Origin: Mesorhizobium sp. L-2-11
GTDB lineage: Bacteria; Pseudomonadota; Alphaproteobacteria; Rhizobiales; Rhizobiaceae
Direction: 5' to 3'
DNA length: 64,000 bases
Assembly: GCF_016756595.1 (NCBI RefSeq)
Contig: NZ_AP023257.1
Coordinates: 4,108,001-4,172,000 of the forward strand
The position numbers and the translations under genes are program-made. The first letter of the stretch is position 1. Each line of letters begins with the position of its first letter. The notes below the pieces were generated by a model. It saw only the letters and a program-made list of their open reading frames with translations. It ran no database searches and had not been told where the DNA came from. Positions 1 to 64,000 of this stretch are shown piece by piece.

Positions 1-1204
1 TGGCCTTGCCCAAGCCATAAATCTCGACCCGATCCATACCGCTGTTGTGACCGTCAACGATCCCCGGCCTGCAACCCTGCTCGGCAGCGGCAAGGTCGCG
101 GAGTTCGCCGAGATCGTCAAAGAGGGCGGTGCCGAACTGGTCATTGTCGACCATCCGCTGACGCCGGTGCAGCAGCGCAACCTGGAAAAGGAATTGAACG
201 CCAAGGTGCTGGATCGCACCGGCTTGATCCTGGAAATTTTCGGCGAGCGTGCTCGGACCAAGGAAGGGACGCTGCAGGTCGATTTGGCGCACCTCAACTA
301 TCAGAAGGGCCGGCTGGTGCGAAGCTGGACTCACCTCGAGCGCCAGCGCGGCGGTGCCGGTTTCCTCGGCGGCCCTGGCGAAACGCAGATCGAATCGGAC
401 CGCCGTGCCCTGCAGGACAAGATCAAGAAGCTGAAACACGAGCTGGAAACAGTGCGGCGCACCCGTGACCTGCACCGCGCCAAGCGCAAGAAGGTACCGT
501 TCCCGGTCGTGGCCATTGTCGGCTATACCAACGCCGGCAAGTCGACGCTGTTCAACAGGCTGACCGGAGCAGGGGTGCTGGCCGAGGACATGCTGTTCGC
601 CACGCTCGACCCGACACTGCGTCGGGTACGGCTGCCGCACGGCACGCCGGTCATCCTCTCGGACACGGTCGGTTTCATTTCGGACCTGCCGACGCATCTG
701 ATCGCGGCCTTCCGGGCAACGCTCGAAGAGGTGGTCGAGGCCGATCTCGTCATCCATTTGCGCGACATTTCTGACCCCGATACGGCCGCCCAGGCCGAGG
801 ATGTCGAGCGCATCCTCGCCGATCTCGGCGTCGATGCCGGCGACAGCAGGCGCGTCATCGAAGTGTGGAACAAGATCGACCGGCTCGATGCGGGCAACCG
901 GGAGCGGTTGCTCGCCGACGGCATCGACGGCAGCAAGGCACCGCCGATTGCCATATCGGCGGCCACCGGCGAGGGCATCGACGTGCTGAAGGCGATCATC
1001 GAGACACGAGTGTCAGGCGAACTGGAAACGTTGACCGTCAGGCTCAAGCCTGACCAGCTTGGGCTCGTCGACTGGCTCTACCGCAATGGCGACGTCGTCT
1101 CGCGCACCGACAATGAAGATGGCGGCATAACCGTGTCGCTCAAAGCGACGCGAAGCGCACACGAAGAGATAGAAACCAGATTGCAACGTAAAAACAACGG
1201 GTAA
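1..1204 (+). CDS. hflX: GTPase HflX (5' end outside window)
   Basis: Ribosome-associated GTPase of the HflX family, a cytosolic P-loop protein that binds the large ribosomal subunit and can rescue stalled ribosomes (family knowledge). The G1 loop GYTNAGKST lies near codon 175 of the visible part, followed by the G3 region DTVGF and the G4 motif NKID. The N-terminal HflX domain, including the glycine-rich stretch GGAGFLGGPGETQIE, precedes it. The frame is open from base 2 and reads GLAQAINLDPIHTAVV before the GTG at 47, which matches the usual HflX N-terminus. The true start is therefore left of the window and position 47 is only an internal codon. The gene ends 6 bp before the 3' end of the convergent mazG. 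Confidence 0.95.
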   Translation, partial: GLAQAINLDPIHTAVVTVNDPRPATLLGSGKVAEFAEIVKEGGAELVIVDHPLTPVQQRNLEKELNAKVLDRTGLILEIFGERARTKEGTLQVDLAHLNYQKGRLVRSWTHLERQRGGAGFLGGPGETQIESDRRALQDKIKKLKHELETVRRTRDLHRAKRKKVPFPVVAIVGYTNAGKSTLFNRLTGAGVLAEDMLFATLDPTLRRVRLPHGTPVILSDTVGFISDLPTHLIAAFRATLEEVVEADLVIHLRDISDPDTAAQAEDVERILADLGVDAGDSRRVIEVWNKIDRLDAGNRERLLADGIDGSKAPPIAISAATGEGIDVLKAIIETRVSGELETLTVRLKPDQLGLVDWLYRNGDVVSRTDNEDGGITVSLKATRSAHEEIETRLQRKNNG

Positions 1205-1210
1205 TTTCTG

Positions 1211-2035
1211 TTACTTCGCGCTCTTGGCTTGCTGCCAAAGCGCCTCCATCTCGTCGAGCGTCGCCGTTTCCAGCGTGTTTCCGGACCTTTCCAGCGCTTG
1301 CTCGACATAGTGGAACCGCGAGCGGAATTTCTCGTTGGTGCCGCTGAGCGCCGCTTCGGAATCGACCTTGAGATGACGCCCGAGATTGACGACGGCAAAC
1401 AGCATGTCGCCGAACTCGTCCTTGATCGAAGCCGTATCACCCTTGGCAAGGGCGTGGCGCAACTCGCCGATCTCTTCGTCGATCTTGTCGAGGATCGGCG
1501 TGGCCTCGCTCCAGTCGAAGCCGACGCGGGCCGCCTTTTCCTGCAGCTTGAGCGCCCGGGTCAAAGCCGGCAGGGCAACCGGTACGCTGTCCAGAAAGCC
1601 CTTGCCATGATCCTCCGGATCGTGCCCGCGGGCGAGGCGGGCATTTCGCTTTTCCGCTTTTTCCTCGGCCTTGATCTTCTCCCACATGCCCTTGGCCATG
1701 CCGGCGCTGCGCGCCTCATCGTCGCCGAAGACATGCGGATGGCGGCGGATCATTTTTGTGGTGATGGCCTGGACCACGTCGCCAAAGGCGAATTCACCGG
1801 CCTCCTCGGCCATCTGCGCATGGTAGACGACCTGCAGCAGCAGGTCGCCGAGCTCGTCGCGCAGATCGTCCAGGTTGCCACGCGCGATGGCGTCCGCCAC
1901 CTCGTAGGCTTCCTCGATCGTGTAGGGCGCGATGGTCGAGAAATCCTGCTCGATGTCCCACGGGCAGCCGGTTTCCGGCGCCCGCAGCGCAGCCATGATC
2001 TCGATCAGCCGGGAAATATCTTTCGAGGGTTTCAT
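1211..2035 (-). CDS. mazG: Nucleoside triphosphate pyrophosphohydrolase MazG
   Basis: MazG hydrolyses NTPs and dNTPs to the monophosphate and pyrophosphate, a house-cleaning enzyme that also affects nucleotide alarmone levels (family knowledge). The 274-aa product has the usual tandem MazG architecture. The first domain contains CPWDIEQDF and the metal-binding EEAYEV helix near residues 20-45, and a second EExxE-type helix, KIDEEIGELRHA, is in the C-terminal half. The start is set at the ATG giving MKPSKDISRL. An upstream in-frame extension to 2125 would run through a palindromic repeat and is not MazG-like. The gene converges on hflX, as in many Rhizobiales. Confidence 0.93.
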   Translation of the reverse strand: MKPSKDISRLIEIMAALRAPETGCPWDIEQDFSTIAPYTIEEAYEVADAIARGNLDDLRDELGDLLLQVVYHAQMAEEAGEFAFGDVVQAITTKMIRRHPHVFGDDEARSAGMAKGMWEKIKAEEKAEKRNARLARGHDPEDHGKGFLDSVPVALPALTRALKLQEKAARVGFDWSEATPILDKIDEEIGELRHALAKGDTASIKDEFGDMLFAVVNLGRHLKVDSEAALSGTNEKFRSRFHYVEQALERSGNTLETATLDEMEALWQQAKSAK

Positions 2036-2048
2036 CGCTCGAATGCTA

Positions 2049-2152
2049 ATGCATGTCGCGCAAAAGTGTGCAGCGGTTTTGCGATACCGACATGCATGAA
2101 AACAAGAGCCTAAAGCGCGTCGCATGAGGCTGGTCGAACGCGACGCGCTTTA
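2049..2152. repeat. Double-hairpin intergenic repeat, copy 1
   Basis: Two adjacent inverted repeats fill the space upstream of mazG. The arms atgcatgtcg (2049-2058) and cgacatgcat (2088-2097) form the first. The second has 13-bp perfect arms, 2111-2123 and 2140-2152 (core aaagcgcgtcgc). A related unit with the same gcatgtcg/cgacatgc arms occurs at 7150. This looks like a dispersed rhizobial palindromic element rather than a dedicated terminator. No run of T follows either hairpin. Confidence 0.7.
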
Positions 2153-2223
2153 GCCTGCGTCCGACGGTGCAGCCAACGCCGTCGGCAGGCGAGGGGCGAT
2201 TGTCCACAGCGCTGCTCAAAGCC

Positions 2224-3408
2224 TCAGTCGAGCACGGAGACGATCGCCTTGGCGAGCGCGTCCATGCCGTCCTCCGGCAGGCCGGCGACGTTGATGCGGC
2301 TGTCGCCGACCATATAGACGCCGTGCTCGGCGCGCAGCCGCTCGACCTGCGCTTCGGACAGGCCAAGCCGGGAAAACATGCCGCGATGGCTGGCGACGAA
2401 ATCGAAGCGATCGGAATTGGACTGTCGCCGCAGCGCTTCGGCGAACTGCACCCGAAGCCGCAGCATGCGCAGGCGCATCTCCTCGAGCTCCGCTTCCCAG
2501 GCGGCGCGCAGCGTGGCGTCTTCAAGCACGATGCGCACCGCCGCCGCGCCGTGGTCCGGCGGCATCGAGTACATGGCGCGTGCCGCCGACAGCATCTGGC
2601 TCATTGCGACATCCGCCTGGGCGCTGTCTTTGGCCAGGATCATCGCCGCGCCGACGCGGTCACGATACACGGCAAAGTTCTTCGAGCAGCTCGAGGCAAC
2701 GACCATTTCCGGGACTTTTGCCGCCAGCAGGCGCAAGCCGGCGGCGTCAGCGTCAAGACCTTCGCCAAACCCCTGATAGGCAATGTCGACGAAGGGCAGC
2801 AGGCCGCGCTCGACGACGAGGTCTGCTATTTCAGCCCATTGCGCGGTGTCCAGATTGGCGCCTGTCGGATTGTGGCAACAACCATGCAGCAGCACCACGT
2901 CGCCGCTCCTTGCGGTCGCCAGCGCGCTCATCATGTCGGCGAAGCGAACAGCACCTGAGGCTGCGTCGAAGTAGGGATATTCGCGGATCTGCAGGCCGGC
3001 GGCGCGCATCACCGGCATGTGGTTCGGCCAGGTCGGGTCCGACAGCCAGATCGTCGCGTCGGATCGCGTCCTCTTGAGCAGCTCGGCCGCCAGCCGCAGC
3101 GCGCCCGAACCGCCGGGCGCCTGCGCCGCACGGATGCGCGAAAACTCGGCCGCAGGGCCAAAGGCCAGCCCCGCCATTGCTGAGTTGAAGCCGGTATCGC
3201 CGGCAAGGCCGAGATAGGTCTTGGTGTCCTGGCTCTGCAGCAATCGTTGTTCGGCTTCGCGCACGGCGCGCATCACCGGCGTCTTGCCATCGCGATCCTT
3301 GTAGACGCCAACGCCGAGGTCGACCTTGCCGGGGCGGGGATCGGCACGATAGAGGCCGATCAAGGCGAGGATCTTGTCGGCTGGGGCAGGCTGGAGGTTT
3401 TCAAACAT
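2224..3408 (-). CDS. Class I aminotransferase, aspartate/aromatic type
   Basis: PLP-dependent fold-type I aminotransferase of the AspC/TyrB branch. It would move the amino group between aspartate or aromatic amino acids and 2-oxo acids in the cytosol. The 394-aa product begins MFENLQPAPADKILAL, the classic start of this family, followed by DLGVGVYKD. The PLP lysine lies in SSCSKNFAVYRDRVGA, and C-terminal SRINVAGLPEDGMDALA carries the substrate-carboxylate arginine (SRINVAG). I set the start at 3408 because the 55 codons upstream are not family-like. Whether tyrosine, phenylalanine or aspartate is the preferred substrate cannot be told from sequence, so no symbol is given. Confidence 0.9.
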   Translation of the reverse strand: MFENLQPAPADKILALIGLYRADPRPGKVDLGVGVYKDRDGKTPVMRAVREAEQRLLQSQDTKTYLGLAGDTGFNSAMAGLAFGPAAEFSRIRAAQAPGGSGALRLAAELLKRTRSDATIWLSDPTWPNHMPVMRAAGLQIREYPYFDAASGAVRFADMMSALATARSGDVVLLHGCCHNPTGANLDTAQWAEIADLVVERGLLPFVDIAYQGFGEGLDADAAGLRLLAAKVPEMVVASSCSKNFAVYRDRVGAAMILAKDSAQADVAMSQMLSAARAMYSMPPDHGAAAVRIVLEDATLRAAWEAELEEMRLRMLRLRVQFAEALRRQSNSDRFDFVASHRGMFSRLGLSEAQVERLRAEHGVYMVGDSRINVAGLPEDGMDALAKAIVSVLD

Positions 3409-3592
3409 CGGCGCGGTTTCCGTTGGCGGCGGAGTGATACGCAAATCGGCTGTGCTGCGCCAGCGGTTTTCAGTTGCGCCAGGCTGAAAACCGCCAACCG
3501 GGAGACTGGACACAGAAATCCATGGCGTCGCCTGGAGGCGAGGCTCGCACCCGGCGAAAGGCCTTGATCGCACGGCGCGTCGCGCCGTTCGA

Positions 3593-4774
3593 TCATGCCG
3601 GCTTGAGAGCAGCAGATGGCAAGGCGGCTCCAGATTGCCGCTTCTTGCCGCCCCAACCGATCCGCGGCAACCATTCGAGGTAATAGGCGAAGCCGAACTG
3701 CAGCGCGATGCCTGTCGAGATCAGGATCGCGTCGTAGAGGAGGCCGCCCGGGCTGACGACCTTCATGACCTGCGCGATCATGGCGAGGATCGTTCCGGCG
3801 ACGAAGATCGGCAGCGAATGCTTGCCGAGAACCGCGAGCGGATGTCCGGGCCTCGTCCTCGCCAGGTTGGAAAGCGCCGGGATTGCCACGATCAGATAGG
3901 CGATCGCCAGAATGTGCATGAGGCGCGACAGCGACAGGAACGTCTTGTCGAAGCCGGTCAGCACGGTAGGCAGGCCGGAGGCCGTCTCGATGCCCCACAG
4001 CGGCAGCCGCACCCAAATCAGCGCGCCGACCAGATACAGGACGGCCGCGCTCGCCATCATCCAGTTGAAGCGGATTTCGCCGCCGCGCTTGATATGCAGC
4101 ATGCCGGCGATGCCGATGACGAAAAGGAACTGCCAGGAGAGCGGGTTCAGGAACCAGAAGCCGTCGCCGGGAAAATTCGAAGGCGCGATCTGAAAAATGC
4201 CGGCGATGAGCCAAAGAAGAGCGGACGCAGCAAGCATCAGGCGCAGGCTGAAAGTGCCGAGCCACAGGAAAAGCGGCATCATCAGAAGTACGACGGCATA
4301 CATGGAAAGGATGTTGTTATAGCCGATCTGATGCCCGAGCGCCGCGATGCCGAGCAGCGCCTCCGGCGTGTCCTCGATGATCAGCTGGATGTTGATCAGC
4401 TTCAAAAGGTCCGGCCGCGAAAAATGCAACGCAGCCGCCGAGAAGATCGCCAGCGTCGCGACAGTGGTCATGACGTGGGTGATATAGAGGACACCGGCGC
4501 GCCGCCAGGCCTTCAGGCTGATGAGCAACCGATTCCCCGGCTGGAACTTCAGTCCGTAGGCGAGCCCAACGGCAATGCCCGAGATCAGCACGAAGGCTTC
4601 GGCCGAATCGGAAAAGCCGAGATTCTTGTGCGTGACATACTCGAAGATCGTCCCCGGCACGTGGTTGACGAAGATCGTCAGCAGCGCTAGCGCGCGGAAG
4701 ACATCGATGCGGGTATCCCGCTGGGCTGGCACGTTGCCTGTCATGTCGGGGCCAGTCATGTTGGGGCTTGTCAT
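3593..4774 (-). CDS. opgC: OpgC family membrane acyltransferase
   Basis: Integral inner-membrane protein of about 393 aa with around ten hydrophobic segments. The N-terminal RDTRIDVFRALALLTIFVNH and FSDSAEAFVLISGIAVG are typical of OpgC, which substitutes periplasmic cyclic or osmoregulated glucans with succinyl groups (family knowledge). The start is set at the ATG before TSPNMTGPDMTGN. Three ATG codons at 5-codon intervals (residues 1, 6 and 11) make the exact start uncertain. The upstream extension to 5044 is not membrane-like. The gene is transcribed away from the ECF sigma factor that follows. Confidence 0.87.
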   Translation of the reverse strand: MTSPNMTGPDMTGNVPAQRDTRIDVFRALALLTIFVNHVPGTIFEYVTHKNLGFSDSAEAFVLISGIAVGLAYGLKFQPGNRLLISLKAWRRAGVLYITHVMTTVATLAIFSAAALHFSRPDLLKLINIQLIIEDTPEALLGIAALGHQIGYNNILSMYAVVLLMMPLFLWLGTFSLRLMLAASALLWLIAGIFQIAPSNFPGDGFWFLNPLSWQFLFVIGIAGMLHIKRGGEIRFNWMMASAAVLYLVGALIWVRLPLWGIETASGLPTVLTGFDKTFLSLSRLMHILAIAYLIVAIPALSNLARTRPGHPLAVLGKHSLPIFVAGTILAMIAQVMKVVSPGGLLYDAILISTGIALQFGFAYYLEWLPRIGWGGKKRQSGAALPSAALKPA

Positions 4775-5096
4775 GTCGGGTCGATAATTCGTTGAACAAA
4801 GCGGGCCCACAGGGCCTCGGCGAAGGGAAGATTCGACGGTGAATGTTTCCCGCCTATAACTCGCAAGTGTCCCGTAAATGATGACACCCACGCGATTTTT
4901 CGCGTCACAAATTAATTCAGCTGTAAACATCGATATCGCCGTGGCGCTACAACCGCGCGGCGAATTGTGGCGGGTGAGGGATCGTTCGCGGACACGCGAT
5001 GGTGGCGTTGTACCGCCGGACATCCCGGATCGCAAAAAATTCAACGAGCGGGATTAAAAGCCTGCCATGCTCCGTAAACAGGACGTGAGAGGGTCG

Positions 5097-5615
5097 ATGC
5101 CACGCTTCGATATCATAGGACAGCTTGGTTCTTTGCGCCGCTACGCGCGTTCGCTGACGCGCGACAGCGCAGAAGCAGAGGATCTGGTGCATGACGCGCT
5201 GGTGCGTGCCTATGAGCGGCGCGGCACCTTTCGATCCGGCGGAAACCTGCGCGCATGGCTGCTGTCGATCGTCCACAACGCTTTCATTGACGGCTTGCGG
5301 TCGCGCAGATCCGAAGCGGTGCGCATCGAGCAGGCGGGATATCTTGCCGACGCCAGCATGCAGGCACCCCAGGAGCATTCCGTCCGCCTGGCACAGCTGC
5401 GCGAAGCTTTTTTCAAATTGCCGGATGAGCAGCGTTCGGCGCTGCATCTCGTCGCCATCGAGGGACTTACCTACAGCCAGGCGGCCGAGGCCAGCGGCGT
5501 ACCGCTGGGAACATTGATGTCGCGCATCGGCAGGGCGCGCGCAGCGCTCCGCGAGATGGAGGACAAATTGCCGGCACATGCGAAAAGCCACCTCAGGATC
5601 GTGGGAGGTCCGTGA
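5097..5615 (+). CDS. ECF-type RNA polymerase sigma factor
   Basis: Small group IV sigma factor of about 172 aa. Region 2 spans roughly residues 10-75 (SLRRYARSLTRDSAEAEDLVHDAL, then NLRAWLLSIVHNAFID), and region 4 roughly 105-155 (LPDEQRSALHLVAIEGLTYSQAA, then GTLMSRIGRARAAL). No extra C-terminal domain is present. The ATG at 5097 follows gagaggg and gives MPRFDIIGQLG; the ATG at 5067 is an alternative start. The stop overlaps the start of the next gene, an anti-sigma factor, so the two form a coupled cognate pair. The signal it answers to cannot be inferred here. Confidence 0.92.
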   Translation: MPRFDIIGQLGSLRRYARSLTRDSAEAEDLVHDALVRAYERRGTFRSGGNLRAWLLSIVHNAFIDGLRSRRSEAVRIEQAGYLADASMQAPQEHSVRLAQLREAFFKLPDEQRSALHLVAIEGLTYSQAAEASGVPLGTLMSRIGRARAALREMEDKLPAHAKSHLRIVGGP

Positions 5616-6397
5616 TGTCGATGATGAGCGAACTGCGCGACCCGGTGACCGACGCCGACCTCGACGCCTATGTCGACGACCAGTTGGACGTTGCCCGCCG
5701 CATCGAGGTCGAGGCGTTTCTTTCCGCCCGTCCCGAGGCTGCCGCCCGCGTGATGTCCGACCTCAGGACACGCGACGAACTGCGCGTGGCGCTTGCCGGA
5801 TGCAAGGGCATGGCGCGGCCGGCGACGGCTGACGCGGCACGGCGGCTCGAACGGGGACTGGCCCGAGGGCGCGCCTTGCGCACGTTGCAGCGGGCTGCGG
5901 CGGTCGCAGTCCTGGTGGCTGCGGGCTGGTTGGCCAACGGCATCATCGGGCCGATATCGGTGACGAAAGTCGTCGCCTCGACCCAGCCGCCCGTCTATCT
6001 GGAGGAGGCGATCCGGGCACACAGGACGACGATCCTCCGCGAGGCCATGTCATCCCAGCCCGAAGCGCCGGATTACGATGCGGACGAAATCCGCGCCGCC
6101 ACGGCGATCGTCATGCCGTCGCTGCCGAAGGACTGGAAGGTCCGTGACGTCCAGATCTATCCATCGCAGTTCGGCCCGAGCGTCGAGATGGCTGTCGAAA
6201 CAAGAGACCTGGGACTGGTCTCGCTGTTCGCGATCAGGCCCGGAACGTTCAACGTGGTCCAGCCGACCGTCGCCCCGTCGGGCGAAATTTCCTCGGCCTA
6301 TTTCCAGATCGGCGAAGTTGCTTACGCAGTCGTCGCCCGAAGCGGTGTCCGCGATCTCGATCGCACCGCAGAAACGCTCGCCAACACGCTTTACTGA
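5615..6397 (+). CDS. Anti-sigma factor, single-pass membrane protein
   Basis: A 260-aa protein with a short N-terminal cytoplasmic domain (TDADLDAYVDDQLDVARRIE, residues about 8-60) of the zinc-less anti-sigma type. One transmembrane segment lies near residues 90-108 (AAAVAVLVAAGWLANGII), followed by a periplasmic region of about 150 aa. It would hold the preceding ECF sigma factor inactive at the membrane. The ATG overlaps the sigma stop by one base, and gtgggagg lies 7 bp upstream. A GTG directly before could also be used. The periplasmic part contains no recognised sensor fold. Confidence 0.87.
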   Translation: MSMMSELRDPVTDADLDAYVDDQLDVARRIEVEAFLSARPEAAARVMSDLRTRDELRVALAGCKGMARPATADAARRLERGLARGRALRTLQRAAAVAVLVAAGWLANGIIGPISVTKVVASTQPPVYLEEAIRAHRTTILREAMSSQPEAPDYDADEIRAATAIVMPSLPKDWKVRDVQIYPSQFGPSVEMAVETRDLGLVSLFAIRPGTFNVVQPTVAPSGEISSAYFQIGEVAYAVVARSGVRDLDRTAETLANTLY

Positions 6398-6418
6398 CCT
6401 TCACAAAGGAGAACTCGC

Positions 6419-7135
6419 ATGAACACCCCCAATCTAGGATACCGGACCGGCGTCGGAGCCCAGACCGGCGCCGTCTATGACGAAGGCCTGCGCCAACACA
6501 TGCTGCGCGTCTACAACTACATGGGCGTTGGCCTCGTCGTCACCGGCGTGATCGCCTTCGTCGTGGCTTCGACGCCAGCCCTCTACGTGCCGATCTTTTC
6601 CACTCCGTTGAAGTGGGTGGTGATGCTGGCGCCGCTCGCCTTCGTGCTGTTGTTCTCGTTCCGGATACAGACCATGTCCGCGGCCGGCGCTCAGGCGATG
6701 TTCTGGGCATTCTGTGCGGTCATGGGCCTGTCGCTGGCGTCCGTGTTCCTGGTGTTCACCGGGACCAGCATCGCGCGCACCTTCTTCATCGCCGCAACCA
6801 TGTTCGGCGCGACCAGCCTTTACGGCTACACGACCAAACGCGACCTGACCCAGTTCTCGTCCTTCCTGATCATGGGTCTGATCGGCGTGGTGATCGCCAG
6901 CATCGTCAACATCTTCCTCGGCTCGACTGCGCTCCAGTTCGCCATCTCGGTGATCGGTATCGCCGTCTTCATCGGTCTCACCGCCTGGGATACCCAGACG
7001 ATCAAGGAGCAGTTTGCTGAAAACTTCGGTGCGGAATCGCAGCAGAAGCTCGCCGTCTTTGGTGCATTCTCGCTCTATCTGAACTTCATCAACATCTTCC
7101 AGCTGCTGTTGAACTTCACCGGCGAGCGCGAATAG
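6419..7135 (+). CDS. Bax inhibitor-1/YccA family membrane protein
   Basis: A 238-aa protein with seven strongly hydrophobic segments and the BI-1/YccA layout. A soluble N-terminus of about 30 aa precedes VYNYMGVGLVVTGVIAF, and the last helix carries the family signature AVFGAFSLYLNFINIFQLLL with the conserved acidic residue just before (LTAWDTQTIKEQ). Members act as pH-sensitive Ca2+ leak channels or as partners of membrane proteases; the exact role in rhizobia is unknown. A strong aaaggag lies 10 bp before the ATG. It follows the anti-sigma gene by 21 bp and may be cotranscribed with it. Confidence 0.9.
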   Translation: MNTPNLGYRTGVGAQTGAVYDEGLRQHMLRVYNYMGVGLVVTGVIAFVVASTPALYVPIFSTPLKWVVMLAPLAFVLLFSFRIQTMSAAGAQAMFWAFCAVMGLSLASVFLVFTGTSIARTFFIAATMFGATSLYGYTTKRDLTQFSSFLIMGLIGVVIASIVNIFLGSTALQFAISVIGIAVFIGLTAWDTQTIKEQFAENFGAESQQKLAVFGAFSLYLNFINIFQLLLNFTGERE

Positions 7136-7149
7136 CCGCGTCAAATCCG

Positions 7150-7232
7150 TGCATGTCGCGGCAACGTTTTTGGAGCTGCGACATGCATGAACAGAGACTT
7201 GAAGCGCCTCGCGAAATCGCGGCGCGCCTGGA
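7150..7232. repeat. Double-hairpin intergenic repeat, copy 2
   Basis: Second copy of the element seen at 2049. The arms gcatgtcg (7151-7158) and cgacatgc (about 7179-7186) are followed by tga-aca-gagacttgaagcgcctcgcg, which parallels tgaaaacaagagcctaaagcgcgtcgc of copy 1. The second hairpin is imperfect here. It lies directly downstream of the BI-1 gene. The 7233-7460 stretch that follows holds no recognisable gene. Confidence 0.65.
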
Positions 7233-7460
7233 TTGTACGCGCCGCCTGGCCATGATGCCAGGATCGAGGCCCGTCGCAGGCGAGGGCAAGCCAATCGATG
7301 CAAAAATCATGCTGGGATTTCCACCCGTCCGAAAGTCGCATAAGATAGGTTATGGAACTGGCACGCGTTTGGATCGCGGCCCAACCGCAGCTCCTTGTTT
7401 CCTTGGAAGCAGCGGAACTGCGGTTGTTTGCGTTGCGGCTCCTGCGACGCCCACAGCTTC

Positions 7461-8408
7461 CTACGCCGCCTGCGGCACGCAGGCCTCGCAGATCGCCGCG
7501 ATGTGCCGGTGGTCGGTGCCGCAGCAGCCGCCCAGGATGCGCATCGTCGGAAACGAGGCTGTCAGCCTGCTGTAGCGCCGCCCGAGATCGTCCGGGTCGC
7601 CCGCGTCCAGCGTTTCCGATTCGTCCAGTTCGGCATGGCTTTTGACTGAGGCATTCGCCTTCACGCCATAGACGCGATCGAGCCAGCGCTCGCCCTTGTT
7701 CAGCGCCTGCATGAAATGCGTCGGATGGGCGCAGTTGATCATATAGTAGGCCGGCGCACCGTCGGTCGCGTCATCGACCCTGTCGATCGCCTCGCCGAGC
7801 GTCATGCCGGTCACCAGCTTGCCGTCCGTCTCCACCGTGAACGAGATCATGCACGGCATGGCATGCGCCTTGGCCGCCCGCGCGATACCAATTGCCTCGT
7901 GGAAATTGGTGAGCGTATAGGCGGCCACCATGTCGGCCTCGGTCCGCGCAAAGCTCTCGATCTGCGCTGCGTGGTAGGCCTCCGCCTCGTTGGCGTCCAT
8001 CTTGCCGGCCTTGTAGCCGTCGCCGCGCGGCCCGATCGTGCCGCTGACGACGCAAGGCGTTTCGGCGGTCTCGAATTCATTGCGCAGGTCGAGAAGAAGC
8101 TCGATCGAGGCCTCGTTGACGGCGCGTAGCGCTTCCGGCCCGTAGCCGAGCAAGGTTCCCCAATCCGGGTTTGCCCGCCACGTCGGCGTGTCGAGGATGA
8201 AGCCGGTCCCGCTTGTGCGCGCGATGGTCAGATAACGGACGTAATAATCCCTCAGCTTCTGCCGGCCTTCAGGCGTTGCCATCAGCGTGAATGAAGCAAA
8301 ATGCGGAAGCTCGAGGCCGTCGTGAAAGATGAAAGTCGTTTCCATGCCGCCATCGCTCAGGAATGTTCTGTTGGCGAGTTGCGGCAGATTCTGGCGGTAC
8401 TTGGCCAT
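7461..8408 (-). CDS. Homocysteine S-methyltransferase family protein
   Basis: A 315-aa protein of the zinc-dependent methyltransferase family (MHT, BHMT and the N-terminal domain of MetH). FLSDGGMETTFIFHDG near residue 15 is the family start, SGTIGPRGDGY follows mid-protein, and the Zn-thiolate ligands are visible as NCAHP plus the C-terminal GGCCGTDHRHI. It likely transfers a methyl group from a donor such as S-methylmethionine or betaine to homocysteine. The donor cannot be assigned from sequence. The start at 8408 gives MAKYRQNLPQLANRT. It is divergent from a TetR gene 243 bp away, which may control it. Confidence 0.88.
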   Translation of the reverse strand: MAKYRQNLPQLANRTFLSDGGMETTFIFHDGLELPHFASFTLMATPEGRQKLRDYYVRYLTIARTSGTGFILDTPTWRANPDWGTLLGYGPEALRAVNEASIELLLDLRNEFETAETPCVVSGTIGPRGDGYKAGKMDANEAEAYHAAQIESFARTEADMVAAYTLTNFHEAIGIARAAKAHAMPCMISFTVETDGKLVTGMTLGEAIDRVDDATDGAPAYYMINCAHPTHFMQALNKGERWLDRVYGVKANASVKSHAELDESETLDAGDPDDLGRRYSRLTASFPTMRILGGCCGTDHRHIAAICEACVPQAA

Positions 8409-8616
8409 GTTTGTCTCCAGTGGTAAGATGACACTGTGCCGCCCTGGTGGCGGCCGGTTCGCAATGGCCAAGTTTTAGCAGCACGTGCCGCCGGTGCGGT
8501 AGAAGGCTTGTGGTCCGGTACTCAACCGAAGCGGAAACCGCAGCAATTACAGACGGATAGCCGCGCTGGGTCGGTCGTATTGCTACCGGTGCCGACGTTG
8601 GCGTGTGTGAAAACCA

Positions 8617-8627
8617 TACCGCCGGTA
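8617..8627. promoter_or_regulatory. Possible TetR operator (palindrome)
   Basis: The 11-mer taccgccggta is palindromic except at its centre and lies 25 bp upstream of the TetR start, in the divergent space shared with the methyltransferase gene. Related half-sites, ctaccggtg near 8583 and tccggtact near 8513, lie in the same space. This is only a position and symmetry argument. Confidence 0.3.
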
Positions 8628-8651
8628 CAGTAGATTTGAGGGCATTCGGTC

Positions 8652-9311
8652 ATGCGCAAGGATGCGGAAACGCGCGAACGCATTTTGGAGATCGCCGAGG
8701 CCTCGGTGCTCGCCAAGGGGTTCGGCGCGACGTCCATCGAGGAGGTGATCGCCGAAGCCGGCATAACCAAGAGCGGCTTCTTTTATCATTTCAAGGACAA
8801 GAACGAACTCGCCCGCGCCTTGATGCAGCGCTACGTCGAGGAGAACGATCGCATCTTCGACGATGTGTTTCACCGCGGCCGGCAATTGTCCGATGATCCT
8901 TTGCAGTCGTTCCTGATCACGCTCAAGTTGCTTGCCGAACTGATGGGTGATCTGCCGAACGGCCATCCCGGCTGCCTGATCGCGACGTTCACCTATCAGG
9001 AGCGCCTCTTCGACCGCAGCGTTCGCGACATCGCCGCCGCCGCCGTCCGTTCCTGGAACGGGCGGTTTCGCGATGCGCTGAACGAGATCGCGGCCGTTTA
9101 TCCGGCCCGCAAGGGCATGGACCTCGAAGACGTCGCCATGATGTTCTCCTGTGTGATCGATGGTGGCATCATCATGTCGCGGGGGCTCGGCGACCCGCGT
9201 GTCCTCGAACGCCAGATCCTCGCCTTCCGCAACGTCGTAAAGATGTTGTTCGCGCCGGCGGCGCCCGAAATCATGCTGCCGCCGGAGCCTACCGCTGTCG
9301 CCGCCGAGTAG
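8652..9311 (+). CDS. TetR/AcrR family transcriptional regulator
   Basis: A 219-aa one-component repressor. The N-terminal DNA-binding domain (residues about 6-55) shows TRERILEIAEASVLAKGF, TSIEEVIAEAGITKSGFFYH and FKDKNELARALMQ, the standard helix-turn-helix and linker of TetR. The remainder is an all-helical ligand-binding domain with no recognised ligand class. It is divergent from the homocysteine S-methyltransferase gene, and a palindrome lies between them, so local control is likely but unproven. Confidence 0.9.
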   Translation: MRKDAETRERILEIAEASVLAKGFGATSIEEVIAEAGITKSGFFYHFKDKNELARALMQRYVEENDRIFDDVFHRGRQLSDDPLQSFLITLKLLAELMGDLPNGHPGCLIATFTYQERLFDRSVRDIAAAAVRSWNGRFRDALNEIAAVYPARKGMDLEDVAMMFSCVIDGGIIMSRGLGDPRVLERQILAFRNVVKMLFAPAAPEIMLPPEPTAVAAE

Positions 9312-9364
9312 CGTGCGCCGGTCGCACGCTGCAGCCCGAGGCTGCGATATCCGGCGCGTTCGCT

Positions 9365-9835
9365 TCAGACTGCCAGCGTCGCTACGACAGCTTGCGCTGC
9401 CCTGATCATTGCCTGTGGCTCGGCGGCGAACACCGCGTCGTGCGCGCCGGCCGCAGCCCAAACGCGATCGAAACCGAGCAGCGTTTCGTCGGCGAACGCC
9501 GGGATTGCAATCAGATGGCCGATCGGCGCTACGCCGCCGATGGCAAAGCCGGTCTGATCGCGGATCTGCCGCGGGTCGGCGCGCTTCAGCGGCTCGCCGG
9601 TCAGTGCGGCAGCCCTGTCTGGATCGAGCTGATTGGAGCCGGAAACCAGGAAGAGAAACAGCTTTCCGCTGGATTCTCCCTGGAACACCAGGGATTTGAC
9701 GATTTGGGCGACTGTGCAGCCGCATTGCGCGGCGGCTTGCTCGGCGGTGCGTGTCGAGGCGCCCATGCGCCTGATTTCGATGTCGAGGCCGGCATCGGCT
9801 GCTGCCCTGGTCACACGATCAATGCTTCCAGCCAT
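9365..9835 (-). CDS. YbaK/EbsC (ProX-like) aminoacyl-tRNA deacylase family protein
   Basis: A 156-aa single-domain protein of the YbaK/prolyl-tRNA editing family. Key stretches are QIVKSLVFQ, with the conserved lysine of the editing site, the GEPLKRADPRQI region, and TGFAIGGVAPIGH, the glycine-rich active-site loop of the family. Members hydrolyse mischarged tRNAs such as Ala- or Cys-tRNA(Pro) in trans. It is the last gene of the leftward tmk-holB-metG-tatD-MBL series, 12 bp after the MBL gene, in keeping with a translation-quality role. Confidence 0.87.
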   Translation of the reverse strand: MAGSIDRVTRAAADAGLDIEIRRMGASTRTAEQAAAQCGCTVAQIVKSLVFQGESSGKLFLFLVSGSNQLDPDRAAALTGEPLKRADPRQIRDQTGFAIGGVAPIGHLIAIPAFADETLLGFDRVWAAAGAHDAVFAAEPQAMIRAAQAVVATLAV

Positions 9836-9847
9836 GAAGAACCGAAC

Positions 9848-10669
9848 CTAACATGCAGATTCAAAAGGGATTTCGATCGTCATGCCGTCATAGGCCGGGT
9901 CGACGTCGGCCGGCGTCTCGGCCATCACCGCAGCGTAGTCGAGCGGCACATGCATGTGCGTCAGAACGGCCTTTTTCGGCGCCAGTTTCTCGATCCAGCC
10001 GAGTGCCTGGGCGAGCGACAGATGGCTCGGATGTGGCCTGTATTGCAGCGCGTCGATGACCAGCACATCCAGATCGCGCAGCCGTTCGGCGGTGGCGTCG
10101 GGGAAATCGCTGACATCGGGGCAATAGGCGAGGCCGCCGATGCGAAAACCAAGCGATATGATGTCGCCATGGATCTGCGGCAGCGGCTCGAGGGTGAGGG
10201 CACCCCCCTCGCCTTCGATCACGATCGGCCTGGCATGGTCGATGATATGAGGCTCGACAATGGGCGGATAGGAACTGCCTAACGGTGTTTCGAAACAATA
10301 GCCGAACGCTTCCCGTAACCGCAGCATGGTGGGTTGGTCGGCGTGGATATCGATCCGATGACGCTGCTCGAGCACGAAGCCGCGCAAATCGTCGATACCG
10401 TGGATATGGTCGGCATGCGGATGCGTATAGACGACCGCATCGATGCGCTTGACCGCTGCCAGCAGCATCTGCTCGCGGAAATCCGGCCCGGTGTCGATGA
10501 CGACTGTGGTCCTGTCGCCGTTTGCCGCGATCCGCTCGATGAGCGCAGCGGTGCGCATGCGCCGGTTCCTCGGATTGGCCGGATCGCAATTGCCCCAGTC
10601 GCCGGTGATGCGCGGCGTGCCCGGCGATGAGCCGCAGCCAAGAATGGTGAGGCGCAGCCGGCTGCTCAT
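9848..10669 (-). CDS. MBL-fold metallohydrolase, PhnP-like
   Basis: A 273-aa metallo-beta-lactamase-fold hydrolase. The signature THPHADHIHGIDDLR (HxHxDH) and an N-terminal TILGCGSSPG with RNRRMRTAAL are typical of the PhnP/RNase Z-like group that cleaves cyclic phosphodiesters. A further metal-ligand histidine is in THMHVPLDY near the C-terminus. In many alphaproteobacteria this gene follows tatD directly, and here the gap is 3 bp. The substrate is not known. Confidence 0.88.
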   Translation of the reverse strand: MSSRLRLTILGCGSSPGTPRITGDWGNCDPANPRNRRMRTAALIERIAANGDRTTVVIDTGPDFREQMLLAAVKRIDAVVYTHPHADHIHGIDDLRGFVLEQRHRIDIHADQPTMLRLREAFGYCFETPLGSSYPPIVEPHIIDHARPIVIEGEGGALTLEPLPQIHGDIISLGFRIGGLAYCPDVSDFPDATAERLRDLDVLVIDALQYRPHPSHLSLAQALGWIEKLAPKKAVLTHMHVPLDYAAVMAETPADVDPAYDGMTIEIPFESAC

Positions 10670-10672
10670 GCG

Positions 10673-11467
10673 TCAGGCGCTCAGCGCGGTCGGGCGCGGC
10701 ATCTTGCTGAACAGCCGGAAGAAATTGTCGGTGGTGATGGCGGCGATTTCGGCCTCGCTGACGCCGATCGTTTCGGCAAGCACCTTGGCCGTGTGCGCGA
10801 CATAGGCAGGCTCGTTGCGCTTGCCGCGAAACGGCACCGGCGCGAGATATGGCGCGTCGGTTTCGACCAGCAGGCGGTCGCGTGGCACATCGGCGGCGAT
10901 GGCGCGCAGCTCGGCCGAATTCTTGAAGGTCACGATGCCGGAAAAGGAAACATAGCCGCCGAGCGCCACGCCGATCTCGGCCAGCCTGCGCCCGGACGAA
11001 AAACAGTGCAGGACGAAGGGGAAGGCGCCCTTCCCTGTTTCGTCCTCGAGGATATCAGCCATGTCGCTGTCGGCATCACGCGCATGGATGACCAGCGGCA
11101 GGCCTGTCTCGCGCGCTGCGGCGATATGCGTGCGAAAGCCCTGCGCCTGCGCATCGCGCGGCGCATGATCGTAGAAATAGTCGAGCCCGGCCTCGCCAAT
11201 CGCCACCACCTTGCGATGAGCGGACAGCCGGACAAGCGCCTCAACAGTCACGTCCGGCTCCTCGGCGGCGTTGTGCGGATGGGTGCCGACCGAGCAATAG
11301 ACTTCGTCGAAAGATTCAGCGATCTCAAGCACTTGCTGGAATCTCTTCACACGCGCCGAGATCGTCACCATGCGACCGATTCCGGCGGCCAAGGCGCGGG
11401 CGACGATGGCCGCCCGCTCCTCTGCGAAATCCGGAAAGTCGAGATGGCAGTGACTGTCGACCAACAT
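10673..11467 (-). CDS. tatD: TatD family deoxyribonuclease
   Basis: A 264-aa metal-dependent hydrolase. The amidohydrolase-type start [14 protein letters not shown] carries the HxH metal ligands, IGEAGLDYFYDH the glutamate, IHARDADSD and LHCFSSG further histidines, and ETDAPYLAPVPFRGKRNEP the final aspartate. TatD enzymes are 3'-5' exonucleases and deacylases acting in DNA repair. The start is the ATG that overlaps the metG stop by one base (tgatg), so the two genes are translationally coupled. A longer upstream frame is not TatD-like. Confidence 0.93.
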   Translation of the reverse strand: MLVDSHCHLDFPDFAEERAAIVARALAAGIGRMVTISARVKRFQQVLEIAESFDEVYCSVGTHPHNAAEEPDVTVEALVRLSAHRKVVAIGEAGLDYFYDHAPRDAQAQGFRTHIAAARETGLPLVIHARDADSDMADILEDETGKGAFPFVLHCFSSGRRLAEIGVALGGYVSFSGIVTFKNSAELRAIAADVPRDRLLVETDAPYLAPVPFRGKRNEPAYVAHTAKVLAETIGVSEAEIAAITTDNFFRLFSKMPRPTALSA

Positions 11468-13020
11468 CAGCTGTTCGCGTCCGGCTGCTCGACGTAACGC
11501 GGAAACACGCCTTCCGGCGCGGGCAAAGCAACCCCTGACACCAGCGCATGGTCCGCGTGGACATGGACGAAATCGCGGCTGTCCTGTGACACAGCCAGCA
11601 GGTCGAGCAGCTTGGCGGCCGATCCCGGAATGAACGGCTGGCACAGCAGCGCCACGCGTCGGACGACTTCCGCGGTCGTCCACAGCACCGTTTCCATGCG
11701 CGCCGGATCGGTCTTTCTGAGCGCCCACGGTTGCTGCGAGGCGAAGTAGCGATCGGCCTCCGCCACGACGCCAAAAATCGCCGCCAGCGCCAGGTGGATG
11801 CCCTGCTCCGCCATCATCTTGCGTGCAGTAGCAAGCGCCTCCACCGTCTGGTCGAGAATCGCCCTGTCGGCCTCCGCCAGTTCGCTGCGTTTCGGCACCA
11901 TGCCGCCGCAGTTCTTTGCGATCATCGACAGCGAGCGCTGCGCCAGATTGCCGAGGCCGTTGGCGAGGTCGGCATTGGTGCGGTTGACGATGGCCTCGTG
12001 GCTGTAGCTGCCGTCCTGGCCGAACGGCACCTCGCGCATAAAGAAATAACGCACCTGGTCGAGACCGTAATGCTCGATCATCGCAAACGGATCGACGACA
12101 TTGCCGACCGACTTCGACATCTTCTCGCCGCGGTTGAACAGAAAGCCATGCGCGAATACGCGCTTCGGCAGTTCGATCCCTGCCGACAGCAGGAAGGCCG
12201 GCCAGTAGACGGCATGGAAGCGGACGATGTCCTTGCCGATGACGTGGACGTTCGCCGGCCAGAAGGACCATCTGTCATCGGCCGCATCCGGATAACCGGC
12301 AGCCGTGATGTAGTTGGTCAGTGCATCGACCCAGACATACATCACATGCTTGTCGTCGCCTGGCACCGGCACGCCCCATTTGAACGTGGTGCGCGAGATC
12401 GACAGGTCCTTCAGTCCGGATTTGACGAAGCTGACGATTTCGTTGCGCCGCTCCGCCGGTCCGACAAATTCGGGGCTGTTCTCATAGAGCGCGAGCAACC
12501 TGTCCTGATAGGCCGACAGGCGGAAGAAATAGCTCTCTTCCTCGGTCCATTCGACGGGCGAGCCGAGCGGTTCGCGACGCACGCCGTCGTCGCCGACCTT
12601 GGTTTCGGCCTCGTCGAAATAGGCTTCCTGCCGCACCGAATACCAGCCGCTATAGCGGTCGAGGTAAATGTCGCCATTTTCCGCCATGCGTGTCCAGATC
12701 GCCTGGCAGGCCTTGTAGTGGCGCTCCTCGGTGGTGCGGATGAAAACATCATTCGAACAGCCGGTCGCTTCAAGCATCGAGCGGAAGATCGCCGAATTGC
12801 GATCGGCAAGCGCTTTCGGCGTCAGGCCTTCGGCGTCCGCCGTCTGCTGCATCTTCAAACCGTGCTCATCGGTTCCCGAGACGAAGAAGACGTCCTTGCC
12901 GTCGAGCCGCTGAAAGCGGGCCAGCGTGTCGCTGGCGATGACATTGTAGGCATGGCCGATATGCGGCTTGCCGTTCGGATAGAAAATCGGCGTCGTGAGG
13001 TAGTATTTTTCGCGTGCCAT
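11467..13020 (-). CDS. metG: Methionine-tRNA ligase
   Basis: A 517-aa class I aminoacyl-tRNA synthetase that charges tRNA(Met). [18 protein letters not shown] contains the HIGH motif and [15 protein letters not shown] the KMSKS loop. The length and the lack of a C-terminal tRNA-binding appendage fit the short MetG form usual in alphaproteobacteria. The start at 13020 gives [11 protein letters not shown]; the extension to 13089 is not conserved in type. It lies between holB (81 bp upstream) and tatD (1-bp overlap). Confidence 0.95.
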
Positions 13021-13101
13021 GGATGAGCCGTCATGAATGTCTGAATGAAAGATGCCGGTGAGATATCGCATCGAAACGGCGATTGCCATCCCGATGGGCC
13101 G

Positions 13102-14157
13102 TCACATTCGCATTGCAGAATTCAGGCGGTCGATCATGATCAAGGCGTGCTGCTTCTTGTCGAGATTGTAGGTGTCGGTTTCAGATATAGCGTTCAAAGC
13201 CTCGTGCCAAGTGTCGGACAGGGTTTTGGCCCGAGCCAGATCGCCCGCCAGCGCGGCCTGGCCTGCACCGGTCGAGAGCAGGTCGAGCGCACGGCGGTTG
13301 AAAATATCGAACTGGATCGCCCGGTCGCGTCCGGCCACCGCCTCCGCCAGGCGATAGGCGCCGGCAACATCGCTCTTTGCCGCTGTCGCCAGGGCGTCGA
13401 GCGCCTCGGCGATTTCCAGCCCGCCATACTGCGTCAGCAGGATTGCGGTGCGCGCGCTGCCCCCTGCCCGCTTGGCCAGTGCCGCGCGCGCCGCGGGATC
13501 GTCCGGTGGCGGAGGTTCGACGCTTTCCAGGACCGTCATCAGGCTCTCGGCATCGAGCGGCGTCAACCGCACCATCTGGCAGCGCGAGCGGATCGTCGGC
13601 AACAGGCTGCCCGGCGCGTGGACGATGAGGATGAACAAGGTGCGTGCCGGTGGTTCTTCAAGATTCTTCAGCAAGGCGTTGGCAGCATTGGTATTCATGT
13701 CGTCGGCCGGGTCGACGATCACCACCCGGTAGCTGCCGTCATGCGAGGTCAGCGACAGGAAACGGCTGACCTTGCGGATCTCGTCGACAGTGACCACCGT
13801 CTTGAAACTCTTGGTCTTGTCGTTCGGCGGGCGGGTCAGATGCAGCACTGAAGGATGGGCGCCGGTGGCGATCTGGCGAAACAGCGATGACGCCGGATCG
13901 GGAACGGCAAGCACCTCCGGCGCTTGTTCGGACGCCGGATGCTTCAACAGATGATGCGCCAGATGAAAGGCCAGCGTCGCCTTGCCGATGCCGACCGGCC
14001 CGACAAAGATCAGCGCATGCGGCAGCTTCCCGGAACGATAGGCTGACGCCAGCATGTTCGCTGCCTGGTCATGTCCGACCAGGCGCGGCGTCTCGGATGG
14101 CTCCGGTACGCCGTCAAGCGTGTCGTGCTGTTCTGGTGCGATCCGTTCGAAAATCAT
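13102..14157 (-). CDS. holB: DNA polymerase III subunit delta'
   Basis: A 351-aa clamp-loader subunit. It has an AAA+ P-loop-like sequence, [20 protein letters not shown], near residue 50, and [28 protein letters not shown], the Walker B/sensor region typical of delta'. It acts in the replisome with DnaX and HolA to load the beta clamp. Its start overlaps the tmk stop (atga), a classic tmk-holB arrangement. The metG gene follows. Confidence 0.93.
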
Positions 14158-14825
14158 CCCGGCGCCTGCTTCCTCTGCCTCGGCGTCATCGTCTCCAGCG
14201 CCGTGAACACGGCGCCGGCGACGACATTCTCCACCGTGTCGGGGTCGGCGGACGCGTCGATGACGATGCAGCGCTCGGGTTCTGCCGCGGCGATCGCCAG
14301 AAAGGCTTCGCGGCGGCGCTGGTGGATATCAAGCGTTTCCTTTTCGAAGCGGTCGGCGCCGGCATCGGTGCCCCGCCGTACCGTGGCGCGCCGCAGTCCT
14401 TCGGCCGGGTCGATATCGAAGATCAGCGTCATGTCGGGCACCATGCCGTTGATGGCGACCTTTTCCAGCGCGCCCATGAAGGCTGGGTCGAGGCCGCCGG
14501 TGACACCCTGGTAGACGCGCGAGGAGTCCATGAAGCGATCACAAAGCACGATCGAGCCGCGCTCGACCGCCGGCCGGATGACCTGCTCGACATGGTCGGA
14601 ACGCGCGGCGGCGAACAGCAGCGCCTCCATCCCGGGGCCGAATGGCTCGGCAGCACCGGACAGCAGGACATGCCGGACCGCCTCTGCGCCTGGCGAGCCG
14701 CCCGGCTCGCGCGTGACAAGGACATCGTATTTTTTGGCGCGCATCTTGCTGGCCAGCCGCTCGATCTGCGTCGACTTGCCTGCCCCTTCTCCGCCTTCGA
14801 AGGTGATGAAGAATCCGCTCACCAA
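14154..14825 (-). CDS. tmk: Thymidylate kinase
   Basis: A 223-aa P-loop kinase phosphorylating dTMP to d[22 protein letters not shown] is the Walker A region, [15 protein letters not shown] the substrate loop with the DR-type motif, and [15 protein letters not shown] the conserved DRF/Y stretch. It is the first gene of the tmk-holB pair, overlapping holB by 4 bp. The dacF-like gene ends 64 bp upstream in the same direction. Confidence 0.95.
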
Positions 14826-14889
14826 AGCCTTTTACCATGCTGCGGGACCGTAATAGTCCTGACTTGAGAAAAGGTCCACGCTGTCGCTG

Positions 14890-16056
14890 CTAACGCAGCC
14901 AGCCGACCGCCAGTTCCTTGGCGGCATCGAGCGCGCGTTGCGGCAGCGAGCCGACGCCAACCGTTTCGGCGGCGAAAAGCGGCGTCTCCTGGCTCAGCGT
15001 GTCACCGATCCAGACCCGCAGCGCGCCCACCGGCTGCCCCTCTTCGACGGGCGCTGCAACCGGTCCCTCATAGACGATCCTGGCGGTCAGCTTGTCGCGG
15101 TTGGCGATCGGCAGGAAAATGACCACGGGCGCTTTTGCCTTCAGCGCCACACCGGATTTCGCACCGCCGAAAACCTGGGCCTCGCCGACCACCTCGTCCT
15201 TGGCGAAAATCTCGGTTTTCTCAAAGGAACGAAGGCCCCAGTCGAGGAGTTTTCGCGCTTCTTCGGCGCGCTCGCGGTCGCTTGCCAGGCCGCTCATCGC
15301 CGCAATGACCCGCCTGCCACTGTGGCTGACCGAACCGACGATGCCGAAGCCGGATGCGTCGCTCCTGCCGATCGCCAGGCCGTCGGCGCCGATATCCATC
15401 GCCAGCAGCGGGTTGCGGTTCCTCTGGGTGATCTTGTTCCAGGTGAAATCCTTCTGGCCGTAATAGCGATAGAGGTCCGGATACTCGCGCCAGATATGCA
15501 GGGCCAGGAGCGCAAGCTCGCGAACCGTCGTCTGCTGGCCGTCGGCCGGCAGACCGGTTGCATTGACGAATGTCGATTTCTCCAGGCCAATCTGCCTTGC
15601 GCGCTCGGTCATCTCAGTCGCGAAATTCGCCTCCGATCCGGCAAACCCTTCGGCGATGATGATGCAGCCGTCATTGGCTGCCTGGACTGTCACGCCCTGG
15701 ATCAGGTCTTGAAGCCGGATCGTCGACTTGAGCTGGGCAAACATCGTCGACGTTCCGGATGGCGCGCCGCCGGTGCGCCATGCGTTCTCACTCACCACGA
15801 ATGTATCGTCGAGCGTCACGCGCCCCGATTTGATGGCGTGGAACACCACCTCCATCGTCATCAGCTTGGCCAGCGACGCCGGCTGTATAGGCCTGTCGGC
15901 ATCTTTGGAAAACAGCACCGTTCCGGTTTCGGCATCGATCATGAAGGCCTGCGCGGCCTTGGTTTCGAAAAGCTGCGCCGCGGCTGGAGCCAGCGAAAGC
16001 AGCAGGAAGCCAAAACCCAGGAGCCCGGCGAGAGGCGCGGCGAAGCGAAATTTCAT
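14890..16056 (-). CDS. DacF-like D-alanyl-D-alanine carboxypeptidase homologue with altered motifs
   Basis: A 388-aa exported protein (signal peptide residues 1-28, cleaved near APAAAQ) with the peptidase S11 catalytic domain followed by the C-terminal PBP5-like domain. The SxxK motif is intact in QPASLAKLM (S61, K64). The second motif reads QAAND, so the usual serine of SxN is alanine (A126). The third, normally KTG, reads AIG in DGLAIGRSDASG (residues 228-230). It may therefore be a scaffold or have reduced activity, or the clade may tolerate these changes. A family alignment is needed to decide. It sits between rlpA and tmk. Confidence 0.8.
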   Translation of the reverse strand: MKFRFAAPLAGLLGFGFLLLSLAPAAAQLFETKAAQAFMIDAETGTVLFSKDADRPIQPASLAKLMTMEVVFHAIKSGRVTLDDTFVVSENAWRTGGAPSGTSTMFAQLKSTIRLQDLIQGVTVQAANDGCIIIAEGFAGSEANFATEMTERARQIGLEKSTFVNATGLPADGQQTTVRELALLALHIWREYPDLYRYYGQKDFTWNKITQRNRNPLLAMDIGADGLAIGRSDASGFGIVGSVSHSGRRVIAAMSGLASDRERAEEARKLLDWGLRSFEKTEIFAKDEVVGEAQVFGGAKSGVALKAKAPVVIFLPIANRDKLTARIVYEGPVAAPVEEGQPVGALRVWIGDTLSQETPLFAAETVGVGSLPQRALDAAKELAVGWLR

Positions 16057-16169
16057 GAGAGGATCGACCTGTCAGCCGGCATTTTTGGGGCAAGCTCTAG
16101 GCTATCAGGCTTTGTCCCGGCCGAGCAACCGCGCGATGGACAACTCGGCAAAACTTCAGGATTTGCCGG

Positions 16170-17399
16170 TCAATTCCGAACCACGAGTGCGTCCGGCGCG
16201 CCATGCGCCCATGCCGCCAGCAGCATCTCGTCCAGGCTGCCATGGCCATCCGGATAGAGATCGACCGAATACCAGTCCTTGCCCTCGAATTCGGAGCGCT
16301 GGATTTCGGTCTTGCCGAAGCCGGAAAGCTGGGTTGCCACCTGCTGCGCCTCGGCGGCATCCTCGAACGAGCCCGCCGCGATATAGTCCGTGGGCGAAGC
16401 GGCCGAAGGAACTTGCCGCTTCCACGATTGAAGGATTTCGGCGGGCGACATGCCGGCGCCATCCAGCGCGGCAAAGACAGTGGAGGCGTGTTGCACGGGT
16501 TCGCTGGCGTAGGACAGCGTCGCTACGGCGAACGGCGATTGCGGCGGCAGATTGATCTGCGGCCGTTCCGGCACGATCGGCCCGAAATCGGGCAGCGTCA
16601 CACTGCCAGCGGCCGAAGTCTGCGCCGCCATGACAGGCTGTGCTGATGGCGAATTCGTCAACTGACCGGGAAACGGAGCGGCAGCGGCCAACGCCGTGCT
16701 CGGCGATGGTCCGTTCATGGCGATCATGACGCCGGTGGGGAGGCCGTCCGACGGATCCGGCGCCCTGTTGCCGGGATGGTAAGAGGCCATCAGATAGTGT
16801 TCGTCATTACCGTGAAGCGGCGCCCGTCCGACATATTCGACCTTCACCTTGGCCGTGCCGATATTGGCATAGTCGAGCATTTCGGCGGCGCGCTTCGACA
16901 CGTCGATGATGCGCCCGTCATGATAAGGACCGCGATCGTTGACGCGCACGATGACCGAGCTGCCGGTCTTCAGATTGGTGACGCGCGCATAGCTCGGCAG
17001 CGGCATTGTCGGATGCGCGCCGGTCAGATGCGTCATGTCGTAGACTTCGCCGTTGGCGGTCAGCCTGCCGTGGAAGGCTTCGCCATACCACGAGGCGAGA
17101 CCCTTCTTGGCGTAGCGCTTGTCTTCCTTCGGATAATACCACTTGCCGCGCACTTGATAGGGTTTGCCGAGCTGATCGCGTCCGCCGCCACGCTGCAGGC
17201 CCGACATTTTGAAGCTAACGCGCGGGCTGGCTTTTACGCCATATTCGGATTCGGCAAAATATTCCTTGGGGCGAGGCTTCTTGTTGACCATTGCCTTCGG
17301 CTGTGGCGGCGCCGCGCAAGCCGCCAACAGGGCAGCCGACAGGGCACACAACGCGAAAGCGGAAGCGCGACGAAGACGCGGGCGCGTCGTGCCTGGCAT
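16170..17399 (-). CDS. rlpA: RlpA-type septal ring lytic transglycosylase lipoprotein with SPOR domain
   Basis: A 409-aa lipoprotein. The N-terminal signal ends in the lipobox ALLAAC (Cys near residue 27). The double-psi beta-barrel domain covers about residues 95-190, with GLASWYGEAFHGRLTANGE, the catalytic-type glutamate region and VNDRGPYHDGRIIDVS. A low-complexity linker leads to a C-terminal SPOR domain (about 335-405, TDYIAAGSFEDAAEAQQV) that binds denuded peptidoglycan at the septum. The start is set at 17399, because the 21 codons upstream do not belong to the signal sequence. A dacF-like peptidoglycan gene follows. Confidence 0.92.
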   Translation of the reverse strand: MPGTTRPRLRRASAFALCALSAALLAACAAPPQPKAMVNKKPRPKEYFAESEYGVKASPRVSFKMSGLQRGGGRDQLGKPYQVRGKWYYPKEDKRYAKKGLASWYGEAFHGRLTANGEVYDMTHLTGAHPTMPLPSYARVTNLKTGSSVIVRVNDRGPYHDGRIIDVSKRAAEMLDYANIGTAKVKVEYVGRAPLHGNDEHYLMASYHPGNRAPDPSDGLPTGVMIAMNGPSPSTALAAAAPFPGQLTNSPSAQPVMAAQTSAAGSVTLPDFGPIVPERPQINLPPQSPFAVATLSYASEPVQHASTVFAALDGAGMSPAEILQSWKRQVPSAASPTDYIAAGSFEDAAEAQQVATQLSGFGKTEIQRSEFEGKDWYSVDLYPDGHGSLDEMLLAAWAHGAPDALVVRN

Positions 17400-17808
17400 T
17401 TTTCGATTGTCCCCTCTCAACAAAGGCACCGCAACTTGACCGTCGGCAGGGCCAAAACCCACCCGACAATGCCAGCGCCACCTTGATTCGCAATCCCTTG
17501 TGCACAGGAATTGTTTATCACCGTATTAACCGATTATGGTCGGAACCGGGCGAGATTGTGGCACAAGCCGTCCGGCCGATCGCTGTGAAAAATCACGGCG
17601 TTTCGAGCTTCGGCGCAGCGCTCGCACGTCCTGCTCAAGCCCCGCCGTCAAGCGCCCGTGCCCTGCCCCTGGCAGGAACCGGCAACAGCCGGTTGACAGG
17701 ACTTCGTTGGCCGCACTAGAGCAATGAAGCGCGAACGATCTCCGAGGCGTGCCCACAGGGTACGCGTTGCGATCAGGACGAGCATCCAAGTGGTTGAAAA
17801 ATCACGAT
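17400..17808. other. Intergenic stretch between rlpA and tRNA-Ser
   Basis: No convincing coding region on either strand. It contains the divergent upstream regions of rlpA and the tRNA-Ser gene. I see no palindrome or repeat of note. Confidence 0.5.
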
Positions 17809-17898
17809 GGAGGGATGGCCGAGCGGTTTAAGGCACCGGTCTTGAAAACCGGCGTGGGTGCAAGCCCACCGTGGGTTCGAATCCCACTCCCTCCGCCA
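17809..17898 (+). tRNA. tRNA-Ser (anticodon UGA)
   Basis: A 90-nt class II tRNA with the CCA encoded. Acceptor ggaggga (17809-17815) pairs with tccctcc (17888-17894), followed by G73 and CCA. The anticodon stem ccggt/accgg encloses the loop cttgaaa with anticodon TGA. A long variable arm (cgtgggtgcaagcccaccg region) precedes the T arm with ggttcgaatcc. Its last 14 bases recur twice downstream, which marks it as a likely integration target. Confidence 0.97.
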
Positions 17899-17900
17899 GA
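17887..17900 (+). repeat. Attachment-like repeat, copy 1 (3' end of tRNA-Ser)
   Basis: The 14-mer ctccctccgccaga is the acceptor end of the tRNA-Ser gene. The same 14 bases occur at 28608-28621 and 38851-38864. Site-specific integration into a tRNA 3' end normally leaves such a direct repeat at the distal boundary of the inserted DNA. Confidence 0.65.
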
Positions 17901-17977
17901 TGCCGTTGATTTACTTATAGAATCTTTCTATTTCAATGAATTGCGTACAAAATAACGTATATCCCGGTTGGGCATAC

Positions 17978-18603
17978 CTAATTTGGTTTTAATCTCGGCC
18001 CTGCTTTCACATGCTGTGCAAGCTTCTTGGCCTTTTCGATATCTCCTACCCGCAACTGAGGCGCGATGAACTTGAAGAGCGCTGAAACGGGTGTGTTAGC
18101 CGCTCCGGGTCCACCAGTTGCTCAAAACCCAGCCTGTCAAGCGTGGTGGTTGCGATCTCGACCTCTGAGAAAAGGCTAGGGAAGACTCGCCTGTCCAAAT
18201 ATGGCTCTCGGGTCGCATGGTCTATACGAAGCGCTAAGGTCTCCAGATCCTCAAACAGTGCCTTTGCCCTGGCCTTCTTTCCCACGGGATAGCGGCCATC
18301 TAGTCGGCGCATGATCGCGTCGAACCAGGCACCGGCTGCTCGCCCCAAAACGCCGCCTGCGATCCAAGGGAAAGCAGTAACACCGACCAGCAGTTCCAAC
18401 CAGTTTAATGCTGTTGTGACGGCCGCCCCTGGGGCAGTGAACAATCCTATCTTTTCTAAGGCGTGGTCGAGGAATGGCTGAAAAAGCGCCGTAAGCACCA
18501 GCGCTACGCAGAATAGCAATAGCCAACGAAGTCCCCTCGCCATCCACAGAGCATACGTAGAGCTGTAAGAATGTGGAGTCCTGAAATTAGCACGAGGACC
18601 CAC
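17978..18603 (-). pseudogene. Membrane protein gene with a frameshift near its 3' end
   Basis: The first 185 codons (from a GTG at 18603, or an ATG at 18543) encode a protein with two hydrophobic segments (GLRWLLLFCVALVLTALF and LNWLELLVGVTAFPWIAGG), followed by a charged helical tail. The frame stops at 18046, but a second frame continues without a stop as TPVSALFKFIAPQLRVGDIE and KAKKLAQHVKAGP to a stop at 17978. Its amino-acid texture matches a natural C-terminus, so one indel around 18095-18115 probably breaks the gene. No family recognised. It is the first gene after the tRNA-Ser. Confidence 0.55.
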
Positions 18604-18748
18604 CGACCGTGGAGGGCCTCACTTAGGCAGCCTTCTTTCATTTCCGCGCCTTCCTGCGACTATCGGCAGGTCCACGCGACATGAACGCGACAGGGGACTT
18701 TCGGGGCGCGTTGGCGCCTCGTTTCAGTGGGAGAGAAGGGGTGCGTGA

Positions 18749-19273
18749 ATGGATATCGTCGTCCGGTTGGCTGCGGTCGGACAGGCGTTCGATATCGCCA
18801 GGCAGCTTCGAGAGTTTGAGAAATCGTTCTCTGACGCTGAGTTCAAACTGAAGATCACCGAGTTGTATTCGGCCTTAAGCGACACCAAGATGGCGTTGGC
18901 TGATGCACGTGAAGCCATCCAGGAAAGGGACTCAGAGATAAAGCGCCTGAAGGTGCTCGCGGATAGCAAGGTGAGAACGGTCCGGGTTGGCCAGTACAAT
19001 TATGGGATTACCCCGGACGGCAAGCCGTCTTCACTACCCTTCTGTCCAACTTGCGAACAGACCCAAGGGCTTCAAATCCAGATTTCGCACGGCCTCGGAG
19101 GGCATAATCTTTGCCCTAAATGCAAGGGTATTTACAACGCACGCGACACCGCACTTCCGGTGGGGTTTCAGAATGCCGGACAACGCAACCGGTTGATCTC
19201 AATGAGTTCCTTGCAATCCTGTGCCTTCCTGCGACTATCGGTTCGCGAGACGCTGGGGATGCTCCCATTTTAA
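18749..19273 (+). CDS. Hypothetical protein, coiled coil plus zinc ribbon
   Basis: A 174-aa product. Residues about 10-75 are a charged helix likely to form a coiled coil (REFEKSFSDAEFKLKITEL, then AREAIQERDSEIKRLKVL). A four-cysteine ribbon follows, with FCPTCEQ and LCPKCKG separated by about 20 residues. The residues after about 142 look random and may reflect a lost stop or an indel; the natural end is probably near LPVGF. The agaagggg site before the ATG supports the start. I recognise the layout from small rhizobial proteins of unknown function but cannot name a family. Confidence 0.6.
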   Translation: MDIVVRLAAVGQAFDIARQLREFEKSFSDAEFKLKITELYSALSDTKMALADAREAIQERDSEIKRLKVLADSKVRTVRVGQYNYGITPDGKPSSLPFCPTCEQTQGLQIQISHGLGGHNLCPKCKGIYNARDTALPVGFQNAGQRNRLISMSSLQSCAFLRLSVRETLGMLPF

Positions 19274-19745
19274 AGCTGTCGGAAATCATCCCTGACCCTG
19301 AAGCGCTTATCGCCTTTGAGGCTGACGAGCTCGGCTTGCGTCTTCTCCCGTTTTTGGCCAGGTGGCCAAGGCACGAACATAAGCAGCTCAGCACACTGCT
19401 GATTCTGGTGAATGGCCATCCGCAAGCCCCGGCGCAGACTCCAGTCGGCGAAGGCACGTATCCCAGAGCGTTCAAACCCGCGATCGAGGAGGCACTTCGC
19501 GAAGCTGGGCTTGGTTGGTCGGAGCCGCTCTGTTGGTTCCTCATGCCGGTTACAACGAATCAATAATGACACTGAGCCGACGGGCCAAAAAGCTGGCAGC
19601 AGAACCGGCAAACCAGACTGCTCATGGCGCGCGACGTGTGCCCAAGGAATCTCTCCACGCGAATATCAGGGAAGATGTCTGGGCCACGCCCACGAACGCG
19701 ACTCAAATCACGAAAGGCGATTCAGTTCCGGAACATTTTAGCTAA
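19270..19745 (+). pseudogene. TIGR02391-like (Ymh) protein, frameshifted and truncated
   Basis: The first part, in frame with 19120, reads LKLSEIIPDPEALIAFEADE and LGLRLLPFLARWPR, then YPRAFKPAIEEALREA, the N-terminal pattern of the TIGR02391 family. Near 19505-19520 the family sequence moves to another frame: VGAALLVPHAGYNESIMTLS, RRAKKLAAEP and ESLHANIREDVWA. After that it loses the expected RGEYDTAVF-type core. The gene therefore carries one frameshift and has lost its C-terminal half. The family assignment is from memory of its motifs and is tentative. No proper start codon is visible before LKLSEII. Confidence 0.5.
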
Positions 19746-19764
19746 ATTGAATGTTGGATGGGTC

Positions 19765-19946
19765 ATGACGAAACTGTCCGACCTCGGCCCGCCGATCACA
19801 GGCAGGCTCCAGGGGGCCCCGCCAAAGGACGAAAGCGACAATTTTACATCTGCCCGATCTGTGAGCAGCCGGTCGACATGCGGGACCGCAGGCAAGTGAT
19901 GTGGCACGACAAGCCGGTGCATGAGCGGCTGGAAATGGACGCCTAG
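19765..19946 (+). pseudogene. Small zinc-finger protein gene broken in a T tract
   Basis: From ATG 19765 the frame reads MTKLSDLGPPITGRLQGAPP-KDESDNF. The sequence then continues in the next frame as FYICPICEQPVDMRDRRQVM-WHDKPVHERLEMD to 19946. The join lies in aattttac (T tract at 19842-19845), where one more T would restore a single 60-residue protein. The CPIC pair and the His-rich WHDKPVHE end suggest a small zinc-binding protein of the type common in rhizobia. Either a real one-base deletion or a homopolymer sequencing error would explain it. Confidence 0.6.
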
Positions 19947-19964
19947 GCATGCCCCGCCGGCCAC

Positions 19965-20174
19965 CTAGCCCCCGAGCGGCAGTTTGGAGACCAAAACCAG
20001 TTCTTCCTCGTCTGTGATCCCGGCCTCGTAGTTTGCGATGATGCGGGACGCGAGCTCTTCACGATCGAGCGAGGATTGACCTTCAACCTTCAGCCTGTCG
20101 AACACACGGCCTAGCAAGGTGACTTCGGACGAACTGAAGACACCGGCTTCTTTTGCTTTTTGATAAATTGGCAT
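19965..20174 (-). CDS. 69-aa conserved hypothetical protein, cassette copy A
   Basis: The product starts MPIYQKAKEAGVFSSSEVTL and ends ADEE-type helix then LVLVSKLPLGG. It has a predicted helix-rich fold and no cysteine or membrane segment. A second gene of exactly 69 aa at 27299-27508 has the same start (MPIYRKAKEAGVFSASEVAT) and end (SKLPLG). It is preceded, beyond an intrinsic terminator, by a DUF3606-like gene, as is the other copy. The start at 20174 is chosen because it matches the other copy; five upstream codons are possible. Function unknown. Confidence 0.75.
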   Translation of the reverse strand: MPIYQKAKEAGVFSSSEVTLLGRVFDRLKVEGQSSLDREELASRIIANYEAGITDEEELVLVSKLPLGG

Positions 20175-20217
20175 GCAACCCACCCTCACCAGATCGCGCC
20201 AGCTAACCCAAGAATCA

Positions 20218-20254
20218 GAAAAAACCCGCCCCCCAAGGCGAACGAGAGCGGGTT
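20218..20254 (-). terminator. Intrinsic terminator in cassette A
   Basis: Read on the minus strand, the stem aacccgc (20254-20248) pairs with gcgggtt (20229-20223) and is followed by a T run (20224-20218). It ends the DUF3606-like gene at 20304-20483 before the 69-aa gene. Confidence 0.6.
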
Positions 20255-20303
20255 CGTTGACCTGGGCCGCGCGCTGAATTTCTGTCGCGATCGGCTCAGC
20301 GAG

Positions 20304-20483
20304 TCAACGCCGCGATTTCAGCAACCGAGCCTCACGCACCAATGAATTCCAGTTGGTGCCGATCAGGTCGATCAGCAGCCGAGCATCAGACTCAGAGATG
20401 CCTGTTTGCTCGGCCAGTCGCCGGACAAGAAGCTCGACGACCGACCCGCACCCCGACCTTCCCTTGCTATTGTCCTCGCCCAT
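20304..20483 (-). CDS. DUF3606-like small protein (59 aa)
   Basis: A short gene with a good Shine-Dalgarno (aaggag, 7 bp before the ATG). The product MGEDNSKGRSGCGSVVELLV continues with EQTGISESDARLLIDLIGTN and ends LVREARLLKSRR. The pattern of an N-terminal helix, gIs.s.ArlLi..iG.nw..L, and a basic tail fits the DUF3606 family, small helical proteins common in rhizobia and often stress-induced. It is the first gene of cassette A. A shorter relative lies at 27646-27795. Confidence 0.7.
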   Translation of the reverse strand: MGEDNSKGRSGCGSVVELLVRRLAEQTGISESDARLLIDLIGTNWNSLVREARLLKSRR

Positions 20484-20619
20484 AGAGCAGCTCCTTCTGA
20501 GTCGAACTCCGAACGAGGCCGAATGTTTCGTTGGGGCAGACCGAAAGCACGAGAAGCAGTGGGGCTCTGAATTCGCGATGATGCACGTTCATGCAGCCAC
20601 CGGCAGGTCTTCGCGTCTC

Positions 20620-20992
20620 TCAAACGATAGGCGCGAGGATCGCGTCAGGGTCGAGGCCAAGAGCCGTGACTAGCAGGATGGCGTCCGGATCGTCGCAGTA
20701 GACCTCGGGGCGATCGGGAGCAAACCAGCGAGCGAAATAGACCGGGTTTTGCGTCAAGGCGGCGTAGTCGGAAGCCATCATGCCGGCGTCGATTATCCTT
20801 ACCTGCACGACCGATTTCCGAACTGTCTGACGAGGTGGCGGCGCTGGCTCTGGGCCGGTGAAATTCTCACCATCGAATGAAAAACCGGCGAAAACATCGT
20901 CGGGAACCTCTGTCCATCCCGCGGCCTTCGAAATAGGGCAGATCGTACGAAATCGAATCCACCACGCCATCGATGATGCGGGCGTATTTCAT
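20620..20992 (-). pseudogene. Phage tail accessory protein gene, frameshifted
   Basis: The ATG at 20992 (overlapping the previous stop as atga) opens MKYARIIDGVVDSISYDLPY, a start typical of small tail-fibre assembly or accessory proteins in rhizobial prophages. The rest of the protein lies in the next frame: AGWTEVPDDVFAGFSFDGEN, PPPRQTVRKSVVQVRII and PEVYCDDPDAILLVTALGLD, ending at 20620. One indel near 20915-20930 separates them. The reading from 20970 is an artefact start in the downstream frame. Assignment as phage tail-associated is by motif memory. Confidence 0.55.
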
Positions 20993-21330
20993 GCCGTCCT
21001 CCAGAAATTGATGCGGGTGTAGACCTCAGCATCATAGCTGCCAGCCAGTCCGAACCCGGCGGCTTGGGTGGTCACGCATTGGTGTTCCACGCGGTATGCT
21101 TTCCCGCCAACAACGGCAGCCCCGCCAAACGATCGGGTCGACGTGTCACCGCGCCGGAGCAACGTTCAACCGTCCCGGTGTCCGCCACCGTGCTGTCGGT
21201 GACGTTGTAAAGGCGTGACTGGTGAATGCCTATTTGCTTGCTGGAGCTGACCACTCGACCCAGCCGTTTACAGTTGGCGTGAACTGGTTTGCCGCAATAG
21301 AGACGAGTGAGGACGCGTCCCGCACCTCAG
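20989..21330 (-). pseudogene. Phage tail structural protein remnant
   Basis: Three consecutive minus-strand frames together read like the C-terminal part of a phage tail protein. ASSLVSIAANQFTPTVNGWV and SRLYNVTDSTVADTGT come first. After a shift come GDTSTRSFGGAAVVGGKAYR, VEHQCVTTQAAGFGLAG and SYDAEVYTRINFWRTA, with the stop overlapping the next gene's ATG. There are at least two indels, and the 5' end is lost. It supports a decayed prophage in this island. Confidence 0.5.
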
Positions 21331-22025
21331 TATTCAGATCGCGCGCGCGCCACCGCGCGCCGCGCGAGGACCACGAGCTAGGGATTGTGGTCACTTCCTG
21401 TCCAACCGGAGAGGAAGGCGTTCCGATCGCGAAAGCGCTTTGCCGCGAGCTCATGATTGCGGCCGAGAGCCATCATATCAGCACGTACGACTACGATGAC
21501 CTTGTGCAAGCCTTGCTGAAGGTCCAGTCCCTCGCCACACTTGATGAACTGTTTTCCGGCGATCTGAAGTGGCAACGGACGAGCGTGCGCCTTCTCAACG
21601 ATCTCGCACACTTCCACAAAAACGTCCTGAATGTGCTGCCGGACGTAACCGCAATCACTTGGTGCGACCGCGATCCCACGATGCGCTATCCCCTCGCCGC
21701 ATCCGTGGTCTTGCTCTTCAACCGACCGAAGAAGGGCGAACCGCACGAATGGGCACCACTCGCGAAGAGACTCTTGGGGAAAGCACCGGAACCACTCCTC
21801 GTTCTGAACGAAATCGTTCATCGTCTCTATCCGTTAAGGTGGAGCGGCTCACTTGCGTCCAAGCTCGAGGGCCGCCTAAAGCTCTTGAACAGCCTGGCCG
21901 AGGCCGATGCTCCCGCCCTTGCCGAACCGCTAGCCGAGGCAAGAAAGAGGTTTCAAGCGAAAATCGACGCTGAACGGCGGAGCGAGCAAGAAGCAGACCG
22001 TGCACGTAACAACCGGTTCGAATGA
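21222..22025 (+). CDS. Hypothetical protein, possibly truncated at the N-terminus
   Basis: An open frame of 267 codons. The convincing part runs from about codon 50 (ELGIVVTSCPTGEEG) through DLVQALLKVQSLATLDELFS, HKNVLNVLPDVTAITWCDRD and NEIVHRLYPLRWSGSLASKL to a charged helical tail. The first 45 codons overlap the phage tail remnant on the other strand and look like non-native sequence. An older upstream part was therefore probably lost at that junction. No membrane segment or known motif is visible, and I do not recognise the family. Confidence 0.45.
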   Translation: MNAYLLAGADHSTQPFTVGVNWFAAIETSEDASRTSVFRSRARHRAPREDHELGIVVTSCPTGEEGVPIAKALCRELMIAAESHHISTYDYDDLVQALLKVQSLATLDELFSGDLKWQRTSVRLLNDLAHFHKNVLNVLPDVTAITWCDRDPTMRYPLAASVVLLFNRPKKGEPHEWAPLAKRLLGKAPEPLLVLNEIVHRLYPLRWSGSLASKLEGRLKLLNSLAEADAPALAEPLAEARKRFQAKIDAERRSEQEADRARNNRFE

Positions 22026-22358
22026 GGACCAATCCGAACGGGCCGGCGTAGGAGAACAAGCGATCGCGGGTCCGCTTCTGGCGAAAACCACAACCTACTG
22101 CGTGGTCGTTTCCGACGTCTTCTTTCAGGTAGCTGCAAGGGTGATGTCTATGGCTCACACGGGGCGCATTGCTGTCCGGTATCTATGGGGTCGAAAGCGG
22201 ACTGGCAAATTTGGCGGCCGAGAAGCAAATAGCAGGCATTCGCTTCGTTGAGCACTTCGCTGATTGCGTAAGAGCGCGTAACCCACAACACCATCTCAAG
22301 ATGGGTTCCGAAGCATTGCCGAGTGCAAGCCCAAGCGGAAGGGTTCCGAGGCCGCCAT

Positions 22359-22919
22359 TCAGCGCGGGTCTAGCTTCTCCGCAGCCTCCCGCTGCTTCGA
22401 TTCGATCTCGTCCAGCACTGCTTCTGGCGCAATGTCCCTCTTAATCTCGCCGACTTCTACATCGCTTAAGGCTGGTTTTACATTCAACCGATCCGCCATC
22501 GCATCCACAAGTTCAGTAAGCTTTGTGAGTTCGTGCTCCGTCAGCAGGCTCACTTGAAGGTCCAGATCCGCCCGTTTGTCTGCGGCAGCTGACATCCGGT
22601 TTTGGCTGATCAGTACAAAGGTCGAGAGGAATATGGCCTCGACGGAAGCTACCATAGCCAATATCACGAATGTCGGATCAAATGGCGGAGTGATCGGTAT
22701 CCAGCCTAAGTTCGAGACGATCCAGCCGCCATACACGGCCAAGTGAAGGTACACGAAACGCATACTGCCCGTAAAAGAAGTAATCGCCTCAGCGATTTTC
22801 TCTTCCAAAGTTGCCTCGCTTGCTTCCTTCGCCCGGCGCTCCTCAATCGCTTGGATATTGCGTTTCAGTGCTTGGCTGAGTTCAGTCGGAGGCGGCGGAG
22901 GCAACGTTGGAGAATCCAT
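22359..22919 (-). CDS. DUF1003 family membrane protein
   Basis: A 186-aa protein with two transmembrane helices in the middle (residues about 55-75 and 82-108). The sequence around LHLAVYGGWIVSNLGWIPIT, DPTFVILAMVASVEAIFLST and LISQNRMSAAADKRADLDL is diagnostic of DUF1003. A coiled helix LLTEHELTKLTELVDAMADR follows. The function of DUF1003 is unknown; homologues are often annotated as cytoplasmic membrane proteins. It appears intact within a decayed island. Confidence 0.88.
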   Translation of the reverse strand: MDSPTLPPPPPTELSQALKRNIQAIEERRAKEASEATLEEKIAEAITSFTGSMRFVYLHLAVYGGWIVSNLGWIPITPPFDPTFVILAMVASVEAIFLSTFVLISQNRMSAAADKRADLDLQVSLLTEHELTKLTELVDAMADRLNVKPALSDVEVGEIKRDIAPEAVLDEIESKQREAAEKLDPR

Positions 22920-23227
22920 GGAACACCCGTTGGATAGCTATCGGTCCTGCCACTCTGGGCAACGTACAAATCATGGGTATTCGACTTTGTTCCCGACTAG
23001 AGCCGTCTAATCATTGGCTCCGCTATTTTACCGGGGCCATTTCGGGGCCTTGAGGCTTGGCGCCGCCAGAGTTTCCCGCTGAGGATGGGGCGGGGCGATC
23101 CGGCAGCTGAGCGTCTTCGTTATGGTCGAGGAGCCTGGTTGATGCCGCACCGCAAAACCAAAATGTCACTTCAGGGTCTAGGGTGTTGAGATAACTTGCC
23201 TATTTAGGGTCCCCCGGAAACAGCAGC
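22920..23227. other. Intergenic stretch without a gene
   Basis: No coding region is supported between the DUF1003 gene and the recombinase remnant. A GC-rich block near 23040-23100 may derive from a lost gene. Confidence 0.4.
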
Positions 23228-23380
23228 ATGACTAGCGCGGTCGCCTGCTATCGAGTATCCACACAGCGGCAAGGTCGCTCGGGCTTGGGCATCGAGGCCC
23301 AGCGTGACGCGGTCGCCGCTTTGCCGAGGCCGAGGGCATGATCATCCTCCAGGAGTTGCCGGAACAAACGGGATCGGCGC
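23228..23380 (+). pseudogene. Serine recombinase (resolvase) N-terminal remnant
   Basis: ATG 23228 gives MTSAVACYRVSTQRQGRSGL-GIEAQRDAV, the N-terminal catalytic start of serine recombinases (Y-R-V-S-T with the nucleophile serine). The frame then stops at 23341. The family sequence continues in the next frame as FAEAEGMIILQELPEQTGS, so one base is missing around 23318-23322. Homology ends near 23370. Only about 50 of the usual 200-500 residues remain, so it cannot be active. It may be the relic of the island's own recombinase. Confidence 0.7.
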
Positions 23381-23427
23381 CGGTTAACTACTATCGAAGG
23401 GACCGCAACCGCAAAGGACGCGGAAAA

Positions 23428-23646
23428 ATGTTTGAAATTGATCGCCTCGAGTTGGCCAAGGCGAGACAGCGAGTAAAACGAGCCGAGAACTCTCTGAAGC
23501 GCGCGAATGAGTTGCTGGACCAGGACGGTGGCGTCGCCCTCAATCTTGCGTTGTGCGGCCGGATAAGGGCCGAGCAAAGGCGCGTGATCGATGCCAGAGA
23601 GCGACTGATGAAGATCGATCCGAACAGCACGGACAACGAGGGCTGA
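23428..23646 (+). CDS. Hypothetical 72-aa coiled-coil protein
   Basis: From ATG 23428 (aaggacgcgg upstream) the product is MFEIDRLELAKARQRVKRAE-followed by NSLKRANELLDQDGG and RIRAEQRRVIDARERL, almost wholly helical with heptad spacing and high charge. It directly follows the recombinase remnant, in frame with its tail, so part of the sequence could be a relic of a longer gene. No family recognised. Confidence 0.45.
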   Translation: MFEIDRLELAKARQRVKRAENSLKRANELLDQDGGVALNLALCGRIRAEQRRVIDARERLMKIDPNSTDNEG

Positions 23647-23815
23647 GCCTTTCGGCCCGTTGGGAAGCATCCCGACGAATACCGGGCGAAATGGGATTGG
23701 GCCGCTTTGCCCAGTCCGATGATCGTCTGTTTCAAACCCCTCCAGTCAGGCTGAAGGTGATGAACCATGGGCCGGCTCGACGACCTTACAGGAGGCAAGC
23801 GTTGGCGGTTGCGGG

Positions 23816-23992
23816 TCAGACGATTCCCACGGCCAAGTGAGCCCAGATCATCAGCACAACAAGCACCACGCCGACTAGCAAAATGGGGCGAAGTACCCTG
23901 CCATGGACGTTGCGTCGAACCAGCGCAATCCCGATCCATGCAGCGGCAAATAACGTGGCCGCAGCCGTAAAATCCTCAATACCCCAGTTCAT
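23816..23992 (-). CDS. Small two-helix membrane protein (58 aa)
   Basis: A short gene starting MNWGIEDFTAAATLFAAAWI, then a basic loop LVRRNVHGRVLRP, then PILLVGVVLVVLMIWAHLAV. Two transmembrane helices joined by a positively charged loop place the loop in the cytoplasm. Proteins of this start (M-x-W-x-x-E-D-F) and layout are widespread, unnamed and usually about 60-70 aa in rhizobia. An aggacc site lies upstream. The clean frame on the strand opposite to weaker readings supports it. Confidence 0.7.
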   Translation of the reverse strand: MNWGIEDFTAAATLFAAAWIGIALVRRNVHGRVLRPILLVGVVLVVLMIWAHLAVGIV

Positions 23993-24275
23993 TTCGATGG
24001 GTCCTGGTTTCGATCGAGGGACTATGCAGCAGGACGTTCTGCCGTGCCAGATGCGTCAGTTGAAGGCGGTTCCGGGACATGCCCGCGAAATCTTCAAGCT
24101 GCTTCCGCCTTTGCGCATCCCGCTGCCGGCGGCAGCTGGCGCTGAGGCTCATAAGGTGAAGAGGTGCCTGGCGGGCAAATGGTAAATTCCTCGTCCCCGT
24201 TGGAGGGTGCTTCAGCGGATAAGCAAGCCCGGCGGACCCGCTGGGTCCCCACCATGGCTTCGTGCCGTGGGTACT

Positions 24276-24300
24276 GGAACGGAGTCGTATCATCGGCGTT
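24276..24300 (+). promoter_or_regulatory. EcfG-type general stress promoter
   Basis: Exact GGAAC (24276-24280), a 16-bp spacer, then CGTT (24297-24300). This matches the consensus GGAAC-N16/17-CGTT recognised by the alphaproteobacterial general stress sigma factor EcfG. It lies 41 bp before the start of the 83-aa gene at 24342. Confidence 0.65.
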
Positions 24301-24341
24301 ACCGGCCAACCAAACGCAGCAAATGGTATGGAGGAACGGGC

Positions 24342-24593
24342 GTGATCGAGTTGACTGAGAAGGAAAAGCGCTTTCTCAAGCGCGTAGACACCATCACTCA
24401 CGTTCCCTGGTCGAACAAAGTCACCGCCTCAGATGCCAAAGGCAAGCCCCTGCGTATCGCGAGGGCGACATTTGCCCGGTTAAGAGATGACGGCATCATC
24501 ATCCGATCTACGAGCGACCTGACCTCGAACACCTACGTCGTTAACTCTGCACCAGTGACTCCACAAGTCGAGGAAGTGCAGGAAGCATCCTGA
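24342..24593 (+). CDS. Hypothetical 83-aa protein downstream of an EcfG-type promoter
   Basis: Starts at a GTG after gaggaacggg and gives MIELTEKEKRFLKRVDTITH, then SDAKGKPLRIARATFARLRD and IIIRSTSDLTSNTYVVN. The central ...ATFARLRDDGIIIRS pattern resembles a winged-helix recognition segment, but no family can be named. The ATG-less start is chosen from the ribosome site and the promoter position. Regulation by the general stress sigma factor is inferred from the promoter only. Confidence 0.6.
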   Translation: MIELTEKEKRFLKRVDTITHVPWSNKVTASDAKGKPLRIARATFARLRDDGIIIRSTSDLTSNTYVVNSAPVTPQVEEVQEAS

Positions 24594-24786
24594 TCGGCTA
24601 TGGTCCAAGAGGCAGTAAGACTGAAGTCTGTGCGTTAAAGACAGAGGGCTGAGGCTGGCAACCAAGATCTTGGCAAAAGATTGGTATTTGGCCGCCGAGC
24701 AAAGTCCCTTCATCGGTGGTTCCGGGTGCCTCGCTGTATACGCAGCGGCAGGCACCCGAAGTGGCACCCTAACGGTGGAAAGAACT

Positions 24787-25023
24787 GTGACCCTTATCCA
24801 GAGCAGACAGAATGTCGATGAGGTCGCAAGCCGACCCGCCAATGACAATCAAACTCCTGACCCAACAGATTTCTCGGCGGTTGATCTTGTTTCGTCGAGC
24901 GACGACGACGTCGTTGCAATCGTCAGGCGAATAGAGCGCCTGGCCCTCGCCGTGATTATAGTAATGGCGATCTTCCTGATCTTTGCACCGGTAGTCTTCA
25001 TTGCCCTGATGTATGGGATCTAG
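24787..25023 (+). CDS. Hypothetical 78-aa protein with C-terminal membrane anchor
   Basis: From GTG 24787 (ggaaag upstream) the product has a soluble N-terminal part (SRPANDNQTPDPTDFSAVDL, with the PANDN motif frequent in rhizobial small proteins). It ends in one strong transmembrane helix, LALAVIIVMAIFLIFAPVVF. The frame is open back to 24670, so a longer 117-aa form cannot be excluded, but the upstream part looks unlike coding sequence. Function unknown. Confidence 0.55.
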   Translation: MTLIQSRQNVDEVASRPANDNQTPDPTDFSAVDLVSSSDDDVVAIVRRIERLALAVIIVMAIFLIFAPVVFIALMYGI

Positions 25024-25055
25024 AGGTCCCGATTAGCGCCGGTAACTCCCAATTA

Positions 25056-25270
25056 TTACGCGCTAATTCCCGGTCGCGGCATCGCCAAGTGCGCGTACTT
25101 CTGAAAGATCGCAATCTTGTCGGGATAGGTAATCCGGATCTCGTCCGCATCCCTCGCACTTGTAATGGGAAACGACCTGAAACCAGCCGCCGTTCTTGAT
25201 GACGGTTGTAGTTGCACTGCGGGCATTGGAAAGTCAGGCCAACAGAGAACAGGCTGGGAGACAGGGACAT
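25056..25270 (-). pseudogene. Small zinc-ribbon protein gene with two frameshifts
   Basis: Three successive frames carry one protein: MSLSPSLFSVGLTFQCPQC, then TTTVIKNGGWFQVVSHYKCE-GCG, then EIRITYPDKIAIFQKYAHLA ending at 25056. It is a clear relative of the intact gene at 56679-56888 (CPDC...CDGC, RITYPQKLAIFEKY). One indel follows the CPQC and one follows the CEGC motif. The two zinc knuckles survive but in different frames. Confidence 0.65.
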
Positions 25271-25310
25271 TGCAGCACTTCGCATTCTGGAGAGTTTTAA
25301 AAGCAGCTTC

Positions 25311-25510
25311 TTAGTCCAGCGTCTCGACGACGGAGGATGCGGCAATCAAGTCGTCGGCATCGATTCTGCCCTTGCCGTCCCCAGGACGGCTGCTAGCTTT
25401 CGAAAGGTAGTCAGTTCGCTCTCGGTAACCCGGGTGCCGCGCATCCTCTCGTTGAGGTCAGCCACACGCATTCGCGGCGCGTTGGACGCTCCAATCTCAC
25501 GGTTCGACAT
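25311..25510 (-). pseudogene. Small helical protein gene, frameshift in a G tract
   Basis: From ATG 25510 the frame reads MSNREIGASNAPRMRVADLN, then ELTTFRKLAAVLG and stops at 25346. A one-base shift at the GGGG near 25387 continues as DGKGRIDADDLIAASSVVET-LD to a stop at 25311, a natural-looking C-terminus. One G missing from the tract would explain it. It lies just upstream of the zinc-ribbon pseudogene in the same direction, so the two were probably an operon. No family recognised. Confidence 0.5.
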
Positions 25511-25584
25511 GGTGATCACATTCCTCGTGCTTGACTTCCCGCCGCACCTTCCAGCACGGCGGGCTGTGCTCCCAGTCGCTTACG

Positions 25585-25884
25585 TCATTCGATGATCTTG
25601 ATGATCTTACGCGTGCCTGGGTCAACGACAACGGTTCGGTTGTCGACGACAACGGTGCGGTATTTGGTGTTCGGGACTTCGTGGAGCTCGACCGTCTCGG
25701 GCAGGGTTGAGCCGATATTGAGCTCTACCCCAGGGACCTTCACCGATGCGAGTGGCTGCTTTTTGACGTATTCCCTGATGACCGTCTCCTGTTCAGGCTC
25801 GATAACTACGTCCTGAGCGGCAGCGGCGCCGATACCCGCCAACAGCAAAAAACCCGCGGCTGCAGTGGAAAGATGCATTCTCAT
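25585..25884 (-). CDS. DUF1236 family secreted protein
   Basis: A 99-aa exported protein. The signal peptide spans residues 1-24 (STAAAGFLLLAGIGAAAAQ). The mature part carries the DUF1236 pattern EQETVIREYVKKQPLASVKV and ends YRTVVVDNRTVVVDPGTRKI-IKIIE. DUF1236 proteins are small periplasmic proteins of rhizobia with unknown function. An aaggag site sits upstream of the ATG at 25884, so the longer reading to 25944 is not needed. It is divergent from the 30-aa membrane peptide gene. Confidence 0.88.
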   Translation of the reverse strand: MRMHLSTAAAGFLLLAGIGAAAAQDVVIEPEQETVIREYVKKQPLASVKVPGVELNIGSTLPETVELHEVPNTKYRTVVVDNRTVVVDPGTRKIIKIIE

Positions 25885-26047
25885 AGCTGTCTCCTTCGTG
25901 AGGGATGATGCGCTGAACGGGATCGCCTTAGCGCCAGGCACCAAATCTCAGGCAGCTGCATTTGTTCCCTTTGAGGGACTTTGGTCTGATGCGCGACAGG
26001 ACTGGTCTCGCCTGTTTTGGCGTTATAGGCCGGATATAGCGCCACCC

Positions 26048-26072
26048 GGAACCGCCGCTGCGCATGGTCGTT
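26048..26072 (+). promoter_or_regulatory. EcfG-type general stress promoter
   Basis: Exact GGAAC (26048-26052), a 16-bp spacer and CGTT (26069-26072), 29 bp before the start of the 30-aa membrane peptide gene. Perfect match to the EcfG consensus. Confidence 0.7.
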
Positions 26073-26101
26073 GATCCCTGCAAGTTCACGGGAAGGAGCC
26101 C

Positions 26102-26194
26102 ATGGAAAATAGTGTCCACCAAGCTCGCTGGTTACTCGCTCCGGTGTTCGCCGTATCGATCACGTTCCTGGCGATAGGAATCATCGTTAGCTAG
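26102..26194 (+). CDS. Single-helix membrane microprotein (30 aa)
   Basis: A 31-codon gene whose support comes from its context: a perfect EcfG-type promoter 29 bp upstream and a strong gaaggag site 6 bp before the ATG. The product is MENSVHQARWLLAPVFAVSI followed by TFLAIGIIVS, one transmembrane helix with a short polar N-terminus. Such stress-induced membrane peptides are known in bacteria, but I do not recognise this one. It would be missed by most length cut-offs. Confidence 0.6.
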   Translation: MENSVHQARWLLAPVFAVSITFLAIGIIVS

Positions 26195-26435
26195 GGGCCA
26201 ACCAATTTGACATCTGAGCAGCTAAGTCCCTTCCGGCGCTGATAAGGGACCACCGGCCATTCCTCAATTTGGCGGGTGGTCCGTGCGCGACTGAGAAGCA
26301 CTTCAGATCCTTGATCTTCCCAAAGCTTATGTTGGTCGCGTCGTGAATATCGACGCCGACAACCAGAACCATTTTGAGGGCGCCGCGCTTGCGGCGGCAA
26401 TTGAGAAGGTCGGATCTGAGCCGGTCATAGCGCAT
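26187..26435 (-). CDS. Hypothetical 82-aa protein (uncertain)
   Basis: Minus-strand frame starting MRYDRLRSDLLNCRRKRGAL, then KMVLVVGVDIHDATNISFGK and ending MSNWLAPS. A gaggag site lies 7 bp upstream of the ATG. The reading frame is open further upstream (to beyond 26520), so this may be the tail of a decayed longer gene. No motif recognised. It overlaps the last codons of the 30-aa gene on the other strand by 8 bp. Confidence 0.35.
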   Translation of the reverse strand: MRYDRLRSDLLNCRRKRGALKMVLVVGVDIHDATNISFGKIKDLKCFSVAHGPPAKLRNGRWSLISAGRDLAAQMSNWLAPS

Positions 26436-26650
26436 GCGCTCACTCCTCAGAGCGCGGGCCGATCGGATTTGCTGGCCGATCTGCTGAGCTTGGGGCGTAA
26501 ACCCATTGGTCTCCAGATAGCCACACTCGACTGGAGTACGATTCCTGAGAGCCGATGCAACGCGCGGTGTTCTCTGGTAGACGTGGAACCGTTAGCCTGC
26601 GATTGCCGCCCAGGCGAGTCGGTCCGCGCGCAAGGTCGTGAGGGCGGCAT

Positions 26651-26686
26651 CACCTCACAGCAGGTCTTCACCTCACAGCAGGTCTT
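26651..26686. repeat. Perfect 18-bp tandem duplication
   Basis: The unit cacctcacagcaggtctt occurs twice in direct succession (26651-26668 and 26669-26686). It lies at the 3' end of the DUF982 gene, where the second unit covers its last codons (EDLL). It is a local duplication, probably by replication slippage. Confidence 0.8.
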
Positions 26687-26957
26687 CGGCAACCCCGTCG
26701 AATTTCCTGAGGCCTACGCTTGGAGGATTTCGCTTAAGAAGCCCCTGTTCACTTGCGGCCGCCTTAAAGGCAGCGAACGCAGCTTGGTGACTGCAATGTC
26801 CGGCCAGGCATTCCTCGATCATTCGGATTGCCTCAAGTCGGGACGGCTTGTCCATGAATGGCCATGGTTGCTGAAGCGCCGTCTCAGCATCAGCGATCGA
26901 CGCAACCAGCATAGATCTGTGATTCAGGTAGATCGTAATCGGAATAAACGCCGGCAT
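26673..26957 (-). CDS. DUF982 family protein
   Basis: A 94-aa cytosolic protein with the DUF982 pattern: ITIYLNHRSMLVASIADAET, ALQQPWPFMDKPSRLEAIRM and ECLAGHCSHQAAFAAFKAAA. DUF982 proteins are small, often multi-copy proteins of Rhizobiales with unknown function, frequently in stress or plasmid-borne regions. A ggagag site precedes the ATG. An upstream element with one mismatch to the EcfG consensus lies at 26988-27012. The C-terminal end lies in the 18-bp tandem duplication. Confidence 0.8.
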   Translation of the reverse strand: MPAFIPITIYLNHRSMLVASIADAETALQQPWPFMDKPSRLEAIRMIEECLAGHCSHQAAFAAFKAAASEQGLLKRNPPSVGLRKFDGVAEDLL

Positions 26958-26987
26958 CTTTATCGCTCTCCAGAATTGAAGTGGCTA

Positions 26988-27012
26988 AACGCGAAGACAT
27001 GGCGGTGGTTGC
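26988..27012 (-). promoter_or_regulatory. Near-consensus EcfG promoter before DUF982 gene
   Basis: On the minus strand GCAAC (27012-27008), a 16-bp spacer and CGTT (26991-26988), 30 bp before the DUF982 start. One mismatch (GGAAC to GCAAC) to the consensus makes it weaker than the exact sites nearby. Confidence 0.35.
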
Positions 27013-27120
27013 ATGGATGTCGTCGGGCAGTGGTGCTCTAATTCGCCGGGCCCAGGACACGTCGGCGCCAGGGGCTGGACGTCCGAAGAGCATTGATAGT
27101 TTCGATCTCCCGAACGAAGA

Positions 27121-27152
27121 AGCCCGCGGCTCACGGAGGGAGGGCGCGGGCT
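27121..27152 (-). terminator. Hairpin terminator after cassette B
   Basis: Perfect 8-bp arms agcccgcg (27121-27128) and cgcgggct (27145-27152). On the minus strand the hairpin is followed by ttcttcg. It lies 147 bp downstream of the 69-aa gene of cassette B. Confidence 0.45.
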
Positions 27153-27197
27153 GATCGGAGCATCGCCCGACCGGCAGCAATCTTGAGAGGAAAAGAC

Positions 27198-27302
27198 ATG
27201 CTGCACGTGCCGAACTTGCGGCCTATAGCTATGTTCCAGCGAAGATCGAAGTTCCAGTCGAAAAAGAGCGGTGAAAGCAGGACCTATTTGCGTTGCATCT
27301 AA
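27198..27302 (+). CDS. Possible 34-aa basic peptide
   Basis: ATG 27198 follows gagaggaaaag, a usable ribosome site. The product MLHVPNLRPIAMFQRRSKFQ continues SKKSGESRTYLRCI, strongly basic with no membrane segment. It ends over the 3' end of the convergent 69-aa gene. There is no family support; only the ribosome site argues for it. Confidence 0.3.
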   Translation: MLHVPNLRPIAMFQRRSKFQSKKSGESRTYLRCI

Positions 27303-27508
27303 CGACCCAACGGCAGTTTCGACGCTGAGACAAGTTCGTTCTCATCAGTGATACCGGTCGTATAATTTGCAAGGATCCGGGACGCGAGAGCCTCACGTAG
27401 ATGTTCGGAGTCGCCCTCCGTCTTGAGCCGGTCGAACACACGGCCCAGCGTAGCCACTTCGGATGCACTGAAGACGCCAGCTTCTTTAGCTTTTCGATAA
27501 ATCGGCAT
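27299..27508 (-). CDS. 69-aa conserved hypothetical protein, cassette copy B
   Basis: Paralogue of the gene at 19965-20174, with the same length and the same ends (MPIYRKAKEAGVFSASEVAT at the start, SKLPLGR at the end). The middle differs more (RVFDRLKTEGDSEHLREALA). A strong ggaggagg precedes the ATG. The order DUF3606-like gene, terminator, 69-aa gene is the same in both copies. Function unknown. Confidence 0.78.
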   Translation of the reverse strand: MPIYRKAKEAGVFSASEVATLGRVFDRLKTEGDSEHLREALASRILANYTTGITDENELVSASKLPLGR

Positions 27509-27570
27509 ACCGCCTCCTCCGGCTAAAACATTTTTCGCAAACAATACGATTAATGACATCTCGAACAACA

Positions 27571-27603
27571 AAAAAGCCCGCCGCACCTTCGGCACGGCGG
27601 GCG
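27571..27603 (-). terminator. Intrinsic terminator in cassette B
   Basis: Arms gcccgccg (27577-27584) and cggcgggc (27596-27603) with a short GC-rich loop. On the minus strand they are followed by six T (27576-27571). It lies between the 49-aa gene and the 69-aa gene, the same position as the terminator at 20218. Confidence 0.75.
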
Positions 27604-27645
27604 AGACGCCATGGTGCACCAGGCGGCTATATCTGACAAAGCCGC

Positions 27646-27795
27646 CTACCGCTTGGCGGCGAGGGACTTTGCTTGCCGGAGCATCAATGCCCATTGGAGC
27701 CCGAGGAACAAGATAAGCTCTCGGGCCTGTTCGTCGAACGACGATCTCAGGGGTGTTTGGCCGGTGTTTGGCCCTCTATCCTGTTCGTCAGCCAT
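27646..27795 (-). CDS. Small helical protein (49 aa), cassette copy B
   Basis: The product is MADEQDRGPNTGQTPLRSSF-DEQARELILFLGLQWALMLR and ends QAKSLAAKR. Its C-terminal half follows the same pattern as the 59-aa DUF3606-like protein at 20304 (L-I-x-x-[IL]-G-x-x-W-x-x-[LM] then a basic tail), so I treat it as a diverged relative. The ribosome site is weak. Its position directly before a terminator and the 69-aa gene mirrors cassette A. Confidence 0.5.
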   Translation of the reverse strand: MADEQDRGPNTGQTPLRSSFDEQARELILFLGLQWALMLRQAKSLAAKR

Positions 27796-27914
27796 ACTCG
27801 TGAGGCAGACCTTGAGCGTGTCGATTCAGATGCGCTGGACTGCCTTGTGCGCAAGTAGGTCCCCAGTCAGGCGAGGCTACTCCTGAATCGCGCCTGCCGG
27901 AGATCGAAACCCGA

Positions 27915-28094
27915 CTAGTCGTCTTTCTTCAAATCTTCAGCTTCGTCCTTCAGCCTCTGCCAGTCTGCGCCGTGCTTGCGAAGCAATGCTCGCGCCTGTT
28001 TGGGCGTCACGTCTGTCACCTCCGCCAGGTGCTCAACTTCAAGTTCTGCACCCTTCTTAATTCGGCTCGTGTCGCTCGTCCTCTTGACCGCCAT
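27915..28094 (-). CDS. DUF3606 family protein (59 aa)
   Basis: A 59-aa product, MAVKRTSDTSRIKKGAELEV, then EHLAEVTDVTPKQARALLRK-HGADWQRLKDEAEDLKKDD. The E-V-x-x-[LW] start, the T-P-x-Q-A-R-x-L-L helix and the H-G-x-D-W-x-x-L turn match DUF3606. A strong aaggagg precedes the ATG and a perfect EcfG-type promoter lies 34 bp further upstream. It is probably a general-stress-regulated gene. Too short for usual gene-length cut-offs. Confidence 0.78.
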   Translation of the reverse strand: MAVKRTSDTSRIKKGAELEVEHLAEVTDVTPKQARALLRKHGADWQRLKDEAEDLKKDD

Positions 28095-28127
28095 CTGTTA
28101 CGTCCTCCTTGGCACACGGTCAGTCGC

Positions 28128-28152
28128 AACGGATGTTGAACGTTGCGGTTCC
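28128..28152 (-). promoter_or_regulatory. EcfG-type promoter of the DUF3606 gene
   Basis: On the minus strand GGAAC (28152-28148), a 16-bp spacer and CGTT (28131-28128). Exact match to the general stress consensus. It faces a second, near-consensus site pointing the other way 8 bp further right. Confidence 0.7.
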
Positions 28153-28160
28153 GCCCATGT

Positions 28161-28185
28161 GGAACTAACTGCCGGCCGTGTAGTT
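28161..28185 (+). promoter_or_regulatory. Near-consensus EcfG promoter, divergent partner
   Basis: GGAAC (28161-28165), a 16-bp spacer and AGTT (28182-28185), one mismatch in the -10 element. It lies 22 bp before the start of the 50-aa gene at 28208 and would make a divergent stress-promoter pair with the site at 28128-28152. Confidence 0.45.
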
Positions 28186-28207
28186 CTACCGCCGAAGGAG
28201 ATCCCAA

Positions 28208-28360
28208 ATGCTTCGATTCTTAATCGGTCTTGGCGCGCTGTACGCGGCATTTCAAATCGGCCGTGAGTTCGGCCGCACCGAGGCGGAGGTCATCCAGATT
28301 CCACCCGACGATCTTCGCCCGACGCCTGAAAACGGGGCAGAGTTCGGCGAGCGTACCTAG
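28208..28360 (+). CDS. Small membrane-anchored protein (50 aa)
   Basis: An aaggaga site 7 bp before the ATG supports the start. MLRFLIGLGALYAAFQIGRE is a hydrophobic N-terminal anchor. The rest is an acidic soluble tail (TEAEVIQIPPDDLRPTPENG). A near-consensus EcfG promoter is upstream. No family name is known to me, though the layout is frequent among rhizobial stress proteins. Confidence 0.6.
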   Translation: MLRFLIGLGALYAAFQIGREFGRTEAEVIQIPPDDLRPTPENGAEFGERT

Positions 28361-28794
28361 GGGTTCTGGTAGCTCCCTCAAGCTTGCGCTATCTACGCGA
28401 CATTGGCGCGAGCAAACGGAGCCGGCAGTTCATTGCGATGGCCAAAACTGCCTTCCACCAGCCGATAACCCTGTCGAGGAATGCAAGGGGCAAGATTGCA
28501 CGCTGGCTCCGCCGGTCGACCCAGGTCCGGCGACTGAACAGCATCAGCCGAACACCCCACTACGAAGGTGACCGCAGATCCGTGGAGAAGGTTGAATTTC
28601 AGGTCCTCTCCCTCCGCCAGAGCACCCTGCCCCAACATTCTCTACCTCGGCTCGATGGCCCACGAACCGCGCAGAACCGCGGGGCTTTTCAATTTAAGCT
28701 GCCAACGGCGCTGTCGGCCTCCCGGGCTGAAGGCCGCCATGTCGCCTGAGGACGAACATTGCAAGTCCGGGAAATAATCCTGGGAGGAGGTCCT
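28361..28794. other. Gene-poor stretch with island boundary
   Basis: No coding region is supported here. The segment contains the second tRNA-end repeat (28608-28621) and so probably the boundary between two inserted units. Confidence 0.45.
28608..28621 (+). repeat. Attachment-like repeat, copy 2
   Basis: The 14-mer ctccctccgccaga, identical to the 3' end of tRNA-Ser. The preceding bases gaaggttgaatttcaggtcc resemble a degenerate T arm and match those before copy 3 with only two differences. It would be the distal end of an element integrated at the tRNA. Confidence 0.6.
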
Positions 28795-28920
28795 ATGACG
28801 ATTGCCCGCGTGGAAGTGATACCTCGGGGCAGCGCCGCGGCGCTGGTCGCGGGCGGAGAAGGAGCGGCTGGTTGCGGCGACGGTCGAGCCCCGCGTCACG
28901 GTATCGGAGGATACGCAATA
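28795..28920 (+). pseudogene. IS66-type OrfA (TnpA) N-terminal remnant
   Basis: After ggaggagg, ATG 28795 opens MTIARVEVIPRG. The sequence continues in the next frame as PRRWSRAEKERLVAATVEP-RVTVSE, the N-terminal signature of the IS66 OrfA of a rhizobial subgroup. It then loses similarity. It differs in type from the OrfA of the intact IS66 at 33154, so it is a trace of another IS66 insertion. Confidence 0.5.
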
Positions 28921-29103
28921 TCGTATGCCGGCTACGTCAAGCGATTTGCGACGTCTCCCAAATTTCTCGTGAAGCGTTGGGGATAACCGCACTGACCCCA
29001 TTTGCGGCGGATTGGCTGTCCGTTACCCTTCCGTTAACAAATGGACGATTAAATCTCGGTGGGGGTCAACCGCGAAAATGTTGCGAAAACGAGGGGCCTA
29101 TCA

Positions 29104-31149
29104 ATGGCTGCGATTGCTCTTCCTGGCGATTGGACTGGACAGTACAAGGGATCGACGCTGAACCTCTCCGGGTTCAAGCTCTCCTTTTCTGACGAGTTCA
29201 ACACGCTTGATGTGGTGCCGAACAACGGCACCGGCAAGTGGTTCGCGCCTGTGCATGCCCCCTATGGGGCCGCCACGTTCATGTCGCCGGTGGGGGCAAC
29301 GAACCCGTTCTCCGTCTCTGACGGGAAGCTGACCATTACCATGAAGCAGGTGGACGGCGCCTGGCAGTCTGGAACGATGCAAACGGTTAACAGCGCCGGC
29401 CAGGGTTTCGCGCAACAGTACGGGTACTTCGAGATGCGCGCAGCCTTTCACGGCGGGGCTGGAGCCTGGCCGGCTTTCTGGATGCTGTCGCCCAATCAGA
29501 CTGTGCCGCGCGTCGAGGTCGACATCGTTGAAGCGTATGGCGGCGATCCCGATGGTCATCACCAGGCGGTGCACTTGAGCAATAAGGAAAGCCACGCTTG
29601 GGAAAGTAACTATACGGGCCTCCCCGCTTCGATGTTCGACGGGGCGTTTCACACCTACGGCGCGAGGATCACGACGGACTGGATCACCGTGTACTATGAC
29701 GGCAAGGAGCTGAGCCGCTTTCCAATGAGCGAGTCCTTCCGCACGCCGCTCTATATGTTGGCCTCGCTTGCCATGAATCCCCTTGAGGTCGAGCGGGCGT
29801 CCGGCACCTACAAGATGGTCATCGACTACGTGCGCGCCTATGCCGCGCCGGACGTGATGGAGCAGCACCTGACCGGGACGGATGCGGCGGATATCCTGAA
29901 CGGCGGCAGCTTTGATGACGTTCTGGACGGCGGAGCTGGTGCTGACAAAATGTCCGGCGGTGCCGGCAACGATACCTACCGCGTCGACAACGCGTCCGAC
30001 GTAGTCATCGAGGCTGACGGCGCCGGCATCGATCTGGTTATCACCTCGATGACGTATTCGCTGTCCGGCCAGCGAATAGAGCAGCTCACGCTCACCGGCG
30101 TTGCCGACATCGACGCGAAGGGTAACGAACTCGACAACACGCTGGTCGGCAACGCTGGCAGCAACCTGCTCGACGGCGGGGTCGGAATCGACAAGATGGA
30201 GGGCGGCGCGGGCGACGATACCTACTATCTCGACAATGCGCTCGACCGCGTGGTCGAGGGCGATGCGGCGGGCAACGATTGGGTGTTCAGCTCGATCACC
30301 TATTCACTGCCACGCTATGTCGAGAATCTGACTCTCGTCGGCCTTGGCGCTATCAATGGTCGCGGCAATTCTTCCGACAATGAGCTGACCGGGAACAATG
30401 GGAACAACACGCTGGACGGCCTTGCCGGCAACGACACCATAAGGGGCGGGGCGGGTAGCGACCGGTTAGCGGGCTATGATGGCGCCGACCTTCTCGATGG
30501 CGGGACCGGGGCCGACCTGATGAATGGCGGTACCGGCAACGATACGTATTATGTGGACAATATACTGGACAACGTCATCGACGAAGCGGGCGTCGACCAG
30601 ATTTTCAGCCTGGTCACGTACTCGCTGGCGGTCGCTAACCGGGAGGTAGAAAATCTGCGTCTGACCGGAAGCGCCAACGTCGGGGCCAAGGGGAATTCCC
30701 TCGACAACGTGCTCGACGGCAACGACAGCGACAACAAACTGGACGGCGGCCGAGGCAATGACACCGTGCTTGGGTGGGGTGGCAACGATACACTAACGGG
30801 CGGCCTGGGCATTGATCGGCTTACCGGTGGCGCCGGCAACGATTTCTTCGTTTTCAGCGCACCGCTCTCAGTGGCCAACCGCGACATCATCACGGATTTC
30901 AACCACACGGCCGATGCATTCAGGCTCGAGAATTCGGTAATGCAGGGGCTTGGAGCCACCGGAGCCCTCGATCCAAGGTATTTCTTCGCTGGGACTAGCG
31001 CGCACGACGCCAACGATCACATCGTCTATGACAACGTTACCGGTGAGTTGTTTTACGATTCCAACGGAAACGTCGCAGGCGGCGTGACACAGCTCGCGAC
31101 GCTGACGAACAGGCCGACGCTGCTGGCCGACGATTTTTTCGTGATCTGA
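29104..31149 (+). CDS. GH16 endo-beta-glucanase with RTX repeats, type I secreted
   Basis: A 681-aa protein. Residues about 25-270 form a glycoside hydrolase family 16 domain; the catalytic signature VEVDIVEAYG gives E138 as nucleophile, D140 and E143 as acid/base. From about 275 to 600 come three blocks of calcium-binding RTX nonapeptides (GGAGADKMSGGAGNDTY, GGTGADLMNGGTGNDTYY and others), each followed by a Y-x-V/L-D-N beta module. The C-terminus is acidic and hydrophobic (LLADDFFVI), typical of type I secretion, and there is no N-terminal signal. Relatives ExsH and ExoK trim succinoglycan in Sinorhizobium, but the substrate here is inferred. The start at 29104 is chosen from the family-like MAAIALPGDW. 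No secretion genes are adjacent. Confidence 0.9.
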   Translation: MAAIALPGDWTGQYKGSTLNLSGFKLSFSDEFNTLDVVPNNGTGKWFAPVHAPYGAATFMSPVGATNPFSVSDGKLTITMKQVDGAWQSGTMQTVNSAGQGFAQQYGYFEMRAAFHGGAGAWPAFWMLSPNQTVPRVEVDIVEAYGGDPDGHHQAVHLSNKESHAWESNYTGLPASMFDGAFHTYGARITTDWITVYYDGKELSRFPMSESFRTPLYMLASLAMNPLEVERASGTYKMVIDYVRAYAAPDVMEQHLTGTDAADILNGGSFDDVLDGGAGADKMSGGAGNDTYRVDNASDVVIEADGAGIDLVITSMTYSLSGQRIEQLTLTGVADIDAKGNELDNTLVGNAGSNLLDGGVGIDKMEGGAGDDTYYLDNALDRVVEGDAAGNDWVFSSITYSLPRYVENLTLVGLGAINGRGNSSDNELTGNNGNNTLDGLAGNDTIRGGAGSDRLAGYDGADLLDGGTGADLMNGGTGNDTYYVDNILDNVIDEAGVDQIFSLVTYSLAVANREVENLRLTGSANVGAKGNSLDNVLDGNDSDNKLDGGRGNDTVLGWGGNDTLTGGLGIDRLTGGAGNDFFVFSAPLSVANRDIITDFNHTADAFRLENSVMQGLGATGALDPRYFFAGTSAHDANDHIVYDNVTGELFYDSNGNVAGGVTQLATLTNRPTLLADDFFVI

Positions 31150-31468
31150 TCCGGTGCGCGTGAAAATCAGGCTTTCGCCGAACGCGACGGGGCCCATTTC
31201 TAGAATTGCCGGCGACGTGGCGAGAAACTCCGCGTTCACCCCGGAGCCGCACCGATCACAAAGTCGGCCACCATCAGCGATGTCACGGAATCGCGAAAGG
31301 CCGAACCGATCAGGGCAGCCGTGGCGATCTGCGAATCCGTCGCCAGCACGATACGTCATCGCCGAACTTGGCTCGCTCGCCTGACGTCGCAATCCCGAAG
31401 GCAATGGAGCGCACCGCCGGCAACCTTGCCCGCCTTGGCAACGGCAGCGGCCTTGACGAGAGAACCGG
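31150..31468. other. Stretch without a supported gene
   Basis: No reading frame shows natural protein texture. Conflicting frames on both strands suggest degraded coding sequence that I cannot identify. Confidence 0.4.
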
Positions 31469-31765
31469 CTACTCGAACATGATCCGAGAGGTTCCACTTT
31501 CTGCGATCAATATTCTCCGGGCTTCCTGGATCCGCTCAGCCTGTTGCTTGGTATAGGGACCCATCGGCCGGGTCTTTTCATCGCCGCGACGAACCCGGCA
31601 GTACCAGTGGCCGCTGTCAGAGAAGATTTCAACCGAGGTCGGTGCATGGTTGGCCGCCTCCTTGGCGACCGCGTCGATGAATTTCACGACCTTTGAATAG
31701 TACCGGGCGGGTGCAACCATGCGCGAACCACTGGTGACGTTAAGTTCCCGCTGCACTGTGGACAT
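31469..31765 (-). CDS. Hypothetical 98-aa protein
   Basis: Starts MSTVQRELNVTSGSRMVAPA (aaagga upstream; an ATG seven codons earlier is possible). It continues YYSKVVKFIDAVAKEAANHA and SVEIFSDSGHWYCRVRRGDE, and ends in a helix rich in charged residues. The central beta hairpin with GHWYCRVRR is distinctive, but I do not know the family. It is divergent from the LysR gene, with a promoter-like repeat between them. Confidence 0.6.
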   Translation of the reverse strand: MSTVQRELNVTSGSRMVAPARYYSKVVKFIDAVAKEAANHAPTSVEIFSDSGHWYCRVRRGDEKTRPMGPYTKQQAERIQEARRILIAESGTSRIMFE

Positions 31766-31859
31766 GGTCGAATTCCTTTCGGTCATTTCTGCTGCGCAGC
31801 ATCCAGCGCTGAGCTGGGTGGATAATTCTCGAAGCCTATTGCTATGGCTAGCTATCTAG

Positions 31860-31900
31860 CAAACGAAATTGATTGACATTTAAACGCAATTTTTATGCTA
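31860..31900 (+). promoter_or_regulatory. Promoter-like repeat A upstream of the LysR gene
   Basis: A 41-bp element (caaacgaaa, nine variable bases, atttaaacgca, tgcta) that matches the element at 36350-36390 in 33 of 41 positions without gaps. It contains TTGACA and TATGCT-like hexamers and ends 9 bp before the LysR start, so it may itself be the promoter. Confidence 0.5.
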
Positions 31901-31908
31901 TCTTCTTT

Positions 31909-32760
31909 ATGGACATTGAGCTCGCCCGGACTTTCATCGAGATCGTTTCGACAGGCAGTTTCATTCGGGCATCGGAGCGCTTGAATGTCGCCCAGACGAC
32001 CGTAAGCGCACGAATTCGCAACCTCGAGCAGCAATTGGGCCGGGCGCTTTTTGTTCGCCACAAAGGCGGAGCTTCCCTTACCCCGGCCGGTGAGCAATTT
32101 CTGCGCCACGCCCCGATGTTCGTCCAACTATGGCAACGCACCCTTCACCAGGTTGCCGTGCCCCCGGGACGTCGAGCTGTTCTGACTGTCGGCAGCGAAG
32201 TCAGCCTTGCGCAACCTCTTCTGCTCGATTGGGTCCGATGGATGCGCGGCTCGCTTCAGGATGTTGCACTTCGAGTACACGTCGATGTGCCGCAGGATCT
32301 GATCAATCAGGTCGCGTCAGGAATGGTCGACTTAGCTATCATGTACGCGCCCCCCCACAGACCGGGTTTGAAGATCGATCTGCTTCTGGAGGAAAAACTC
32401 GTCCTCGTGACTACCAATTCCGAAGCGCGCCTCCTGGATGAATCCGATTATGTTTATATGGATTGGGGGCCGGATTTTGGACTTCACCACGGGATGAATT
32501 TCCCGAGTGCTGCGCCGCACCTTTCTTTCGATCTCGGTCCGCTCGCACTGAGCTATGTTCTTGCGACTGGCGGCTCCGGATATTTCAGGATGAGTTCCGT
32601 GCAGCCTCACATAGAGGCCGGCCGGCTGCACCTTGTGCCTGAAATGCCGCAGTTCTCCTATCCGGTTTACGCGGTGCAATCCGCAAGTGCGGACGAGAGC
32701 GTGGTAGGTCCTGCCCTGGCAGGATTGCATTCCGTCGCGAGCGCCGACATCAAATTGTAG
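31909..32760 (+). CDS. LysR family transcriptional regulator
   Basis: A 283-aa regulator. The winged helix-turn-helix occupies residues 1-60 (MDIELARTFIEIVSTGSFIR, then NVAQTTVSARIRNLEQQLG and RALFVRHKGGASLTPAG). The effector-binding domain follows, with the hinge near PGRRAVLTVGSEVSLAQP. The start is set at MDIELARTF; the 12 upstream codons would read through the promoter-like element. Its 3' end overlaps the 3' end of the convergent histidine kinase by 11 bp. The target genes and ligand are unknown. Confidence 0.9.
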   Translation: MDIELARTFIEIVSTGSFIRASERLNVAQTTVSARIRNLEQQLGRALFVRHKGGASLTPAGEQFLRHAPMFVQLWQRTLHQVAVPPGRRAVLTVGSEVSLAQPLLLDWVRWMRGSLQDVALRVHVDVPQDLINQVASGMVDLAIMYAPPHRPGLKIDLLLEEKLVLVTTNSEARLLDESDYVYMDWGPDFGLHHGMNFPSAAPHLSFDLGPLALSYVLATGGSGYFRMSSVQPHIEAGRLHLVPEMPQFSYPVYAVQSASADESVVGPALAGLHSVASADIKL

Positions 32761-33076
32761 GAGTTGTCGGGCGTCCAAGGTCCGCTTGGATTGACGGGAA
32801 CAGAAGGTCGACCGTTGTTCCAATCCCTCGTTCACTCTTTATCCGGATCCGACCACCAACCATTTGCGCCAATGCCTGCACTTGCAACATCCCAATCCCG
32901 GTGCCCTTCTCACCCTTTGTCGTGAAGAATGGATCGAACACCTTTCGCAGGACTTCCGGAGCCATGCCGCAACCATCGTCTTTGACGCGAACGCATGCGT
33001 AGGTTTCGGGCCCTGGCAGGTCAGGAGTCGGGGCCGTCTGCACCAATCGCTCAGTGGTGACGCGGATCTCCCCGCC
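32750..33076 (-). pseudogene. Histidine kinase, 3' part (split by IS66)
   Basis: Carries the end of the ATP-binding domain: GGEIRVTTERLVQTAPTPDL, then RVKDDGCGMAPEVLRKVFDP (G1/F box) and GEKGTGIGMLQVQALAQMVG (G2 box). It continues directly from the part at 35607-36133. The 8 bases tccccgcc are duplicated by the insertion. Joined, the two parts would give a cytosolic kinase of about 280 aa without a sensor domain. The split protein lacks either the phospho-accepting helix or the nucleotide lid, so it should be inactive. Confidence 0.85.
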
Positions 33077-33153
33077 GTAAGCGCGTAGGCGTCCCCACGT
33101 AGCGTGCAGGCGGTTGATCGCTCATTTTCAGCATGAATCATGCGGAGAATCCT

Positions 33154-33540
33154 ATGAGCGACAGTATGAGCCATCATCGAACATTCGAGATTTTGACGGC
33201 GGAGCCTGTGCCGTCCCGACGCAAGCCGCGCCATCGGTCGGACGAAGAGAAGGCACGGCTTGTCGCCGAAGCGTTCTCGCCAGGGGGCAATGTCTCGGCG
33301 GTTGCGCGTTCCGAGGGGCTGGACCCCTCGCAGCTCTATGCGTGGCGCCGCAAGGCGCTTTCGTCGGGCATGGTTGCGCCACTGACGGAGGGAGCGAGCA
33401 AGCCGGCGAAGTTCACGCGCTTTGAAGCGGTGGGCAGCGACACGGTGGAAATCGTCATTGGCGACGCAGTGGTGCGCGCCGGCGGCGATGTCGATCCCGA
33501 TCGCCTGGCGAGGATCATCCGCGCGGTTCGTAAGGCATGA
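33154..33540 (+). CDS. tnpA: IS66 accessory protein TnpA (OrfA)
   Basis: A 128-aa helix-turn-helix protein of the IS66 OrfA type: RRKPRHRSDEEKARLVAEAF, then VSAVARSEGLDPSQLYAWRR. The ggagaat upstream favours ATG 33154 over the ATG at 33133. It overlaps tnpB by 4 bp (atga), the usual coupling in IS66. It is needed with TnpB for efficient transposition in IS66 relatives (family knowledge). Confidence 0.9.
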   Translation: MSDSMSHHRTFEILTAEPVPSRRKPRHRSDEEKARLVAEAFSPGGNVSAVARSEGLDPSQLYAWRRKALSSGMVAPLTEGASKPAKFTRFEAVGSDTVEIVIGDAVVRAGGDVDPDRLARIIRAVRKA

Positions 33541-33881
33541 TCGCTTCCGGTGTGGTGGTTTACGTGTCGTGCCAGCCGGTCGACTTCCGCAAGGGCGCGG
33601 CATCTTTGATGGCGCTGGTCAGGGATGGCGGCCTGGACCCATTCTCGGGGGCACTTCACGTATTCCGTTCGAAGCGTGCGGACCGGGTTCGCATCGTGTG
33701 GTGGGACGGCAGCGGGGTTTGTCTTTATTCGAAGACTCTGGAAGATCACAGCTTCTGCTGGCCGGGGATATCGGCCGCGCGCATGCGTCTCGACCACGCC
33801 CAGTTGATGGCGCTTCTGGCCGGACTGGACTGGAAAAAGATTCGTCCGGCCAGGGTCAGGCGGCCGTTATCGACGGGCTGA
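33537..33881 (+). CDS. tnpB: IS66 accessory protein TnpB (Orf2)
   Basis: A 114-aa IS66 Orf2 protein with the typical start MIASGVVVYVSCQPVDFRKG and the conserved DPFSGALHVFRSKRADRVRI and WWDGSGVCLYSKTLE. Its start overlaps the tnpA stop. It has no known enzyme activity. The length is normal for the family, so it appears intact. Confidence 0.93.
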   Translation: MIASGVVVYVSCQPVDFRKGAASLMALVRDGGLDPFSGALHVFRSKRADRVRIVWWDGSGVCLYSKTLEDHSFCWPGISAARMRLDHAQLMALLAGLDWKKIRPARVRRPLSTG

Positions 33882-33957
33882 AACCGGCCTGCGGCAAGAT
33901 GAATCATGCGGCTGGAACGGTTGGGAAAGCGGCTGTTTTTGTGCTCTGTTGCTTGCC

Positions 33958-35598
33958 ATGGTTCTACCGGGTCTTGCCCTTCCCGACGACGTTGATGCGC
34001 TGAAGGCGATGATCCTTTCCATGGCTCGCGAGCAGGCTGCAAGCGAGGCCCGGATCGCAGTCGCCGACGCTCGGATCGCAGCATCTGAGGCGGAGGTCGC
34101 CCGGCTGAAAGCTGTCGAGAAAAGCGCCAGCGAGCGGATCGCCAATCTCACGTCAATCCTGAAAGTTTTACAGCGCACGCAACATGGCACGCGTTCCGAG
34201 CGGCTACGCCTGGCCATCGACGACGAGCAGGCCTCCTTTGCCTTCGAAGAGGTCGAGACCGGCCTTTCGGAAATCCGGAGCGAACTCGACCGCGCGGTCG
34301 GGAACAAGCCGAAGCGCGCCCCGCGTCCGCGCAAGGGCTTTGCTGCCCACCTCGAACGCATCGAGGAGGTCGTCGAGCCGGAAATCCCGGCCGACTGCGA
34401 GGGGCTTGAAAAGGTTCTGATCGGCGAGGATCGATCCGAGCGGCTGGACGTCGTGCCGCCGAAGTTCCAGGTCATCGTCACGCGCCGTCCCAAATACGCC
34501 TTCCGGGGCCGTGACGGCGTGGTCCAGGCTCTGGCGCCGGCGCACATCATCGAAAGCGGGCTGCCGACGGAGCGGCTGCTCGCCTATATCGCCGTCTCCA
34601 AATACGCCGACGGCCTCCCGCTTTATCGGCAGGAGGCGATCTATCTGCGCGACGGCGTCGAGATCAGCCGGTCGTTGATGGCGCAGTGGATGGGGCATCT
34701 GGGCTTCGAGCTGCAGATGCTTGCTGATTACATACTGGAGCGCATCAAGGAGGGCGAAAGGGTCTTCGCCGACGAGACGACCTTGCCCACCCTTGCCCCT
34801 GGTTCCGGGAAAACCACGAAAGCCTGGTTGTGGGCCTACGCACGGGATGACCGACCCTATGGCGGAACCAGTCCGCCAATGGTTGCCTATCGTTTTGAAG
34901 ACAGCAGAGGTGCGGATTGCGTGGCGCGCCACCTCGCCGGATTCAGCGGTATCCTGCAAGTGGATGGCTACTCGGCCTATACCAACCTGGTCAAGGCACG
35001 GGCCAAAGCCGGCAGCAATGAAACAATCCGGCTCGCCGGGTGCTGGGCTCACCTGCGGCGCAAATTCTACGACCTGCACATCAGCGGGGTCTCGCAGGCC
35101 GCGACGGATTCGATCATCGCCATGACCGAATTGTGGAAGGTCGAGGACGAGGTCCGCGGCAAGGATGCCGGAAGCCGCGCCGCGCTACGTCAGGAAAAGT
35201 CCGTGGCCATTGTCGCGAGCCTCTTCGATCTATGGGAAGCGGAACTGGGCAAGGTCTCCGGAAAATCCAAGACCGCCGAGGCGATCCGCTACGCGCTCAC
35301 CCGGCGGGAGGCGCTGGAACGCTTTCTGATGGACGGTCGCATCGAAATCGACTCCAATATCGTCGAGCGTGCAATCAGGCCCCAGACGATCACGCGAAAG
35401 AATAGTCTATTCGCCGGCAGCCACGGCGGTGGACGAACCTGGGCGACGGTAGCCACCTTGCTGCAAACCTGCAAAATGAACAGCGTCGATCCGCTCGACT
35501 GGCTCTCGCAGACCTTGACCCGCATCGCTCAAGGCTGGCCGGCATCCGAAATCGAAATGCTCATGCCTTGGAACTTTAGGCCTGACGTTATCGGCTGA
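33958..35598 (+). CDS. tnpC: IS66 family transposase TnpC
   Basis: A 546-aa DDE transposase. It has an N-terminal coiled coil (AREQAASEARIAVADARIAA), a central region ending RVFADETTLPTLAPGSGKT with the first catalytic aspartate, ILQVDGYSAYTNL with the second, and IDSNIVERAIRPQTITRKNS with the catalytic glutamate region. The start is taken at ATG 33958; a TTG three codons earlier is possible. The right IS end lies 8 bp after the stop. Confidence 0.93.
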   Translation: MVLPGLALPDDVDALKAMILSMAREQAASEARIAVADARIAASEAEVARLKAVEKSASERIANLTSILKVLQRTQHGTRSERLRLAIDDEQASFAFEEVETGLSEIRSELDRAVGNKPKRAPRPRKGFAAHLERIEEVVEPEIPADCEGLEKVLIGEDRSERLDVVPPKFQVIVTRRPKYAFRGRDGVVQALAPAHIIESGLPTERLLAYIAVSKYADGLPLYRQEAIYLRDGVEISRSLMAQWMGHLGFELQMLADYILERIKEGERVFADETTLPTLAPGSGKTTKAWLWAYARDDRPYGGTSPPMVAYRFEDSRGADCVARHLAGFSGILQVDGYSAYTNLVKARAKAGSNETIRLAGCWAHLRRKFYDLHISGVSQAATDSIIAMTELWKVEDEVRGKDAGSRAALRQEKSVAIVASLFDLWEAELGKVSGKSKTAEAIRYALTRREALERFLMDGRIEIDSNIVERAIRPQTITRKNSLFAGSHGGGRTWATVATLLQTCKMNSVDPLDWLSQTLTRIAQGWPASEIEMLMPWNFRPDVIG

Positions 35599-35606
35599 CC
35601 GCTTAC

Positions 35607-36133
35607 TCCCCGCCACTTGGCATCGCATCTCGTGCGTTCATTACGAGATTAAGCACTGCAGAGTCGAACAGCGCCGGGTCGATCAAGCAGTTCGGGATAT
35701 CGGAACCAAGCTCCAGCTTGACGCGGACATCGGGGCCTGCGCCATATCTCAGGAAAGGCTCAAAAGACCTGAGGAAGTCATTCAAATTGCCAGCGTGGAT
35801 ATCGAGTTCCTGATGTTTTGCGAAGGCCAGTACCAGTGACGTTAGTTCGATACCTCGATCGATTCCCTGCTGCGCTGCCGCAATGTAGGTCCTCACGCTT
35901 TCGGGCTCCTCGGCTCTTTTTTCGGCAAGCCTCAGGCCGGATCCGATGACTCCTAGGAGGTTTCTGAAATCATGGGCAATACCCCCAGTCATCTCGCCTA
36001 AGGCGGCAAGCCGATGTGTGGCACGCTCACGTTGTTGGGCTGCCGCCCAAGCACCGAGAGGCATATCTACCTGAGAGCGCTCGTCGCGCTTCGCTCGTGT
36101 TTTATTATCGTATGGAAACGCACTGCCGCTCAT
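35607..36133 (-). pseudogene. Histidine kinase, 5' part (split by IS66)
   Basis: Encodes the dimerisation and phospho-accepting helix (RLAALGEMTGGIAHDFRNLL, His in the H box) and the N box (LIDPALFDSAVLNLVMNARD, then AMPSGG), and is then cut by the IS66 element. No sensor or membrane segment precedes the H box, so the original kinase was cytosolic and probably took its input through its short N-terminus or a partner. The rest is at 32750-33076. No response regulator gene is adjacent. Confidence 0.85.
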
Positions 36134-36144
36134 AATGGTAGCCC

Positions 36145-36231
36145 CTATCGATCATTGACGACAAACAGGAAACTTGCGCGCAAAGCGAACTGCCCCCTGT
36201 CATGGGCAACTGCGAGGACGAGTTTTTTCAT
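36145..36231 (-). CDS. Possible 28-aa leader peptide before the kinase
   Basis: A very good aggaggt site precedes the ATG at 36231. The product is MKKLVLAVAHDRGQFALRAS followed by FLFVVNDR. It stops 11 bp before the kinase start, in a different frame. It could be a translated leader or the remains of a different N-terminus of the kinase. Supported only by the ribosome site and position. Confidence 0.35.
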   Translation of the reverse strand: MKKLVLAVAHDRGQFALRASFLFVVNDR

Positions 36232-36657
36232 CACGACACCTCCTGGTTGAAATGAAAATCGCGACGGCTGAAAATTTGGAGGCCCGTCTAAACATTCGAT
36301 TTTCTGACACGGCCCGCTCAGCCAGCAAGCAGGAGACTATTCTGTTCGTCAAACGAAAATAACTGGCATTTAAATGCATTATTTCTGCTAGTCAGGTGCG
36401 TACCTGTTTTGCTTGATTTCGAAAAATCTTTCACTACCTCTTAATTGCTATGAATATTTTCAGCCTCGATTTCCGGCGGGAGCCTAAACGCGTCAAAACG
36501 GGCCATTAGCCCGGACGCGAGAAGAGCCCTGGCTTCGCGTCCGGGACAACCAGCCTCATCTCCACACCTCAGTCCACTGAGAACTCTGTCCTGCTTAACC
36601 AGTGCGGCTGAACGCTCATTTGCGATCGCGTTTGGATCGACACGGAGGTTGACCCTG
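36232..36657. other. Intergenic stretch upstream of the EIIA gene
   Basis: No gene is supported. It contains the promoter-like repeat B (36350-36390) about 270 bp before the EIIA start. A minus-strand frame overlapping the EIIA start is judged a shadow. Confidence 0.5.
36350..36390 (+). promoter_or_regulatory. Promoter-like repeat B
   Basis: A 41-bp element matching the LysR promoter element at 31860-31900 in 33 of 41 positions, including caaacgaaa, catttaaa, gca and ctgcta blocks. It contains tggca and a nearby tgc, suggestive of a -24/-12 promoter, but the spacing is one base short of the sigma-54 rule. Downstream is the EIIA-Ntr-like gene. Confidence 0.45.
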
Positions 36658-37170
36658 ATGATCTCCCCCATCCTTTCAGAAGAAGACGTTTCGCTCGACC
36701 TTGTGACAAAGGGAAAGCAATCAGCCTTGTCAAAAATCGCGGTCAGGATCGCGCGGAGAACTGGGCTTGACGAGCAGATGGTTCTGCGTGGTCTTTTCGA
36801 CCGCGAGCGTCTCGGCTCAACGGGCATCGGTCATGGCGTCGCGATCCCCCACGCTCTACTTGGCACAATCTCTTCGCCTGTCGCGTCGTTGACACGCTTG
36901 GCCCAGCCTATCAATTTCGAGGGCCCCGACGACGACCCCGTCGACCTCATTTACACTGTACTCTGGCCGCGCTCTTCCACTTCCGCCTTCCTCCCTGCCC
37001 TCTCCCAAATATGCCGACTGTTTCGGGCATCTCAGGTTCGGGAGCGAATCCGACAGGCGCGGTCATCCGATGAGGCGTTGGCGATTCTCGAAACTGAGCC
37101 GCTTCCGAAATTTCCATCAATTTGCATACTTCCCGCGTCGGGCCTGGTGTTCTGGTGTCCAGGCACTTGA
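36658..37170 (+). CDS. PTS EIIA-Ntr-like (PtsN-type) protein
   Basis: A 170-aa protein with one EIIA type 2 domain (residues about 5-148). The phosphorylated histidine is in GIGHGVAIPHALLG (H65), preceded by VLRGLFDRERLGSTG. Family members such as PtsN take phosphate from NPr and tune nitrogen and potassium metabolism rather than sugar transport. The start at ATG 36658 has ggagg 9 bp upstream; a TTG three codons earlier is too close. The last 20 residues (SICILPASGLVFWCPG) are atypical and end only a few bases before the IS5 element, so its natural C-terminus may have been altered. Confidence 0.83.
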   Translation: MISPILSEEDVSLDLVTKGKQSALSKIAVRIARRTGLDEQMVLRGLFDRERLGSTGIGHGVAIPHALLGTISSPVASLTRLAQPINFEGPDDDPVDLIYTVLWPRSSTSAFLPALSQICRLFRASQVRERIRQARSSDEALAILETEPLPKFPSICILPASGLVFWCPGT

Positions 37171-37171
37171 G

Positions 37172-38790
37172 CAATGCCTAGATCGTCGTCCGTGAAAAAC
37201 TCGGAATGCTTTGATTCCGTTTAACAATTTCCCCTGATTTCGGTTTTCAGATTGCCGAATTTCGTGGCTTTGGGCTGCGGTTTCCGGCAAATTGGATGCG
37301 CTTGTTCTGCGTGATTCGAGACGATGACGAAGCAGCGAGGGAAGCGAGCGATGCGACCGAAGGAACGGCGCGAGAGCGGCCAGACGGACCTGTTGCGATC
37401 CCGGCTCGACCACATTCTCAATATGGATCATGCGCTGGTGAAGCTGGCCAAGACGATCGACTGGCGTTTCCTCGAAGAACGGCTGGGCGAGGTCTATGAC
37501 GACGATCCTGGCCGGCCGCCTTTGCCGACCCGGCTGATGGCGGGATTGGCCATCCTCAAGTCGATGCACAACCTGTCCGACGAAAGCCTGTGCGAACGCT
37601 GGCTGGAGAACCCCTACTACCAGCTGTTCTGCGGCGAGGAGTTCTTCCAGCACCGCTTGCCCTTCGACCGCACGTCATTGACGCGCTGGCGCCTGCGCAT
37701 GGGCGAAGAACGGCTCACGGCTCTGCTCCAGGAGAGCCTTGCGGCGGCGACCAGGTTGGGGGCGGCCAAGCCGTCGGACTTCCGCGCGGTAATCGTCGAC
37801 ACTACCGTGCAGGAAAAGGCCATCACCTTCCCGACCGACGCCAAGCTGATGCATCGCGCCCGCGAGCGGCTGGTCAAGCTGGCCAGGAAGCATGGCATTG
37901 CCCTGCGCCAGTCCTATGCGCGGGTCGGCAAGATCGCGCTGATCAAGCATCAGCGCTATGCCCATGCCAAGCAATTCAAGCGGGCCAACCGGCAACTCAA
38001 GCGCCTGCGCACCATGCTGGGAGCGGTGATCCGCGACATCGTCCGCAAGCTCGCCATGCGGCCAGAGCTGATGCAGGTCTTTGCCCTGCCGCTGTCGCTG
38101 GCCCGGCGCGTCAGGGACCAGCGCCAGCGCGAGCGGGGCAAGAAGGTGTATTCCCTGCACGCTCCGGAGATCGAGTGCATTGGCAAGGGCAAGGCCCACA
38201 AGCCCTACGAGTTCGGCGTCAAGGTCTCCGTCGCCACCCCGCTGCAGCGCAGCCGCGGCGGCCAGTTCGTCGCCCATGTCAAGGCGCTGCCCGGCAATCC
38301 GTATGACGGCCACACGCTGGCGACCATCATCCCGGCGATCGAGGACACCATCGGCGTCAGCCTCGGCAAGATCGTCACCGATGCCGGCTACCGCGGCCAC
38401 AACGCGCCGAAGGACAAGATGTTCAAGGTCCATGTCGCCGGCTACAAGCGCGGCCTCACCCAGGCCGTCAAACGGGCGCTGCGACGCCGGGCCGCCGTAG
38501 AACCCGTCATCGGCCATCTCAAGAACGACCACCGCATGGGCCGCAACTTCCTGGCCTTCTCCGAGGGCGATGCCAACAACGCTGTCCTTGCAGCCGTCGG
38601 CTATAACTTCAGCCTCCTGCTCAACTGGCTGAGGCTTTTGTGTGCCTTCTTCCTGGTACTGCTCACGTCCGCTGCAGTGCCACCAATCCGGCCGCGATCA
38701 GCCTGACGCCATATCAGCTCTGATATGGCGGGTGGGAATGCTCCCGCTTCGCCTCCGATCCCGAAATCAACCTTCTTCACAGACGACTAG
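37172..38790 (+). mobile_element. IS5-family insertion sequence
   Basis: The transposase gene is bounded by imperfect inverted ends: tcgtccgtgaaaaac (from about 37186) on the left, and on the right (complement, from about 38786) tcgtctgtgaagaag, 13 of 15 matching. Both ends are flanked by ctagatc (37178-37184 and 38787-38793), a possible target duplication. Exact ends are uncertain by a few bases. Related 5' and 3' fragments lie at 43413 and 47140. Confidence 0.75.
37324..38706 (+). CDS. IS5 family transposase
   Basis: A 460-aa DDE transposase. The N-terminal DUF772-like region (LEERLGEVYDDDPGRPPLPT, then RLMAGLAILKSMHNLSDESL) precedes the catalytic core with AVIVDTTVQEKAITFPTDAK (first aspartate), KIVTDAGYRGHN (second) and RRAAVEPVIGHLKNDHRMGR (glutamate). 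A charged insertion of about 100 residues lies in the middle. The frame is complete and probably functional. An internal ATG at codon 10 is an alternative start. Confidence 0.93.
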   Translation: MTKQRGKRAMRPKERRESGQTDLLRSRLDHILNMDHALVKLAKTIDWRFLEERLGEVYDDDPGRPPLPTRLMAGLAILKSMHNLSDESLCERWLENPYYQLFCGEEFFQHRLPFDRTSLTRWRLRMGEERLTALLQESLAAATRLGAAKPSDFRAVIVDTTVQEKAITFPTDAKLMHRARERLVKLARKHGIALRQSYARVGKIALIKHQRYAHAKQFKRANRQLKRLRTMLGAVIRDIVRKLAMRPELMQVFALPLSLARRVRDQRQRERGKKVYSLHAPEIECIGKGKAHKPYEFGVKVSVATPLQRSRGGQFVAHVKALPGNPYDGHTLATIIPAIEDTIGVSLGKIVTDAGYRGHNAPKDKMFKVHVAGYKRGLTQAVKRALRRRAAVEPVIGHLKNDHRMGRNFLAFSEGDANNAVLAAVGYNFSLLLNWLRLLCAFFLVLLTSAAVPPIRPRSA

Positions 38791-38850
38791 ATCCCATTTG
38801 CCAGCGTGCGCGAACCCGTGCGAGTTGAAGAAGGTTGGATTCCAGGTCCT

Positions 38851-38864
38851 CTCCCTCCGCCAGA
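38851..38864 (+). repeat. Attachment-like repeat, copy 3
   Basis: Third copy of ctccctccgccaga. Together with the preceding gaaggttggattccaggtcc it matches copy 2 over 36 bp with two differences. It lies about 60 bp right of the IS5 element and marks the outer boundary of the inserted region. Confidence 0.6.
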
Positions 38865-39314
38865 CGGCATTGTGCGCGTTCGCAGTGAAAAAGCTGCTAT
38901 CCGATCAAAGACCCAATGCCTTCCGGAAAGTAAATTCTTCTACGAAATGCAACCGGCCCCCACTTTCGCGAAGTTTTCGAGCTTCGATGATCTTAGTCCC
39001 TTGATGGCTATGCAGCCAATCACGCGAAGCGACGGCGGCAACGATCAGTTAATCGGTGTTACGAGAGATGGTCCTCGAAACCAGCCCTCCCCGCTCCACG
39101 ATCCACCCATTACCGACACGTACTTCGTTCGCATGTTTCGATTGCATTTGCTTTAACTCACGTATTCACCAGGCAGGTGAGCACGCCACCCGAACGCTCG
39201 CTGGTCAGGCCCAGCGGTCTCCCCCGCAACCAAAGCCGCTGGGCCGGCGCTCCGCTAGTCTAGACTAGAGGTTCCGTTTGAACCGATCTCCATCCATGGG
39301 GCTGGGCAGCTACA
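38865..39314. other. Stretch without a gene, with two palindromes
   Basis: No coding region is supported. Two palindromes stand out: a hairpin with perfect 10-bp arms ggcccagcgg (39208-39217) and ccgctgggcc (39236-39245), possibly a terminator for the leftward gene at 39315, and the perfect 14-bp palindrome ctagtctagactag (39255-39268). Confidence 0.5.
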
Positions 39315-40145
39315 TCATAGGCGAACGAATCCTATAAGCGGCAGATGATCGGAGGCGACCCGCGAAAGCGGCGTGTCATGGGCTTCGACGGTTGAGATCA
39401 TTCCGTGTCGATTTGCCATGATCCGGTCGAGTGACAGCAGCGGCAGACGCGATGGAAAGGTGGGGACCGCCGGCGGCGCGGGACCGAAAGTCGTGTGCAG
39501 CGTATTCAGTGCGGAACGGTTTCCGAGTCGCCATTCGTTCAAATCGCCGAGCAGCAGTGTTGGTTTTTCGTCCGGTCGGTTCATGATTTCGAGCACGACA
39601 CGGGCCTGTTCGGAGCGCGATCGGCGCAGCAAGCCGAGATGGGCTGCGATAACGCGCAGAGTTCGTTTCTCGTCGAGATCGATTTCGGCAACCAGGGCTC
39701 CGCGCGGCTCCAGCCCCGGGAGCTTTATCTGATGGACATTGCGAACGATGCCCCGTTTGAAAAGCAGAACGTTGCCGTGCCAGCCGTGCCCTTTGCCGTT
39801 TCCGGACACCGGCACCGGCACCAGGCCCGTTTCCAATTCGAGACGCATGAGATCCAGAAGGCCGGCACGATCTCCAAAGCGATTGTCCGCTTCCTGCAAC
39901 GCAATGACATCCGGGGCGATTTCCCGGATGACGCGGCCGATTCGTTCGGGATCGAACTTTCTGTCGACGCCCACGCATTTGTGAACGTTGTAAGATGCGA
40001 CCAGAGTCCCCGCGGGGCGTGTTCCTTCGGACGGCGCAGCCTTCGCCTTCTGCTTTTTTCTGTCGCGAATGGATTTGAGCACATTTGCAGGAAAGCTATG
40101 TCCAGTTCTTTGCATCAGTCTGCTGCTCGTCCTCACTACCTTCAA
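39315..40145 (-). CDS. Endonuclease/exonuclease/phosphatase (EEP) family protein
   Basis: A 276-aa EEP-fold hydrolase. Motifs in order are VASYNVHKCVGVDRKF (N metal site), DVIALQEADNR (metal-binding glutamate), TLLLGDLNEWR (D-x-N) and the final ASDHLPLIGFVRL (D-H). A basic N-terminal extension of about 45 aa precedes the domain, without a clear signal peptide. Family members hydrolyse phosphodiesters in DNA, lipids or inositol phosphates. Beside the phospholipase D-type gene at 40269, a lipid phosphodiester is a reasonable guess, but the substrate is unknown. Confidence 0.85.
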   Translation of the reverse strand: MKVVRTSSRLMQRTGHSFPANVLKSIRDRKKQKAKAAPSEGTRPAGTLVASYNVHKCVGVDRKFDPERIGRVIREIAPDVIALQEADNRFGDRAGLLDLMRLELETGLVPVPVSGNGKGHGWHGNVLLFKRGIVRNVHQIKLPGLEPRGALVAEIDLDEKRTLRVIAAHLGLLRRSRSEQARVVLEIMNRPDEKPTLLLGDLNEWRLGNRSALNTLHTTFGPAPPAVPTFPSRLPLLSLDRIMANRHGMISTVEAHDTPLSRVASDHLPLIGFVRL

Positions 40146-40268
40146 GACTTAGCTTTGTCTCACTCAAATAGGATCTGCAATCACTGCTTCCCTGCCCTGA
40201 CGAAAACCGACGCTTAAAAGGAGCGATGGCTGCGTCACCCGAATTCCCCCGGCAGGCCGAGAAAGCCT

Positions 40269-41729
40269 CTAAAGGTAAGGCGATCCCAGCCACAACACTC
40301 GGTCGACCAGTCGGACGATAAATGGCCGGGCTCTCAAGGTTTCGATCGTTACAGCCGCGGCGGAGGCGATTGCCGATCCGATCCGCGCTTCAATCTCCGC
40401 GGCAAAGCCTGCATCAAGAACCTCTATATCAATCTCAAAATTCAACCGCAGGGACCGGGCATCAAGATTGGAGGATCCTATATAAGCCCAAAGTCCATCG
40501 ACCGACAGCAGCTTCGAATGATCGAACGAGCCCTGCGTGCGCCATACGCGGCAATAGTGCTTCAGGACCTGATCGAATTGCGCCGTCATCGCCCGGTCGA
40601 CAAGGAAGAGATTGTTCACCGCCGGTACCACGATGTCGATCTCGACGCCTCGCCTGGCCGCGGTCGTCAGCGCGCTGATCAGTTCCCGATCCGGCAGGAA
40701 ATAGGGCGACATGACGCGGATCGATTTGCGGGCGACGGAAAATGCCCCGATCAGCAAGTTGTGGTTCGTTTCGATGCTGGCATCCGGCCCGGATGCAACC
40801 GCCCGCGCCAACATCGGTTGACCGGGAGCCGCGGCAGGCGTGGCCACTTGCCAGGCGTCGCCTTTCAGAAGCTCGCCGCTCACGAAGCGCCAATCTTCGG
40901 CGGCAACCGAAAAAAGGTCGGCTACGACCGGCCCGGTGACCTGAAAGTGCGTGTCCCTCGCGCTGGAGGGGCCGGCGAATTCGGCTGAGAATCCCTTTCG
41001 GATGTTCATCCCTCCGGTGAACGCAATCGTGCCATCGACGACCAGGATCTTCCGGTGCGTTCTGAGGTTGGCGTAGGGAAGACGCAGGCCCATGACAATG
41101 TTGCCGTTGAAGAGGTCTGCTGTGATTCCTGCCTCTCGCAGACGCCCAAGAATGCTGGGGACGGAGTAACGCGCCCCGACGGCATCGATCAGCACGCGAA
41201 CGCTGACACCCCGCTGGACGGCCCCGGCGAGAGAGTCCACGAAAAGCCGCCCGACATCGTCATTGTCGAAGATGTAGGTCTCGAGAAGGATACTGCGTTG
41301 AGCGCCGTCAATCGCTCGGCACATTGCGGCATAGGCCTCGGCACCTGTCTCCAGTATCGCAATCGCGTTTCCCGAGGTCAGGGCACGCCGGGCCACCCTG
41401 TCGCCCAATGTCTTCAGGCCGCTGAAGCGTTGGCCGTACCGTTCGGCGATCAATTCCTCGGCGACAATGTTGCGCTCATGTTTTGCGGAAGCCGCCTCGC
41501 TGGAAAGGGGCCGCATGGCGCTGATCGTTGCACGACGGATGCGGTTTATGCCGGCAACGGCGTAGATGATGGTGCCAAGGAATGGCGACAGGAACATCAC
41601 GCCGACCCAACCTGTGGCGGCGCGGACGTCTTCCTTCGTCATTATGGCGTGGACGATGCCGATGGCTGCTATCACCACCGAAATGATCGCGAGGATCTGG
41701 GGCCAATGCGTCATCAAGGTCTGCAACAT
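40269..41729 (-). CDS. cls: Cardiolipin synthase (phospholipase D superfamily)
   Basis: A 486-aa membrane-bound enzyme. Two N-terminal transmembrane helices (ILAIISVVIAAIGIVHAIMT and WVGVMFLSPFLGTIIYAVAG) are followed by two HKD motifs, HRKILVVDGTIAFTGG and HSKLLSVDGLWAYIGSSN. It would join two phosphatidylglycerol molecules, or PG and PE, into cardiolipin. The start at 41729 places the first helix at the N-terminus, as in the family. It is followed by the EEP gene in the same direction, 123 bp further, so they may be cotranscribed. Confidence 0.92.
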   Translation of the reverse strand: MLQTLMTHWPQILAIISVVIAAIGIVHAIMTKEDVRAATGWVGVMFLSPFLGTIIYAVAGINRIRRATISAMRPLSSEAASAKHERNIVAEELIAERYGQRFSGLKTLGDRVARRALTSGNAIAILETGAEAYAAMCRAIDGAQRSILLETYIFDNDDVGRLFVDSLAGAVQRGVSVRVLIDAVGARYSVPSILGRLREAGITADLFNGNIVMGLRLPYANLRTHRKILVVDGTIAFTGGMNIRKGFSAEFAGPSSARDTHFQVTGPVVADLFSVAAEDWRFVSGELLKGDAWQVATPAAAPGQPMLARAVASGPDASIETNHNLLIGAFSVARKSIRVMSPYFLPDRELISALTTAARRGVEIDIVVPAVNNLFLVDRAMTAQFDQVLKHYCRVWRTQGSFDHSKLLSVDGLWAYIGSSNLDARSLRLNFEIDIEVLDAGFAAEIEARIGSAIASAAAVTIETLRARPFIVRLVDRVLWLGSPYL

Positions 41730-41870
41730 CGCAGGACTATCCAGCGAGCGGTTGCAGAACGCAATGCAGCTCATTCCCGGCGTGAGACCACGGAAACAAA
41801 CTGGACAGAGCCGCTGCCTGGTTCGATGGAACGGCCCTGGTCGCTGGAGACCAGGAGCCACGAGCGGGCA

Positions 41871-42089
41871 CTACAGGCCTAACTTTCCCCGGAGTGCATC
41901 AATGCGTTTAGAGGCTTCCGCCTTGCTGAGGCCGTCAGCATAGGCGTCAGGGTCGTCGGCCTGTTCGGCCAAAGTTTTCAAATAGGAGGCTTGTGCGGGG
42001 GTCATGGGGTCATCTCCGCTGATCCAATCTTCCGGGTCCTTTTCGACATTTGCCGGTGCCTCGGTTTTTGGGTTGTGCCGGTCGCCCAT
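41871..42089 (-). CDS. DUF3072 family protein
   Basis: A 72-aa acidic protein. DWISGDDPMTPAQASYLKTL, then AEQADDPDAYADGLSKAEAS and KRIDALRGKLG are the DUF3072 signature; the C-terminal part resembles an SAP-like helical hairpin. Function unknown, frequent in rhizobia. The gggag site favours ATG 42089 over the ATG two codons earlier. An upstream GGAAC-N16-CATT sequence (about 42148 down to 42124) is one mismatch from the EcfG consensus. Confidence 0.85.
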   Translation of the reverse strand: MGDRHNPKTEAPANVEKDPEDWISGDDPMTPAQASYLKTLAEQADDPDAYADGLSKAEASKRIDALRGKLGL

Positions 42090-42348
42090 GATCAATCTCC
42101 CTTGCTGATCACCACAATGAGAATGATCATGATTTGTTCCGCCGGGATTGGTATGCGTGTCGCGTTCGCCCGCGCAGGCCGGTTACGCGCAAGCGGAGCG
42201 AATCTCTTCTTGGCATCTCATAGCGTGGATACCTATGGTCTTGCACGATCCTCAAATCGGTGAGGACGCCCCGTGAGCAGCCATCAGCGCCATTGGAGCC
42301 GGACCTGGCTCATAAACGACCCCCTGCTCGGGAGTCGGCTTCTTCGAA

Positions 42349-43086
42349 TTATTTGGCCTTCAGCCATGTGTTCGACAGTCCGCTCCTGTAGCGGCTGTCG
42401 GCTCGCTTCGAGACAATTCCATTGAGCCCGATCTTCTCGACGGTGCGGAAGAGCGCCAGCGCACTGCCCTCGAAATGCTCACTGTATCGGATCTTGCCGA
42501 GGCCAGGCTCGACCAGTTGCCATAGCGCCTGCTTGCGCTGCAGCAGCGGCAAGGAGCCTAGAGCGCGGCCGTCGAGATGGAGGATATCGAAAGCGACGAA
42601 CACCAGCCGGCTCGGCTCGTTCCAGATCGCGGCTTCCAGCGCAGGGCAATCGGCAGCGCCCTGCTCGCCGGGAACAATGACCTCGCCGTCGAGAATGGCA
42701 GTCCGGCATGGCACATCGACGGCTAGTGCGATGGGCCAGTATTTCGTGGTCCAGTCACGGCCGTTCTTGCTGTAAAGACGCACGCCGCCATTATCGACGA
42801 TGATCTGGGTTCGATAGCCGTCGAGATTGGCCTCGTGGACCCAGCCCTCATCTTCAGGCGGCCGCTCGACCCGAGTTGGGATCTGCGGCGGAAGAAACTC
42901 CAGCCGGCCGCCATTGACCCGGCCGCCATTGACCTTGGCACGCTTACTCAATGACGCCACCTTTGACCGCGCAGCGGCGGCTGTCGACACAGGCAGCACG
43001 ACATCCCCCAACGTGATGCCTGCCACCTGTGCCGAGCCCCCGCCAAGCCGCCAAGCCCCCGCCAAGCCATGCAAGCATCTACGCAC
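42349..43086 (-). pseudogene. ATP-dependent DNA ligase fragment lacking its catalytic lysine
   Basis: A 245-aa remnant of a LigD-type ligase adenylation domain: WVHEANLDGYRTQIIVDNG, VRLYSKNGRDWTTKY, TAILDGEVIVPGE (motif III), LVFVAFDILHLDG and NGIVSKRADSRYRSG (motif IV). In motif I (KxDGxR) the nucleotidylated lysine is asparagine (N87, codon aat), and the protein stops at TWLKAK just at motif V, without the OB-fold domain. It has no polymerase or phosphoesterase domain. The N-terminal 60 residues include a short duplication (VNGGRVNGGR). It is almost certainly inactive as a ligase. Confidence 0.75.
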
Positions 43087-43359
43087 GAGGCCGATCTGTC
43101 GTTAGCTTTGCATCCTAATACTTATCCTGGCGTACATATCTTGCTCGGCGCGGCGCTCTTGCATCGTTTCCGACCGGCTTATTGCTGTCCGCCGCCAGCC
43201 TACGCAGCCCTTGGCTAGCGAGATATCCGGCTAGAGCGGTTGGTCATTTCACGAAAACCGTTGCGGACCAGTTCCTCAGCTCAGGGGATTTGGTTCTTTG
43301 ACTGTCGGTCGCTGCCAACCGGCCTGCAGCCGCCGATCCAACGTCACAGACCACCACAC
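43087..43359. other. Stretch without a gene
   Basis: No coding region is supported between the ligase remnant and the palindromic repeat. Confidence 0.4.
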
Positions 43360-43421
43360 CTTCGTCATCCCAGGGTCTGCGGCGCGTCGCTTCGCTCCTT
43401 GCTTGCCCTAGGATGACGAAG
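43360..43421. repeat. REP-like palindrome
   Basis: Arms cttcgtcatcccaggg (43360-43375) and ccctaggatgacgaag (43406-43421) pair at 15 of 16 positions around a GC-rich centre with ggcgcgtcgcttcgctcc. This is the layout of the dispersed REP-type palindrome common in Mesorhizobium genomes. Its right arm abuts an IS5 fragment. Confidence 0.7.
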
Positions 43422-43500
43422 CGAGGGAATGCATTCGCTGGGAACGGCGAGACAGTGGCCAGGCGGACCTGTTGCGGTCCCGGCTTGCGCATTTCGCTGA
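43413..43500 (+). mobile_element. IS5-family transposase 5' remnant
   Basis: About 85 bp related to the first codons of the transposase at 37324: atgacgaag-cgagggaa, then ggaacggcgaga-agtggcca, then ggcggacctgttgcg-tcccgg. Similarity ends near 43490. A matching 3' fragment lies at 47140 in the same orientation. Confidence 0.65.
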
Positions 43501-43575
43501 TTGTGAGCAGCCATTTCACGCGATGGTGAGCGCTCATTTCATTTGATCGTGAGCATGTGTTTCACGCGATCATGG
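43501..43575. mobile_element. IS21-like terminal repeat remnant
   Basis: A run of short repeats (gtgagcagccatttcacgcg, then gtgagcgctcatttcatttg, then gtgagcatgtgtttcacgcg) in which gtgagc and ttca alternate. Multiple terminal repeats of this type are the hallmark of IS21-family ends. No istA or istB sequence follows, so only the end remains. Confidence 0.5.
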
Positions 43576-43699
43576 CTCGTTTGAAGACGGGAGCTAACGG
43601 GCAACACAACATCTACTGATCCGCGCTCGCAGCGCATCCGGGAAAGTCGCTAGGGGCGGCCATGTAACGAGGTCGGGCTCTCAGCCCACGGTCTAAGGA

Positions 43700-43990
43700 C
43701 GGCCTGCCCGCACGTTCGTGCTCCCGGTGCCCCACGTCCCGGAAGGGCTCACCATAAGGCCGTTCCAGGGAAGAACGGCGGGACCTCCAGGCACCGCAGA
43801 TCACATACCGGATAATGGACAGGTCGAGAGGATGAACCGCACGATCAAGGACACCACGGTCAAACGCTTCTGCTATGAGGGCCACGATCAGTTCAGGTAA
43901 CACCTCGCCGATTTCGTTGCCGCTTACAACTTCGCTCGCAGGCTCAAGACCCTCAAGCGCGATCCAACGGAGTCGCGAGCAGGTGCCGCC
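43700..43990 (+). pseudogene. Integrase (rve-type) transposase C-terminal remnant
   Basis: From about 43790 the frame reads DNGQVERMNRTIKDTTVKRF, then CYEGHDQFR, a stop, and in the same frame HLADFVAAYNFARRLKTLK. This is the C-terminal DDE region (with the catalytic glutamate in NGQVERMNR) of an IS481/IS3-like transposase. It is truncated upstream, contains an in-frame stop and is disrupted downstream. Confidence 0.65.
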
Positions 43991-44166
43991 CTGCGTCAAA
44001 CTGGCACTCGATCGGGCTTGAGCAGCTCGTATCGATCAAGCGATCAAAACCCGCATATCTGGCGAAATCCTGGATGATTTCGGCACATTCTTTCGAACGC
44101 ACGATGCGATGAAGGGCTGATCGGAACTTTGCTTCCGCATTCTTGGCAGCCGAGGTTGGTTGGAAC

Positions 44167-45489
44167 ATGTCGCCCCGAGTCGAACGCATTCACAGCGATG
44201 AGCGGATCCCGGCCGAGGTCGACGTCGTCATCGTCGGCGGCGGCATCCTCGGCTCTACGGCCGCCTATTTCCTGGCGAAGCGTGGCCTCTCTGTGGCTCT
44301 GCTCGAGAAGGGCCACGTCGCCTGTGAACAATCGAGCCGAAACTGGGGTTGGTGCCGCCAGCAGAACCGCGATCGGCGCGAACTGCCGCTCTCGGTGATC
44401 TCCATGCGACTGTGGGACGAGCTGACGCGCGATATCAATCGGGACCTTGGATTTCGACGCTGCGGTCTCGTCTATGCGACGCATGACGAGGCTGTGCTCG
44501 CCGGCTGGGAAAGGTGGCGCGAGGTCGCCAGGGAGTACGAGGTCGACACCCGCGTGCTGAGCCGGGCGGAGGTGGCCGAGCGCATCCCCGAAGCGCGCGA
44601 CAAGTGGGTCGGCGGGACCTATTCGGACCGGGACGGTAAGGCCGAACCTGCGCTCGCCGCGCCGGCTATCGCCGATGGGGCCAGAGCTCTGGGCGCCACG
44701 ATCCACCAGGAATGCGCCGCGCGAGCGCTCGATTTGGCCAATGGCAAGATTGCGGGCGTGCACACGGAGAAGGGCTACATCAGAACCAGCGCGGTGCTGT
44801 GCGCCGCTGGCGCCTGGTCCTCGCGCTTCCTTAGGCCGCTCGGGATCAGTTTCCCCCAAGCGAGCATCCGGCAGACCGCGCTGCGTTCCACCCCGACAAT
44901 CAACATAGGCGAGGCGCTCTCCACGCCCTACTGCACGATCACGCGCCGACTGGACGGCAGCTATACGCTTGCGATCAGCGGCAAGGCGAACCTCGAAATC
45001 ACGCCGCAGGCCATCCGGTACAGCCGGGAATTCATGCCGCAGTTCTTGCGTCGCTTGAAGAACGTCAGGCTCGGCATCGGCCAATCGTTCCTTTCGGGGC
45101 CGGATTCAATGCCGGCGCTGCTGACCAGCAACGATCGGATCTTCGAACAGAATCGCGTGCTGGATCCTCCACCCTTGAAATGGCTGGTAAGCCAAGTGGT
45201 GGAGAGTGTCCGGAAGACCTTCCCCCAACTTGGCGATATAGAGATCGATAGCGCCTGGGGCGGCTTCGTCGATTGCACGCCGGACGCAGTGCCTGTGGTG
45301 TCGCAGGTGGACGGGGTGAAAGGCCTCGTCCTCGCGGCGGGCTGCTCGGGCCACGGCTTCGGTTTGGGCCCGGGGCTTGGCTATCTGGCCGCAGAGCTGG
45401 TCGTAAACGACACGCCTTGCGTCGATCCTAAACCGTTCCGCCTGTCGCGTCTGGTCGACGGCTCGAAGCTGGACATCGCCGCTATCTGA
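44167..45489 (+). CDS. FAD-dependent oxidoreductase (DAO family)
   Basis: A 440-aa flavoprotein. The Rossmann dinucleotide-binding motif VVIVGGGILGSTAAYFLAKR is near residue 22. SSRNWGWCRQQNRDRRELPL is a characteristic second stretch of a DAO subgroup, and the C-terminal GGFVDCTPDAVPVVSQVDGV with AAGCSGHGFGLGPGLG closes the FAD site. It would oxidise an amine or amino acid, probably a D-amino acid, sarcosine or opine-like compound; the substrate is unknown. The frame is intact although it lies between IS remnants on the left and an IS256 element on the right, so it may have been carried by them. Confidence 0.85.
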   Translation: MSPRVERIHSDERIPAEVDVVIVGGGILGSTAAYFLAKRGLSVALLEKGHVACEQSSRNWGWCRQQNRDRRELPLSVISMRLWDELTRDINRDLGFRRCGLVYATHDEAVLAGWERWREVAREYEVDTRVLSRAEVAERIPEARDKWVGGTYSDRDGKAEPALAAPAIADGARALGATIHQECAARALDLANGKIAGVHTEKGYIRTSAVLCAAGAWSSRFLRPLGISFPQASIRQTALRSTPTINIGEALSTPYCTITRRLDGSYTLAISGKANLEITPQAIRYSREFMPQFLRRLKNVRLGIGQSFLSGPDSMPALLTSNDRIFEQNRVLDPPPLKWLVSQVVESVRKTFPQLGDIEIDSAWGGFVDCTPDAVPVVSQVDGVKGLVLAAGCSGHGFGLGPGLGYLAAELVVNDTPCVDPKPFRLSRLVDGSKLDIAAI

Positions 45490-45722
45490 AGATCAGCCGG
45501 AAGTCAGGCCTGACGCGCACCAAGCGAAGTCAAGGTATTACCAGACGGGTGAGCGGAATCCCCCGCGTTCCCTCGCAGTCAAGTCTCCGGGTGCATGGGC
45601 GCAACGTGGTAGGAGTTGTACAGAATCCGCTCAGTCGAACTTTCCGGTCGGCAGCATCCCCCAGCCTGGGAGGAAAGGTTGGCGCTACGGTCGGGCGCTG
45701 TGCCTTGAGTTGTGTGCGTCAA
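45490..45722. other. Stretch between oxidoreductase and IS256 end
   Basis: No gene is supported. It ends at the left inverted repeat of the IS256-type element. Confidence 0.45.
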
Positions 45723-47123
45723 GTTCTGCAAAAATGGCGTGGCATTCAGCGGTGACGTTGGCGTGTCCGCCGCGCAGCCCCCGTGTTTAGCGGAGCGGCG
45801 GACATGGCGGCCGCGTCAGGCGGCCAGTGCCCTCAGGTTCTCCTTCTTGTGCTCGCGCAGATGATCCATGTTGAGGTAGCGGGTCGCCTCGAGCCAGTTC
45901 TCGTGGATCTCCACCGCCAATGCCCGAACCAGCCGCAAACAGCTCTGCGGGTTGGGGAAGATGCGAACGACCAGGGTGCGCCGCTTGATCTCCTGGTTCA
46001 GCCGCTCCAGCATGTTCGTCGACTTCATGTGCTTGTGATGCGGCAGCGGCAGCCGATAGAAGCTCAGCGTCTCCTCGATGTTGTTCTCCACCCAATCCAC
46101 CAGCTTCGGGTATTTGGCCTGCCATTTGGCGATCCACTGCGCCAGGTCGCGCTTGACCTCGGCGAGGTCGCGCCGGTCATAGAACCATCTGAGCTCCATC
46201 AGGCAGTCGTCATCGACCTTGCGCGGCACATAATCGAGCGCGTTTCTGAGGAAGTGCACGTAACAGCGCTGCCAGACTGCCTCGGGCAGGACTTCGCGGA
46301 TCGCTGCCCTGAGCCCCGGATGGTCGTCGGAGACGACAAACTCGACGCCGGCGAGCCCGCGCTGCTTGAGCCCTGCCACGAACGCGCGCCAGCTCGAATG
46401 GCTTTCACGGTTGGCCAGCTCGACACCGAGCACCTGGCGCCGGCCTTCCCAGTCGACGCCGATCGCCACCAAGACGGCCTGGCTGGCGATCACGCCGGCC
46501 TCGCGCGCCCGCTCGTAGCGCGCGTCCAGAATGAGGTACGGGTAAGGTTCGGCAAGCCGCTGCTCAAAGAACGCCTTCAGCGCCTCATCCAGCCGCGCCG
46601 TCGCCTGGCTTACCGTCGAGGCCGAGAAGGAATGGCCGCACAGATCCTCGGTGATCGCCTTCACCTTGCGCGTCGACACGCCTTGCACGTACATCTCGAC
46701 CAGCGCCGATACCAGTGCCTTCTCCGAGCGCTGGTAACGCTCAAACAACTCCGTCGAGAACCGGCCGGCCCGATCTTGCGGAACCCGAAGTTCCAGCACG
46801 CCAACCCGCGTCACAAGCTTGCGTTCGTAATAGCCGGACCGGTAACCAACCCGCTCCGTCGTCCGCTCGCCTTTCTCGGCCCCGATCGCCTCCGTCATCT
46901 CGGCTTCCAAAGCCTCCTGCACCACAGTCTGCAAAACTCTGCGGAAGCCGTCCTCATCCGACAACAGCAACGCTTTCAACTCGCCTCTGCTCAGTCTAAC
47001 CTCTCGCTTGGTCATGGCACTTACCCTTCCACGGGAATCGGTGATCGCAACGTCACCAGCGTGCCATGGCCGCCCCTCGCCTCAGAGTAAGGGCTGTTCT
47101 CTCTCCAGAGCTTTTTGCAGAAC
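45723..47123 (-). mobile_element. IS256-family insertion sequence
   Basis: The transposase gene is enclosed by inverted repeats: gttctgcaaaaa at 45723-45734 and its complement tttttgcagaac at 47112-47123. The outer ends may extend a few bases further; I could not fix the target duplication. It lies directly left of the IS5 3' fragment. Confidence 0.8.
45816..47015 (-). CDS. IS256 family transposase
   Basis: A 399-aa mutator-type DDE transposase, complete. LQTVVQEALEAEMTEAIGAE, then GYRSGYYERKLVTRVGVLEL form the N-terminal domain. The catalytic residues lie in YLILDARYERAREAG, FVVSDDHPGLRAAI and NMLERLNQEIKRRTLVVRIF. CYVHFLRNALDYVPRK is also typical. The length is normal for the family, so it may be active. 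Confidence 0.95.
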   Translation of the reverse strand: MTKREVRLSRGELKALLLSDEDGFRRVLQTVVQEALEAEMTEAIGAEKGERTTERVGYRSGYYERKLVTRVGVLELRVPQDRAGRFSTELFERYQRSEKALVSALVEMYVQGVSTRKVKAITEDLCGHSFSASTVSQATARLDEALKAFFEQRLAEPYPYLILDARYERAREAGVIASQAVLVAIGVDWEGRRQVLGVELANRESHSSWRAFVAGLKQRGLAGVEFVVSDDHPGLRAAIREVLPEAVWQRCYVHFLRNALDYVPRKVDDDCLMELRWFYDRRDLAEVKRDLAQWIAKWQAKYPKLVDWVENNIEETLSFYRLPLPHHKHMKSTNMLERLNQEIKRRTLVVRIFPNPQSCLRLVRALAVEIHENWLEATRYLNMDHLREHKKENLRALAA

Positions 47124-47139
47124 CTTCAGAACACTATCT

Positions 47140-47290
47140 TGCCTTGTTCCTGGCAATGCTCACAACCGCCCTAACGCCACCACTCCGGCCGCGATCAGCC
47201 TGAATTCTGCCCCTCAGTTGGGACAAAGCGATCCAACCCAGATCATTTTCACGGTTGGCGCGAAATCGCTTTCTTCACGGACGACGATTC
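47140..47290 (+). mobile_element. IS5-family transposase 3' remnant and right end
   Basis: Frame ALFLAMLTTALTPPLRPRSA ending in tga matches the C-terminus of the transposase at 37324 (FFLVLLTSAAVPPIRPRSA). About 80 bp further, cgaaatcgctttcttcacgg-acgacg corresponds to the right inverted end of that element. With the 5' fragment at 43413 it looks like one IS5 copy opened up by later insertions and deletions. Confidence 0.65.
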
Positions 47291-47358
47291 ACCACTGGCT
47301 CCACGTTCGCTGCCGATGGCCGATCTGTCAAAATCACTGTGCAGAGGAACTACCTTGG

Positions 47359-47697
47359 TCAGTCCAACAAAAGCACCACTGCGGGATGCAGCTTCTTTAG
47401 ATTCGGCAATGATTTCGACTGCCAGGGTATGTCGGGCGTTCCACGCACGACGAGTTGAACATCGGGATGCTTGCGCACCTCGATGGTAAATTTCGCCAGC
47501 AGGTTGATGCCGGAAGAGTTCAGAAAGTGAAGGTCCTTCAGATTGAGCGTAATGGAAGCGGGATTCGAGGCAAGAACACTGGCCGCCAACGCCGTGATAG
47601 GCGCACCGGCGTCGGAACTGGCAAGCCGCATTGCACCGTCGAAAAAAATTTCGCTTCCTTCAGTCCACACGCGGTAGTCGTCTGTCTTGATTTCCAT
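47359..47697 (-). CDS. STAS-like regulator (slr1659/SiaC type)
   Basis: A small protein of about 112 aa with an anti-sigma-antagonist (STAS) fold: [20 protein letters not shown], then [20 protein letters not shown], where the serines in NSSG are the usual phosphorylation site, and [20 protein letters not shown]. The DIPWQ.KSL stretch is typical of the slr1659 group. An ATG six codons upstream abuts the previous stop and may be used. It is the last gene of the operon and would be phosphorylated by a HATPase partner and dephosphorylated by the PP2C protein. Its effector is unknown. Confidence 0.8.
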
Positions 47698-47715
47698 AGC
47701 CTGGCTTCGTTTCAT

Positions 47716-48276
47716 TTAGTTGTGAATTTGCGAGATCGGAATGGACGCATATGTCTCCACGCAAATCCGATCGCTTTCGTCGGCGGCGCTGAATATCCAA
47801 GCCAGGCGTGCGCCGTAATCGCTCATCAACGTCAGCAATCCGAGTCCGGAGCCTGTCACCTCGGGGTTCGCGGCATTCAGCTCAATTCGCTGTATCAGCA
47901 GGTCCTCTGGGTCGCCAGCCGTGATGTCCGCCAGGAGGTCTTGGAACCCAGACGCAATTTTACCCTCAACGTCATTCGACACCTTGATCTTGAAGCACTC
48001 CGAATCCATCGACGCCTCGATCAGAATCTCGCCCGGTGCACGAAACTTGACGGCATTTTCGATGAGCTCGTTGACCAGATATCCGATGCTGTGCCGCACT
48101 TCCATGTAATCATTGCGGGACGACCGGAAGCGTAACGCGAAAACATCGGCGATGAAGTCCGAGGTCGTGGCACAATGACGCCAACTCAAATCGAGAGGTC
48201 CGTCGAACAGCCGTACGCGACTGACGCTCTCCTTGATCCCGATTGCAATGTCAGGCGTACCGAACAGCGTTGTCAT
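47716..48276 (-). CDS. HATPase-like serine kinase/anti-sigma regulator (slr1658/SiaB type)
   Basis: A 186-aa protein with a GHKL-like ATP-binding fold. The N box is in SIGYLVNELIENAVKFRAPG, followed by KIKVSNDVEG and a glycine-rich GSGLGLLTLMSDYGARLAW. It lacks any membrane or sensor part. By analogy to SiaB and RsbW it should phosphorylate or sequester the STAS protein encoded directly downstream (its stop abuts an ATG). The phosphatase gene ends 2 bp upstream, so translation is probably coupled. Confidence 0.82.
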   Translation of the reverse strand: MTTLFGTPDIAIGIKESVSRVRLFDGPLDLSWRHCATTSDFIADVFALRFRSSRNDYMEVRHSIGYLVNELIENAVKFRAPGEILIEASMDSECFKIKVSNDVEGKIASGFQDLLADITAGDPEDLLIQRIELNAANPEVTGSGLGLLTLMSDYGARLAWIFSAADESDRICVETYASIPISQIHN

Positions 48277-48278
48277 GC

Positions 48279-50663
48279 CTATGTGTGCCTTATGATCACG
48301 AGGGTGATGTCATCGTGGATCTTCTGGATCCCGATATGGGCCATCAGATCGTCGATGATCCCAGTCTTGATGTCTTCGGCGCTGCTGCCGTGACGTCTTT
48401 GTACGCTCTGGCTGAGGCGCTCGAACCCGAACAACTTTCTTTCGTGGTTTTCCGCCTCGGTCACACCGTCGGTGTGCAGCACGATCACGTCGCCGCTTTC
48501 GAACAGGATGTCACGCGTGGCAATGAACTTCGAGATGTCATTCTCCAGGCCAACCGGCAGACCCAGATCAATCGTATCGATACGTTCGACTTCCCCATCT
48601 GCACGCACGACAAGAACGTCCTCATGCTGGCCGGACAGCGTTACCCGCTCATCTTCGAAGTCAAGAAAGGCCAAAGAGAGATGCTTGTCGGTGTTCGTCC
48701 GCTCAATGTTCTTGTAGATCGCTCTGTTCAGCCGATCCAGAAACTGGTGCGGATTCGCTTCGTCGCTCTCCTGCAGCGCGCGTGCAACGGATTGGACCAT
48801 CAGCATCAGCACGCCGCTCTCAAGACCATGACCGGTCACGTCGCCGATGCCGATCTTGACCCGCGACCCGTTCTGCAGGACGTCATAGTAGTCGCCGCCA
48901 ACCTCGTCAGCCGGGCGCATGTAGGCTGCGATCTCCAGCCCAGGAATCGCTTCGAGTTCGAATTGTTTCGGCAGGACCATCGTCTGAATCTGCCTGGCAA
49001 CCGCAAGCTCGGCACCGAGGCGTACGTTCTCGTCTCGCAGCTTTTCGTTGAGCGCCGAAATCTCCTGGTTGGCGTCCCCGAGCTCTCTGGTTCGTTCGTC
49101 GACGAGCTGCTCGAGGTTTTCCGTGTGGAAGCTGATCTGCTCAGCCATCCGGTTGAAAGCGACCCCCACCGCTCCAACCTCGTCGCGCGTCGGAATGCTT
49201 ACCCGGACGGAATAGTCTTTCGCCTGCAACCGCTTGGCGGCCCCGGCAAGCGCACTGAGGCCTGCAGTGATCCGCTTTGAAACTCCGAAGACAGCCGCAA
49301 AGACGATCAGGAGCGAAACGATAACTGCGATGACCTGGGTGATCAGGATCCGGTTGGTTGCGCTGGAAATGCTCTGCTGCGCTGCAAGGAGGGAAGCATA
49401 AATTTCCCGTTCGGGGACGACGAAGCCAAGCATCAGAGTTTCGGCCGTGATGGAGCCCGTACTATTCCAGAGATTGACTGGGCTTAGTCGGCGAAGTGCG
49501 ACGATGTACGGTTGGGCTTTGCCGTTTTCCTCAATCGAAATGTGCTTAATGACTGTCTTGTCGTCAGCGGGAAGTTCGAGCGCTGCGACGGTCGCGTGCG
49601 TACTCTTTTTGAGCGAGCGATCGAGGCCGGTAACGCCTTGACCTGCCGCGCCACTTGCGATCTTGAGCCCGAGCATTTTCTCGCCTTCGGGCTTGATCGC
49701 GAGCACATTGCCGTTCGACATGGTGAGAAAACCGAAGCCCGTATCGGCGACCTTCACGCTTTCGACGATGTCAGCGAGTTGATCGAGCGTAACGTCGGCA
49801 GCGACCATGCCGGCGACATTACTGCGGTCTTTTGTCCAGAGTGGGTGGAAGAAGCTCACTATGAGCTTGCCGGTAATCGCGTCGATATAAGGAGCAGTCG
49901 CAGTGATGTCATCGCCTTTTACGGGGCGCGAATCGGGCTTCCTGATCCAGCCTTCCCAGCCCTCATAGACGCCAGGAAAGAAGAAATCCCAGAAATTTGC
50001 TTTGTCGTGGCCTGGATAAAGCTTGTCGAAGGTCTGTGCCTGATCGGAATAAGGAACCGTGCGCATGATCGGTCCTGCCTTCGGCCCTACGTAGTAGACC
50101 TGCAGCTTCTTGGCGCCAGTTGACATCTGGCTTGTGCCAAAAATATCGAAGATCGCACTCTCCTGAATGTCGCGGAGAATTTCGGGCTTCGGTTGGTGAT
50201 CAGCGGAGAGGAGATATCCCCAGACACTCATGACCGAAGGCGATCCTTGCCGGGTCTGCAACCAGTTTCCCGTGGCGTCATATGCAAGCGGCGCATTAAA
50301 ATAGGGGTTCTTCGCCAACGCCTTGCCGATCGCATCTTTTGCTTCCGGATAATCAATTAGTTGCTGCATGGACGCTGCAAGTGCGGTCACCTCGGAGTGC
50401 ATGCGGCCGAACAGGAGATCGGCGCGCAGCGCCGTCGTCTCGATATAGTTCTGGAGGTATTCCTGGCTTGCCTTGGTGAGGCCGCTCTCGATCTGGTGCG
50501 TCGCGTCCCGGGAAAGCCGGTTCACATTCCACAGCGCGACGCCGCCGCCGACGAGGAGGTCGAACAGCACCGCCCCACCCACAACGATCAAGAATTTGGC
50601 GCGGAAGCTGTTAAGCCGGAGGATAGGCCACGCTCTGGGCGGTGTTGCATCCAAATCGGTCAT
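48279..50663 (-). CDS. Membrane receptor with HAMP and SpoIIE/PP2C phosphatase domain
   Basis: A 794-aa protein. TM1 lies at about residues 22-45, a large periplasmic sensor domain of dCache type at about 46-425 (GVYEGWEGWIRKPDSRPVKG, VSFFHPLWTKDRSNVAGMVA), TM2 at about 432-455, HAMP at about 458-510 and a coiled linker at about 515-565. A SpoIIE/PP2C phosphatase domain follows (RPADEVGGDYYDVLQNGS, GIGDVTGHGLESGVLMLMV, LHTDGVTEAEN, DDITLVII), with all metal-binding aspartates visible. It resembles SiaA and RsbU-like receptors that dephosphorylate a STAS protein when a ligand is bound. The start overlaps the stop of the methyltransferase gene (atga). Confidence 0.92.
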   Translation of the reverse strand: MTDLDATPPRAWPILRLNSFRAKFLIVVGGAVLFDLLVGGGVALWNVNRLSRDATHQIESGLTKASQEYLQNYIETTALRADLLFGRMHSEVTALAASMQQLIDYPEAKDAIGKALAKNPYFNAPLAYDATGNWLQTRQGSPSVMSVWGYLLSADHQPKPEILRDIQESAIFDIFGTSQMSTGAKKLQVYYVGPKAGPIMRTVPYSDQAQTFDKLYPGHDKANFWDFFFPGVYEGWEGWIRKPDSRPVKGDDITATAPYIDAITGKLIVSFFHPLWTKDRSNVAGMVAADVTLDQLADIVESVKVADTGFGFLTMSNGNVLAIKPEGEKMLGLKIASGAAGQGVTGLDRSLKKSTHATVAALELPADDKTVIKHISIEENGKAQPYIVALRRLSPVNLWNSTGSITAETLMLGFVVPEREIYASLLAAQQSISSATNRILITQVIAVIVSLLIVFAAVFGVSKRITAGLSALAGAAKRLQAKDYSVRVSIPTRDEVGAVGVAFNRMAEQISFHTENLEQLVDERTRELGDANQEISALNEKLRDENVRLGAELAVARQIQTMVLPKQFELEAIPGLEIAAYMRPADEVGGDYYDVLQNGSRVKIGIGDVTGHGLESGVLMLMVQSVARALQESDEANPHQFLDRLNRAIYKNIERTNTDKHLSLAFLDFEDERVTLSGQHEDVLVVRADGEVERIDTIDLGLPVGLENDISKFIATRDILFESGDVIVLHTDGVTEAENHERKLFGFERLSQSVQRRHGSSAEDIKTGIIDDLMAHIGIQKIHDDITLVIIRHT

Positions 50664-51838
50664 AGCGGCTTGCGTCCCGATGCAACCCAGATCGGCCAGC
50701 CGGCATAGCCCTTGGAGTGGAGCGCAGCGAAGATGTGGTCCTGGAAGCCCTGTCGGAACCGCCTGATAAACGCCGGTGTGTCACCTCGCTTGGTAGCCAT
50801 CTCGCCTGCATAAACATTCTCCCATGCCGCTATGACGTCCGCGAAGTCCTGTGGATCGCCGTCGTGGTTGGTGACCATGAAGGACTCGACCCGAATGTCT
50901 TCGAGCCCCGCTTCGATCAGGTAGCGTTTGCTCTTCGGGCCGAGCTCAATATCCATCTGGAAGTGCGCCCACAGCTTGGCGACCTCGTTATAGGTCCACT
51001 GGATGCTGTCGGCGCGTGGTTCGCCCAGGCAGTGCGAATTTTTTTCATTGGTGATGTAGACACGTCCGCCCGGCTTGCAGATGCGAAACAGTTCCCTGAG
51101 GATCAGTTCGGGCTTGTTGAACACCTGCAGCGAATGGCGGCACGTGACGAGGTCGAACTGATTTTCCTCGAGCAGCATTTCTGATGCATCGCCATAAGTG
51201 TACTCGATGCCCTTGATATCGAACTCCGCCGCCACGTTTCGCGCATAGGCGAGGCTCGACCTCGAGTGGTCGAGGGCGACGATCCGCGATGGCTGGAACT
51301 CCTTCTGCACGAGCACGGCGAAATCACCTATGCCGCAGCAGATGTCGGCCATCACGATCCCGGGCCTCATGCCGTGCCGCGGCAAGATTGCGCGCTCGTG
51401 GCGCCAGGTCATCTTTGTTTGTGTGCGCAGGATCGGCACGAAGCCGCCTTCCTCGAGGAAGCCCTGCCCCGGATAGAATTCGCTGTCATACTCCTCGACC
51501 GTGATGTTCGGTTCGATTCCGCTCAGGCGACCGAATTTTCGCGAGGTCCATCCGACGACGCTTGACGTGATGATGACGAATTTGAGGTCGGGTCGAGCGC
51601 GACAGGCGTCAATGATAGTCCTCGAAAAGCTGTGAAACGCAGCATTGTTCATCTGCGTCAGGCGCCTGACATTGACGTAGAGAACGCCGCGCACACGGCC
51701 GATCGCATCACGAAGCAATGCTATGCTGGGCCCAAGCTCATCGATTGCCTGAGGCCGGACCACTCCCGATATGGAGAACTCCTGGCTGTTGGCGTCGTAT
51801 TGCGCCCTGAAGTGCGGGAGAAGGTCGTAGGGACTCAA
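50660..51838 (-). CDS. STAS-like domain fused to SAM-dependent methyltransferase
   Basis: About 392 aa. Residues 15-120 look like a STAS/slr1659-type domain (NSQEFSISGVVRPQAIDELG, then VLYVNVRRLTQMNNAAFHSF and KFVIITSSVVGWTSRKFGRL). Residues about 160-330 form a class I methyltransferase: ADICCGIGDFAVLV (SAM motif I), IVALDHSRSSLAYARNVAAE (motif II), GDASEMLLEENQFDLVTCRH and ELFRICKPGGRVYITNEK. A C-terminal tail follows. The start is a TTG that overlaps the previous stop (ttga). This codon choice and the overlap imply coupled translation. The methyl acceptor is unknown. The placement in a partner-switching operon suggests STAS-controlled methylation. Confidence 0.8.
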   Translation of the reverse strand: MSPYDLLPHFRAQYDANSQEFSISGVVRPQAIDELGPSIALLRDAIGRVRGVLYVNVRRLTQMNNAAFHSFSRTIIDACRARPDLKFVIITSSVVGWTSRKFGRLSGIEPNITVEEYDSEFYPGQGFLEEGGFVPILRTQTKMTWRHERAILPRHGMRPGIVMADICCGIGDFAVLVQKEFQPSRIVALDHSRSSLAYARNVAAEFDIKGIEYTYGDASEMLLEENQFDLVTCRHSLQVFNKPELILRELFRICKPGGRVYITNEKNSHCLGEPRADSIQWTYNEVAKLWAHFQMDIELGPKSKRYLIEAGLEDIRVESFMVTNHDGDPQDFADVIAAWENVYAGEMATKRGDTPAFIRRFRQGFQDHIFAALHSKGYAGWPIWVASGRKPL

Positions 51839-52356
51839 TTTTGCAAGCCCTCGAGCGGAAGATCGACGACAAGCTTGATTGCATCGCCGTCGGCTTCCTC
51901 GATCCGGAGCGTCGCGTTGTAGTCGACAGCCAGTTCCAGGAGTACGACCTCGCGGCTGGGCGCGAGATCCCCAGACACCGAATTGAGGTACCGCTCTCTG
52001 GCTTCTGTTCCTGCGACGTGCGCCACGGCTTCTTCGTAGAATTGGCGCTCCTCCGGCACGCAAGGAAGTGTCAACTCGATCCTGTCCGTCGCGCCATGGC
52101 GTGACACCCTGCATGCCAGTTCGCCGTCGGCATGGCGCGTACGAAAGGCGACTTCCAGCAATTCGTTGAAGGCAGAGGAAAAGAGATTTGAATGATGGAC
52201 CGAGTCTGACCTGTTTTGACTGATCATCCGGGCCATGTATGTCGAGATATAATCGCAATGTTTCCAAGCGGAGACAAAAGCTTTGATTTCCATGTCGATC
52301 TGAATCATCGGCTCAAAAGTCGGCTCGCCAGCCGGCTCATGATGAACAGTTTCCAT
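51835..52356 (-). CDS. HATPase-like regulator, first gene of the operon
   Basis: A 173-aa protein with the layout of the slr1658/SiaB type. A helix with SNLFSSAFNELLEVAFRTRH resembles a weak N box, followed by strands (ELACRVSRHGATDRIELTLP) and a C-terminal ATLRIEEADGDAIKLVVDLP. The glycine-rich lid is not evident, so nucleotide binding may be lost. The start at 52356 has gaggat upstream; an ATG seven codons earlier is possible. Its stop overlaps the TTG start of the STAS-methyltransferase gene, so it is probably the dedicated partner of that protein. Confidence 0.72.
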   Translation of the reverse strand: METVHHEPAGEPTFEPMIQIDMEIKAFVSAWKHCDYISTYMARMISQNRSDSVHHSNLFSSAFNELLEVAFRTRHADGELACRVSRHGATDRIELTLPCVPEERQFYEEAVAHVAGTEARERYLNSVSGDLAPSREVVLLELAVDYNATLRIEEADGDAIKLVVDLPLEGLQN

Positions 52357-52532
52357 CGGTATCCTCACTTGTTCCATCAGTATTGAGCCCCCCGCGGGGT
52401 GATGGCCTCCGCAACGAAAAATTTCATCGCGCCCGTGACGAGTCAGTCTCGCACCGACTCGAAGAATTGCGCGGTATCTGCCTCGATCGTTCTACAAATC
52501 TCCACTTTATCGTTAACAAAGGGTGCAAGGCG

Positions 52533-54350
52533 CTAGTGCGCCCGATTTGATTCCTCCATCGCCCGTACCACCCTCAGCGGGGACCGCCCGATAAAATCGC
52601 CGATCGCCTCGGCTCCAAGCGGCTTTCCCAGGAAGTTGCCTTGCAGGCAATCGCAATTCTCCTTGATCAGCCACCGTGCCTGTGCCGACGTCTCGACCCC
52701 CTCGGCAGTGACATTTATCCCCAGGCCGTGCGCCAGAGTCATGATCGATCGCACGATCGTTTGGCTTTTGAGATCGGTCTCCAGGTCCGCAATAAAGTAC
52801 CGATCTATCTTCAAAGTATCGAAGGGAAAGTTTTTAAGGTAGCTTAGCGATGAATAGTATGTCCCAAAATCGTCGAGCGAAATTCGGATTCCCAAAACGT
52901 TCAGAGTGTTCAACGTGTCGATATTGTCGATCGTCTTTTCAAGCAGGACCGTCTCGGTTATTTCAAGTTCAAGTCTGTCGGCTTCGATTCCAACTGCGTC
53001 GATGATCTGAGCGACTGTGTCCGTCAGCGAACCGCTAAGGAACTGAGCCGGCGACAGGTTCACTGCGACTGTCAGCGAGGAAGGCCACGTCAATGCCTGG
53101 CGACAGGCTTCCTCGAGCACCCATCGCCCAATCTCGTCCATCAGGCCGTCGGCTTCGGCGATCGGTATGAACACGTTGGGTGGAATGGTTCCGAACTCGG
53201 GGTGCCGCCACCGCAGCAGCGCTTCGAAACCCATCACCGACGAGGGGGGGCGGATGAGCGGTTGATACTCCAGATAAAGCTCGCCCCGCTTCAGCGCGGT
53301 TCGAAGGCTGCGCCTCAGATTCTCGCGTTGCTCGAGCAAGAGCAGCATCGAACGGTTGAATGTTCGAGCGCAGCCGCGTCCATCTGTCTTGGCCGCATAA
53401 AGAGCAATGTCAGCGGCTTTCATCAACTGTTCGCCATCGGTCCCGTGCTCCGGCCCGAAAGCAATTCCGATACTCGAACCAACGAAGACGGGAATGCCGT
53501 TAATGACGAACGGGTTCTTGAACGCGTCGACTAGCGATCCGGCGAGGCGCTCAGCCTCTGCCGGCTGCTCCTTGCCCAATTGGATGACAGCGAACTCATC
53601 GCCGGCATACCGGTATGCGGATTCGCCGTCCTGCAGCGCGTCGCGAATACGACCCGCAGCGAGTTGAAGAAGAGTGTCGCCTGCTCCATGGCCGAGCGTG
53701 TCGTTGACCGCTTTGAAATCGTCAAGGTCGATTTGCAGAAGGGCGGCTTTCGGCTTTGATCCGCCGAGGGCTGCCATCGCTTGCTGCAGCCGCTCACCGA
53801 ATCGCCGCCGATTCTGCAGTCCGGTCAGCATGTCGTGCGTCGCCTGATGGAGCAGAATTACATGCTCTTGCTCCTCCGCTACGCTCCGCCCATCGCGCTC
53901 CCTTGATTCAATGATTCCCACACCATTTGCTGTGGCGAAAACGAAAGCGGACCGCGGCGCTTCGCCCGATGATCGCGGCAAATCGATGCTTGCCGGTGAG
54001 CCGCCGTGGAACACACGAAGAAATTCGTCGCGATATTTCGCATCGAGGAAGCTCGGGTAGATCTCCCAAACGGCGGCACCCGGCACCACCGCGCCTCCGT
54101 ATACGGCTTTGAGCTTGGTTGCGTAGTGCGTCAGACAGAAGTCGCGATCATAGAACGACAAAAGTTCGGTCGTGTTCGCCAAAAGGTCAGCGAGCAGCGC
54201 TTCGCCGGGACGTGGTGCATCGCTTGAGGAAGGCCCCTCACTCTCCGTGCCGACGGCTGATGCCTCCGGGTGCAATAGCCACCTCCATGGGCGGTGAGAA
54301 TCCACGTCCCCCGGCCCAGAAATAGCATAACCGCCAAGCTTGGCAAACAT
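52533..54350 (-). CDS. GGDEF-EAL cyclic di-GMP enzyme with PAS-like N-terminus
   Basis: A 605-aa cytosolic protein. Residues about 45-125 look like a PAS-type sensor (LANTTELLSFYDRDFCLTHY). The GGDEF domain (about 170-330) carries YRYAGDEFAVIQLG, the active AGDEF variant, and a DxLT start HDMLTGLQNRRRFG. The EAL domain (about 345-595) has VMGFEALLRWRHPEFG, LEITETVLLEK and SLDDFGTYYSSLSYLKNFPF, with the usual metal ligands apparently present. It could both make and degrade c-di-GMP. It lies 176 bp upstream of the partner-switching operon in the same direction. The SiaABC system also works with a diguanylate cyclase, SiaD. Confidence 0.9.
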   Translation of the reverse strand: MFAKLGGYAISGPGDVDSHRPWRWLLHPEASAVGTESEGPSSSDAPRPGEALLADLLANTTELLSFYDRDFCLTHYATKLKAVYGGAVVPGAAVWEIYPSFLDAKYRDEFLRVFHGGSPASIDLPRSSGEAPRSAFVFATANGVGIIESRERDGRSVAEEQEHVILLHQATHDMLTGLQNRRRFGERLQQAMAALGGSKPKAALLQIDLDDFKAVNDTLGHGAGDTLLQLAAGRIRDALQDGESAYRYAGDEFAVIQLGKEQPAEAERLAGSLVDAFKNPFVINGIPVFVGSSIGIAFGPEHGTDGEQLMKAADIALYAAKTDGRGCARTFNRSMLLLLEQRENLRRSLRTALKRGELYLEYQPLIRPPSSVMGFEALLRWRHPEFGTIPPNVFIPIAEADGLMDEIGRWVLEEACRQALTWPSSLTVAVNLSPAQFLSGSLTDTVAQIIDAVGIEADRLELEITETVLLEKTIDNIDTLNTLNVLGIRISLDDFGTYYSSLSYLKNFPFDTLKIDRYFIADLETDLKSQTIVRSIMTLAHGLGINVTAEGVETSAQARWLIKENCDCLQGNFLGKPLGAEAIGDFIGRSPLRVVRAMEESNRAH

Positions 54351-54570
54351 ACGACTCGCAGTCTCAACAAGTGTCTCATGCTGCGTAGTTGCAATGTATG
54401 CTCGGCTGTGATGGGCGCCGACATCGATGAACAGTCGGTTAATAAAATCCGGGATTGGCTATAATTGTTGGCGCGGTGGACGCGACACGAAGTATTCTGG
54501 TCCATGAGGCGGCTGATCTTCCCCGCCCTGTTTTAAGCCCGCCCCACTTCAACCATCCCCGATCTTGTAC

Positions 54571-55713
54571 TCAGCTTCCGAGCGCTTTGAGCCAATCTTC
54601 AAAGGAAGAGGCCCCCTCGTGTCCGGCATGCGAAACAGAGTGGGCGGGGCGCGGCAACACCACGGAACTTCGGACTTCGCGGGGGCTGTAACCGAATTCC
54701 TTGCTAAATGCTCGGCTGAAATTAGCCGCTGAACTAAATCCGACGGCTTCGGCAATATCAACAATGCGCCGGCTGTCCGCCGGATCGCTAAGCGCAACAT
54801 GGGCTGCCAGGAGTCGGCGACTTTGTATGTAGTGGAGAACACCACCGCTCGGTTCGAACAACTGATAAAGACGAGTGCGCGAGACGCCGAGCGCCCGGCA
54901 CATTGAATCCGGTGTCAGATGAGCCGCATCCAGATTGTTGTGGACATATCGACGGGCTCGCTCCATCAGCGCGACACTCGCCAATTGTTCGGTGGCCGCG
55001 GCATGTTCTGCCGGCGGCGAGAGGCAGGCAATGATCATGCTGCGTGTTGCGTGCACGATGCGGGGCAGATCGTCAGCCGTGAGACTGCGCAGTCTTGCTT
55101 GGATGTTGTTGAGGTAGTCGAGCAAAAGGTCGGCAAAGTTGCCGGACAGAATTGAATTATTCTTTGCGTCCAGGGTTGCCGCCGCATCGGCGAACAAATC
55201 ACGCGGCAAATAGAGAAGGAGACTTTGGGAATCCGTTGCCCTCCCGCGAAACGGGTAGCCAAGCGATCTAAGCTCCAGTTTGCCCGGCCGGTTTTCCGCT
55301 ACGCGGCGATCGACCTCCGTCCACGACCGGCCAGTATATGGCAAAGCGATATACCAGTGATCGATCGAGCTGGATCGAAGCTTCGCAGTAGAACGCATAT
55401 AACTATGTGCCGGTGCGCGCTGTTGAACGATCAGCATGCCGCCGAGGTTCCAAGCCGTGTGGTCGGCGGGAAAGCCATCGTCGAGCGATTTGTCATCCGG
55501 CAACTTGACCTCGACAAGCGGAGCCATATGCGCCTGCCAGGCGACGAATTGATCCTCTGGCGCCAGTTCGAGCGTCGAAAAGGGCAAAGGTTCGAGCGCC
55601 GGCGCAAGTGACGGGGCAGCCTCATCGTCAGGTTGAGCTTCGCGCGGCCAACGACGTCGATCGCGCTCAATCGCCTGCCTCGCAAGCGCCTTGTCCTGCC
55701 TCTTAGCGTCCAT
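54571..55713 (-). CDS. AraC family transcriptional regulator
   Basis: A 380-aa regulator with an N-terminal AraC-binding-like domain_2 region (residues about 60-240, AWNLGGMLIVQQRAPAHSYM and HWYIALPYTGRS) and a C-terminal double helix-turn-helix (about 270-365, LTPDSMCRALGVSRTRLYQL, then IVDIAEAVGFSSAANFSRAF and KEFGYSPREVR). The start at MDAKRQDKALARQ is preferred over 15 codons upstream. The N-terminal 50 residues are charged and poorly conserved in type. It is 220 bp upstream of the GGDEF-EAL gene in the same direction and may regulate it; this is inference from position. Confidence 0.88.
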   Translation of the reverse strand: MDAKRQDKALARQAIERDRRRWPREAQPDDEAAPSLAPALEPLPFSTLELAPEDQFVAWQAHMAPLVEVKLPDDKSLDDGFPADHTAWNLGGMLIVQQRAPAHSYMRSTAKLRSSSIDHWYIALPYTGRSWTEVDRRVAENRPGKLELRSLGYPFRGRATDSQSLLLYLPRDLFADAAATLDAKNNSILSGNFADLLLDYLNNIQARLRSLTADDLPRIVHATRSMIIACLSPPAEHAAATEQLASVALMERARRYVHNNLDAAHLTPDSMCRALGVSRTRLYQLFEPSGGVLHYIQSRRLLAAHVALSDPADSRRIVDIAEAVGFSSAANFSRAFSKEFGYSPREVRSSVVLPRPAHSVSHAGHEGASSFEDWLKALGS

Positions 55714-55942
55714 CGCGTGGTGCTTTATCCGATTCCGGTATGCCCATCTCCACCGCAATCATGTGGTGTATCACAGGCATCTGGCAAGGCCAGCGGAACG
55801 CGAGTCCACAGAGCGCCATCACGCTGGGTTACAGCAAGAAATGCATTCCGAGATAAGTTTCTGGATGCGACGATAACGACACTCTTCAACTTGGCGCGTA
55901 TAGAGTCTGGCACGGTGAAAGCGTAGTTGAGGAGACAACGAA
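55714..55942. other. Divergent intergenic region
   Basis: It separates the AraC gene and the small HTH gene and must hold their promoters. I see no clear box; a GGAAC at 55798 has no CGTT at the right distance. Confidence 0.4.
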
Positions 55943-56245
55943 ATGAACGCGAAGCTCAAAGCTGAAGCTCGTCGCAAGATAATTCTTGATGGATATTTTA
56001 ATAACGAACCTTTGAAAGATATTTCAGCAAAGGTCGGATGCTCACTGGCAAGTTTGAAAGTCACCGCCAGTAAACTCGGTTGCACTCGAACTCCGAAAGA
56101 GGCGGCGGAATTTCGGCGAGGATTTCATGTCCCAGAACAAAAACTGCGAGATTACCGACAACTTATGATTGCTGGACAGTATAGAGCTCGCGAGTGCGCG
56201 CTGATTTTGGGACTATTGAAAGACCAATCATCAGTCAGCGAGTAA
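55943..56245 (+). CDS. Small protein with two helix-turn-helix-like segments (100 aa)
   Basis: Starts after gaggag with MNAKLKAEARRKIILDGYFN, then EPLKDISAKVGCSLASLKVT-ASKLGCTR, a homeodomain-like helix-turn-helix. The second half (LRDYRQLMIAGQYRARECAL, ILGL) repeats a similar helix pattern. The gene is noticeably richer in A and T than its neighbours, which suggests transfer. It probably binds DNA, but no family name or target can be given. Confidence 0.65.
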   Translation: MNAKLKAEARRKIILDGYFNNEPLKDISAKVGCSLASLKVTASKLGCTRTPKEAAEFRRGFHVPEQKLRDYRQLMIAGQYRARECALILGLLKDQSSVSE

Positions 56246-56329
56246 ACCTATCCAATACACGCCTCAGCGGTTCATCGGCAAAAAAAGTCCGCCGCAAACA
56301 TGGGCAACGGCCCTTAAAGGTTCGCACAG

Positions 56330-56560
56330 ATGCTGCGTCGGCGTTCCAATCGCACCTGCCTCAGCCCTCATGATCTGGCTCTTTGCGAACGCGTGTTCGA
56401 TCAGGTTTGCGCAGATGAACACATCGACTCTTCAAGCCGGGATGCCGAGGCCTTGGCGGTGGCGATTGTCGCAATCTTCCGAAACATTACGACCAAGGAG
56501 CGCGAACTGCTGGATGAAGTTAGGTCTCTTCGTCTTTCAAGCGCAGAGAAGGCGCACTAG
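56330..56560 (+). CDS. Conserved small rhizobial protein (76 aa)
   Basis: MLRRRSNRTCLSPHDLALCE, then RVFDQVCADEHIDSSSRDAE and ALAVAIVAIFRNITTKEREL. The pattern L-x-x-x-x-V-F-[DE]-x-[VL]-C followed by E-A-x-A-x-x-[IV]-[IV]-x-[LI]-[FY] is that of a small helical family very common in Rhizobiales, without a known function. No strong ribosome site is visible before the ATG. Confidence 0.7.
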   Translation: MLRRRSNRTCLSPHDLALCERVFDQVCADEHIDSSSRDAEALAVAIVAIFRNITTKERELLDEVRSLRLSSAEKAH

Positions 56561-56678
56561 CTTGGCGGCGTTCCGAGGCGAATTGTTCTAGTCCCGCGTT
56601 GGCGCAGCCGGATTGGCATCTGCATTGCCCATTGAGTCCCGACAGAGTGTAGCCACAGCGCTTGCGAAGGAGATGGAA

Positions 56679-56888
56679 ATGGGTTTAGCCCAAGACTTGT
56701 CTGATGTTGCGCTCACATTCGCTTGTCCGGATTGCTCGCATCCGGCGGTAAGGAAGGGCTCTGCGCTGAAAACGATCGCCCACTTCAGATGCGACGGGTG
56801 CAACGCCAAGGTGCGGATCACTTATCCGCAGAAGCTGGCGATCTTCGAAAAGTACAGGCTATTAGCCGCCGAAGGGGCATTGCGATAA
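56679..56888 (+). CDS. Small zinc-ribbon protein (69 aa), intact paralogue
   Basis: MGLAQDLSDVALTFACPDCS, then HFRCDGCNAKVRITYPQKLA and IFEKYRLLAAEGALR. Two CxxC knuckles 26 residues apart form a zinc ribbon. The aaggag site leaves five bases before ATG 56679, so the ATG two codons earlier is less likely. It is the intact counterpart of the decayed gene at 25056-25270. Function unknown; nucleic-acid or protein binding is plausible. Confidence 0.72.
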   Translation: MGLAQDLSDVALTFACPDCSHPAVRKGSALKTIAHFRCDGCNAKVRITYPQKLAIFEKYRLLAAEGALR

Positions 56889-57172
56889 GACCATCCGGAA
56901 ACGCGCGTTTGCCAATAGCGGTGACGCAGACCAGATGCAAAAGGTCGATGCCCCGGTGGGCCTCGCAAAAGAAATGGCCGACCGGCAACTGGCCGGGTTA
57001 GAAAGCCCGCCAGATAAAAACGATGGCTCTGTGCAAGACGGTGATGATGCAAAGACTGAGCGTCGTCGACCGCCTCCTCACATTTCCGCGATCACGGAAT
57101 TACTCGAATCGCCAAATTTGATACTATCCAACGGCGGACCCCAATCCGCCGGGCCGGCGCCCTACAGGCATT
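56889..57172. other. Stretch without a convincing gene
   Basis: A frame beginning at an ATG at 56935 (MQKVDAPVGLAKEMADRQLA) stays open, but most of it lies over the opposite-strand secreted protein remnant and it has no ribosome site. I see no other feature. Confidence 0.35.
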
Positions 57173-57480
57173 CTACCCCAACGCCCCCCAAGCGGCGCCG
57201 GCCCTCCCCTTGTATGGCGTTGCCAACCAGCAATCTTCGGTGGTCTTCTTCATTTGCCCGAGGGCGGCGGTCTTGGCGTCCGTGCCCTGCTGACCAGGCG
57301 TGCAATCCTTGGCCGAGTTCGGGTTCGGGCCGCCGGTGGTGGTGTCAGTCCCCTGATCGGTGCTGGGCGTGGTCGTGGAGGTCTCGCCCGAAATTCCGCT
57401 GTCGTCTGGGCAAAGGAAAGGCCGGCGGAAAGCGTCGCCGTGGTTCCGCGCAGTTGCGGGTTGCGCCGACATATCTTGCA
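57173..57480 (-). pseudogene. Small secreted protein, signal peptide and mature part in different frames
   Basis: One frame carries a signal-like end, TATLSAGLSFAQTTA. The mature protein is in another frame: DSGISGETSTTTPSTDQGTD, NPNSAKDCTPGQQGTD and QMKKTTEDCWLATPYKGRAG. One indel near 57405 would join them. The Thr/Ser-rich mature part with two cysteines suggests a small periplasmic or secreted protein. Its 5' end lies about 50 bp from the divergent start of the alpha/beta-hydrolase gene. Confidence 0.5.
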
Positions 57481-57527
57481 CGGCAAGCTGCCTCGAAGCA
57501 CTCCAACGATCGCACGTGGCCGCTCCA

Positions 57528-59177
57528 ATGAGGCTATTCTGGATCTTCAGGTTCTGGCATTCCTTCTCAGCCGCTGGCCTGCTGATCGGAACACTCTTCT
57601 TTGCGGCCTCGCTCACCCCTACGCTGCTGCCACGCACGTTTGTAACGCAAGGGCTTCTATCCGGATGCTCTTTCGCGGCCGGATATGGGCTTGGCGTGTT
57701 CGGGCGCTGGCTGGCCGACTACCTGGAGTTGCCCAAGCCCACGGGCCGCATCTTGCGGGCCATCAAACTCGTCGCTGCGGCCACCTGCATCCTGGTTGCC
57801 GTCGCGTTTCTCTGGCAGGCTTCGGAATGGCAAAATTCGATCCGGCAGCTCATGAGGCTCGAGCCGGTAGACACTGCGCACCCCCTGAAGATCGGTCTGA
57901 TCGCGTTGCTGACCTTCGTGCTCTTGATCCTCTTGGCGCGATTGTTTCAGGTCACGTTCCTGTTTATCTCGCGAATGCTTGGCCGGATCGTGCCGAAACG
58001 CGTGTCATACGTGATCGGCATTGCCGCTGCGGCTGCGTTATTCTGGACGGTGGTCAACGGCGTTTTCTTCAGGTTTGCGCTCCATGCCGCGGATTCGTCC
58101 TTCCAGGCATTCGATGAGCTGATCGAGCCCGAGACCCAACAGCCGGCCGACCCCAGCAAGACCGGAAGCGACACCTCGCTGATCGAGTGGGACGAGCTAG
58201 GAAGGGCGGGACGGGAGTTCATCGCGACCGGACCGACGAGCAAGGATTTACGCTCGTTCCTGGGGATGGATGCGCGTGAGCCGATCCGCGTCTATGTCGG
58301 ATTGCGGTCTGCGGAGACAGCCGAGGACCGCGCAAAGCTCGCCCTCGAGGAGCTCAAGCGCGTCGGCGGATTCGATCGCTCGGTGCTGATCGTGGTGATG
58401 CCGACAGGCACCGGTTGGATAGACCCTGCTGCAATGGACACCGTCGAATATCTCCACGGCGGCGACGTCGCGAGCGTCGCCATGCAGTATTCGTATCTCA
58501 CAAGCTGGCTGTCCCTCCTGGTCGAGCCCGGCTACGGCGCCGAGGCCGCTCGTACCCTTTTTGCGGAAATCTACAGCCATTGGGCCAAGCTCCCGAAGGA
58601 AAGCCGCCCAAGACTCTATTTGCACGGGCTGAGCCTTGGCGCCTTGAGCTCCGAGCAATCCGCCGAGTTGTTCGAAGTGATCGGCGACCCGTATCAGGGG
58701 GCACTTTGGAGCGGCCCGCCATTTCCGAGCAGGATCTGGCGTTCCGTCACCGATGACCGCGAGCGAGGATCGCCAGCCTGGCTGCCACGCTTCAGGGACG
58801 GGTCGTATGTGCGGTTCACGAGCCAGGAGAACGGCCTGGCGATCCCGGACGCACATTGGGGACCGATGCGGATCGTCTATCTTCAATATGCGAGCGACCC
58901 GGTGACGTTCTTCGACTACCGGTCCCTGTACCGACAGCCGGAATGGATGGCGGGGCCGCGCGGTTCCGACGTGTCTCCCGAGCTCAAATGGTATCCGGTC
59001 GTGACGCTTCTCCAGCTCACCGTCGACATGGCGATGGCCACAACGGCCCCGATGGGGTACGGGCATGTATATGCGCCGGAGCATTACATCGATGCTTGGA
59101 TCGAAGTGACGGACGTTCGGGGATGGACCGCGGAGCAGATCAACCGGCTGAAGCTGGAATTTCTGCGACGGCGGTGA
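57528..59177 (+). CDS. Membrane alpha/beta-hydrolase (Abhydrolase_9 family)
   Basis: A 549-aa protein. The N-terminal half (residues about 5-190) has five hydrophobic helices, matching the Abhydrolase_9_N domain (FSAAGLLIGTLFFAASLTPT, ALFWTVVNGVFFRFALHAAD). The C-terminal half is the catalytic domain with the nucleophile elbow YLHGLSLGALSSEQS (Ser in GLSLG), VLIVVMPTGTGWIDPAAMDT and TTAPMGYGHVYAPEHYIDAW carrying a late histidine. The start at 57528 puts the first helix at the N-terminus. Substrate unknown; lipid or ester hydrolysis at the inner membrane is likely from the fold. Confidence 0.88.
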   Translation: MRLFWIFRFWHSFSAAGLLIGTLFFAASLTPTLLPRTFVTQGLLSGCSFAAGYGLGVFGRWLADYLELPKPTGRILRAIKLVAAATCILVAVAFLWQASEWQNSIRQLMRLEPVDTAHPLKIGLIALLTFVLLILLARLFQVTFLFISRMLGRIVPKRVSYVIGIAAAAALFWTVVNGVFFRFALHAADSSFQAFDELIEPETQQPADPSKTGSDTSLIEWDELGRAGREFIATGPTSKDLRSFLGMDAREPIRVYVGLRSAETAEDRAKLALEELKRVGGFDRSVLIVVMPTGTGWIDPAAMDTVEYLHGGDVASVAMQYSYLTSWLSLLVEPGYGAEAARTLFAEIYSHWAKLPKESRPRLYLHGLSLGALSSEQSAELFEVIGDPYQGALWSGPPFPSRIWRSVTDDRERGSPAWLPRFRDGSYVRFTSQENGLAIPDAHWGPMRIVYLQYASDPVTFFDYRSLYRQPEWMAGPRGSDVSPELKWYPVVTLLQLTVDMAMATTAPMGYGHVYAPEHYIDAWIEVTDVRGWTAEQINRLKLEFLRRR

Positions 59178-59268
59178 AGGCGAAGCTCAGGTCCATGCCA
59201 CCTCTTCTGCCACAGCGCAGGGTTTTGCCGATCGACTCGAAAATAACCCGGCTTTTGATCCATTTCTC

Positions 59269-59607
59269 TCAGTCGGCTACGAACTTCCACGTATCGTCCG
59301 GATTGAAGCGTTCGATGTATTTGACGATCTGCTCGGTGGTTGGCCCGAGATCAGCCTCGTAGACGACGCCGTGCTGGTTGACGGCGAAGGTTTTTACGCC
59401 GGTCTCGCCATATTTGGCCGGCCAGGCGATGAGGCCGAAGCCGGCGATCATGTTGCCGTTGATGACGTAGTCGTAGGCGCCGCCGGCGATATGGTCGCCC
59501 TGGCCGGTCAGGATCTTGTACTTGTAGCCGAAATAGCCTTCGCCCTTGGCCGCGACCTCGAGCTCGGCCTGATCGATATTGCCACCGGCCGGGCTCTCGC
59601 CGTTCAT
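59269..59607 (-). CDS. Short DUF2950 protein (C-terminal half only)
   Basis: A 112-aa product consisting only of the last part of DUF2950: GYKYKILTGQGDHIAGGAYD, YVINGNMIAGFGLIAWPAKY and KTFAVNQHGVVYEADLGPTT. Full-length members have about 300 aa with an exported N-terminal half. Here the ATG comes six bases after the HupE stop, with gaggggg overlapping that stop, so it is translated as part of the operon but without a signal peptide. It is probably the remnant of a deletion between hupE-like and DUF2950 genes, now expressed in the cytoplasm, if at all. Confidence 0.7.
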   Translation of the reverse strand: MNGESPAGGNIDQAELEVAAKGEGYFGYKYKILTGQGDHIAGGAYDYVINGNMIAGFGLIAWPAKYGETGVKTFAVNQHGVVYEADLGPTTEQIVKYIERFNPDDTWKFVAD

Positions 59608-59613
59608 GCCCCC

Positions 59614-60636
59614 TCATAGAAACATCGCGTCCAGCCGCTCGATGCTCCAGAACGCCGCGACGGTTCCGATCACATAGGCCGAAGCGACGATAGCCCGCCG
59701 CGGTATCGTGATGATGCGCCGTATCGAATGAACGGCCAGCAGGATCGCCGCGATGAACAGGAGCTGCCCGATTTCAACGCCGATATTGAACGACAGCAAA
59801 GCGAGCGGAACATCGCCGCGCGGCAGCCCAAGATCAACCAGGGCGCCAGCGAAGCCGAAGCCGTGCAGCAGGCCGAAAGCGAAGGCGACGACCCAAGGCC
59901 ATCGGATGGTCAGGCTCGACTGCCCGCGCTCCATCCTAACGATTTCGGTCGCGACAAGCAGAATGCTGAGGGCGATCATTGCCTCCACCGGCGCCGACGG
60001 CAAAGTGATCCAACCGATGGTGGCGAGAGTCAGCGTGATCGAATGGGCGACGGTGAACGCGGTGATCGTCTCGACTATCCGTCGCCAGCCGCGCACGATC
60101 AACATCAGCGCGGCGACGAACAGGAGGTGGTCGATGCCGGAGGCGATGTGCTCGATGCCGTGGCGAAAATAGGTCGCGGCCACCTCCCAAGGGTTCTGCG
60201 TCGCGGGGATCGCCATGTCGGGCGCGCTGGGGGTGAGCCGCTCGACCCATGTGCCGCCATCGGCGAACTCGATGCGCACCAGCGCGTCGGTCATGGTCTG
60301 CGATAGGCCCTCGATGCTCACTTTCTGGCCGGCGAGCGGTTCGATCGCTGCAATCCGCCACGTCTGGACCATGGCGTCGCCCGTCGCGCGCGACACCACC
60401 GGCGTCAGATTCTCGACCGCGCCAGAAAAGCGCGGCGAAAGCGCGAGCCTGAAGTCGCCCTGCATCGGTGTCTTGAAGGTTACGCTGAACTCACCCGGGT
60501 TTTCCTCTCGAAGCTCTAGAAACGCCGGGCGCATCTCGTGTGTCAGGGCCGGGGCGGCCCCAACGCATGCCGCAACCAAAAGCAATGCAGCGCGCCCGAA
60601 CCGGAGGAGTAAGGCTAGGAAATGGACCGGGCTCAT
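59614..60636 (-). CDS. HupE/UreJ family membrane protein
   Basis: A 340-aa protein. After a signal-anchor (FGRAALLLVAACVGAAPALT) comes a periplasmic domain of about 130 aa. Six to seven helices follow, with the HupE/UreJ signature FRHGIEHIASGIDHLLFVAA and later AFAFGLLHGFGFAGALVDLG. Histidines in HGIEHI, GIDHLLF and LLHGFGFA suggest a metal (Ni, Co) transport or metal-sensing role. There is no hydrogenase or urease gene nearby. The start overlaps the PpiC-type gene stop by 4 bp. Confidence 0.87.
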   Translation of the reverse strand: MSPVHFLALLLRFGRAALLLVAACVGAAPALTHEMRPAFLELREENPGEFSVTFKTPMQGDFRLALSPRFSGAVENLTPVVSRATGDAMVQTWRIAAIEPLAGQKVSIEGLSQTMTDALVRIEFADGGTWVERLTPSAPDMAIPATQNPWEVAATYFRHGIEHIASGIDHLLFVAALMLIVRGWRRIVETITAFTVAHSITLTLATIGWITLPSAPVEAMIALSILLVATEIVRMERGQSSLTIRWPWVVAFAFGLLHGFGFAGALVDLGLPRGDVPLALLSFNIGVEIGQLLFIAAILLAVHSIRRIITIPRRAIVASAYVIGTVAAFWSIERLDAMFL

Positions 60637-61511
60637 CGCGACGCCACATCGGCTTTCGGGCCAGGAGAAAGCAGCTTCGCCACCTCGTCACCATAGACGA
60701 CACCGTATTTCTCGCGCAGCCGTGCAATGTAGTCGCGGCTTACTTCGTCCTGGCGATCTCTGAGCCATTCGGCTGACACGGCCTCACGCGCCTCTTCGAA
60801 AGGACGCGAACCCTGTTCGTTCCGCTCGGAGACATTGATCAGGTGGTAGCCATAGCCGGACTTGAACGGGCCGGCCCAGCTTCCCGTTCTCGCGGCGTAG
60901 ATCTCGCGCGAAAGCTCCTCGCCGAGCATGCCGGTCGCCTCCTGTTCGCCGAGATCCTCGAACTCGGTGCCGAGCAGAAATCTGTCGCCGAATTCCGCCA
61001 CGTCGCCGGCATCGCCGGCCTGGAGCCGTTCGAGCATATCGGCGGCATCGGCGGCGGCGTCCTTGCGGCCGTCCGGATTGAAATAGACCTGTCGGAAACT
61101 TGCCTTGCCTGCGACGCGGAAAAGGTCGAGATTGGCTTCATAGTATTTTCTAAGATCGGCTACCGTCGGCTCGACGACCTTGGCAGTGTCCTTGAGCAGG
61201 AACTCCAGTTTCTGGGCCAGCCGGCGCCTGACGATCGTGTCGTGCTCTTCGAGACCCATTTCCCGCGCCTCGCGAGCGAATAGTTCCTCTTTTATCAGCT
61301 CAGTAATCAAGGCTTGCAGCTCCTGGCCATTCGGGGGACGCCGCCACTGGCCCTTGAAAGTTTCGGTGAGCCACTTCAGCTCGCCGTCGCCGACACGCAC
61401 CGGCTCGATGCTTTTCGTCTGCTCTTCGCTGTCGCCAAGCCATGCAAAGGCAGCGAACAGCACGGTGCCCGCCACGACAAAATGCAGCAATGGTTCATGA
61501 AAAAGTTTCAT
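60633..61511 (-). CDS. PpiC-type peptidyl-prolyl isomerase
   Basis: A 292-aa membrane-anchored protein. The N-terminal anchor (FVVAGTVLFAAFAWLG) precedes a helical SurA-like chaperone region (ELQALITELIKEELFAREAR) and a parvulin (PpiC) domain at about residues 125-235, with FRQVYFNPDGRK and KSGYGYHLINVSERNEQGSR. It likely assists folding of exported proteins, perhaps those of this cluster. It overlaps the HupE-like gene by 4 bp and follows the DUF3604 gene after 117 bp. Confidence 0.85.
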   Translation of the reverse strand: MKLFHEPLLHFVVAGTVLFAAFAWLGDSEEQTKSIEPVRVGDGELKWLTETFKGQWRRPPNGQELQALITELIKEELFAREAREMGLEEHDTIVRRRLAQKLEFLLKDTAKVVEPTVADLRKYYEANLDLFRVAGKASFRQVYFNPDGRKDAAADAADMLERLQAGDAGDVAEFGDRFLLGTEFEDLGEQEATGMLGEELSREIYAARTGSWAGPFKSGYGYHLINVSERNEQGSRPFEEAREAVSAEWLRDRQDEVSRDYIARLREKYGVVYGDEVAKLLSPGPKADVASR

Positions 61512-61628
61512 TGGGCGGCGTCCTTGCTAGCTAGGCGGTGTCGATGAGTTTGGTGCGCCTTGGCGAGTGGCGAGCGGCAGGCAGACGCCTCTGGGCGTCT
61601 GCCTTGTCTTGATGCGTCGCTTCCTTCC

Positions 61629-63560
61629 TCAAGTGCCTGGCGTGTACCAGATCGGCGAGGTGTAGGCGCGTTCGGTGATGGTCATCGCAGTGCCTGGCAG
61701 GGCCTTTACGCCGAACCGCTTGACGTCGTAGGCGGTCCAGCGCGGGGTCGGGATCTCGATCACCCGTCCATAGTAGAAGGCCGGCTGGCTCGCGTCGAAA
61801 TCCGGATCCTCCCACACTGCGCTGAGCTCCGGCGCGCCGATTGTGTTCGTCCAAGTGGCGTTCGCCTGGTCCACGGTGTCGCCGACCGGCGGCAGTTTCC
61901 CATCCACCCCCGGCTTCCGGTCGCCGGACCACGCCACGTCGTAGACCTTCTCGTTCAGCTTGCCGTCCGCCTCGAGCCAGCCCTTGACGATCTGATAGCG
62001 GTCGAGGTTGGCGCCGAGCGGATCTTTCAAGGCGGCGACCAGGAAGGTCGGTTTCTTGCCTTCAGGGGCTGCGCGAAGATCGCCGCCCATCGGCACGCCC
62101 TTGGTGTAGCCGATCTGCCCCGGTAGCCGATTTTGCGCATCCTCACTTGCAAACTCCCAACCGCCGAAGAACCGAACCGCCATGCGCGGGCCGGTGGTGG
62201 CGTAGGTCTCCTTGCGCTGCATGGCATCCCAGATCGATGCGCGGGTGTTGTCCTTGGCCCAGACGGCTGCGTAGCCGGAGGCGCCGACCTCCCAGTCCAT
62301 GATTTTGACACCGGTCTGGGCGTTGTTGACAAAGGTCGCGCCAATGCGTTCCGGGCTCGGCTCCTGCGGCACGGTCTTGCCGAAGAAATTGTCCTCCTCC
62401 ATCGCCGCGAGACCGGTGTGCGCATCGCTGCTGGCGACGAGGCCGAACTTGTAGGGGTTGGTGCCGAGCTCCCGCTCGAGCTTCAGTCCGTTCTTGTAGG
62501 CCGAGCGCGCGTATTCGAACTCGAGCATCTCCTTCGTCTTGGGAACGCTGCCATCGAGGTTGCCTTTGTCCCAGATCTCGAAACTGGCGAACTCGTCGTT
62601 CGGCGACAGGAACGGATGCGCCTCGCCGGTGCCCTTGGTCTGCGAGGTCTCGTAGAGCCGCTCCCATTTCGCCCGCTGCTCGACATATTCGCGGTCGACC
62701 GGCTTGCCGAACTGCTCGACGGTGGGGAACATCAGGCCGCTGCTGAGATTGCCATTATGCGCGATCGCGAGCACATCGCCGCCGGTCTTCTCTTCGTAAG
62801 CGCCCATCCATTTCCACAAATCGACCGGGTTGTCGCTGCCGAAGGGCGGATAGACGGTGAACGGCTCGACCTGGCTCGCCTTGTCGCCATTGTCGCGGAA
62901 GATGACGTTGCGGTGCAGATTGTTGCCGCCGGTGTTCGACGTCCACTCGAAGCCGATGAAGGCGGTGAAAAGGCCGGGATTGTTGTAGTCCTCCGCGGCG
63001 GCGATCGTTTCCTGCCACGCGCCCTTGTAGGCGGGCGTGCCCGGGAAATACATGATATCCTTCGGGAACGTCCCGTGCGAGAAGGCGACGATGATCTCGA
63101 TCGCCGCATCCGCGCCTTTGCCGGACTGTATCATGTCGTACCATTTCTTGCCGGTAGGGTCAGCCAGCACCTCAGGCTTGGCGGCGAACAGATCCGGGAA
63201 GAAGCCCATATTGTCGGAGTGATCGGCGACCACGAGAAAGTCGAGCGGGCGGGAAAGCTTCACCGGCTGGCCGGTGGACGAGGTAACCTCCTCGCCCCTG
63301 GCGAAGCGGTAAGCGTCCCGCGGTGTCAGCTTGGCGCCGAATGCGCCTGCGTCCATGGAAAACGCGGTGTGCAGATGCGTATCGCCGAAGAATGGGCGCG
63401 TCGGGAAGTCGCGCTCCGCGTATGGCGAGTAGGCCGGCGGGTGCTGGTGCGCGGCGTCGGCCTTTCCCTTATCCAGGGCCCCGGCGTCCTGCGCAATCGC
63501 CGGAAGCGCAAAGCCCATCAGGCTTGCCAGTGCCGTCCCGTACAGCAATGTCTTGGTCAT
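61629..63560 (-). CDS. DUF3604 family exported protein
   Basis: A 643-aa protein with a signal peptide (residues 1-23, SLMGFALPAIAQ). The DUF3604 domain covers nearly the whole length and resembles a PHP/metal-dependent phosphoesterase: RPFFGDTHLHTAFSMDAGAF (HxH), FLVVADHSDNMGFF (DH), LAIAHNGNLSSGLMF and GLVASSDAHTGLAAMEEDNF (SDxH). Several histidines and aspartates could bind metals. No substrate is known. It is followed by PpiC-type, HupE and DUF2950 genes in one direction, a grouping that recurs in proteobacteria as far as I recall. Confidence 0.88.
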   Translation of the reverse strand: MTKTLLYGTALASLMGFALPAIAQDAGALDKGKADAAHQHPPAYSPYAERDFPTRPFFGDTHLHTAFSMDAGAFGAKLTPRDAYRFARGEEVTSSTGQPVKLSRPLDFLVVADHSDNMGFFPDLFAAKPEVLADPTGKKWYDMIQSGKGADAAIEIIVAFSHGTFPKDIMYFPGTPAYKGAWQETIAAAEDYNNPGLFTAFIGFEWTSNTGGNNLHRNVIFRDNGDKASQVEPFTVYPPFGSDNPVDLWKWMGAYEEKTGGDVLAIAHNGNLSSGLMFPTVEQFGKPVDREYVEQRAKWERLYETSQTKGTGEAHPFLSPNDEFASFEIWDKGNLDGSVPKTKEMLEFEYARSAYKNGLKLERELGTNPYKFGLVASSDAHTGLAAMEEDNFFGKTVPQEPSPERIGATFVNNAQTGVKIMDWEVGASGYAAVWAKDNTRASIWDAMQRKETYATTGPRMAVRFFGGWEFASEDAQNRLPGQIGYTKGVPMGGDLRAAPEGKKPTFLVAALKDPLGANLDRYQIVKGWLEADGKLNEKVYDVAWSGDRKPGVDGKLPPVGDTVDQANATWTNTIGAPELSAVWEDPDFDASQPAFYYGRVIEIPTPRWTAYDVKRFGVKALPGTAMTITERAYTSPIWYTPGT

Positions 63561-64000
63561 GGATTCCCTCCTGAAGGTTGAACTGCGTCAGTGATAAGCT
63601 GGGCGGCAGGCGGCATCGCCGCATGGCTCGCGCCCACTTGGCAATAGGTTGGCCTCCGGCGTGTCGATAGGTGCCGATGAAGTCCGACTTCTGCTTCTCG
63701 GATCCGTAGAAGCGAATGAGGCCGCGCTCGCTGGCCTCGCCGACAGCCAGCCGGCCGAGCGCGATCTCGCTGATGACAGCCTCGCCGGTTACCAGAACCA
63801 GATCGCCCGGTTCGGCGGAGGCAACATGGACCTTGGCATGCAAGCCATCGGCGCTCGGCTCGAAGCGGGTCCACAGCACCGGCTCGGCAAGGACAAGGGA
63901 AAAGGCTAGCTGCGATGGATCGGATGACGCGGCGCGGAGCAATTCGCCGAACTTTTCCAGCGCCGTCTTCGTCGCGCGAAATCGCTTTCCGAATAAATCC
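63469..64000 (-). CDS. Unidentified gene, 5' end outside window
   Basis: The frame is open from the right edge (DLFGKRFRATKTALEKFGEL) and reads LAFSLVLAEPVLWTRFEPSA, GDLVLVTGEAVISEIALGRL and SERGLIRFYG, which has the texture of a real protein. It then runs to a stop at 63469, overlapping the DUF3604 gene start by 92 bp. The last 35 codons, over the start of DUF3604, look unnatural, so an indel or unusual end is possible. It is in the same direction as the DUF3604 cluster and is probably its first gene. I cannot name the family. Confidence 0.5.
   Translation of the reverse strand, partial: DLFGKRFRATKTALEKFGELLRAASSDPSQLAFSLVLAEPVLWTRFEPSADGLHAKVHVASAEPGDLVLVTGEAVISEIALGRLAVGEASERGLIRFYGSEKQKSDFIGTYRHAGGQPIAKWARAMRRCRLPPSLSLTQFNLQEGIHDQDIAVRDGTGKPDGLCASGDCAGRRGPG

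Follow-up and report, generated by a model that had tools for sequence, protein, structure and literature searches.

A candidate membrane-gated partner switch with a predicted pseudokinase docking pair in Mesorhizobium sp. L-2-11

We propose that six genes in a 64,000-nucleotide stretch of the Mesorhizobium sp. L-2-11 genome (hereafter the window) encode a membrane-gated partner switch that is the Mesorhizobium ortholog of the bgr system of Sinorhizobium meliloti, a reading to which we assign a probability of roughly two in three. Under this proposal, a circuit of receptor phosphatase (BgrU), kinase (BgrW) and stand-alone STAS protein (BgrV) would operate beside a docking pair made of a second HATPase-like protein (BgrS) and a STAS-methyltransferase fusion (BgrT). 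One working phospho-switch thus probably drives a second, non-phosphorylating pair. This reading would replace an earlier two-kinase interpretation with one functional switch and a conserved pair built on a pseudokinase. It would also connect a locus shared by many rhizobia with a signalling system already in the literature, and it points to the methyltransferase as a candidate output.

From gene content and order, family membership, residue losses and conservation, we infer the following binding and regulatory steps, including their sign. The HAMP-PP2C receptor BgrU would dephosphorylate the lone STAS protein BgrV at its NSSG motif, and HATPase 2 (BgrW) would phosphorylate the same protein, completing the circuit. 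BgrS and BgrT descend from the same two families as BgrW and BgrV, but the N-box Asn and nearly all lid glycines are missing from BgrS and the conserved acceptor Ser from BgrT; BgrS would hold BgrT as a docking pair. Unphosphorylated BgrV might compete for BgrS and thereby set methyltransferase activity, and in loci that encode the GGDEF-EAL protein BgrR it could act on that protein in parallel.

Operon layout and family assignments

The six ORFs share one strand and occupy positions 47359-54350 of the window (Table 1). As the preliminary description of this DNA had noted, five core genes are tightly packed (junctions, in gene order, are a 4-bp overlap, a 4-bp overlap, a 2-bp gap and a 0-bp gap) and are preceded by a GGDEF-EAL gene, which lies 176 bp upstream of the HATPase 1 start at 52356. 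The longest ORF for HATPase 1 spans 51835-52377. Its start at 52356 is the likelier one because GAGGA is found just upstream and homologs are shorter: the initial residues of the long ORF are missing in 59 of 80 homolog rows, and many homologs among the public matches listed are 171-175 aa long.

Table 1. Positions in the window and predicted roles of the operon genes and an adjoining regulator gene
Feature	Position	Strand	Characteristics
GGDEF-EAL protein, BgrR ortholog	52533-54350	-	Candidate accessory output; carries AGDEF and EALLR motifs
HATPase 1, BgrS ortholog	51835-52356	-	Predicted pseudokinase; distant slr1658 superfamily member
STAS-methyltransferase fusion, BgrT ortholog	50660-51838	-	STAS domain at ~residues 9-113, followed from ~residue 140 by a class I SAM methyltransferase
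PP2C receptor, BgrU ortholog	48279-50663	-	dCache-like sensor (weak match), HAMP, SpoIIE/PP2C phosphatase
HATPase 2, BgrW ortholog	47716-48276	-	Predicted to be an active Ser/Thr kinase; has the N-box Asn (Asn74) and the lid sequence SGLGL
Stand-alone STAS protein, BgrV ortholog	47359-47715	-	NSSG phosphoacceptor motif (Ser67/Ser68), identical in all 94 rows compared
AraC-family (FeaR-like) regulator	54571-55758	-	Operon neighbour

The stand-alone STAS protein scores 133.2 bits against NF047705 (slr1659) and HATPase 2 scores 180.2 bits against NF047703 (slr1658), each exceeding the NCBIfam cut-off of 100, and in this they resemble the slr1658/slr1659 regulators of Synechocystis. In contrast, the other pair falls below the cut-offs. 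NF047703 is the sole model matched by HATPase 1 (45.5 bits), which has no match in Pfam, and the fusion reaches 31.8 bits against NF047705 as a whole protein (residues 9-113) or 35.1 bits when its N-terminus is used alone. Despite these scores, the classification of HATPase 1 as slr1658-type and of the fused STAS as slr1659-type holds up on profile statistics, the basis of our HATPase and STAS fold assignments. At E 0.001, all of 41 HATPase 1 sequences match the NF047703 model and all of 19 fusion N-termini match NF047705, and profile-profile comparisons link HATPase 1 with HATPase 2 (E 8.9e-9) and the fused STAS with the stand-alone STAS (E 4.7e-8). The homologies first suggested for 51835-52356 (HATPase-like) and for the N-terminal part of the fusion (STAS) are borne out by these matches, as is the union of the STAS domain with an enzyme, given that residues ~140-290 match methyltransferase families. 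The SAM-motif residues D165, G169, G171, D190 and D217 are invariant in 125 listed fusions and likewise in 35 diverse fusions. Many public records call the fusion gene UbiE.

For the receptor, the HAMP and SpoIIE matches exceed their cut-offs, and the dCache_1 match (34 bits) is below its cut-off of 45 bits. The R-x-W-Y/F motif, which marks amino-acid-binding sensors, was not found in the receptor sensor. The source genome has one SpoIIE match, and this is the operon's receptor gene, in agreement with the earlier proposal of a single receptor phosphatase.

Among Mesorhizobium, the sensor of the receptor and the C-terminal region of the methyltransferase behave as a single block that has diverged or been exchanged. 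This linkage, together with the 4-bp overlaps that join the HATPase 1, fusion and receptor genes, would suit an arrangement modelled on RsbT, the activator of RsbU, and on RsbS, which sequesters RsbT. HATPase 1 would then activate the PP2C receptor, the STAS-methyltransferase would sequester HATPase 1, and the methyltransferase would modify the receptor or a partner. However, the receptor already has its own sensor and the methyltransferase/sensor linkage may reflect plain recombination, and we consider this arrangement unlikely.

Residue losses in HATPase 1 and the fused STAS

Our residue comparison covers 94 loci, all recovered by way of the fusion's methyltransferase region, a route that would miss clusters lacking that region. 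HATPase 2, predicted to be an active Ser/Thr kinase, has the N-box Asn in all 94 rows, and Ser68 of the stand-alone STAS (NSSG) is equally constant (94/94). HATPase 1 has the N-box Asn in none of the 94 rows and in none of the 120 listed among 252 homologs, a set that overlaps the 94 rows. In the source genome, Val replaces this Asn and the lid glycines are absent; across the rows the second lid position is Gly in only 8 of 94. The N-E-L-L-E residues neighbouring the lost Asn are retained, and dN/dS values of 0.11-0.25 (nine comparisons) indicate that the HATPase 1 gene is kept under purifying selection. The acceptor position of the fused STAS is never Ser (T47, A36, V8, L2 and M1 in the 94 rows). 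It is Ala in the source fusion (position 66) and Val in all eight loci that lack a GGDEF-EAL gene.

If an N-box Asn and a Ser/Thr acceptor are taken as the marks of an active kinase and its substrate, HATPase 1 and the fused STAS of the source genome have neither. The pair looks unable to phosphorylate and so probably works through binding alone. The preliminary description had proposed two genuine kinase/STAS pairs and one phosphatase, such that HATPase 1 would phosphorylate the fused STAS and the receptor would reverse the reaction. That there are two pairs by homology stands, and Thr occupies the acceptor position in half of the rows, yet the absent Asn, the scarcity of Gly at the second lid position, and the Ala and Val acceptors noted above make this version of events very improbable. 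Two active pairs were rejected on the N-box and acceptor residues. Direct switching of the methyltransferase by phosphorylation is unlikely because the N-box Asn is absent and no acceptor residue is conserved. Even so, a canonical N-box may be dispensable for some proteins of the ATPase fold, and the acceptor Thr could be phosphorylated in those species that have it, though not in Mesorhizobium sp. L-2-11.

Relationship to bgr and other partner switches

The Bgr partner-switching system of S. meliloti was reportedly described by Baena et al. 2019. We conclude that the operon studied here is very probably its ortholog, based on synteny, on the single SpoIIE gene (SpoIIE-type PP2C only) and on papers citing that work. 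S. meliloti 4H41 has the identical six-gene order. On pSymB of S. meliloti 1021 lie genes for the fusion, the receptor and the GGDEF-EAL protein, the last of these, the candidate bgrR, at 458865-460559. The pSymB replicon and the 4H41 genome have one SpoIIE match each, within the operon, and the presence of one SpoIIE-type gene inside this operon supports the identification. PMC8457831 uses the name BgrSTUWV for the S. meliloti set, with cyclase BgrR, and these names fit the six-gene order R, S, T, U, W, V, which lends further support. The functions given in citing papers, those of a phosphatase, a kinase, a STAS protein and a diguanylate cyclase, also agree. A report on the function of BgrS or BgrT was not found among the open-licence papers surveyed. 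Two features differ. The BgrT acceptor is Ala in the source genome, whereas it is Thr in the Sinorhizobium rows, and the published output enzyme BgsA (mixed-linkage glucan) has no match in the source genome at E 1e-20. BgsA matches occur in 6 of the 30 genomes searched (78-97% identity), and mixed-linkage glucan synthesis by BgsA cannot be the general output of the system.

The earlier premise of a single kinase, STAS protein and phosphatase per known system is contradicted by BgrSTUWV (PMC8457831) and by the icfG operon of Synechocystis, in which, according to the passages of PMC12329169 that concern it, a single kinase has two STAS proteins as its targets and there is one PP2C phosphatase. 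Unlike the system proposed here, both icfG STAS proteins are kinase substrates, and those passages do not name a pseudokinase or a methyltransferase fusion. Disruption of slr1658 is stated, in the part of PMC7555055 devoted to it, to reduce recovery from iron limitation. SiaABCD of Pseudomonas aeruginosa shares a PP2C, a kinase, a STAS-like substrate and a cyclase with the operon. However, HATPase 2 scores 17.9 bits against the SiaB subfamily model (cut-off 85), which places it outside SiaABCD, and the C-terminal half of the receptor scores 130.7 bits against the SiaA model, far below the cut-off of 700. Furthermore, SiaC is of the DUF1987 type and is phosphorylated on Thr68, and SiaA, SiaB, SiaC and SiaD include neither a second pair nor a methyltransferase.

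Conservation and candidate outputs

In 93 of the 94 loci the five genes stand in this order, which confirms the conservation in relatives on which the preliminary description depended, and 84 of the loci have a GGDEF-EAL gene upstream of the core. In overlapping genome samples that each include the source genome, the fusion is present in 36 of 99 genomes of the genus (two of the 36 split or partial), 12 of 297 of the order and 4 of 385 of the class at E 1e-50; a sample of 349 genomes from the phylum has it in 6 at E 1e-40. Its identity to the source-genome copy is 61-90% over 34 diverse rows. Among 318 class genomes searched at E 1e-6, no slr1658-type protein was found outside the operon; the three genomes with matches carry it. 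A search with fusion residues 1-135, which admitted only proteins of 0.55-1.75 times the length, showed the fused STAS on no other enzyme among the proteins listed: all 120 of these, from a total of 235, carry methyltransferase families.

Eight loci from three families have the core without a GGDEF-EAL match in the fetched stretches. The c-di-GMP output proposed at the outset is plausible as a link, but these loci indicate that it is not universal. A possible older output of the system is the methyltransferase. We tentatively extend this view, at somewhat less than even odds, to an ancestral output consisting of the non-phosphorylated STAS-methyltransferase, which a phospho-STAS circuit would gate through competition for a catalytically inactive HATPase, and to which some of the rhizobia would later have added a c-di-GMP enzyme and a connection to glucan.

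We see only a slim chance that the c-di-GMP enzyme is the sole regulated output, with HATPase 1 and the methyltransferase as an unrelated side branch and the GGDEF-EAL-less lineages having lost the gene or using another cyclase. The bgr switch does control the cyclase BgrR in S. meliloti, according to the relevant portions of PMC7647112 and PMC8457831, and the loci without the gene all fall on one side of one tree branch, a pattern that one loss or one gain would explain equally well, but the retention of the five-gene core in these loci and the high conservation of the fusion argue against it. The AraC-family (FeaR-like) regulator gene adjoins the operon in 54 of the 94 loci.

Relationship to the S. 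meliloti bgr operon

The operon is very probably (roughly 0.93) the ortholog of the S. meliloti bgr operon. The evidence throughout is of three kinds: conserved residues, synteny and the statements of citing papers. Its six genes all lie on the minus strand among the ORFs of the window, and S. meliloti 4H41 carries the same six in identical order. We take bgr to be a six-gene operon, and bgrR is presumably SMb20447, a tag for which a literature search found no paper. The source paper for the system is Baena et al. (Environ Microbiol 2019, 21:3379). The roles known in S. meliloti come from citing papers, in which the set is named BgrSTUWV (PMC8457831) and the phosphatase/kinase couple BgrU/BgrW sets BgrV phosphorylation and, through it, the activity of the cyclase BgrR (PMC7647112). 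These letters agree with the gene order found here.

Coordinates and family-model assignments of the operon genes and other features
Feature	Window	Family models	S. meliloti 1021 pSymB
GGDEF-EAL (BgrR)	52533-54350		458865-460559
HATPase 1 (BgrS)	51835-52356	slr1658 superfamily, far below cut-off	
STAS-methyltransferase fusion (BgrT)	50660-51838	N-terminus: slr1659 superfamily, far below cut-off	461150-462328
Receptor (BgrU)	48279-50663	dCache-like (below cut-off), HAMP, SpoIIE	462325-464685
HATPase 2 (BgrW)	47716-48276	slr1658 superfamily, above cut-off	
STAS (BgrV)	47359-47715	slr1659 superfamily, above cut-off	
IS256-family transposase	45816-47015		
AraC regulator, FeaR type	54571-55758		
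Glucan synthase BgsA			403635-405641

The last five genes are tightly packed (two 4-bp overlaps, one 2-bp gap and one 0-bp gap), and the GGDEF-EAL gene lies 176 bp upstream of this core, taking 52356, immediately preceded by GAGGA, as the start of HATPase 1. The transposase gene lies some 340 bp beyond the operon's downstream end.

Family models bear out the gene assignments of the preliminary description, and the two weak ones hold up: 41 of 41 HATPase 1 sequences match the slr1658 model and 19 of 19 fusion N-termini the slr1659 model, while profile-profile comparison aligns HATPase 1 with HATPase 2 (E 8.9e-9) and the fused STAS with the stand-alone STAS (E 4.7e-8), placing NSSGI of the latter opposite NNAAF of the fusion. 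In sequence searches of the PDB, the receptor matched PP2C and chemoreceptor sensor domains, the fusion matched methyltransferases and HATPase 1 had no match; the STAS profile matched RsfB and SpoIIAA-type proteins (best E 0.0016). The receptor is the only SpoIIE match in the window genome and hence its sole phosphatase of that family. For this family of PP2C, there is likewise one match on pSymB and one in the 4H41 genome, each inside the operon.

NCBI records label many HATPase 1 homologs 'ubiquinone biosynthesis methyltransferase UbiE'. Family models found no methyltransferase match in HATPase 1, and the label was perhaps transferred from the adjoining fusion gene.

Residues of the second HATPase/STAS pair

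The preliminary description proposed two kinase/STAS pairs sharing one receptor phosphatase. Homology of both pairs stands; judged from its residues, the second (HATPase 1 with the fused STAS) looks non-catalytic. Across 94 rows (the window plus 93 homologous loci), the N-box Asn is present in every HATPase 2 and in no HATPase 1, where the position holds V74, T8, I6, M3 and L3; nor does it occur in any of the 120 HATPase 1 homologs listed out of 252, a set overlapping the loci. We equate this residue with the Asn that PMC12329169 models as binding Mg2+ in the related kinase Slr1861. Lid glycines 144 and 146 are kept in 92/94 and 93/94 HATPase 2 rows. Gly occupies the second lid position in 8/94 HATPase 1 rows and the lid is almost complete in the protein of locus L111, which suggests common descent. 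Within Mesorhizobium, dN/dS of HATPase 1 is 0.11-0.25 in 9 comparisons, indicating purifying selection.

Ser68 of the stand-alone STAS is invariant (94/94). The facing acceptor position of the fusion, residue 66, holds T47, A36, V8, L2 and M1, and among 125 listed fusions, again overlapping the loci, A73, T48, I2, M1 and V1. The occurrence of Thr, Val or Ala and never Ser suggests a role in packing over phosphorylation, and Thr could still be phosphorylated in the species that have it. The window and 35 loci, most of them titled Mesorhizobium, have Ala. Thr is found in Rhizobiaceae, plus some Mesorhizobium, Phyllobacterium and Aminobacter. Val occurs in all 8 loci lacking a GGDEF-EAL gene (L095-L097, L109-L113) and in no other locus, a coincidence that may mirror a single branch of the fusion tree. 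The SAM-binding residues are invariant in all 125 listed fusions.

Gene order across homologous loci

Conservation of the five-gene order, on which the two-pair proposal depended, was borne out in 93 of 94 loci (the best 80 of 274 confirmed, plus 14 further), the exception being the disrupted L072. All were found via the methyltransferase part of the fusion, such that clusters without it would escape, and the set includes two duplicated records (L036/L118 and L078/L115). The GGDEF-EAL gene lies upstream of the core in 84/94 loci. It is not codirectional in L076, its best match is partial in L072, and in 8 loci of three families (f77, f196 and f213) no tblastn match was found at E 0.01 within the 16-19.5 kb fetched. 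In a tree of 40 fusions, midpoint-rooted for drawing only, a 100/99 branch has all 7 rows without the gene on the same side, a distribution that would fit either one gain or one loss.

Two fusion gene copies occur in S. meliloti GR4 (NC_019848, NC_019849) and in Ensifer aridi LMR001 (L076, L077), where the L076 copy is the one lacking a codirectional GGDEF-EAL gene. Disrupted, split or partial copies occur in a few Mesorhizobium genomes (L072, G1036:C11, G1002:C25). The AraC regulator adjoins the operon in 54/94 loci, upstream in 29, downstream and convergent in 24 (three at 2-3 kb) and otherwise arranged in 1. A gene that looks by eye like a soluble PP2C is divergent from the operon in one f77 locus (L096:7545-8510).

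Output, proposed regulation and sensor exchange

BgsA was placed on pSymB via four motifs quoted from PMC5567048, and was surveyed in 30 genomes, 24 having the fusion gene (two, G501 and G962, appear to be one genome). It is matched at 78-97% identity in 6 of the 30. Unlike S. meliloti, the window genome has no match at E 1e-20, and the same holds for eight further genomes of this genus. None of the 8 genomes without GGDEF-EAL has one at 78-97% identity, two having only a 34-35% match. BgsA glucan therefore cannot be the general output. Where the GGDEF-EAL gene was matched, its motifs are intact (AGDEF 85/85, E-x-L-x-R 84/85).

The gene parts list and residue patterns are observed directly, and our best reading of the regulatory steps is that the ligand state of the receptor would set its PP2C activity, with BgrW and BgrU together setting the phosphorylation of BgrV. 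Unphosphorylated BgrV would then engage partners, BgrR among them. We propose that it may also engage the putative pseudokinase BgrS, displacing the methyltransferase BgrT.

The sensor module seems to have been swapped by recombination among Mesorhizobium. Between the window and L024, identity is 57-72% over the receptor sensor half (50650-49400), 79-83% at the fusion gene end and about 90% through most of the remaining operon; L017 and L018 have the reverse pattern.
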